In this document: one piece after another, positions 1 to 26,080 of the stretch
Numbering within the stretch: the stretch's first letter is position 1
How the letters are laid out: every line of letters begins with the position of its first letter
Virus record (IMG/VR): IMGVR_UViG_3300004095_000013
Location: 1-26,080 of that record
Origin: a virus
Direction: 5' to 3' (one strand)
DNA length: 26,080 bases
Program-made: the position numbers and the translations under genes
Notes under the pieces: generated by a model
What the model was told of the DNA's origin: nothing
Databases searched by the model: none
Seen by the model: only the letters and a program-made list of their open reading frames with translations

Positions 1-96
1 CTGACCATTTGCCAAATCGTCAGTGTAGTTATTCATATCTGTGCGCAACTTGTCACGCATGGCGGCTATGAAATCAGCCGTTAGTAGGTCAATCAC
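1..96 (-). CDS. Hypothetical protein next to portal (partial, runs off left edge)
   Basis: An open frame of 32 codons runs to the left edge of the window. It begins with GTG five bases after the portal stop codon. The Shine-Dalgarno AAAGGAG lies inside the last codons of the portal gene, ten bases before the GTG, so translation is probably coupled. The visible N-terminus begins M-I-D-L-L-T-A-D-F and is helix-prone. Small proteins of this kind sit directly after the portal in many podovirus-like phages, but I cannot assign a function from 32 residues. The non-ATG start and the cut end keep confidence moderate. Confidence 0.6.
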   Translation of the reverse strand, partial: MIDLLTADFIAAMRDKLRTDMNNYTDDLANGQ

Positions 97-101
97 TTGG
101 A

Positions 102-2609
102 TTATTCTCCTTTAGGTTTTTTGGACTGTAATCGTTTCATTGCTATGTCGGCACCTAATGCTAAGCCGTCTTGTTTAACACGCATACCTGCTTCCTTGGA
201 GCGAGCCAAGCCTTCGGTAATTTGAGCTTTCTTAACCGCTACTTCAGCGCCAGCTTTCATACCATCTTGCTTAATCTTGGCTTCAACTTCAAGTTTCTTG
301 AGTTGGTATTCCATTTGTTTGAGCTGCAACTCTTGTGCTTTAGCTTGTGCATCGCTCTGAACTTTCTGTGCTTTAGCGTCGACATCCTGCTTCTTGAGCT
401 GGAGTTCTTGCATTTGCATCTGTAGTACAGGGTCTTGTGCGTTTTGCTGAGCTTGTTGTTGAGCCATGAGCGCTTTGCTTTGTGCCAATACTTGTGGAGC
501 AGCTTGAGCCATGAGACGGCTAACTTCTTTTTCCATTGCTTCTGGCATCTCATCATCTGGAGAAGGTAGGGCAATACCCAAACGCTCTTCGATTTTTTGA
601 CGGTATGCAAAGCCAACGTGTTCAGCAAGGTGAGACTGAAGCGCTTGAACAATCATGTTTGCTTGTGGGTTTTGGCCGATAAGCTGTTGAACGATTGGGT
701 CTGTCATCATAGATTGATGAACAGCAATATGCGCTTCGTGGTCTTGGAAAATAAATGCCTTGAGTGGAGTGCCCTTTAGCACGTTCATATTTTCTGTAAC
801 TGGGTCTTTTGGCTTTTGGTCATCCTCCAAAGGCACCAATTTGTCGGCGTTTTTAATTCCAAGAACGTCAAGCATCTGCCTGTGCAACTCGGGAAGGTTA
901 TAAATCTGGGGTGCACTCTGCGCCAACTGGATAACAGCTTGGTACTGGACCACTCTCTGAGATAAGGTGGCCGCATTAGGGTCGGATACAGGTAACACGT
1001 CCACATGACTGTAGTCGGACTTTTTGACGTAGATGTCGCCGCTTTCTGGCTGGTAGTTGTAGTCATCATCAGTGTAATCTCTAATAATACCGGCAAGCAG
1101 CTTGAGTTCTTGTCTTAAGGCGTAGTGTACTCGAGCTTGAACGGCAGACATCACCTTCAAGGTTCTTTCCAGAATTGCAAGCGTTGTTCCAACAGGTGCG
1201 TTAGCACTCATATCAGAGATTTGCATATCGGAAGTAGCCGCAAAACGACGACCTTCTTCAATGATTTTATCCATCAAGCCAGCTAAAACTGCTGATGGTT
1301 CTTTGTATGGCAACGGGAGGATGTTGTCTCTAATGGTGCCAGAGCCTACATCAACGTCTCTAAACTCACCCGGTGCGATTGGCGTGTCGTCGCCTTTAAT
1401 GCGAAGACCACGTGACTTTAAGCCACCCGGTAAATTGGAAAGAGTACCCGCATCAACCAGCTGTCTGAGGATAGAAGTTGCGGACTTAGCAAAACCACCA
1501 ATAAGATGGAAAAGACCAAAACCATAAGCTCCATATCCGGGGATATATTGATAATGAACAAAATGCTGGCGTTTAAGGCAGAGCGGATCTTCCTCTTTCC
1601 AGTTTCTACGAATTGCAAGAATTTCATTGGTACCTCGAATCATCGTTACGACGTACGGGAGCGCAATACCTGTTGGTTCGCCGTCATCCCCTAAGTCTTC
1701 ATATCCGGGTAAATCAAGGTCAACGTGCGCTTCATATAACTCAAAGCGGTCATCATACGTTGCCGTAAACCCGGTCTCTTTGTCTTTCTTCTCCTGAATT
1801 TCTGTTTGAAACTTTTCTGGCTCACCTAACTCAATGTCACGGTAGAACCCAGCGTTCTGAAGTTTAATCAGGTCATTCTTTGTCTTGCGCATGCGATGTG
1901 TTACACGATGGCATGACGCAATTTCACTAGCTCCGTATGGGAGCATGATGTCTTCTGCTGGAATAAAGATAGAAACTTGACGACCTAAGTTTGGATCGTA
2001 GTAGACTTTCTTAAATGCGGAACCGGCAGATGGTAAATTCCACAGCATTCTTTCATGCTCGTTACGGAACTCAGGCATTTTTTCTGTGAGCTGATAGTTC
2101 ATATCTTGCTCAACACGTTGCGCTGCTTCTACTTTGTCACGAGTCTCTTTACCGATAATCTGGGTACGTACTGGACCAGCTGCAGGAAAAGTCTCCATGA
2201 TTGCTTCAGCTTGAAAACGCACCACGGCTTCGGTAATCATCGGATGGAACACGCCACAAGCGCCGTCCCATGGTTCTACTCTTTCTTCAAACTTCAAGCC
2301 AAGCAGAGTAATACCGTCTTTATACATCTTCTCCCAATCTTTGCGGGAGTTTAAATCGTTATCAATATCGTGTGCTAATTCTGCTGCTAGGGAAGTCAGT
2401 TCCCCTTCATCCATGTCTTCAGCTAAGTTGGCGTTAAATTCTGGCGAACCATCTTCTTCGTCCATCTTTTCAATATCTAACTCAAAGCCATCGGCATTGA
2501 TATGCACGGCTTCTGGGTCTTCAACTTCAACAGTAATATCTGGCTCCATGTTGTCTGCCAGTTCTTGAATACCCTTTGGTGCTTGGTATAAACCCTTATC
2601 AATTGCCAT
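102..2609 (-). CDS. Portal protein (head-tail connector), P22-like
   Basis: This 835-residue protein is most likely the portal: the dodecameric ring at one capsid vertex through which terminase pumps DNA. It lies directly downstream of the large terminase, the usual order. After an acidic N-terminus (about residues 20-70) comes a conserved-looking core at 110-155 rich in W-D-G-A-C-G, then F-H-P-M-I-T-E-A and F-P-A-A-G-P, typical of P22-type portals. From about residue 690 to the end the chain is rich in Gln, Ala and Lys and should form long helices or a coiled coil. That matches the helical barrel of podovirus portals. It is longer than the P22 portal (about 725 residues), mainly through this tail. 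The start is ATG, with AAGGA overlapping the terL stop. Family assignment is from recognition, not a search. Confidence 0.88.
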   Translation of the reverse strand: MAIDKGLYQAPKGIQELADNMEPDITVEVEDPEAVHINADGFELDIEKMDEEDGSPEFNANLAEDMDEGELTSLAAELAHDIDNDLNSRKDWEKMYKDGITLLGLKFEERVEPWDGACGVFHPMITEAVVRFQAEAIMETFPAAGPVRTQIIGKETRDKVEAAQRVEQDMNYQLTEKMPEFRNEHERMLWNLPSAGSAFKKVYYDPNLGRQVSIFIPAEDIMLPYGASEIASCHRVTHRMRKTKNDLIKLQNAGFYRDIELGEPEKFQTEIQEKKDKETGFTATYDDRFELYEAHVDLDLPGYEDLGDDGEPTGIALPYVVTMIRGTNEILAIRRNWKEEDPLCLKRQHFVHYQYIPGYGAYGFGLFHLIGGFAKSATSILRQLVDAGTLSNLPGGLKSRGLRIKGDDTPIAPGEFRDVDVGSGTIRDNILPLPYKEPSAVLAGLMDKIIEEGRRFAATSDMQISDMSANAPVGTTLAILERTLKVMSAVQARVHYALRQELKLLAGIIRDYTDDDYNYQPESGDIYVKKSDYSHVDVLPVSDPNAATLSQRVVQYQAVIQLAQSAPQIYNLPELHRQMLDVLGIKNADKLVPLEDDQKPKDPVTENMNVLKGTPLKAFIFQDHEAHIAVHQSMMTDPIVQQLIGQNPQANMIVQALQSHLAEHVGFAYRQKIEERLGIALPSPDDEMPEAMEKEVSRLMAQAAPQVLAQSKALMAQQQAQQNAQDPVLQMQMQELQLKKQDVDAKAQKVQSDAQAKAQELQLKQMEYQLKKLEVEAKIKQDGMKAGAEVAVKKAQITEGLARSKEAGMRVKQDGLALGADIAMKRLQSKKPKGE

Positions 2610-2618
2610 CTTTATTCC

Positions 2619-4139
2619 TTAGTAGTATGCTGCTCTTCTTCTATACTTGTACGTCAAGTCGTCTTGCTCGTCCGTATTTAAATTAACAAATCCGCCCTGT
2701 CTATAGCGCAGTAATGCTTGCGTTGTCGTATCCACATAGTCATCGTGCTCGCCTACAGGGAATGCTGCTACTTCTTCCACAACGTCTTTAGCCCAACGCC
2801 TATCCGGTATCCAAACACGGCCGGACGCAAATAAGTCAGAAACCGCATTAAGTCTAGCTATTTTATCGTTGCCACGGCTAGGTGTAAACTCTTGAATCGG
2901 AATCCCCATTCTGCGCAGCTCTTGTATTAACGGGCCACCCGACGCTTTTTTCTCAATGATACACGCATCTGGTTTCCATTCTTGATAATGCTTCAGTGCA
3001 ACAGCCTTTAATTCTGGGAACGCCATCCGGTCTTTGAACGCATCTAACAAAATTAGATTGGGTGAATTGTTATCTTCTTCGTTGTACCAAACCCCCCATG
3101 TTGTGCATGCGGAATAGTCAGATGTGGTTTTTGTTTCAAACGCCGTATCCCAAGACTGGATGACGTACTCGACTGTCGGTGGGTCTTCGTGTTCCCAGAT
3201 TTTCCAGTCGCTTCGTTTTATCAGGGCGCTTGTATCCCCGGTGGGGTTCTGCATGTACTGGGCGTTCCAGTACCGTGGGTCCATCTGAAGTCTTTTAGCT
3301 TCTAACTGTTCTAGAGGCCACTGCTCAGGCCACAGACTTTTCCCGTTTGGCATGATGGCTGGCAGCTCTACTACCTCCCATGGTTCTGCTTCGGGATTTT
3401 GTATGGTGAAGTTCACCAACCGGCCAGTCAAATCAACAAGCGACCACCTTGTCATAATGACAATAATCGCACCACCCGGCATCAAACGCTGCAACGGGCC
3501 AGTCTGAAACCAAGACCACGCATTATCAAACGTGGCTCGGCTGTTTGCTTTTATATCTTGCTCAGAGTGAGGGTCGTCAATAACAAAAAGGTCAGCGCCT
3601 CGTCCGGCAAGAGCACCCCCGACACCCACAGCATAATACTGGCCGCCGGCACCAGTACTCCACTTACCAGCGGCTTTTTGATCATCAGCAACAACGGTTC
3701 CGGGAAATACTTCATGGTAATCTTCTCCATCAATTAGGTTTCGTACCCTACGACCAAAGTCTTCTGACAAGCCAGCAGTGTGGGTCGCCATAATAATCTT
3801 TTTGTCAGGGTATTTACCTAGGAAGTATGCCGGAAAGAGGTAGGACGAAAATTCTGATTTGCCCATACGTGGTGCAATGTTTATGATTACGCGCTTTTTC
3901 TTCCCCGCAATGACGTCCTCGAAGATTTTAGCTAGCTTGCGGTGGTGGGGCCCCACTTTGAAACCCGGATACACGTACTTGGCAAACTCAATTGGGTCGT
4001 CTTGTGCTTTTTTTAGCTGGGCACGGCGTTCTTTTTCGTTTAATTCTTCTAGGAAAGCCGCTTTTTCCACAGTCGTCATATCTTTTAGTGCCATTCTGGC
4101 AGCCATTGCTTCTTCTGGGCTTAGACTTTCTGTTTTCAT
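2619..4139 (-). CDS. terL: Terminase large subunit (packaging ATPase and nuclease)
   Basis: This 506-residue DNA-packaging motor cuts concatemeric phage DNA and drives it through the portal. The ATPase half shows a Walker A motif A-P-R-M-G-K-S-E at residues 89-96, a Walker B L-F-V-I-D-D at 184-189, and a T-R-W motif at 230-232. The RNase H-like nuclease half shows acidic residues in S-W-D-T-A-F (Asp331), I-I-E-K-K-A-S-G (Glu396) and H-D-D-Y-V-D (Asp466-Asp470). The order and spacing fit a complete, active two-domain TerL of ordinary length. Its ATG overlaps the stop of the upstream gene by ATGA, and the portal follows after nine bases. These features indicate one packaging operon. Confidence 0.96.
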   Translation of the reverse strand: MKTESLSPEEAMAARMALKDMTTVEKAAFLEELNEKERRAQLKKAQDDPIEFAKYVYPGFKVGPHHRKLAKIFEDVIAGKKKRVIINIAPRMGKSEFSSYLFPAYFLGKYPDKKIIMATHTAGLSEDFGRRVRNLIDGEDYHEVFPGTVVADDQKAAGKWSTGAGGQYYAVGVGGALAGRGADLFVIDDPHSEQDIKANSRATFDNAWSWFQTGPLQRLMPGGAIIVIMTRWSLVDLTGRLVNFTIQNPEAEPWEVVELPAIMPNGKSLWPEQWPLEQLEAKRLQMDPRYWNAQYMQNPTGDTSALIKRSDWKIWEHEDPPTVEYVIQSWDTAFETKTTSDYSACTTWGVWYNEEDNNSPNLILLDAFKDRMAFPELKAVALKHYQEWKPDACIIEKKASGGPLIQELRRMGIPIQEFTPSRGNDKIARLNAVSDLFASGRVWIPDRRWAKDVVEEVAAFPVGEHDDYVDTTTQALLRYRQGGFVNLNTDEQDDLTYKYRRRAAYY

Positions 4140-4816
4140 TCGTCGCGGGGCTCAGCTTTGATGACTTTCACTATTCCCACGTCCTCAATGTCTTCTTCTT
4201 TAATCTCAGTTACCTCAACCACGCCCATGTACTTCTCAAGTTTCTTTTTAATTTGTTTTTCCAACTCTTCATCACTTAGTTCAGTCTTCTTAACTTCAAC
4301 TCTGTCCGTAAACAGGGCAACTTCTGTGACTTTTCCCAACAATTCCAACGCCTTTAAGCGTATTCTTGCATCTGGGTGGTCGGTTTCTTTAACAATCTTG
4401 GCTACGCTCATGCTTCGTAGCTCTTGTGCTTGCTCTACAAACTTCCATTGATAGGCAGTCACCATGGAAACGGCAGACTTTACTTCTTCTGGGAGCTCAA
4501 GCTCTAGGAATCTTTCTTTTGTATCAGGGCTTTGCGTGATTAGCGCACCGAATGCTTCGCCTACACGTTGTTCTTGGGCGCGGTCTAGTACCTCGTCGTC
4601 ATCTTCGGTAATAGATTTGAGCCAGTCGGCAGTGTTTACCTGCGCATCTATGGTTTCTTTTACAGATAGGTCTTTTACAGGGACGAACAAATCCCCGTCC
4701 GGTAGTGTTTCCGGAGCGAAGTCAGCGGCTGCAGCTGAAACTAAATGATCTAAGATCAAATAAAACCCTTTCTGTTGCGCGGGGGAATCCGCGATTTTGT
4801 GTATTTTATTACACAT
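4136..4816 (-). CDS. Probable terminase small subunit
   Basis: This 226-residue protein lies immediately upstream of terL and overlaps it by four bases (ATGA), the classic position of the small terminase that recognises phage DNA. The middle is helical, with a conserved-looking R-L-K-A-L-E-L-L-G-K segment near residues 155-165, as in small terminases of the Terminase_2 type. The C-terminus is highly charged, with alternating Lys and Glu. I see no certain helix-turn-helix, so the call rests mainly on context. The start is uncertain. The ATG at 4816 has only a poor ribosome site (AAAGAAA) and lies in a short inverted repeat. An in-frame TTG at residue 21 has AGAAAGGG eight bases before it and could be the real start. 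Confidence 0.62.
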   Translation of the reverse strand: MCNKIHKIADSPAQQKGFYLILDHLVSAAAADFAPETLPDGDLFVPVKDLSVKETIDAQVNTADWLKSITEDDDEVLDRAQEQRVGEAFGALITQSPDTKERFLELELPEEVKSAVSMVTAYQWKFVEQAQELRSMSVAKIVKETDHPDARIRLKALELLGKVTEVALFTDRVEVKKTELSDEELEKQIKKKLEKYMGVVEVTEIKEEDIEDVGIVKVIKAEPRDE

Positions 4817-4824
4817 TTTCTTTT

Positions 4825-4875
4825 TTTACAATTATCGGGGCTTAACTTTACAATCCGCAGCCAAAACTTTACAAT
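4825..4875. repeat. Three evenly spaced TTTACAAT repeats upstream of terS-like gene
   Basis: The octamer TTTACAAT occurs at 4825-4832, 4847-4854 and 4868-4875, with spacings of 22 and 21 bases, about two helical turns. All copies face the same way and lie just before the start of the small terminase gene. The last two share a longer core, ACTTTACAAT. This looks like a binding site array on one face of the helix, perhaps for a regulator of the packaging operon or for terminase itself. The sharing could also come from a short unannotated reading frame, since the 21-base unit is a multiple of three. Confidence 0.45.
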
Positions 4876-4933
4876 TCTTCTTACCGGTGGTTTTACTTCT
4901 CCTTTCGTTGTGCCATCGGTTACGTGAGTTGTG

Positions 4934-4967
4934 CCCCCGGACTTAAAACGCCCGGGGGTTTTTTTTT
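4934..4967 (+). terminator. Rho-independent terminator reading in the plus direction
   Basis: The stem CCCCCGG (4934-4940) pairs perfectly with CCGGGGG (4952-4958) across an 11-base loop. Nine T residues follow (4959-4967). On the plus strand this is a textbook intrinsic terminator; on the minus strand the T-run precedes the hairpin as A residues and no T-run follows. The only neighbouring genes are on the minus strand, and the T-run overlaps the stop codon of the 44-residue gene, so the orientation is unexpected. Confidence 0.75.
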
Positions 4968-5100
4968 ATTTGGTTTTGAAAAGTTCTTTAACAGAAGAGA
5001 TGTAGTGGTTTAACCAAAACTCATTCCCTTGCTTTACCGCCTCTAGTACGTTCTGTACTTGTTGATACGCTTTGTCCCACTCTTTGAATAGTTCGTTCAT
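4966..5100 (-). CDS. Small hypothetical protein, 44 residues
   Basis: A short frame begins with ATG at 5100 behind a strong AAAGGA Shine-Dalgarno (spacing six) and ends with TAA, giving 44 residues. The sequence starts M-N-E-L-F-K-E-W-D-K and is predicted to be one or two amphipathic helices with aromatic residues. It vaguely recalls short phasin-like helices, but I do not recognise a family. It is the first gene on the minus strand after the divergent control region and lies ahead of the packaging genes. Its stop overlaps the T-run of the adjacent hairpin. The ribosome site and codon content make it credible despite its size. Confidence 0.6.
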   Translation of the reverse strand: MNELFKEWDKAYQQVQNVLEAVKQGNEFWLNHYISSVKELFKTK

Positions 5101-5297
5101 TTTATTTCCTTTAGGTTAGTGCGGTTCCCTTATGGAGCCTTTGGGTCCATTTTAATTTGTTTTATGGTGCAGTGCAACATTGTTACTAGACAGTTTTTGG
5201 TATGTATAGTAATTGCAGTTTTGTAGACATGTTTGGGGGATATGCGCAGATTTGTTGACATTTTGTATACGTCGTTGAGTTTATGCGCTCTTTGGTT

Positions 5298-5344
5298 GAC
5301 TCATAAATAAAGCTTTAACCCCTATATGGACTCATTTATGAGTC
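5298..5344. repeat. Nested inverted repeat GACTCATAAAT / ATTTATGAGTC
   Basis: GACTCATAAAT at 5298-5308 is perfectly complementary to ATTTATGAGTC at 5334-5344, across a 25-base spacer. The right arm is itself part of a tight palindrome, GACTCAT-TT-ATGAGTC (5329-5344). The half-site GACTCAT therefore occurs three times. This arrangement suits a dimeric DNA-binding protein with cooperative sites. It is an operator candidate, with no known regulator identified in the window. Confidence 0.55.
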
Positions 5345-5364
5345 ATTACTTTTTCTTACAAACT

Positions 5365-5427
5365 TTCCCGTTCGGGAATATTTTTTTACTTTTGCACACT
5401 TTTTTATCAATTCTTCCCGTTCGGGAA
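5365..5427. repeat. Duplicated TTCCCGTTCGGGAA hairpins followed by T-runs
   Basis: Two identical 14-base inverted repeats lie at 5365-5378 and 5414-5427, 49 bases apart. Each folds as TTCCC-GTTC-GGGAA. The first is followed by a seven-T run after TA, the second by AC and six T. In the plus direction each resembles a weak intrinsic terminator. As double-stranded DNA each could also be a protein binding site. They may block stray plus transcription from the packaging side. Confidence 0.45.
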
Positions 5428-5502
5428 ACTTTTTTATACCTATAGGTTGGAATTGTTTTGTTGTTTTGATACCTATAGGCACTACTGGGAAACTTTTTTA
5501 TA
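5423..5502. repeat. Interleaved direct repeats: GGGAAACTTTTTTATA and ATACCTATAGG
   Basis: The 16-mer GGGAAACTTTTTTATA occurs at 5423-5438 and 5487-5502. The 11-mer ATACCTATAGG, containing the perfect palindrome CCTATAGG, occurs at 5436-5446 and 5469-5479. Read on the minus strand, each 16-mer becomes TATAAAAAAGTTTCCC. The copy at 5502 is preceded by TGT, giving an extended -10-like TGTTATAAA. These could be tandem minus-strand promoters for the packaging operon, or iterated protein sites. No good -35 is visible. Confidence 0.4.
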
Positions 5503-5756
5503 ACAATCTTATGTAGGTTTATCCTTTTTACATAACTTTTACCTCATGTCATATGTTTGCACGGCTTTATTTTTTGTAATCATAAGGTTACAGCGTTTTT
5601 TCTGGGAGGTCTTGTCCGAAATTTGCTAAGAATTTTTATAATGTTTTTGTCTAAGATTTGACATAGACCCTTGGATTTTTTTACAAAATTTTGACATTTT
5701 TTGGTTTGCGCCTGCGAAACAATGATCTAGTGCCGAGCGGGGCATGGTCGAAACTT

Positions 5757-5779
5757 GGGGGGATGGGGGATGGGTGGGG
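5757..5779 (+). other. G-quadruplex motif
   Basis: Four G-runs of 6, 5, 3 and 4 bases (5757-5762, 5765-5769, 5772-5774, 5776-5779) are separated by loops of two, two and one base. This satisfies the canonical four-tract rule with very short loops, which usually makes very stable quadruplexes. The surrounding region is AT-rich, so the tract stands out. It ends 19 bases before the operator-like palindrome and 44 bases before the -10 of the early promoter. Confidence 0.6.
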
Positions 5780-5797
5780 TCAAAGGAATGGCTCAAA

Positions 5798-5828
5798 GCT
5801 ACTACGGATAGTAGCCATATGGTATAAT
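5798..5828 (+). promoter_or_regulatory. Early promoter with extended -10 and overlapping operator palindrome
   Basis: TATAAT at 5823-5828 is preceded by TG-G, giving an extended -10 that can work without a -35 box. No TTGACA lies at the proper distance. Instead the -35 position is covered by a perfect palindrome, GCTACTA-CGGA-TAGTAGC (5798-5815). This placement is typical of a repressor or activator site. Transcription should start near 5835 and lead into the plus-strand operon, whose first ATG is at 5891 behind GAAGGAG. Confidence 0.65.
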
Positions 5829-5890
5829 AGAGTTGTGCTTGGTAGTAACGGCACATACTTAATTAACTACACAAACGAAGGAGCAATACC

Positions 5891-6310
5891 ATGAAACAAG
5901 TTACTAACTATCTCAATGCAGTAGAGCAACACATTGAATCAGGTTTTAATCTCGGTGATGCCATGCAGAAGTTTGCACCTGTATTTAACGCTATGAAGGT
6001 CGAGGCACAGCTAGAAGTACGGAGCAACATAGCAAGGCTCATCAGTATCAAGAAGAAGGTAGCCACGATTGAGATTACCAAAGGTTCTTACACAGGCTCG
6101 CTAGGCTTTGAGTCTAAAAAGAATGGTGGTACAGATGCGAGTGAATGTGCAAGGGCTATGCTCAAATACTATATGCCAAGCCAAGTGGAGAAAACCTCCA
6201 CGAAACCAAAGGCAGCCAAGAAGCCTGACCCAGTTGCTAAGTTACTTACACAATTCAAAGCTCTCACAGTTGCACAACGCAAAGCATTTTTGACAAAGAT
6301 CGCCAAGTAA
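5891..6310 (+). CDS. Hypothetical protein, first gene of the early operon
   Basis: This 139-residue protein of unknown function is the first gene after the early promoter, translated from an ATG behind GAAGGAG with an AATACC spacer. The N-terminal two thirds look helical and mixed. A hydroxyl- and glycine-rich patch lies near residues 62-80. The C-terminal 40 residues are strongly basic, with many Lys and Ala, and may bind nucleic acid. A 19-base palindromic repeat (6183-6201) lies within the gene and encodes part of the hinge before the basic tail. Such a tail beside an operator-containing promoter makes an early DNA-binding protein plausible, but no known domain is seen. Confidence 0.75.
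   Translation: MKQVTNYLNAVEQHIESGFNLGDAMQKFAPVFNAMKVEAQLEVRSNIARLISIKKKVATIEITKGSYTGSLGFESKKNGGTDASECARAMLKYYMPSQVEKTSTKPKAAKKPDPVAKLLTQFKALTVAQRKAFLTKIAK
6183..6201. repeat. Palindromic repeat copy 1 (AAGTGGAGAAAACCTCCAC)
   Basis: This 19-mer is identical to the copy at 6979-6997. It contains the inverted repeat GTGGAG-N5-CTCCAC. This copy lies inside a coding region and is read through in frame. A related palindrome, with the same outer arms and a different centre, lies at 9120-9136. Confidence 0.6.
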
Positions 6311-6335
6311 TGCGGAAGGGCGAGGCTTCTTCGCA
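6311..6335 (+). other. Hairpin directly after the first early gene
   Basis: TGCG (6311-6314) pairs with CGCA (6332-6335), and GAAG (6315-6318) pairs with CTTC (6326-6329), with a two-base TT bulge on the right and a seven-base loop. It starts one base after the stop codon. No T-run follows, so it is not a standard terminator. It may be an RNA processing or stability element between the first two genes. Confidence 0.35.
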
Positions 6336-6378
6336 GTTAAGTATTCTGTCAATTCACAACACACTAAGGAGTAATACC

Positions 6379-6621
6379 ATGCTAAACCAATCTAAACGCA
6401 ATCCCGTAGGCTTCGTAGTTGCATACAAAAAAGACGGCTTCATCATGGAGTTCAAACGCAACGCTAAAGATCAAGTCCAAACCTATGCCCATATGAAGCC
6501 CGCTATCAATGCCGTTAAGAAGCTAAGGGCTGGGGATCAACTAGGTGGCGAATGGGTCGCTATGACCACGATAAGACTCGCAGAGATACATAGAAAGGAA
6601 TGGGAATCGGCGAGTGTTTAG
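6379..6621 (+). CDS. Hypothetical protein, 80 residues
   Basis: The start chosen is ATG at 6379. Its leader, AAGGAG-TAATACC, closely copies the leader of the gene before it (GAAGGAG-CAATACC). A longer in-frame start at 6310 has no ribosome site and would overlap the previous stop codon. The protein is small and basic, with a V-G-F-V-V-A-Y strand near the N-terminus and a W-V-A-M-T-T-I-R-L strand near residue 60. It may be a compact beta-rich fold. I do not recognise a family. It is the last gene before the 390-base non-coding region. Confidence 0.7.
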   Translation: MLNQSKRNPVGFVVAYKKDGFIMEFKRNAKDQVQTYAHMKPAINAVKKLRAGDQLGGEWVAMTTIRLAEIHRKEWESASV

Positions 6622-6702
6622 ATGTCATTGGTCGGGCTGTTGTTATATACAGTAGTCCGACAAAATCACCTAGTTTTGCAGTTGTGGAATACAAGCGGTC
6701 GA

Positions 6703-6907
6703 CCGCTAACCCTTATGCTATATATGTCCTGTCCACTTCAGTCCACTATGTATATATATAATTAAAGATAAAGATATTTATATATATAGGCTTATATAAG
6801 TGGACATTCTTTGACCTTGTCCTTTGTCTTGGTGTTTATCTTTTCCTGTTTTTTAATGGACATTGGGACACGACACGAGCAAAGCGTTATAGTATATGGG
6901 TTAGCGG
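6703..6907. repeat. Long inverted repeat enclosing the AT-rich segment
   Basis: CCGCTAACCCTTATGCTATA (6703-6722) and the complement of 6888-6907 match at 18 of 20 positions. They face each other across 165 bases that contain the AT-rich stretch and several GTCC/GGAC motifs. The left arm overlaps the AGCGGTCGACCGCT palindrome. This length of match is unlikely by chance in such a small region and suggests a defined element. Confidence 0.55.
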
Positions 6908-6978
6908 GCGTCCCTCATGCACACCGACTTTAAAAAAACCAAGGACACAAGTGGACAAAACTAGGAATAAGTAGGACA

Positions 6979-6997
6979 AAGTGGAGAAAACCTCCAC
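6979..6997. repeat. Palindromic repeat copy 2 in the leader of the next gene
   Basis: This copy is identical over 19 bases to 6183-6201 and contains GTGGAG-N5-CTCCAC. It ends 14 bases before the ATG at 7012, so in RNA its stem would sit just before the AGAAAGGA ribosome site. It could influence translation of that gene. Confidence 0.6.
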
Positions 6998-7011
6998 AAG
7001 AAAGGATAAAT

Positions 7012-7545
7012 ATGCGACACACACCCTACACCAAGATTTCAAAAAACAAGTTACACAACTTACTCACGAAGCGAGGACTACCTGATACAACCATCAACCA
7101 AATCAAAGAACAAGTAGCACTACGCAAGAAACAGATAAACCAAACCCGAGTGGAAAACCGCATACGCTATAAAAGATGGGCTGAGATGATTAAACCACTC
7201 ACCCGAGAGATCAACATAGTCAAAGCGAACATCACCTACCACGCTAAGACAAACCCACAGACCGCCACCTTTTATCAGGACTACCTTGAAACCTTACTCG
7301 ACACCCGAGCGCTACTAACCAAGCACAAGCTAACCCGAGAAGCGACACCTATTAACCACGATAAAACAAAGCGGAACTGGGTGGACTATGTGAACAAAGC
7401 AGAGAAGGAGGAACTGATGGCAAGGTACGAAAGCCTACCCTATTACACAAAGGCAAAGCGAAAGACTATCTTCCCAACACCACGCACAAGAGAATCACTC
7501 AAGCAAACTACACAAACAACTTACACAACAGGAGGAACACCATGA
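7012..7545 (+). CDS. Hypothetical basic protein, 177 residues
   Basis: The ATG is behind GAAAGGA. The protein is very rich in Lys, Arg and Thr and predicted to be mostly helical, with a long amphipathic stretch around residues 20-60 and another at 75-110. The last 25 residues are Thr-rich and probably disordered. No catalytic motif is visible. It starts a run of genes joined by overlaps, and its stop overlaps the next ATG (ATGA). The strong positive charge and the position beside a possible origin hint at DNA binding; this is inference only. Confidence 0.75.
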   Translation: MRHTPYTKISKNKLHNLLTKRGLPDTTINQIKEQVALRKKQINQTRVENRIRYKRWAEMIKPLTREINIVKANITYHAKTNPQTATFYQDYLETLLDTRALLTKHKLTREATPINHDKTKRNWVDYVNKAEKEELMARYESLPYYTKAKRKTIFPTPRTRESLKQTTQTTYTTGGTP

Positions 7546-7757
7546 AGACAATGATTCTAAATAAACAGACAGGCAGAGAAGTACAAGAGAATCAGTGGGT
7601 TACACGCAAGGACTACAAAGGCTTTTACAGTAGGTTTGAGATACTAGAACTATACGATGACGAAACGGCAAGGGTGCGGTATTTAACTGGGGATGACGGG
7701 TATCTCTACACCACGCAGACCTTCCACAGACTAGGTTTAAAACAGGTGATGCTATGA
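7542..7757 (+). CDS. Hypothetical protein, 71 residues
   Basis: This small protein starts within the stop of the previous gene (ATGA), behind GGAGG. It has alternating short strands (W-V-T-R, F-E-I-L-E-L-Y, A-R-V-R-Y-L, Y-L-Y-T-T) that suggest a small beta-barrel or SH3-like fold. I do not recognise a family. Its own stop overlaps the next start by ATGA. Confidence 0.72.
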   Translation: MKTMILNKQTGREVQENQWVTRKDYKGFYSRFEILELYDDETARVRYLTGDDGYLYTTQTFHRLGLKQVML

Positions 7758-7849
7758 GATGGTTCGACTTAGACTGGGTATTCCGCTTGGCTATCGTTAT
7801 CGGTAGCCTTTATTTTCTTGTGCATTTGATTGTTTATATAGGGAGGTGA
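7754..7849 (+). CDS. Small single-pass membrane protein, 31 residues
   Basis: This very short gene begins by ATGA overlap with the gene before and ends in TGA at 7847. The peptide starts M-R-W-F-D-L-D-W and then has an unbroken hydrophobic run (residues 12-29) that would span the inner membrane, ending in G-R. Its 3' end supplies the GGGAGG ribosome site of the next gene, which argues for coupled translation. Phages often carry such peptides near early genes (holin-like or membrane-modifying), but no specific role can be given. Confidence 0.6.
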   Translation: MRWFDLDWVFRLAIVIGSLYFLVHLIVYIGR

Positions 7850-7851
7850 GC

Positions 7852-8067
7852 ATGATTGCGAACAGGGTGCAGTTCTTCAAGATAGCAGGGTTGATGTTAG
7901 AGGTGTTACAAAACCCAAGCATACACGCAACAGAGAGCTATATTCACAAGGTGCTAGATGTAGTAGACGAGGTGGATGAAGTGAACGAGATCGTAGGGTA
8001 TCTAAACAATGCCTTCTTTCAATATCAGATAGACGCAACAACAAGGGAGAAACTAAATGGGGTATAG
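7852..8067 (+). CDS. Hypothetical protein, 71 residues
   Basis: I chose the ATG at 7852 because GGGAGG lies five bases before it. An in-frame GTG two codons earlier would overlap that ribosome site. The protein is helical and acidic in its second half, with a V-D-E-V-D-E-V-N-E run near residue 40. It has no recognised domain. Its last 11 bases overlap the start of the next gene. Confidence 0.7.
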   Translation: MIANRVQFFKIAGLMLEVLQNPSIHATESYIHKVLDVVDEVDEVNEIVGYLNNAFFQYQIDATTREKLNGV

Positions 8068-8290
8068 GGTTAAGTTCAACACCACTATTGAGTGGGAAGT
8101 AAACGATGAAGACATGGATAGCTTTGACGAGTGTGCTACACCCGAAGCCTTTATTAAATACCAAGAGTACCTACTCAAACCAGCGCAAAGCCTTGGAGAT
8201 TTCGTAGCCAATGCAGTAGTCAAGCGTGGTGATTGGGCATACGAAACAGATGATGCAGTAGAAGATATGGGAGAGTGGCATGGGGTATAG
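8057..8290 (+). CDS. Hypothetical acidic protein, 77 residues
   Basis: The ATG is behind AAGGGAG. The N-terminus M-G-Y-R-V-K-F resembles that of the next gene (M-G-Y-R-S-E-V), and both gene junctions use the same 11-base overlap ATGGGGTATAG. The protein is acidic, with a D-E-D-M-D-S-F-D-E cluster at about residues 17-25. No family is recognised. A shared origin of the two N-termini, or of the junctions, is possible. Confidence 0.72.
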   Translation: MGYRVKFNTTIEWEVNDEDMDSFDECATPEAFIKYQEYLLKPAQSLGDFVANAVVKRGDWAYETDDAVEDMGEWHGV

Positions 8291-8693
8291 ATCAGAGGTA
8301 GCGTATGTAGTTAAGTTCAAAGATGGCGAGGACAGGGAAGCGTTTATCAATATGTTGATAGTCGCAAAGAATGAGCACACTACTCAGGCTCTCAAAGAAC
8401 TTAGCAAACTAGAAGATGACAAACTATTCTTCCACGCCACAGATGTTAAATGGTATGACTCATACCCTGATGTCAAGGCGCACACCGAAATCTACCTACA
8501 AGCAGTCGAGTTATTCGAGGGTGCAGGGTATCGCTATGTAAGAATCGGAGAAGAACTTGAAGACCTAGAGATCGAGGAAGACGGGGACTATGACGACCTA
8601 TGGGATTACACAAGTGTAGAAAGACGGATAGATGTGTGCGTAGATACAAACCAAATTAAACCAATCCTAACTGAAGAAGGAGAACTAGCATGA
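8280..8693 (+). CDS. Hypothetical protein, 137 residues, MGYRS-type
   Basis: This acidic protein begins M-G-Y-R-S-E-V-A-Y and continues with K-F-K-D-G. I recognise this as a recurrent unannotated family in tailed phages of Gram-negative hosts. The visible order is an N-terminal strand, a helix around 20-45, the segment W-Y-D-S-Y-P-D-V at 58-65, then an aromatic strand G-Y-R-Y-V-R-I-G at 82-89, an Asp/Glu-rich linker and a C-terminal strand. No catalytic residues are evident. It overlaps both neighbours. Confidence 0.78.
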   Translation: MGYRSEVAYVVKFKDGEDREAFINMLIVAKNEHTTQALKELSKLEDDKLFFHATDVKWYDSYPDVKAHTEIYLQAVELFEGAGYRYVRIGEELEDLEIEEDGDYDDLWDYTSVERRIDVCVDTNQIKPILTEEGELA

Positions 8694-8884
8694 AGAACTT
8701 TATGGGTAGATGTATTGATAAGGAAAGCATTGACGAGTATGTCATGCACGAAGTGTATGCAGATGGTGATGACGGGGTGAACTATGTGCTAAATGTAGTA
8801 GCCAAAGACCCAATGAACGCAATCGAGATAGCCAAGTTCGTTAAGCAAGACGAAGGCTGGAGGGTAAAGGAGGTAACACAATGA
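8690..8884 (+). CDS. Hypothetical protein, 64 residues
   Basis: It starts by ATGA overlap behind GAAGGAG. The peptide is small and acidic with alternating strands and one helix (N-A-I-E-I-A-K-F-V). It may be a ferredoxin-like mini-domain, but I recognise no family. It also ends in an ATGA overlap with the next gene, so it is clearly part of a coupled operon. Confidence 0.68.
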   Translation: MKNFMGRCIDKESIDEYVMHEVYADGDDGVNYVLNVVAKDPMNAIEIAKFVKQDEGWRVKEVTQ

Positions 8885-9105
8885 CCACATTCACATTACA
8901 AGACTTAACACCACAACCCGAAGAACCAATACAAGGCGCAAGTGGGGCGCAATATACCCCCGTAGATTTAAAGCAGTTCTACAAACCTCTTGAGGAAATA
9001 CAAAGAGAGCAACCAGTGTCTTTCTTTGCAGGGCTGGAGGGTGCGTTGCGTAGCTTAATTCGTGAGGAAGTTTTAAAAGCATTGGCACAAAGGGAGAAAC
9101 CATGA
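8881..9105 (+). CDS. Hypothetical protein, 74 residues
   Basis: The start is ATGA-coupled behind GGAGG. The first 35 residues are rich in Pro and Gln and probably disordered; the second half forms a helix (F-A-G-L-E-G-A-L-R-S-L-I) and ends in a charged tail. No domain is recognised. The stop is again overlapped by the next ATG. Confidence 0.66.
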   Translation: MTTFTLQDLTPQPEEPIQGASGAQYTPVDLKQFYKPLEEIQREQPVSFFAGLEGALRSLIREEVLKALAQREKP

Positions 9106-9794
9106 GGCTAGCAAGCGAGGTGGAGGATTCCTCCACGATAGATATACGGGCATACACATACCAAGAACTATCAGATGAAGCAAAGGAGTCAGTCAAACAA
9201 TGGTGGTATGAGCATGGCGCTGAGCATGAGTGGTGGGACTGCGCCTACGAGGACTTTAAACGAGAAGGCTACGAGTTAGGGTTTGTAATTGATAACATTA
9301 ACTTCTCAGGTTTTTACTCTCAAGGTGATGGCGCTTGTTGGTCAGGTCAGGTTGATACGGCTCAATGGCTCAAGACGCATACCGAGGACAGCATAGCTAG
9401 AGATGCGTGGTGCGCTTTGATACAAGAGGAGTTTTGCGATAAGCATATGGGCATACACTTCAGAGGGCACTACTCACATAGCGGAAGTATGACTTGTGTA
9501 GGTTGGGACTGGTGTGATGAGAGCGGTGAGGATGACTACTTGTATTTAAAACTTCCATCCATCTTTCAAGGTATGCACTACAAAGATGTACGCAACCTAA
9601 TCACATCAAGCGACTACATATACAAAGACCCTAACGACATAGAGGAAGCGGCATTTGAAAGTGCTAAGGGCTACGCAGACAAACTATACAAACAACTTAG
9701 GGAGGAATACGAATATATAACAAGCGAAGCAAATTTAATAGAGATGTGCGACATCAACGACTGGAGGTTTGACGAGGAGGGCAATATGGCATGA
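9102..9794 (+). CDS. Hypothetical protein, 230 residues, Trp/acidic rich
   Basis: This acidic protein has many Trp, Tyr and Asp residues. After I-R-A-Y-T-Y-Q-E-L-S it has a helix to W-W-Y-E-H-G, then the segment I-N-F-S-G-F-Y-S-Q-G-D-G-A-C-W-S-G. I recognise that segment as the hallmark of a widespread but uncharacterised phage protein family. A C-terminal helical part follows at 165-225. His/Asp/Cys clusters around residues 105-140 could bind metal, but that is a guess. The palindrome 9120-9136 is in frame at codons 7-12, next to the start, and may have been inserted there. Confidence 0.78.
   Translation: MRLASEVEDSSTIDIRAYTYQELSDEAKESVKQWWYEHGAEHEWWDCAYEDFKREGYELGFVIDNINFSGFYSQGDGACWSGQVDTAQWLKTHTEDSIARDAWCALIQEEFCDKHMGIHFRGHYSHSGSMTCVGWDWCDESGEDDYLYLKLPSIFQGMHYKDVRNLITSSDYIYKDPNDIEEAAFESAKGYADKLYKQLREEYEYITSEANLIEMCDINDWRFDEEGNMA
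9120..9136. repeat. Palindromic repeat, third related copy
   Basis: The perfect palindrome GTGGAGGA-T-TCCTCCAC lies inside the start of the 230-residue gene. It shares the outer GTGGAG/CTCCAC arms with the two identical 19-mers at 6183 and 6979 but differs in the centre. In the mRNA it would form an eight-pair hairpin close to the start codon. Confidence 0.5.
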
Positions 9795-9871
9795 GTTACT
9801 ACACTCACGCAAAGAACGCAGTATATCTACAACAACTTAAATACAAATATCAAACAACGAAAGGAATTACC

Positions 9872-10846
9872 ATGAGAACATACGAAGACGCATTATCACA
9901 ATACAACCGCAGTAAGAAACCAACCCGTAGTAAGAAGTGGTTAGCTATGCCCGATAGCCCAAGATACCTACGCAATGTATCAGCAGACCATATGGGTATT
10001 CACAAGACAAACGATGGCGCTATCTACTACCGCTTGTATAACACCAATGTCGCAACCTTCTATCCACCCGAAGCAGACGGCGCACGCAAGGTAGTAATGA
10101 ACTACTACGCTAGCCAAACCACTAACATCTTTATGTATGAGCAAGGACTTAACTACCATGACCTAACAACAACCGAGGGCAAGCAAGTCCGAGTTCCCTA
10201 TGTAGCTAGCTGGGATAGAGCAAGCGGTTCACACAAACCAAGCGCAGAGTTATGGTTCAACCAAGACGGGCTACTAATTACAGAACGATCAAGCCATCGT
10301 GACATCTACACATACAAGTCAAGCGCAGAGGATAAGCAGAAGCGCAAGGACTTCAAGGCTAAGGTAGATACACTCATGACCCTCGCTTTATTCCGCTTGC
10401 CCGAATACAGAGCCAATGTAACTATCGACGAGAACCTAGGTCAGCCATTCGGCACAGCGTGGCGCAATGCACCACGAGAGATCAGTAGGTTTGAGGATGT
10501 AGTCAGGGACTTAGGCGCAGATCAGACCGAGCATCCTCAATACATCGAAGCGTTCTTAAACTTAGGTCAGGCGGTGTTCGACATCTCTGCTAGCCACAAG
10601 GTTTACAACTACATCCCCGAGGGTGAGCGTTGGCAAGGACAGTTGTTCCGCACATGGGGTAAGTCAGCAGACCAACTCAAAGCCATGCTCGATAAGCAAC
10701 ATGAGGTAGCAGAAGAAGTTACAGCAGAGGAGTTCAAGAAAGCTATGACTAGTCGCTTGTTAAATGTTGCATCACTCAAGACAGGCTCAGTCAAAACACC
10801 TTGGGGTCAGTTCATGTCATCTATCCCACGCAAGTATTTTGTTTAA
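9872..10846 (+). CDS. Hypothetical protein, 324 residues
   Basis: I place the start at ATG 9872 (M-R-T-Y-E-D-A-L), which has GAAAGGA seven bases before it. A longer in-frame ATG at 9791 overlaps the previous stop and would add 27 Tyr/Gln-rich residues. The bases in that extension look like the untranslated leaders elsewhere in this operon, so I prefer the shorter form, but not strongly. The protein is basic at the N-terminus (S-K-K-P-T-R-S-K-K-W). Its middle has many Tyr and Asn, and its C-terminal third is helical. No enzyme motif is visible and I recognise no named family. Confidence 0.75.
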   Translation: MRTYEDALSQYNRSKKPTRSKKWLAMPDSPRYLRNVSADHMGIHKTNDGAIYYRLYNTNVATFYPPEADGARKVVMNYYASQTTNIFMYEQGLNYHDLTTTEGKQVRVPYVASWDRASGSHKPSAELWFNQDGLLITERSSHRDIYTYKSSAEDKQKRKDFKAKVDTLMTLALFRLPEYRANVTIDENLGQPFGTAWRNAPREISRFEDVVRDLGADQTEHPQYIEAFLNLGQAVFDISASHKVYNYIPEGERWQGQLFRTWGKSADQLKAMLDKQHEVAEEVTAEEFKKAMTSRLLNVASLKTGSVKTPWGQFMSSIPRKYFV

Positions 10847-10999
10847 CTATATGTAGTATCAGTAGCACTACCCGTAGTATCAGGGTTTATTCTTATGTCA
10901 AACCTTGGACAGGGTAGTATCATTGTAGGAAACAGAGCAAAGACTCTATATGTAGTACCTCACGCAGTTCAACAACAACATAGAAAGGCAGTAAACATT
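10847..10999. promoter_or_regulatory. Leader region with GTAGTATCA and CTATATGTAGTA repeats
   Basis: This gap before the AAA+ ATPase holds three copies of GTAGTATCA (10853-10861, 10874-10882, 10914-10922) and two copies of CTATATGTAGTA (10847-10858 and 10946-10957). An open frame starting at 10895 could be joined to the ATPase, but these repeats and the poor ribosome site there argue that it is untranslated leader. The repeats could be regulator sites controlling the three-gene cassette. No consensus promoter is clear. Confidence 0.4.
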
Positions 11000-12121
11000 A
11001 TGCAGATGCTTTCATTTAAACAAGTTACACAACTCATCAAGGCAATCGGTCACAAGCGCACCATCATTGTCGAGGGCGAGAATGGTATCGGTAAGACTGG
11101 TCTATTCCATATGCTCAAAGATGACCCGTTCTTTTCTAACCATGTCCATGTTGACCCGATTGATTGCACGCAGTTATCCGATGGTTCAGTATGGATGCCT
11201 GACATTGACAGAGAGTTAGGTGTTAGTCGTGAGTTACCTAACGAGCGCTTCGGTGTTAACAAGGACAATCAGAAAGGTATCAATGGCGCACGACCAGCGT
11301 TAGTATTCCTCGATGAGATTGCCAAGGCTCGTCAGTATATTAAAGATGTGCTAGCCCCAATCGTTTACGAGCGTCGTGTTGGTAACTACCATATGCCCGA
11401 GGGTAGCGTAGTGTTTTGTGCTACTAACTTATCAGTCGAGGGTCTAGGCGATTCCATTCAAGCGCACTTGCGTAATCGTTTGGTGTTTGTCAAGATGCGT
11501 AAGCCTACGCAAACTGAGTGGCGAGAGTGGGCTATCGACAGAGGTATTGCACCCGAGGTTATTGCATGGACTGACGAGTTAGGTCAGACATTGTTTGATA
11601 GCTTCCTTGACTATCAGTCAGGTGCTAAGTATGACGGGCAACGACAAGAAGCGCACAACGCATACATCTTCAACCCATCTATCGCACAGATGTCCTATGT
11701 CACACCACGCTCACTTCATGCGGCATCTGACATTGTGTATAGCAAAGACGGCATGGACACAGAAACATTATTGTCCGCACTATCAGGCACTATGGGTGAG
11801 GCTGGTGCTGAATCACTCAAGGCTTTCATTCAGTTCGGTGAGCAAACCCCTCCGTTCCCACGCATCTTGAAAGAACCTAAGACTTGCCCTGTCCCTGAGA
11901 ATCCTATGGCGCAGATCATTACAGTTCTCAAGTGCATTACACAAACCAATGGTCGTGAGGATGCCGAGGCAGTATGCGAATACATCTTGCGTATGCGTCG
12001 TGAGATGCAGTCTATGTTCTGCCATAACCTAGCGCAGTCTAGTCGTGTATCTAACTTCGTGACTGTCAAGCCGTTCCAAACTATGTTGCAAGACAACAAG
12101 ATTTATTTCACAGGCAAGTAA
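11000..12121 (+). CDS. MoxR-like AAA+ ATPase
   Basis: This 373-residue AAA+ ATPase is of the MoxR/CbbQ/CobS group. Numbered from the chosen start, the Walker A G-E-N-G-I-G-K-T is at 26-33, Walker B A-L-V-F-L-D-E at 100-106, sensor 1 A-T-N at 141-143, and a likely arginine finger segment H-L-R-N-R-L at 156-161. Such ATPases form hexamers and work with a VWA-domain partner to remodel protein complexes or insert metals, and the next gene encodes exactly such a partner. The start is ATG 11000, behind AAAGG. The frame extends up to 10895, but that region is repeat-rich and leader-like. The substrate is unknown. Confidence 0.88.
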   Translation: MQMLSFKQVTQLIKAIGHKRTIIVEGENGIGKTGLFHMLKDDPFFSNHVHVDPIDCTQLSDGSVWMPDIDRELGVSRELPNERFGVNKDNQKGINGARPALVFLDEIAKARQYIKDVLAPIVYERRVGNYHMPEGSVVFCATNLSVEGLGDSIQAHLRNRLVFVKMRKPTQTEWREWAIDRGIAPEVIAWTDELGQTLFDSFLDYQSGAKYDGQRQEAHNAYIFNPSIAQMSYVTPRSLHAASDIVYSKDGMDTETLLSALSGTMGEAGAESLKAFIQFGEQTPPFPRILKEPKTCPVPENPMAQIITVLKCITQTNGREDAEAVCEYILRMRREMQSMFCHNLAQSSRVSNFVTVKPFQTMLQDNKIYFTGK

Positions 12122-12131
12122 GGAGATCACT

Positions 12132-13337
12132 ATGAGTTCAATATGGGACAAAATGTCGCTTAACGACCGCATCATAGCGTGTCATGTGGACATCAGTAAT
12201 AGCGCATTGTTCGCTACGCTGTCAGGTATTGTGTATGTCGGTGATGTCAAGCTAGACGAGGACATCAGGACTGCGGCAACTGATGGTCGTAATGTTATCT
12301 ATGCGCCATCATTCATCGAGCCTTTATCACGCAAGCAGTTGAGGTTCTTGATTCTTCACGAGAGTTTGCATAAGGCTTTACATCATTGCACTAACTACAA
12401 AGCATTGTGCGAGAAGTATCCTATGTTGTGCAATCAAGCTATGGATTATGTAGTCAATGGCACGATAGAAGAAACCGACCCGACCCATGCGTTCATCGAG
12501 CACCCAACCGCAGTAGCTCCTTTGTTAGATAAAAAATACTATGGTTGGAGTTTTGTAGAAGTCTTACAGGATTTGATTAAACAATGCGAGGAACAAGGTG
12601 GCGACCCGACTGCTGGTAGTGGTGTTGGTGGTGACGGCACGCTTGACGGACACATACTAGGTAAGCTATCCGATGCTATCGAAGCCAAGACTGCACAAGA
12701 AGTTTCAGAAGCGTTGCATCAAGGCAAGATGTTAGCCAAGCGTATCAAGGATAGGGGCAACGGCAGTAGCGGTAGTGCATTAGATCGCCTTACTCAGAAG
12801 CGTGACACCAACTGGAAAGAGTATATGCGTGACTTCATTACTCAGTTATGCGAGGGCGATGACTACTCACGATTCGCACCGCCTAACAAACGCTTACTAC
12901 CCCAAGGCATACTCATGCCATCACACTTCTCTGAAACAACAGGCGAGTTAGTGATTGCTTGTGATGCGTCAGGTTCTATGTATCACATACTGCCTACTGT
13001 GTTCGGTGAGGTATCTCGTATCTGCGAGAATGTTAAGCCTGACTCTGTGCGTGTGTTGTGGTGGGAAACAGAGATTGTCGGCGAGCAAATCTTCAAGCCC
13101 TCTGACTATCACAACATAGCCAACCTCATTCGCCCTTGTGGTGGTGGTGGCACACGCTTGACTTGTGTGCGTGAGTATATGGTTGAGCATAAGGTCAAAC
13201 CCAAGGCAACCATCGTGCTTAGCGACGGCTACATAGAATCGGATTACATACTACCTGACGGGCCCATCTTGTTCGGTGTAGTAGATAACGATTCATTCAC
13301 AAGCAACAAAGGTAAGACAGTTCGTATTTATTCATAA
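12132..13337 (+). CDS. VWA-domain protein with HExxH metallopeptidase-like region
   Basis: This 401-residue protein has two recognisable parts. Near the N-terminus, L-H-E-S-L-H-K-A-L-H-H (residues 75-85) contains the zinc-binding HExxH motif. It is followed at 101-110 by N-Q-A-M-D-Y-V-V-N-G, typical of the metallopeptidase-like domain found fused to VWA domains (DUF2201-type). The C-terminal VWA domain has a complete MIDAS: D-A-S-G-S at 278-282, Thr341 after four Gly, and Asp365 in L-S-D-G. A Gly-rich linker lies at 156-175. It begins ten bases after the ATPase stop, behind AAGGAG. The pair parallels RavA-ViaA, CbbQ-CbbO and CobS-CobT. Whether the peptidase site is active is unknown. Confidence 0.88.
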   Translation: MSSIWDKMSLNDRIIACHVDISNSALFATLSGIVYVGDVKLDEDIRTAATDGRNVIYAPSFIEPLSRKQLRFLILHESLHKALHHCTNYKALCEKYPMLCNQAMDYVVNGTIEETDPTHAFIEHPTAVAPLLDKKYYGWSFVEVLQDLIKQCEEQGGDPTAGSGVGGDGTLDGHILGKLSDAIEAKTAQEVSEALHQGKMLAKRIKDRGNGSSGSALDRLTQKRDTNWKEYMRDFITQLCEGDDYSRFAPPNKRLLPQGILMPSHFSETTGELVIACDASGSMYHILPTVFGEVSRICENVKPDSVRVLWWETEIVGEQIFKPSDYHNIANLIRPCGGGGTRLTCVREYMVEHKVKPKATIVLSDGYIESDYILPDGPILFGVVDNDSFTSNKGKTVRIYS

Positions 13338-13356
13338 ACAACAAAGGAGAATTACT

Positions 13357-14229
13357 ATGACACGCTTTAACATTGATACTTGCGCTATGTTGGTAGAGGT
13401 AAATGTTCGCCAATGGACAGCACGCAAACTAGACAAGTCAACTACCGACGAGGTGTTGGCAACTAAACAAGCTGGCAGTAAGGGTGCGGCTCGAGTTAAT
13501 AAGAACTTATTAGCTGGTCGCCCTGAGTTAGAAACAATCAACCAATGCGTTGGTGCTATCCGCACCTATCTCTATGATGTGACCTTGCCTTGGTCTGACT
13601 CGGGCTTACGCTTACTGACTACCGCTAAGTTCATGGAGTTCAACCAGCGTATGCAAGAGTTCGAGGATAAGTTCAATGCGTTGGTAGATGATTTCGTAAC
13701 GACTTACCCAACCTTGATTACTGCACAGGCTATGGCTCTTGGTGATATGTTTAACCGCAACGAGTATCCAACACCTGATGACATCAAGCATCGCTTTGAC
13801 TTCCGAGTTAACTATATGCCTGTGCCTACCTCGGGTGACTTCCGAGTTGATGTGGGTAATGACGCACAAGCAGAGTTACAAAACAAGTTAGCAAAGCTAG
13901 CAGATGAGCGTATCGAGAACGCTATGGGTGACATCAAGACAAGACTCAAAGATCACCTCAAGCGTATGTCTGACCGCTTAACTGTGGACTACACAGGACA
14001 CAAGGCACAACCCCGTATGTTCCATGCCAGTCTGTTAGATACTGCCAACGAGTTATGCTCACTAGCTAAAGACCTCAACATCACAGGCGACAAAGACTTA
14101 GAAGAAGCACGCATCAAACTACATGAAGCAGTCAATGGCTTAGAGGTTGATGACTTACGCAAAGACCTCGATACTCGCCAAGCAGTTAAGAAAGATGTTG
14201 ACGCAATCCTATCCAAGTTCGATTTCTAA
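13357..14229 (+). CDS. DUF3150-like partner of the MoxR/VWA pair
   Basis: This 290-residue helical protein is translated from ATG behind AAAGGAG. Residues 15-26 (V-N-V-R-Q-W-T-A-R-K-L-D), a T-L-P-W-S-D-S-G-L-R-L-L segment at 76-87 and the long helical region after it resemble the DUF3150 family, whose members often sit next to CobS/MoxR-like ATPases in mobile elements. The C-terminal 100 residues are a probable coiled coil with alternating charges. The function of DUF3150 is not known to me. The arrangement suggests an adaptor or substrate for the ATPase complex. Family assignment is from memory of sequence style and context, hence only moderate. Confidence 0.6.
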   Translation: MTRFNIDTCAMLVEVNVRQWTARKLDKSTTDEVLATKQAGSKGAARVNKNLLAGRPELETINQCVGAIRTYLYDVTLPWSDSGLRLLTTAKFMEFNQRMQEFEDKFNALVDDFVTTYPTLITAQAMALGDMFNRNEYPTPDDIKHRFDFRVNYMPVPTSGDFRVDVGNDAQAELQNKLAKLADERIENAMGDIKTRLKDHLKRMSDRLTVDYTGHKAQPRMFHASLLDTANELCSLAKDLNITGDKDLEEARIKLHEAVNGLEVDDLRKDLDTRQAVKKDVDAILSKFDF

Positions 14230-14239
14230 GGAGAACCAA

Positions 14240-14485
14240 ATGTTAAAGCAACCGATTGTAGTAAGCAACTCTAGAGCCTTAGTTAAAATGTCTGCGCCTA
14301 AGTATAGGCATGGGCAACCAGTGTCATCTTCTGTTCTGCGGGGGGTGATGACCGACGATGTGCTTCAAAAACTAGAAGCAAACTGGAAACTAAACTCTAA
14401 AAAAATGATTGACGAATTGGGCAGTAAATGGCTATGCCATCCTGATAATTTTATTAAACGCAAAGACGGAAAGGTTTACAAATGA
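14240..14485 (+). CDS. Hypothetical protein, 81 residues
   Basis: The ATG at 14240 follows AAGGAG at the end of the previous gene. Earlier in-frame ATGs lie inside that gene and have no ribosome site. The protein is small and basic. Its C-terminal half (W-L-C-H-P-D-N-F-I-K-R) could be a short strand-helix unit. I recognise no family. The stop overlaps the next start by ATGA. Confidence 0.68.
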   Translation: MLKQPIVVSNSRALVKMSAPKYRHGQPVSSSVLRGVMTDDVLQKLEANWKLNSKKMIDELGSKWLCHPDNFIKRKDGKVYK

Positions 14486-14694
14486 GTTTCAATACTAACA
14501 ACCAAACTAAACACGAGAAGGATATGTTCCGATGCTACGAAGTGAAAGGAGTTCTTTATGTCCCCACTTACAACGAAGCTGGAATCTACATCGGCCCATG
14601 CGGAAAGAAGTATTTAGAAAGCGACCTTACTATGGCTGGCGCAAGGGTAAAGATGGAGTCCCTGTATGTGACTTCTGCAAGGCGAGATAATTGA
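14482..14694 (+). CDS. Hypothetical protein, 70 residues
   Basis: ATGA-coupled to the previous gene. The peptide contains M-F-R-C-Y-E-V-K-G-V-L-Y-V-P and Y-I-G-P-C-G-K-K-Y-L, two short strand segments with Cys residues, and looks like a compact beta fold. No known family is recognised. Its TGA overlaps a TTG start of the next short gene. Confidence 0.66.
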   Translation: MSFNTNNQTKHEKDMFRCYEVKGVLYVPTYNEAGIYIGPCGKKYLESDLTMAGARVKMESLYVTSARRDN

Positions 14695-14849
14695 AATACA
14701 AAGTGGTAGATGAAACAGGCATGGCAATACGCTTGTTTCAATCGCTTAAGGAAGCCGAGCAGTTCTTACAGGAAGGGTGGAAGATTGTACGACTACCTAA
14801 GAAACCTAAGCTAAACTTGTATGAGTTGCTCGGTGAATGTTTAATGTAA
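14691..14849 (+). CDS. Small phage protein, 52 residues (TTG start)
   Basis: A frame starts with TTG in a TTGA overlap with the previous stop and ends with TAA at 14849. The peptide K-Y-K-V-V-D-E-T-G-M-A-I-R-L-F, then E-A-E-Q-F-L-Q-E-G-W-K-I-V, and a C-terminal Y-E-L-L-G-E, is a pattern I recognise from many short unannotated phage proteins. These combine a small beta hairpin with a helix. The start codon is unusual and the ribosome site (AAGGCGAG) is weak, but the frame fills a gap in a gapless operon and is protein-like. Confidence 0.6.
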   Translation: MKYKVVDETGMAIRLFQSLKEAEQFLQEGWKIVRLPKKPKLNLYELLGECLM

Positions 14850-14857
14850 AGGAAGTA

Positions 14858-15067
14858 ATGAGTGAACTAACTAAGACCGCATTAGAAATTAAGAAGGCAT
14901 CTGAAAAAATAACAGGGCGCAAGTATTGTTCGTCTTGTCATGCGTACCAGTTGCCTGAAGGTGGTAAGGATGTTTTAATTACTAGCGGTAGACACACAAG
15001 ATGGAAGTGTGCCAAATGTTTAGCCAATATAAGTGCAAGGAAATATGAAAGTAAAAAGGTGAAATGA
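14858..15067 (+). CDS. Small zinc-ribbon protein, 69 residues
   Basis: Two Cys pairs, C-S-S-C at residues 24-27 and C-A-K-C at 51-54, form a classic four-Cys zinc ribbon, preceded by a helical N-terminus and followed by a basic tail. Such proteins usually bind nucleic acid or protein partners. I chose ATG 14858 because AAAGGAAG stands just before it. An in-frame ATG at 14837 lies inside the previous gene and has no ribosome site. The stop overlaps the next gene by ATGA. Confidence 0.7.
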   Translation: MSELTKTALEIKKASEKITGRKYCSSCHAYQLPEGGKDVLITSGRHTRWKCAKCLANISARKYESKKVK

Positions 15068-15219
15068 TGAATGAACTAGAAGCAAAGGTTAAGGAACTAG
15101 AAGCAGAAGTATTAAAACTAAAAGACGAGATATTCTATTGGCGCACCGCCTTTGATAGAGCCCTCGTTGCCTACACTAAACTCGAAAGGAAAGTAGATGG
15201 AAAACCCGAACTATACTGA
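15064..15219 (+). CDS. Small coiled-coil protein, 51 residues
   Basis: It begins ATGATG in an overlap with the stop of the zinc-ribbon gene; the second ATG, one codon later, is an equal candidate. Residues 3-25 repeat an E-L-E-A-x-V heptad with Leu or Val at regular positions and should form a coiled coil. Such short coiled-coil proteins are common in phage operons, but no function is known. It overlaps the next gene by 23 bases. Confidence 0.58.
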   Translation: MMNELEAKVKELEAEVLKLKDEIFYWRTAFDRALVAYTKLERKVDGKPELY

Positions 15220-15481
15220 TTTAGAAAATTTGTGGGAATTGAGTAACATGGTAGAAGTTGTTAGCTACAAGCTAAGTAGTATTCGAGATGTGGCTGAGAT
15301 TATTGCCGAGCGTGTATGCTCCGACCCCGAGAGCGGTGCTATATGGGCAGTTGCTGAAATGATTGAGCTACAGGAGCAACAACTGGAAAAGATTAGCGCA
15401 GAAATAATGAACTGGCACAGGGCAGTAAAAGACTTTGAAGCGCCCAAACCGCAAACTAAAAAGAAAGGAACTAAGAAATGA
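15197..15481 (+). CDS. Hypothetical protein, 94 residues
   Basis: The ATG is behind GAAAGGAAAG. The protein is helical and acidic up to residue 78, then ends in a basic Lys-rich tail (T-K-K-K-G-T-K-K) probably in contact with nucleic acid. No domain is recognised. ATGA overlap joins it to the DUF3310 gene. Confidence 0.68.
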   Translation: MENPNYTDLENLWELSNMVEVVSYKLSSIRDVAEIIAERVCSDPESGAIWAVAEMIELQEQQLEKISAEIMNWHRAVKDFEAPKPQTKKKGTKK

Positions 15482-15861
15482 AACAGATTGACGACTGCGG
15501 TGGTGAGCCTGTGCCTTTCTATGGGTGGGTTCAGCATAGTGATGACACAGTAACGATTGCATACAACCATGAAGAAGCTATGCAACTGCAACGAGAATTT
15601 GCAGAACAACTTACCAAAGAACATCACGACCCAGTTAATCACCCCAAGCATTACACCACGCATCCATCAGGTGTAGAGTGCATCGACATCACGAGGCATA
15701 TGGGATTTAACTTAGGTAATGCCATGAAGTATATGTGGCGATGTGATTTAAAGCGTGATGCTATCGAGGACTTGGAGAAGGCGGTGTGGTATCTGCGAGA
15801 TGAGATTGCCTTGCGTAAGAAACAACGACAAGAAGAACTTGAGGAAAGGACAGGGTTCTAA
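15478..15861 (+). CDS. DUF3310-domain protein
   Basis: This 127-residue protein contains the hallmark D-P-V-N-H-P-K-H-Y (51-59), then G-V-E-C-I-D-I (65-71) and K-Y-M-W-R-C-D-L-K (84-92), followed by a helix with W-Y-L-R-D-E-I. That is the conserved core of DUF3310, a small phage family sometimes annotated as nucleotide kinase or pyrophosphatase-like, although it has no P-loop. The N-terminal 45 residues are extra and include an aromatic segment. It is ATGA-coupled on the left, and its stop overlaps the next ATG. The setting next to a phosphoribosyltransferase fits a role in nucleotide metabolism. Confidence 0.82.
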   Translation: MKQIDDCGGEPVPFYGWVQHSDDTVTIAYNHEEAMQLQREFAEQLTKEHHDPVNHPKHYTTHPSGVECIDITRHMGFNLGNAMKYMWRCDLKRDAIEDLEKAVWYLRDEIALRKKQRQEELEERTGF

Positions 15862-16478
15862 TGAAGGTATCAGACGCACAATATGAGGTGCTTGCTAGGT
15901 GGGTTCACGCTTACATAGATGAGCATTGCATATTGCGTGGGGTAGATTTGCCAGCGAAAGTAAAAGGCGAACGATATAGCTGGATGTTCTATCTGCGCAG
16001 AGGACTGTTCAATGCGCAGTTCAACTTCAATATAGGGCAAATGTTTTACTATTATCTTGAACGCTTAGACCCCGAGTTTAACTTTCAGATAACAGGATTG
16101 GAAACGGCATCTGCGCCTATGCTGACAGCTATACCGATGGTGGCTAAGCTAATGGGGTCAGACCTAAATGCGTTTATCGTTAGGAAAGATCGCAAGAAGT
16201 ATGGCTTAGAGAACATAGTAGAGGGCATACCAAACGACAAGCCAGCCATTATGTTTGATGACTTATGCAACAGTAGCGCATCGTTGGCTGAGTGCTTAAA
16301 CAAGTTACACACCGAGGGCATACCAGTAGCAAGGGTAGCGTTCACCATAGTCAACAAGAGTAATGTTGGTGTGCATACTGAGGAACGACTTAACACCGAT
16401 ATGTATTTACCCCCTGATATACAAGTCATTAGCCTGTTCACCCTTGATGACTTTAATTTACATAGCCCATCACACTAA
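15861..16478 (+). CDS. Orotate phosphoribosyltransferase-like protein
   Basis: This 205-residue protein looks like a type I phosphoribosyltransferase. The segment I-V-R-K-D-R-K-K-Y-G-L (106-116) matches the V-R-K-x-x-K-x-Y-G signature of orotate phosphoribosyltransferase (PyrE). A-I-M-F-D-D-L-C-N-S-S-A-S (129-141) stands where the PRPP-binding loop D-D-V-x-T-T-G-x-S normally lies, with the two acidic residues kept and the Thr-Thr-Gly replaced by Asn-Ser-Ser. This suggests a divergent but perhaps active enzyme that makes pyrimidine nucleotides for phage DNA synthesis. It starts by TAATG overlap. An alternative is a different PRTase of the same fold (for example purine-type). Confidence 0.72.
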   Translation: MKVSDAQYEVLARWVHAYIDEHCILRGVDLPAKVKGERYSWMFYLRRGLFNAQFNFNIGQMFYYYLERLDPEFNFQITGLETASAPMLTAIPMVAKLMGSDLNAFIVRKDRKKYGLENIVEGIPNDKPAIMFDDLCNSSASLAECLNKLHTEGIPVARVAFTIVNKSNVGVHTEERLNTDMYLPPDIQVISLFTLDDFNLHSPSH

Positions 16479-16487
16479 GGAGAAAAG

Positions 16488-16829
16488 ATGAATAGAGATG
16501 AACTGTTTAGGCTAGCGGTGTTTGCCGTTCTGCTAGGGTTTGTTATTGAGTTTATGATGTTTAGCCATCAAGCCAAAGCGCAAGATAGCTGGAGAGATAG
16601 CCCATACAACTGGAAGAACTCGGAGTATAACTATCAGAACTCGTCAGCCAACTACAATAACTCGCCATACAACCCCAAGAACTCGCAGTATAACTACTGG
16701 AATCCAAGAGCAAACGGAGTGTATGATAACGAGGGGAACCGAGTAGGTTATGTAACAGAGAACCGAGAAGGTGCTAGAAATTACTTCGACAACAACGGAG
16801 ATAGGATTGGATATGGAAGAACTAGATAG
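16488..16829 (+). CDS. Exported Asn/Tyr heptad-repeat protein
   Basis: This 113-residue protein has a basic start, a hydrophobic core (residues 8-25) and an A-K-A cleavage-like site at 29-31, so it is either secreted to the periplasm or anchored in the membrane. Residues 37-71 are five heptads of the type N-S-x-Y-N-x-x. Two copies of a x-Y/F-D-N-x-G-x-R-V/I-G-Y unit follow (about 77-88 and 98-109). I recall similar repeat proteins in beta-proteobacterial genomes, so it may be host-derived. The function is unknown; surface or periplasmic interaction is likely. Its presence among early replication genes is unusual. Translation starts behind AAGGAG. Confidence 0.75.
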   Translation: MNRDELFRLAVFAVLLGFVIEFMMFSHQAKAQDSWRDSPYNWKNSEYNYQNSSANYNNSPYNPKNSQYNYWNPRANGVYDNEGNRVGYVTENREGARNYFDNNGDRIGYGRTR

Positions 16830-16977
16830 AGCAGTAGTTGTAGCCCTTGCTTTTGAAGCTGGCTTTGGTAGGCATCAAGTTATGCCTGATGTTACTAAGT
16901 TTGAAAGGCTTGCTCGGCTATTACAGAAACACATTGAGGAGAAAGAAGATGACTTTGATATGGATGGGAGATGTTAA
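16813..16977 (+). CDS. Hypothetical protein, 54 residues
   Basis: I chose ATG 16813 (M-E-E-L-D-R-A-V), six bases after AGGA. An earlier in-frame ATG lies within the exported-protein gene without a ribosome site. The peptide is helical and acidic, and contains G-F-G-R-H-Q-V-M-P-D and a C-terminal acidic tail. No family is recognised. It overlaps the previous gene by 17 bases and the next ATG by one (TAATG). Confidence 0.6.
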   Translation: MEELDRAVVVALAFEAGFGRHQVMPDVTKFERLARLLQKHIEEKEDDFDMDGRC

Positions 16978-17162
16978 TGACAAAGCATGATGGCGGCAAA
17001 GGTGATGCACCTCGCCCACTAGGTGTAAGCATGGAAGAGTTTGATAGGAACTTTGATTTGATATTCGGGAAGAAAGACAAGAAGCAACCCAACCTCAATA
17101 TAGAAGTCGAAGCTACAAAAGATGACCAACAAGTAACGATAACTAAGACATGGGAGTTCTAA
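16977..17162 (+). CDS. Small phage protein, MTKHDGGKGDAPRP type
   Basis: The ATG at 16977 has GGGAG six bases before it; an ATG two codons earlier would touch that site. The N-terminus M-T-K-H-D-G-G-K-G-D-A-P-R-P is a motif I recognise from many short phage proteins of unknown role. A helix (M-E-E-F-D-R-N-F-D-L-I-F-G-K-K) and a short C-terminal strand pair follow. It overlaps the previous stop by TAATG. Confidence 0.7.
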   Translation: MTKHDGGKGDAPRPLGVSMEEFDRNFDLIFGKKDKKQPNLNIEVEATKDDQQVTITKTWEF

Positions 17163-17282
17163 ATGAGCTTCACAATTAAACAAAGTAACGGCTTAAAAGT
17201 TATTCAATGGTTTAAAAATGTAGATGAGTTACTGTGCTCCATGCTTGCCAATCCAAACGATACATACTGGAGAAACACATGA
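17163..17282 (+). CDS. Small hypothetical protein, 39 residues
   Basis: The ATG follows the previous TAA with no gap, and the TGA overlaps the next start (ATGA). The peptide has one strand (S-F-T-I-K-Q), then V-I-Q-W-F-K-N-V-D-E-L-L and a C-terminal W. No separate ribosome site is seen, so translation would depend on reinitiation. The gapless context supports it, but size keeps confidence limited. Confidence 0.5.
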   Translation: MSFTIKQSNGLKVIQWFKNVDELLCSMLANPNDTYWRNT

Positions 17283-17485
17283 GAAACTGCCCAAAGTGCG
17301 GAGCCAAGTTAAAGACTACGCAAACTCGGACGGCGACACAACATCCTGACTGGGTGCGTAGACGACGGGTTTGCATAGACGACTGTGGCTTTAGGATAAC
17401 AACAATCGAACTGCCAATGGCAGACCTAACTTTAGAACAACAAGGAGAAGTAGATGGACTCGAAAGAGATACTGAAAGCGATTGA
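17279..17485 (+). CDS. NrdR-like zinc-ribbon protein without ATP cone
   Basis: This 68-residue protein contains C-P-K-C-G (Cys4, Cys7), a basic V-R-R-R-R block at 26-30, C-I-D-D-C-G (Cys32, Cys36) and then R-I-T-T-I-E. The order C-x2-C, W-V-R-R-R-R, C-x-C-G, R-x-T-T-x-E is the signature of the zinc-ribbon half of NrdR, the repressor of ribonucleotide reductase genes. The ATP-cone half is absent, and the second pair has one extra residue between its Cys. It could compete with host NrdR at its operators or regulate phage genes. Ogr-type phage zinc fingers are an alternative. The ATG overlaps the previous stop. Confidence 0.68.
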   Translation: MRNCPKCGAKLKTTQTRTATQHPDWVRRRRVCIDDCGFRITTIELPMADLTLEQQGEVDGLERDTESD

Positions 17486-17900
17486 CCCGAAGGGGGCTGA
17501 GATTGAGAAGCTGAGAGCTGAGTTGGCGGTAATGCAACAACGAGATGCAAGAGTAAGAATGGAACTGCAAGAAGCGGTAGAAGAAAGACGAAAGCTACGC
17601 TGGCTTAAAGAGCATGGCATTTTAGTAGAAACCCCTGATGGTATGCGTTACTTGAAAGAGGAAGAGTTTGATGAGTTCTTTAGCAACTTGCCTGACTTTG
17701 GTGGTATTGCAAAACGACTTGCAGAATCAATGCAACATACCAAAGATGTAATAGCGGCAAACATACTTAACAAAGTCTTTGAAGAAACGTATGCAGATCA
17801 TGGTAAACACGTAGCACTACACTTGGAAAAAGCAAAGGAGTTAACAAATGGCACAAACACCCGAGAAAAAGGTAAAAGAAGCCGTAACAAAAATCCTTAA
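17454..17900 (+). CDS. Hypothetical coiled-coil protein, 148 residues
   Basis: The ATG is behind AAGGAGAAG. Residues 12-50 form a strong coiled coil (E-I-E-K-L-R-A-E-L-A-V and following heptads), then K-E-H-G-I-L-V-E-T-P-D-G-M-R-Y-L, an acidic helix, and a basic C-terminal tail. It overlaps the zinc-ribbon gene by 32 bases on the left and the nuclease gene by 53 bases on the right. The long right overlap means its Lys/Arg/Asn-rich end is read in a different frame from the nuclease N-terminus. The function is unknown. Confidence 0.7.
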   Translation: MDSKEILKAIDPKGAEIEKLRAELAVMQQRDARVRMELQEAVEERRKLRWLKEHGILVETPDGMRYLKEEEFDEFFSNLPDFGGIAKRLAESMQHTKDVIAANILNKVFEETYADHGKHVALHLEKAKELTNGTNTREKGKRSRNKNP

Positions 17901-18171
17901 AAAGTTTGGCGCTTATTATTTCTATCCTGTGATGGGTGGGTTTGGTCGTTCGGGTATTCCCGACATCATAGCTTGTTACAAAGGGCGCTTCATTGCGATA
18001 GAATGTAAGGCTGGTAAAAATAAAACAACCGCACTACAAGAAGCTGAACTCAAGAAGATTGAGGATGCTAGAGGGTATGTGATGGTGGTTAACGAAGAAA
18101 ACATTCAGTCCGTAGAAGATTCACTAGACACACTTCAATGGATTGAACAACACAACGAAAGAGATGAATGA
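17848..18171 (+). CDS. VRR-NUC nuclease
   Basis: This 107-residue protein is a minimal VRR-NUC domain, the PD-(D/E)xK nuclease class that includes phage Holliday junction-type resolvases. The catalytic elements are G-I-P-D (Asp39) and I-E-C-K (Glu52, Lys54). Q-x-x-x-x-K at 64-69 belongs to the helix that follows. An N-terminal helical extension rich in Lys lies at residues 5-20. It likely cuts branched or flapped DNA during replication or packaging. It starts behind AAAGGAG, inside the end of the previous gene. The next gene follows by ATGA overlap. Confidence 0.85.
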   Translation: MAQTPEKKVKEAVTKILKKFGAYYFYPVMGGFGRSGIPDIIACYKGRFIAIECKAGKNKTTALQEAELKKIEDARGYVMVVNEENIQSVEDSLDTLQWIEQHNERDE

Positions 18172-18404
18172 CTGAACACACAACACCCGATAGCGCTCTA
18201 GAAGCAATCTATGATCTGATTGAACAGGGCGCTGATGACCCGAATGTATCCATTGTTTTGGTAGTGGCTAATAGTGAAACAAGTAGCGTCAAGGTATGCG
18301 GTCTTAACATTGATGAGATGGAAGTTCCTATTCTTCTTACTGAAACTGCGGCTGAGATTGGGCATAGAGTTCTTGACCAGCTTAACGACAGGACAATTAA
18401 CTAA
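18168..18404 (+). CDS. Hypothetical protein, 78 residues
   Basis: ATGA-coupled to the nuclease. An acidic helix-strand pattern with a central hydrophobic strand (S-I-V-L-V-V-A-N) and a C-terminal helix suggests a small alpha/beta fold. I recognise no family. The next gene starts in a TAATG overlap. Confidence 0.65.
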   Translation: MTEHTTPDSALEAIYDLIEQGADDPNVSIVLVVANSETSSVKVCGLNIDEMEVPILLTETAAEIGHRVLDQLNDRTIN

Positions 18405-18601
18405 TGGAAATCAGAGTAGAAGTAGTACGAGAAAACGAAGATGGTTCTGCTGATGCTATGGTTCATTTTGATAAAGAAGGTTTGGGTTTTTTAGTTCAAG
18501 AAGGTGTGCTTGCAATTCTCAAGCAATACATAGAGCAGTGCAAAGCTGACGCTAAACAAAAGAAAGTAAAAAATGTTCGGAAGAAAAACGCTGGTAGTTG
18601 A
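18404..18601 (+). CDS. Hypothetical protein, 65 residues
   Basis: It starts in the stop of the previous gene (TAATG). It has an N-terminal strand pair (R-V-E-V-V-R, D-A-M-V-H-F), a helix around 33-50 and a Lys-rich C-terminal tail. No family is recognised. It overlaps the polymerase start by 29 bases, so its basic tail is encoded over the beginning of the polymerase. Confidence 0.64.
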   Translation: MEIRVEVVRENEDGSADAMVHFDKEGLGFLVQEGVLAILKQYIEQCKADAKQKKVKNVRKKNAGS

Positions 18602-20540
18602 CTTTGAAACTAGATGGGACAGTAAAGACTACACGCTAAGCAAGATGACTACGGAAGAATATGTTCGTAGTCCGATGTTCAAGGCTTTCGGTGTAGGGTA
18701 TAAGTGGCTCAATGAAGATACAACAACTTGGGTAACTCACGATGATATTCCAGCGTGGGTTAGTTCTATTGATTGGGAGAATGTAAATGTACTTGCTCAT
18801 AATGCTCAGTTTGATGTTTCTATTCTTGCTTGGGTCTACGGCGCTAGGCCTGCTTATATACTGGATTCTCTAAGTATGGGTCGTGCCCTTCGTGGTGTAG
18901 AAGTAGGCAACAGCCTAGCTACATTAGCAGAACACTACGGGCTACCACCTAAAGGACAAGCGGTGCATAGCACTAACGGCTTGTCTGAAATTACTTATGA
19001 GATGGAGAAAGAATTAGCCATCTACTGTGAGCACGATGTAGAACTGTGCGCTCAGATATTTAGAAACTTGCTGGGTGAAGTAGAAGGTGGGTTCCCACAG
19101 AGTGAACTAGATTTAATTGACATGACGCTCAAGATGTTTGTGTTCCCCACACTTGAGTTAGATAAGGAGATGCTTAATGAAGCAATCGAAGATGAGAGGA
19201 CAAAGAGGGAAGCGCTTCTTAAAAAAGTTGACGTTGATGAAACGGCGCTTGCTAGTAACGATAAATTTGCTGAAGTACTTAAAGGACTTGGAGTTAATCC
19301 ACCACGTAAGATCAGCAAGACGACTGGCAAAGAAGCTTATGCGTTCGCTAAGAACGATGCCCTCTTCCAAGCGTTGCTTAACAGTAGTAACGACGATGTT
19401 GCCCTTATTTGCGAAGCAAGGCTCAAAGTTAAATCAACGCTTGAACGCACAAGGGCGCAGAGATTTGCAGATATATCGGAACGAGGTAAACTTCCTGTCC
19501 CACTCAACTACTACGGAGCGCACACAGGCCGTTGGTCGGCGAGCAAGGGCTCGGGGCTTAATCTACAAAACCTCAAGAGGGGGTCATTCCTACGTAAATC
19601 TATCAAAGCGCCGAACGGGTACTCGCTCGTCGTATGCGATCTCTCGCAAATTGAGCCGAGAGTCCTTGCCTATCTCGCTGATTACACGTCACTCCTTGAT
19701 ATATTCGCATCGGGTCAAGATGCCTACTCAGCGTTTGGGGCGCAGATGTTTGGCATACCCGACCTCTCTAAAGAAACACATCCGACTCTCAGGCAGTCAG
19801 CAAAATCAGCGTTGTTAGGTTGTGGCTATGGCATGGGTTGGGCTAGCTTCTCTGCGCAACTTCTTACTGGATTCCTAGGCGCACCGCCCACAATGTATGA
19901 CAAAGCATTTGCTAAACAACTTGGTGTAACTGAGCAAGATGTAGCTGACTTCTTAGGTTGGGAACGCAACATGGAATTACTCCACAAGATACCACACACT
20001 TGCACAGACAAAGAGCTTCTAGTTCATAGCCTAGCCGCTAAAAAGATTATTGAAATCTATCGTGAGAAGTCGCACCCAGTAGTAACCTTTTGGGACTTAT
20101 GTAGTTCGTTGATAGGGCATAGTTTAAGTAAGGGAAAAACCTACGAATATAAATGTCTAACTTTTGAAAAAGAGCGTATAATATTGCCTAGTGGTTTGGC
20201 TTTGCGTTACCCTGATTTAAAGGGTACAGAAGACGAGAAAGGCAGAACACAATGGTCTTACGGGTCTGACAATAAAAAACTATACGGCGGTAAGCTGGTA
20301 GAAAACATTGTTCAGGCCGTTGCTCGTTGCGTGATGACTGATGGGATGTTACGGATACAAGAGAGATACCCTTGTGTATTGACTGTGCATGACGAAGTTG
20401 TAGTGCTAGTACCTGATGAAGAAGTAGAAGAAGCAGAGAAATGGGTACACGCACAGATGGTCATGGAACCGCAGTATATGAAAGGCATCCCACTTGACGC
20501 AGAATCAAGCTATGCTAAACGATACGGAGATGCTAAGTAA
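18573..20540 (+). CDS. polA: DNA polymerase I family (family A) with 3'-5' exonuclease
   Basis: This 655-residue replicative polymerase has two domains. The exonuclease domain has D-F-E-T (Asp10, Glu12), H-N-A-Q-F-D (Asp81) and Y-C-E-H-D (Asp155). The polymerase domain has motif A D-L-S-Q-I-E-P-R at 356-363, motif B R-Q-S-A-K-S-A-L-L-G at 407-416 and motif C V-H-D-E at 605-608. The 5'-3' exonuclease domain of bacterial Pol I is absent, as usual in phages. Motif A normally reads D-Y-S-Q-I-E-L-R, so Tyr is Leu and Leu is Pro here. The residue equivalent to E. coli Phe762 is Leu415. The ATG overlaps the previous gene by 29 bases. The gene starts the core replication cluster. Confidence 0.95.
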   Translation: MFGRKTLVVDFETRWDSKDYTLSKMTTEEYVRSPMFKAFGVGYKWLNEDTTTWVTHDDIPAWVSSIDWENVNVLAHNAQFDVSILAWVYGARPAYILDSLSMGRALRGVEVGNSLATLAEHYGLPPKGQAVHSTNGLSEITYEMEKELAIYCEHDVELCAQIFRNLLGEVEGGFPQSELDLIDMTLKMFVFPTLELDKEMLNEAIEDERTKREALLKKVDVDETALASNDKFAEVLKGLGVNPPRKISKTTGKEAYAFAKNDALFQALLNSSNDDVALICEARLKVKSTLERTRAQRFADISERGKLPVPLNYYGAHTGRWSASKGSGLNLQNLKRGSFLRKSIKAPNGYSLVVCDLSQIEPRVLAYLADYTSLLDIFASGQDAYSAFGAQMFGIPDLSKETHPTLRQSAKSALLGCGYGMGWASFSAQLLTGFLGAPPTMYDKAFAKQLGVTEQDVADFLGWERNMELLHKIPHTCTDKELLVHSLAAKKIIEIYREKSHPVVTFWDLCSSLIGHSLSKGKTYEYKCLTFEKERIILPSGLALRYPDLKGTEDEKGRTQWSYGSDNKKLYGGKLVENIVQAVARCVMTDGMLRIQERYPCVLTVHDEVVVLVPDEEVEEAEKWVHAQMVMEPQYMKGIPLDAESSYAKRYGDAK

Positions 20541-21211
20541 TGGAAGTTAAACCAATCAAGTGGAGCCACTCAGGGCTTAAAGACTACGAGGGATGCGCTA
20601 GGCGGTTCCACGAGGTTAAGGTTTTAAAGAACTACCCTTTCCAAGAAACAGTTCACACCAAGTATGGTAAGCAAGTACATGAAGCGGCTGAGCTTTATGT
20701 TAAAGAAGGCAAGCCTATACCGCCTGAGTATGCGTTTATGGAACCCATTATGGAAAGCCTGATGAAGATAAAGGGCAGAAAGTTTCCTGAGTTGGAGATG
20801 GGTGTAAGGGAAGACTTAACACCTTGCGGTTTCGGTGACGATGATGTGTGGGCTAGAGGAATCGCTGACTTAGTAATCATAGATGACGATGGTTTAAAAG
20901 CTTGGGTAGTTGACTACAAAACTGGCAACGATAAATACCCTGACCGAGATCAGCTAATCTTAATGTCCCTCATGGTGTTCGCACACTTCCCACACATTCG
21001 CCAAGTTAATTCTTCTCTACTGTTTGTAGTTAAGGGGAGCATGGTTAAGAGCAAAATGGAAGCCGACCAAAAAGATTTCCATTGGCAGTTATACAGAGAA
21101 CGTGTAGCAAAACTGGTAGCCAGCCACCATAACAATGTATGGAATCCAACAAGCACTCCGCTATGTGGATGGTGTCAGGTTAAGTCCTGTGAATTTCACC
21201 CTAATCACTAA
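20540..21211 (+). CDS. RecB/Cas4-like PD-(D/E)XK nuclease with Fe-S cysteines
   Basis: This 223-residue protein begins with S-H-S-G-L-K-D-Y-E-G-C-A-R-R-F (residues 9-23), the typical entry of RecB-family nucleases. His47, Asp110 (G-I-A-D-L-V) and V-D-Y-K-T-G (Asp125, Lys127) form the catalytic site. Cys19 together with Cys209, Cys212 and Cys217 gives the four-cysteine pattern that holds an iron-sulfur cluster in Cas4 and AddB. It is likely a single-strand-directed exonuclease used in phage recombination or end processing. It starts by TAATG overlap with the polymerase. Confidence 0.85.
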   Translation: MEVKPIKWSHSGLKDYEGCARRFHEVKVLKNYPFQETVHTKYGKQVHEAAELYVKEGKPIPPEYAFMEPIMESLMKIKGRKFPELEMGVREDLTPCGFGDDDVWARGIADLVIIDDDGLKAWVVDYKTGNDKYPDRDQLILMSLMVFAHFPHIRQVNSSLLFVVKGSMVKSKMEADQKDFHWQLYRERVAKLVASHHNNVWNPTSTPLCGWCQVKSCEFHPNH

Positions 21212-21212
21212 T

Positions 21213-21785
21213 ATGAGTAAAGTAAAAAGACTAGAAAGAATCCGTACTATCCTAGATAGTTATGCTATCGGTGTAGACTTTGCGCAAGATGATGTAGTTA
21301 GTATGAACTTACTTACTGGCTGGAGTTTCCCATATTACAAAAAAGTAATTAACCCACGCACACCCAAAGAAACACGTTGCTTGGGGGTATCAAACGATGG
21401 GATTAACTACGAAGTTTGGTCATGGCGCAAGGCAGTAGCGGAAACAGATAACAGAACCCCAGCATTACGGGCGGCTATTCAGTATCAGTTAAACGATTTT
21501 ATACGTCAATGGGCCCCGATTTGCGTACATTGTGGGGCTACTAAAGACCTGACAGTCGACCACCGCTATGTGCCATTTGTAATGATTGCAAAAAGTTTTA
21601 TAGATACCGAACCCAACATCGAAATAACCAACGATAATAGTGGGATTGGGTGGGTCATTAAAGACCCGAGTGTTTTAAAAGCATGGCAACATTTCCACGC
21701 AGAGAGAGCCACTTATCAGATTTTATGTCGCTCATGCAATTCGTCAAAAGGAAAGAAAGATGACACAGAAAAACGGCAAGCGTGA
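21213..21785 (+). CDS. HNH endonuclease
   Basis: Numbered from the chosen start (ATG 21213, one base after the previous stop), this 190-residue protein has C-V-H-C (104-107), V-D-H (115-117) and C-R-S-C-N (172-176) with K-G-K-K after it: a zinc-stabilised HNH nuclease core. The N-terminal 100 residues are an extra domain with G-V-S-N-D-G-I-N-Y-E-V-W-S-W-R-K, perhaps for DNA recognition. An earlier ATG at 21135 lies inside the nuclease gene. It may be a free-standing homing endonuclease or a phage DNA-processing enzyme. Ribosome binding is weak (no clear AGGAG), so it may rely on coupling. Confidence 0.75.
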   Translation: MSKVKRLERIRTILDSYAIGVDFAQDDVVSMNLLTGWSFPYYKKVINPRTPKETRCLGVSNDGINYEVWSWRKAVAETDNRTPALRAAIQYQLNDFIRQWAPICVHCGATKDLTVDHRYVPFVMIAKSFIDTEPNIEITNDNSGIGWVIKDPSVLKAWQHFHAERATYQILCRSCNSSKGKKDDTEKRQA

Positions 21786-21999
21786 TTACAAACACGCATA
21801 CAAGTTACAGAAAGCAACTGGTGAAACCGAAGACCAACTCGAGCGCCAGCGTGCAAGACGTAAGTATGACAAAGAAGGTATCGACCGCAAGGGCAAACAC
21901 ATAGACCACGTGAAGCCCCTAAAGTCAGGTGGGAAATCAACAAGCGGCAACTTAAGACTGCGATCTCCCAAAGCTAATATGTCAGACAACAAAAAATAA
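21760..21999 (+). CDS. Small HNH-type endonuclease, 79 residues
   Basis: This basic protein starts behind AAAAGGAAAG, inside the end of the larger HNH gene. G-K-H-I-D-H-V-K-P-L (residues 45-54) followed by G-N-L-R-L-R-S-P-K-A-N (63-73) is the H-N-H signature of tiny phage HNH proteins, without Cys pairs. The N-terminal 40 residues are Lys/Arg-rich and likely bind DNA. Two HNH genes in direct overlap are unusual. This one could be a separate enzyme or an accessory of the first. Confidence 0.75.
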   Translation: MTQKNGKRDYKHAYKLQKATGETEDQLERQRARRKYDKEGIDRKGKHIDHVKPLKSGGKSTSGNLRLRSPKANMSDNKK

Positions 22000-22023
22000 T
22001 ACTGGCAACAACGAAAGGAAAAT

Positions 22024-22296
22024 ATGGAACTACTAAAAAGTTTATTCGAAGACTTTGGTAGGGTGCTGACTGCTCCCTATGACAACACCTTTGATACCCC
22101 ACTCCATGTAGTTGAGGCTATGTGGCAAGTTAAGTATGGTAACGAATGGGTTCCAGCCGAGGAGTTTACTGACGACTTTTGGAAAGCAGCACTACTACGC
22201 TTATCTAATCAAGAGTTAGTCGAACATCATAGAATTGTCACCGCCCCAGATGGGAATAGCGGTCTGGTATATAGACTAAAAAATCATGCGGCATGA
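22024..22296 (+). CDS. Hypothetical protein, 90 residues (paralog A)
   Basis: The ATG is behind GAAAGGAAAA. Residues 28-68 carry the pattern V-V-E-A-M-W-Q-V-K-Y-G-N-E-W-V-P-A-E-E-F and, later, L-V-E-H-H. The next gene repeats it as L-W-I-M-K-Y-G-D-G-W-I-N-A-S-E-L and L-V-E-H-D. The two are therefore probable tandem duplicates. The fold could be a small winged-helix-like domain, but that is a guess. It overlaps the next gene by 11 bases. Confidence 0.7.
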   Translation: MELLKSLFEDFGRVLTAPYDNTFDTPLHVVEAMWQVKYGNEWVPAEEFTDDFWKAALLRLSNQELVEHHRIVTAPDGNSGLVYRLKNHAA

Positions 22297-22636
22297 ACGT
22301 TACGCTGAAGGGTGGACTGATGCCCGTAGTATTTTTGGTCACGCTATTGAAGAAGAAAATAAAAAGTATGGCTCTGAATATAGGACAGATAGAAAGTGGG
22401 GGTCACCGCTAATGCCTAAGAAAAAAGTAGATGCGCACGAATACGTAACTGAAGCTAAAGACTTGCCGATAGAGACTTGTAGAAATCTATGGATTATGAA
22501 GTACGGTGATGGATGGATAAACGCAAGCGAACTAGTGGAGCAAGACAGTCTAACTTGGGAAATAGGTAACAGATTATTTTGGGCTGGCTTAGTGGAACAC
22601 GATAAACAAATGGATCAATACAAATGCAAATCGTAG
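22286..22636 (+). CDS. Hypothetical protein, 116 residues (paralog B)
   Basis: The C-terminal 60 residues match the previous gene in the K-Y-G-x-x-W-I/V segment and the final L-V-E-H. The first 50 residues are extra, charged and contain W-T-D-A-R and a P-K-K-K patch. Its 3' end overlaps the helicase start by 13 bases. No ribosome site is evident before the ATG. A shorter start at an internal ATG, residue 43 (M-P-K-K-K), would give a protein nearly the size of paralog A and is possible, but has no better ribosome site. Confidence 0.66.
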   Translation: MRHERYAEGWTDARSIFGHAIEEENKKYGSEYRTDRKWGSPLMPKKKVDAHEYVTEAKDLPIETCRNLWIMKYGDGWINASELVEQDSLTWEIGNRLFWAGLVEHDKQMDQYKCKS

Positions 22637-24183
22637 ATAATAAAGCGCTGGTGTTTACCACCCGCAACCCCGAGAAGTACGCAGTCATTCCTAAACACGC
22701 TATCGTAGGTGAGCAGAACGGAGTATCTAAAGTCGCTGTGAAATGGGGCTTAGACGAAGTGCGTGTGCTCCGCAATCTAGGTGTTAAGAATGTGCCTTCA
22801 CCCATCCGCGCTAAGTATAGCTGGCCGGGTATGTATAAGCCGTTCGAGCATCAAGTTGAAACCGCAGAGTTCTTAACGCTACATCCAAGAGCCTTTGTGT
22901 TTAACGACCCCGGTACAGGGAAAACCCTTAGTGCATTATGGGCGGCTGACTACCTTATGAAGTTAGGGAAAGTTCGTCGTTGTTTAATCCTATGCCCTCT
23001 ATCAATCATGCACGACGCTTGGATGAACGGCATAGGCAAGAGTATTATTCACCGCTCAGTTATCGTAGCCCACCATAGCCAAGCCACCCGACGTATTGAG
23101 ATGGTACAAGGTAACTATGAGTTTGTAGTAGTTAACTATGATGGACTAAACCTAGTAGCTGATGAGGTGGTAGCTAATGGCAAGTTTGACCTAGTTATTG
23201 TGGATGAAGCCAATGCCTACAAGAACCCATCTACAAGGCGCTGGAAGTCCTTAAATAAAATCCTAACCCCACATACCCTTCTATGGATGATGACAGGCAC
23301 ACCAGCTTCTCAATCGCCTGTGGATGCCTATGGTTTGGCTAAGCTGGTGAACCCTAGCGGAGTACCTAAGTTTGCTACTGCATGGCGAGATAAGGTTATG
23401 AATAAGCTGACCCAGTTCAAATGGGTTCCAAAACAAGGGGCGGCTGAAGCGGTGTTTGACGCATTACAACCTGCGATTAGGTTCACCAAAGAAGAATGTA
23501 CCGACTTACCGCCAGTACTTACAGAAACACGTGAGATACCCCTTACCCCACAGCAGACCAAATACTACCGCTTACTGAAAGACAAGATGGTTATGCAAGC
23601 GGCTGGTGAAACTATTACCGCAGTTAATGCGGCGGCTGGTGTATCAAAGTTGCTACAAGTATCGGCTGGTGCGGCATACACAGATGAGCATGAAGTTGTT
23701 GAGTTTGATTGTGCCCCACGCTTGTCGGTACTACTGGAAGTACTAGAAGAAACAAATAGGAAAGTGATTGTGTTTGCCCCATTCAGGCATAGCATTGATA
23801 CTATCCATAACCACTTACTGAAACACAATGTGGCATCCGAAGTGATTCATGGGGATGTGTCGGTGTCCAAAAGAACTGACATTTTTAAACGCTTCCAAAC
23901 GCTCCCTGAGCCACGTATCCTAGTAGTCCAACCTCAGTCTGCATCTCATGGTGTAACGCTTACTGCGGCTGATACTGTGGTGTTCTATGGGCCTGTTATG
24001 TCAGTAGAAACGTATCTACAATGTATTGCACGAGCCGACCGAATCGGACAAGATTCCACTAAAGTGACTGTGATACACTTGCAAGGTAGCGAGATAGAAA
24101 AGAAGATGTTTGCCCAATTAGAAAAGCGGGTACGAGGACACGATATTCTGTTAAGCTTGTATAAAGAAGAAATAAACCAGTAA
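22624..24183 (+). CDS. SNF2-family DNA helicase/translocase
   Basis: This 519-residue superfamily 2 ATPase has an N-terminal region to about residue 70, then motif Q-like F-E-H-Q (74-77), motif I D-P-G-T-G-K-T (95-101), motif II V-D-E-A-N (193-197), motif III M-T-G-T-P-A-S (223-229), and near the C-terminus the motif VI Q-C-I-A-R-A-D-R-I-G-Q (about 466-476), typical of SNF2 proteins. The last position of the DEAH-type box is Asn here. It likely moves along duplex DNA to remodel forks or remove proteins during phage replication or recombination. It overlaps the previous gene by 13 bases. Confidence 0.9.
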   Translation: MQIVDNKALVFTTRNPEKYAVIPKHAIVGEQNGVSKVAVKWGLDEVRVLRNLGVKNVPSPIRAKYSWPGMYKPFEHQVETAEFLTLHPRAFVFNDPGTGKTLSALWAADYLMKLGKVRRCLILCPLSIMHDAWMNGIGKSIIHRSVIVAHHSQATRRIEMVQGNYEFVVVNYDGLNLVADEVVANGKFDLVIVDEANAYKNPSTRRWKSLNKILTPHTLLWMMTGTPASQSPVDAYGLAKLVNPSGVPKFATAWRDKVMNKLTQFKWVPKQGAAEAVFDALQPAIRFTKEECTDLPPVLTETREIPLTPQQTKYYRLLKDKMVMQAAGETITAVNAAAGVSKLLQVSAGAAYTDEHEVVEFDCAPRLSVLLEVLEETNRKVIVFAPFRHSIDTIHNHLLKHNVASEVIHGDVSVSKRTDIFKRFQTLPEPRILVVQPQSASHGVTLTAADTVVFYGPVMSVETYLQCIARADRIGQDSTKVTVIHLQGSEIEKKMFAQLEKRVRGHDILLSLYKEEINQ

Positions 24184-24261
24184 GGAAAACCCTAGTTTGG
24201 GTTGATTTGTCACCCCTATTGGTGTAAAGTATTTGACATAGACGTTGAAAGGAGAAATCAA

Positions 24262-24672
24262 ATGTCTGATGAAAATGAAGTAGTACCGCTAGATAAGCTA
24301 GCTAGGATTTACCGCAAGATATACTCAAGAGTTCAAGAGCTAACTCGTGAATATGAAAGTGAAGTAGAAAAGCTCAAAGCGCAACAAGACGAATTGAAGA
24401 ACGCTATGAAAGACCAAATGGTAGCGCTCGGCACGAACTCAGTTAAGACTGATGAAGGCACAATTATCTTGTCGCAAAAGACTCGCTACTATACAGATGA
24501 CTGGGATTCCTTCAAGACATTTGTTGTAGATAACGATGCCTTAGATTTGTTCGAGAAGCGTATATCGCAAAAGAACATGGCCTTGTTCCTAGAGGAAAAC
24601 CCGGGGTTAGTTCCAGCAGGGTTAAACTCTTTACAAGATTTTGCAGTAACAGTACGTAAACCAACTAAGTAG
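24262..24672 (+). CDS. Hypothetical coiled-coil protein, 136 residues
   Basis: I chose ATG 24262 behind AAAGGAG. An earlier in-frame ATG at 24202 has no ribosome site. Residues 10-50 form a coiled coil rich in Glu and Lys. The second half holds T-I-I-L-S-Q-K-T-R-Y-Y-T-D-D-W, a helix, then F-L-E-E-N-P-G-L-V-P-A-G-L-N and a C-terminal strand. I recall similar proteins beside phage single-strand binding or recombination genes (loosely like Gp157-type proteins), but I cannot assign a family. The 78-base gap before it holds two small hairpins. Confidence 0.72.
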   Translation: MSDENEVVPLDKLARIYRKIYSRVQELTREYESEVEKLKAQQDELKNAMKDQMVALGTNSVKTDEGTIILSQKTRYYTDDWDSFKTFVVDNDALDLFEKRISQKNMALFLEENPGLVPAGLNSLQDFAVTVRKPTK

Positions 24673-24680
24673 GAGAAACT

Positions 24681-24929
24681 ATGAGCGAAGCTCAGCCAGC
24701 AACACCCGAACAAGAAGCGCAAGCAGTTTTAAATGCGGCTTTAAAACAAGCACAACAACAAGCCTATCAAGATGCGCAGAACAACGTGCAGATTGAAATC
24801 CAAATGCGAGTACAAGCTTTGGGTGCGGCAGTTAACGCAAGCAATCCTGACACAGCGCCAATAGCAATCGCAGAAACAGCAAAAGTATTCTTAGAATTTC
24901 TTAAAAAAGGAGAAGTAACAAATGTCTGA
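24681..24929 (+). CDS. Hypothetical Ala/Gln-rich helical protein, 82 residues
   Basis: The ATG is behind AGGAG. The peptide is rich in Ala and Gln from residue 5 to 45, predicted as one long helix, then has a second helix (A-I-A-E-T-A-K-V-F-L-E-F-L-K). It overlaps the next gene by eight bases. No known family is recognised. It may be a partner of the SSB candidate that follows. Confidence 0.65.
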   Translation: MSEAQPATPEQEAQAVLNAALKQAQQQAYQDAQNNVQIEIQMRVQALGAAVNASNPDTAPIAIAETAKVFLEFLKKGEVTNV

Positions 24930-25812
24930 ACTCACAACATTTAACCCATCGAAACTACCAGCGTTTGCTAAGAGCGCAGAACTATCTTCATTAGCCAAGA
25001 GTTTGGCTGGTGGTGTAGGAGTTTCACAAAAACGTATCTCAACTAAGGGCGGTGTGTTCCGCTTGATCGCTGGTGGTAAAGAAGTTGCGGCTATTGATGA
25101 CCGCCACCTTGACGTAGTTATTGTTCAAGCTGCCCCAAAGATTAGCCGTACATACTATGCTGGCACTTACGAGGAAGGCGCTAACTCAGCACCTACTTGC
25201 TGGTCTGCTGACGGCGATACACCTGATGCAAGCATTGATACACCTCAAGCACCATCATGCGCTAACTGCCCACAAAATGCCAAAGGCTCAGGTCTTGGTG
25301 ATTCACGTGCTTGCCGCTTTAGCCAGCGCTTAGCAGTTGTTTTGGCTAACGATATGGAAGGCGACGTTATGCAATTAACCCTAGCGGCTACTTCTATCTT
25401 CGGTAAAGAGGATGGTGACAAGCGCCCACTCCAAGCGTATGCCCGTTACTTGGCGGCTCAAAGCATTAACCCTGAGACCCTTGTTACTCGTATGCGTTTC
25501 GATACTAAAGCCGCAGTACCCAAGTTGTTCTTCCAACCTATGCGTTGGTTGTCCGATGAAGAGTATGCAATCTGCGCTAAAAAAGGTCAGTCTGCCGAAG
25601 CTAAGCAAGCCATCACCATGAGTGTTGCTAAGAAGAAAGACGAGCCATTAGCTCTCGAAGGTAAGAAGCCAACCGCTAAAGTAGAAGCGGCTAGCGACGA
25701 AGTTGATGAACCCGAAGTCCGTAAACCAGCCGCTAAACCAAACGCTGTTCCAGCTAAGAAAGCTGGCAAACTAGCTGAAGTTATTGGCGAGTGGGAAACA
25801 GACGACGAGTAA
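24922..25812 (+). CDS. Candidate single-stranded DNA-binding protein
   Basis: This 296-residue protein is the last full gene of the replication block, behind AAAAGGAG. It has four Cys that could bind zinc: Cys93, Cys113 and Cys116 (S-C-A-N-C-P) and Cys131 (A-C-R-F). Between and after them are strand-rich stretches (V-V-I-V-Q-A-A-P, R-L-A-V-V-L-A-N-D). The tail from about residue 235 is a Lys/Ala/Pro linker ending in an acidic tip (G-E-W-E-T-D-D-E), the layout used by SSB proteins to dock partners. Phage gp32-type SSBs also combine an OB fold with a zinc site. No conclusive fold motif is seen, so this is inference; it could be another abundant replication accessory. Confidence 0.6.
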   Translation: MSELTTFNPSKLPAFAKSAELSSLAKSLAGGVGVSQKRISTKGGVFRLIAGGKEVAAIDDRHLDVVIVQAAPKISRTYYAGTYEEGANSAPTCWSADGDTPDASIDTPQAPSCANCPQNAKGSGLGDSRACRFSQRLAVVLANDMEGDVMQLTLAATSIFGKEDGDKRPLQAYARYLAAQSINPETLVTRMRFDTKAAVPKLFFQPMRWLSDEEYAICAKKGQSAEAKQAITMSVAKKKDEPLALEGKKPTAKVEAASDEVDEPEVRKPAAKPNAVPAKKAGKLAEVIGEWETDDE

Positions 25813-25819
25813 TAGTTTT

Positions 25820-25882
25820 GGGGGGCTGACACTATTCAGCTCTATGGCTCGCAGAGATTTCAGACTAAAAAGACTGCCCCCC
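25820..25882 (+). ncRNA. Candidate multi-branched structured RNA element
   Basis: GGGGGGC (25820-25826) pairs with GCCCCCC (25876-25882) and encloses three small hairpins: CTGA/TCAG (25826-25839), CTCT/AGAG (25840-25856) and CAG/CTG (25861-25876). The closing stem is very GC-rich compared with its surroundings. It starts eight bases after the SSB candidate stop and ends before the next gene. No T-run follows, so a simple terminator is unlikely. It could be a small RNA, a processing site or a regulatory element. Confidence 0.4.
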
Positions 25883-25906
25883 ACCTTCAACTAACGAGAA
25901 TAATAA

Positions 25907-26080
25907 ATGCCGTATTCAGACAAGATAATCGCAGAAACATCAAAGGCTCCCAAGAGTTTGGGAAACCTATTAGGAAGATGGGCTGTTAAGCTAGACTTCC
26001 CAGTAATAAAAATATCCGAGTACACCGGAGCAACACGTCAGTCTATTTATAACTGGTTTGGTGGTTCAGAAGTATCGCCA
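25907..26080 (+). CDS. Helix-turn-helix protein (partial, runs off right edge)
   Basis: An ATG at 25907 opens a frame of 58 codons to the window edge. Residues 17-32 form a helix, and I-S-E-Y-T-G-A-T-R-Q-S-I-Y-N-W-F (36-51) matches a helix-turn-helix of the repressor/regulator type, with T-G-A-T-R as the turn and Q-S-I-Y-N-W-F as the recognition helix. It could regulate this operon or the next. The ribosome site is weak (ACGAGAA). The end is missing, so domain content beyond the HTH is unknown. Confidence 0.65.
   Translation, partial: MPYSDKIIAETSKAPKSLGNLLGRWAVKLDFPVIKISEYTGATRQSIYNWFGGSEVSP

Follow-up and report, generated by a model that had tools for sequence, protein, structure and literature searches.

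A MoxR ATPase, metallopeptidase-VWA and DUF3150-type gene cassette shared by phages and conjugative plasmids

Three adjoining genes of a podophage-like freshwater phage, here called A, B and C, encode an AAA+ ATPase, a protein that joins an HExxH metallopeptidase domain to a VWA domain, and a mostly helical DUF3150-type protein. The three stay together as a set at all loci with room for them, and the same trio is found in plasmids of Burkholderiales. On balance we favor the view that the three proteins work together as a single ATP-driven remodelling machine of the MoxR-VWA type, perhaps a proteolytic one, which would act on early complexes of mobile DNA and not on the virion.

The window and its layout

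The stretch of DNA analysed (the window) is IMG/VR virus record IMGVR_UViG_3300004095_000013 at its full length of 26,080 nt. Among terminases, those of Pelagibacter phage HTVC027P, phage 023Pt_psg01 and DSL-LC04 show about 50% identity with that of the window, and the one of Synechococcus phage MinM2 shows 46%. Terminase and portal are encoded by the minus strand, and the plus strand runs from small genes through the cassette to genes for DNA polymerase, a PD-(D/E)XK nuclease, an Hjc-like nuclease and a SNF2 helicase. This layout, with the trio on the strand opposite terminase and portal and shared with the replication genes, suggests that the trio belongs to an early operon. A promoter scan of the window gave fewer matches than did shuffled sequence, and no candidate stands out. 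The features discussed below are the following.

105-4816, minus strand: terminase and portal genes (PHROG_38, 4e-105; PHROG_1216, 2.5e-28)
9872-10846 (long open reading frame from 9791), plus strand: gene D, about 324-351 aa, no known family (profile search)
11000-12121, plus strand: gene A, AAA+ ATPase of MoxR/midasin type, 373 aa (PHROG_1297 'ATPase', 5e-40)
11075-11098, plus strand: Walker A, GENGIGKT, near-invariant in alignment
11312-11317, plus strand: Walker B acidic pair, D140 E141 (long-ORF numbering), near-invariant in alignment
11426 and 11708, plus strand: sensor-1 N178 and sensor-2 R272, presumed roles (long-ORF numbering), near-invariant in alignment
11477-11479, plus strand: probable Arg finger, R195 (long-ORF numbering), near-invariant in alignment
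12132-13337, plus strand: gene B, HExxH metallopeptidase domain and C-terminal VWA (DUF2201), 401 aa (Pfam)
12357-12371, plus strand: HESLH (HExxH) zinc motif, H76 E77 H80, the same in all 18 sequences aligned, with identities as low as 23%
12444-12446, plus strand: D105, probable third zinc ligand, within an NxAxDYxxN motif, invariant
12963-12977, plus strand: MIDAS DASGS (D278 S280 S282), invariant
13152-13154 and 13224-13226, plus strand: MIDAS T341 and D365, invariant
13357-14229, plus strand: gene C, DUF3150-type mostly helical protein, 290 aa (Pfam, relatives, model)

Two sets of repeats occupy the space where the structural and early arms diverge. At 5351-5435 a 36-nt unit occurs twice, 49 nt apart, each copy having the palindrome TTCCCGTTCGGGAA and then T-runs, and the units look operator-like or terminator-like; at 5297-5345 two 12-nt arms, TGACTCATAAAT and ATTTATGAGTCA, form a perfect inverted repeat around a spacer of 25 nt. 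Beyond the cassette, a 205-aa protein (15861-16478) is weakly similar to phosphoribosyltransferases (UPRTase, E=0.035) and adjoins a DUF3310 protein (15478-15861, 1e-14), and two adjoining short open reading frames between the PD-(D/E)XK nuclease and SNF2 helicase genes (21135-21999) carry HNH-like Cys/His patterns by eye.

The proteins of the cassette

The longest open reading frame for A opens at 10895. Its relatives begin at codon 36 of that frame (nt 11000), and a purine-rich site lies upstream, arguing that 11000 is the true start. Walker A, the Walker B acidic pair, the sensor-1 Asn, the Arg finger and the sensor-2 Arg are near-invariant across 28 relatives; we take the roles of R195, N178 and R272 as Arg finger, sensor-1 and sensor-2 from general knowledge of the family. 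Among solved structures, the profile of A matches the midasin AAA modules best (1.4e-21). No MoxR-type family of Pfam exceeds its cut-off for the window protein itself, which reaches 13.5 bits against AAA_5 (cut-off 22), and a plasmid relative of A passes that cut-off with 24.9 bits.

Protein B carries two domains (PF13203 and PF09967), both over the Pfam cut-off in the one protein: the putative metallopeptidase domain DUF2201_N (9e-17, 62.0 bits against a cut-off of 23.2) and the VWA-like DUF2201 (7.5e-10, 39.4 bits against 26.4). The five MIDAS residues, the HExxH and D105 are all kept in 18 B proteins with identities as low as 23%, and across the cassette as a whole the catalytic residues hold to about 22% identity. 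The predicted model of B places the HExxH and D105 on successive helices (67-82 and 97-115, pLDDT about 90), and in a structure search solved VWA domains fill the list of matches, at Z of about 11-12 to the VWA part of the model. From these features B is a putative protease of the zincin type, and it is possibly active. The earlier note, made from the window by itself, had started A at 11000 and described complete AAA+ motifs in A and a full MIDAS (D-x-S-x-S, Thr341, Asp365) with an HExxH in B; the start agrees with those of most relatives and with the ribosome-binding site, the same residues prove invariant or nearly so among relatives, and the VWA assignment, on which that proposal was staked, passes the Pfam threshold.

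Relatives of B grouped in PHROG_1314, for example N4 gp25 (NC_008720 11164-12306) and Bacillus phage G gp576, are labelled 'HNH endonuclease' in RefSeq and PHROGs. No HNH family is among the Pfam matches of either the window B or N4 gp25, and on the strength of the gp25 family matches (3e-87 and 1e-46) the label on these DUF2201 metallopeptidase-VWA proteins is a propagated misannotation.

The assignment of C is more indirect. The window protein falls short of the Pfam DUF3150 cut-off (PF11348; E=9e-5, 22.3 bits against 24.9), close relatives pass it (25.1, 25.3 and 27.1 bits), and a profile-profile comparison with the canonical DUF3150 set gives E 4.8e-6 at a probability of 86%. The model of C (pLDDT 72.8, a modest confidence) finds no fold match among solved structures and resembles only other viral DUF3150-like proteins. 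Because the Pfam model overlooks several true members (the L036 and MinM2 records), the absence of C was judged by alignment search alone.

Linkage and gene order

The genes are tightly packed, with gaps of 10 nt between A and B and 19 nt between B and C, and B and C are each preceded by an AGGAG-type site. A scan of viral contigs for C gave 240 relatives, of which 80 were kept. Among 106 loci with C, the full trio lies on a single strand in 91, within a span of 2.7-4.5 kb, and at the remaining 15 the fetched DNA ends before the cassette does, so that all three genes co-occur at every locus with room for them (91/91; these include near-copies, and the distinct C sequences with a full trio number 67). 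The earlier note had proposed a three-gene MoxR ATPase/VWA-HExxH/DUF3150-like cassette and named failure of the genes to co-occur in related phages as grounds for abandoning it; family matches, motifs and this linkage confirm that the cassette exists.

Three gene orders were met, ABC, BAC and ACB, and the set is never split. When the orders are mapped onto a tree of C (48 ABC, 16 BAC, 3 ACB and 3 plasmid ACB rows), four changes are needed compared to 20.3 with shuffled labels. The BAC order may have arisen once on this tree, and ACB involves two changes inside phages, one being the long-branched MinM2 type. These shifts, in a trio that is complete wherever there is room for it, argue that the arrangement has changed while the set has stayed together.

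A fourth gene, D, was overlooked in the earlier reading. Its start is placed at codon 28 of the long reading frame from the relatives and a ribosome-binding site, and it matches nothing in Pfam or PHROG. Of 79 informative loci, 74 have D beside the trio, directly upstream in 71 (at 33-156 nt) and downstream in 3 with the ACB order, and the other 5 lack it despite having room. In every one of the 73 loci compared, D is less conserved than A, B or C, with a median identity of 33%, compared to 66% for A, 57% for B and 66% for C.

Relatives in phages and plasmids

Relatives of B occur in 550 phage records and relatives of A in 386, including N4 gp25/gp24 and Bacillus phage G. By plain tblastn among named phages, C is found only in MinM2-like phages, and by profile it is absent from N4, phage G, Vibrio phage PJN101 and the rV5-like phage FFH2. 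N4 and phage G have the A-B pair without C, and PJN101 has A and no C. Since A-B also occurs without C, and C was never found without the pair, C appears to be an add-on to the pair. In podophages with a related terminase (about 50% identical), a search in which MinM2 and N4 served as positive controls found no cassette, and it is therefore accessory in its phage group.

The earlier note pictured the cassette as a machine private to the phage, a view contradicted by its presence in conjugative plasmids and by a parallel version in ICE-like elements (see below). Plasmid matches number 44 for C and 48 for B and are mostly from Burkholderiales. Profiles built from the phage proteins match the plasmid trio proteins at 1e-41 to 1e-74. 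In three plasmids read in detail, the ATPase, DUF3150-like and VWA-like genes lie close together, and in two of the three they directly adjoin type IV secretion genes. In the Burkholderiales plasmid loci L118 and L119, the trio sits between PRTRC-system/ThiF-type genes and type IV secretion genes of the MOBH-plasmid kind.

DUF3150 with CobS/CobT-type pairs

Canonical DUF3150 proteins were found in 10 of 398 sampled Pseudomonadota genomes (E up to 0.001). At the full-length strong loci a CobT-type VWA protein with a MIDAS is adjacent or near in 7/7; the VWA protein also has an HExxH in six (L142 lacks it), and a CobS/NorQ-type ATPase lies within the fetched stretch in five. One weak Pseudomonadota match (L144) has no VWA gene beside it and is probably due to chance. 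At locus L137 the row of genes reads RecT, YqaJ exonuclease, ATPase, DUF3150, CobT-like VWA, RadC and primase.

Among plasmids, DUF3150 occurs in 1,168 records, 978 of them typed as conjugative. In the IncC plasmid pNDM10505 and in plasmids of Marinobacter, Proteus and Citrobacter, it lies near genes for RecT/Bet, a lambda-type exonuclease, a MoxR-type ATPase and a VWA protein, and the ssb-bet/recT-exo operon setting is met in IncC and other MOBH plasmids. At L137 and L145-L148, the DUF3150-MoxR-VWA set was seen within ssb-RecT/Bet-exonuclease operons of SXT-like and IncC-type elements. The ICE/IncC versions match the CobT, CobT_C and CbbQ_C families. The DUF3150 protein of pAQU1 is out of reach of the phage-type C profile and was found by tblastn with a canonical member.

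In SXT, SetCD, the activator of transfer, switches on an operon that starts from s089 and encodes the recombination system (PMC4344509). Transfer of SXT fell by no more than 10-fold on deletion of bet, exo, s067, s068 and s070 (PMC2791158), so that this region, whichever of its genes may correspond to members of the trio, is not essential there. The link to recombination is direct for the CobS/CobT-type lineage only; no RecT gene lies next to the trio in the window.

What the machine may do

We infer complex formation, protease activity, the roles of C and D and the class of target from the families and their genomic settings. In the favored model, A would assemble as a hexameric ring onto which the VWA domain of B docks, with the MIDAS metal gripping the target by an acidic patch. 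Hydrolysis of ATP by A would then pull or twist the target, and the zincin domain of B, if active, would clip it. There are precedents for parts of this scheme: the VWA partner in NorQD extends a finger into the pore of the ring and has a linker twisted by the ATPase (PMC13036017), and the MIDAS of a MoxR-VWA system has been proposed as the target-binding site (PMC9976466). The HExxH is present in both lineages, so that pulling may be coupled to cutting. Because C is never met without the A-B pair, a structural or coupling role is its simplest reading; a fixed scaffold or adaptor between ring and target is plausible, and D is a candidate target-specificity factor or substrate. Likely targets would be protein complexes on which mobile DNA depends soon after it enters a new cell, for replication, recombination or establishment. 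This reading is favored by the sharing of the cassette between phages and conjugative elements, its position on the replication arm, and the recombination operon of the second lineage. Of the remodelling machine first proposed, the MoxR-VWA core and its third partner are thus supported by motifs, families and obligate linkage; the private use by the phage and the aim against host or defence are not.

That last aim corresponds to an alternative that we consider unlikely, in which a counter-defence unfoldase or protease disarms a host immune complex and D serves as a changing target recogniser. D does evolve fast, and the cassette is common to phages and conjugative plasmids and accessory in its phage group. 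However, A, B and C evolve slowly (medians of 66, 57 and 66% identity), unlike typical arms-race proteins, and no defence-system family match or linked defence gene was noticed. In PADLOC, no system protein matched over its whole length, A giving partial AAA-type matches only and B and C none, and nothing found points to a defence target.

It also seems quite unlikely that the cassette encodes a virion-assembly chaperone and maturation protease, with A-B(-C) remodelling and trimming structural proteins. Such a role has been proposed for the published MoxR-vWA-metallopeptidase pair of group 2.2 jumbo phages, by analogy with a MoxR-vWA tail-assembly system of an archaeal virus (Iyer et al. 2021, PMC7824862). 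Three observations argue against a virion-only role here: homologues of the trio occur in plasmids and ICE-like elements, which make no virion; the cassette lies beside replication genes on the strand opposite terminase and portal; and it is missing from phages with an approximately 50% identical terminase. A metal-insertion or chelatase maturation device of the CobS/CobT or NorQ/NorD type, loading metal into a phage or plasmid enzyme, is very improbable despite the CobT, CobT_C and CbbQ_C matches of the ICE/IncC versions, given that most members of both lineages retain the HExxH of a zincin, that the regions read show no annotated chelatase large subunit or metalloenzyme target next to the trio, and that the window B has no CobT or CobT_C match in Pfam (cobalt chelation was rejected for the window genes, among which no chelatase subunit was noticed).

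Returning to the remodelling machine, its occurrence in phages and conjugative plasmids, with a related version in IncC plasmids, makes the cassette look like a shared tool of mobile DNA. A bolder extension, which we offer tentatively and with considerable doubt, is that DUF3150 marks a widespread machine of AAA+ ring, metalloprotease-VWA protein and coupler, built on two separate MoxR-VWA backbones, that would strip or degrade proteins attached to the DNA of the element or to ssDNA-annealing complexes, with phages adding the fast-changing D as a targeting protein.

What is new

A pair of the A-B type has already been published for jumbo phages, and N4 gp24/gp25 are its equivalent. The new elements are that C was never found without the pair, that the trio is present in Burkholderiales plasmids, and that canonical DUF3150 accompanies a second MoxR-VWA lineage (SXT-like, IncC). 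DUF3150 is absent by name from the open-licence papers searched, and neither the three-part set, nor D, nor the IncC/SXT parallel was found described in that literature. More than 1,000 plasmid records, mostly conjugative, contain DUF3150, among them those of IncC multidrug-resistance plasmids, and at least 240 viral contigs carry its phage form. As the constant third partner of two MoxR-VWA lineages, it unites genes now called 'hypothetical', 'CobS/CobT-like' or, wrongly, 'HNH endonuclease'.

Comparison with known systems

The jumbo-phage pair resembles A-B in that the partner of its AAA+ ATPase is a VWA protein with a metallopeptidase domain at the N-terminus; unlike the window, it is described in the available part of that account (PMC7824862) with no DUF3150 partner and no fourth gene named. 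N4 gp24-gp25 and their Schitoviridae relatives are homologous to A-B (matches of 1.8e-55 and 4.3e-52; DUF2201_N in gp25 at 3e-87), and the two N4 genes are neighbours placed ahead of the replication genes. N4 differs from the window in having no C, and its B carries the unsupported 'HNH endonuclease' label. In a CRISPRi-ART paper that covers the N4 rII genes, nothing on gp24/gp25 was found; the two genes offer a ready laboratory model for the A-B pair.

Synechococcus phage MinM2 and Planktothrix phages Pag-Yong1 and Pra-JY27 have A, B and C at 22-29% identity, annotated as MoxR ATPase, VWA-like and DUF3150, respectively. They differ from the window in their order, A-x-C-x-x-x-B with small genes interposed, and no D was found in them; profile searches likewise found no D in MinM2 or in plasmids. 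The SXT-like ICE/IncC lineage resembles the window trio in keeping an AAA_5 ATPase, DUF3150 and a MIDAS VWA protein, mostly with an HExxH, together or nearby. It differs in the CbbQ_C domain on several of its ATPases, in its CobT-type VWA proteins of 545-731 aa and in its ssb-bet/recT-exo operon.

The cellular systems RavA-ViaA, NorQ-NorD, CbbQ-CbbO and midasin each pair an AAA+ ring with a VWA/MIDAS partner that remodels a dedicated complex, as proposed here. To our knowledge, none of them has an HExxH domain or a DUF3150 partner, and whereas they are all cellular, the cassette of the window is borne by a mobile element.
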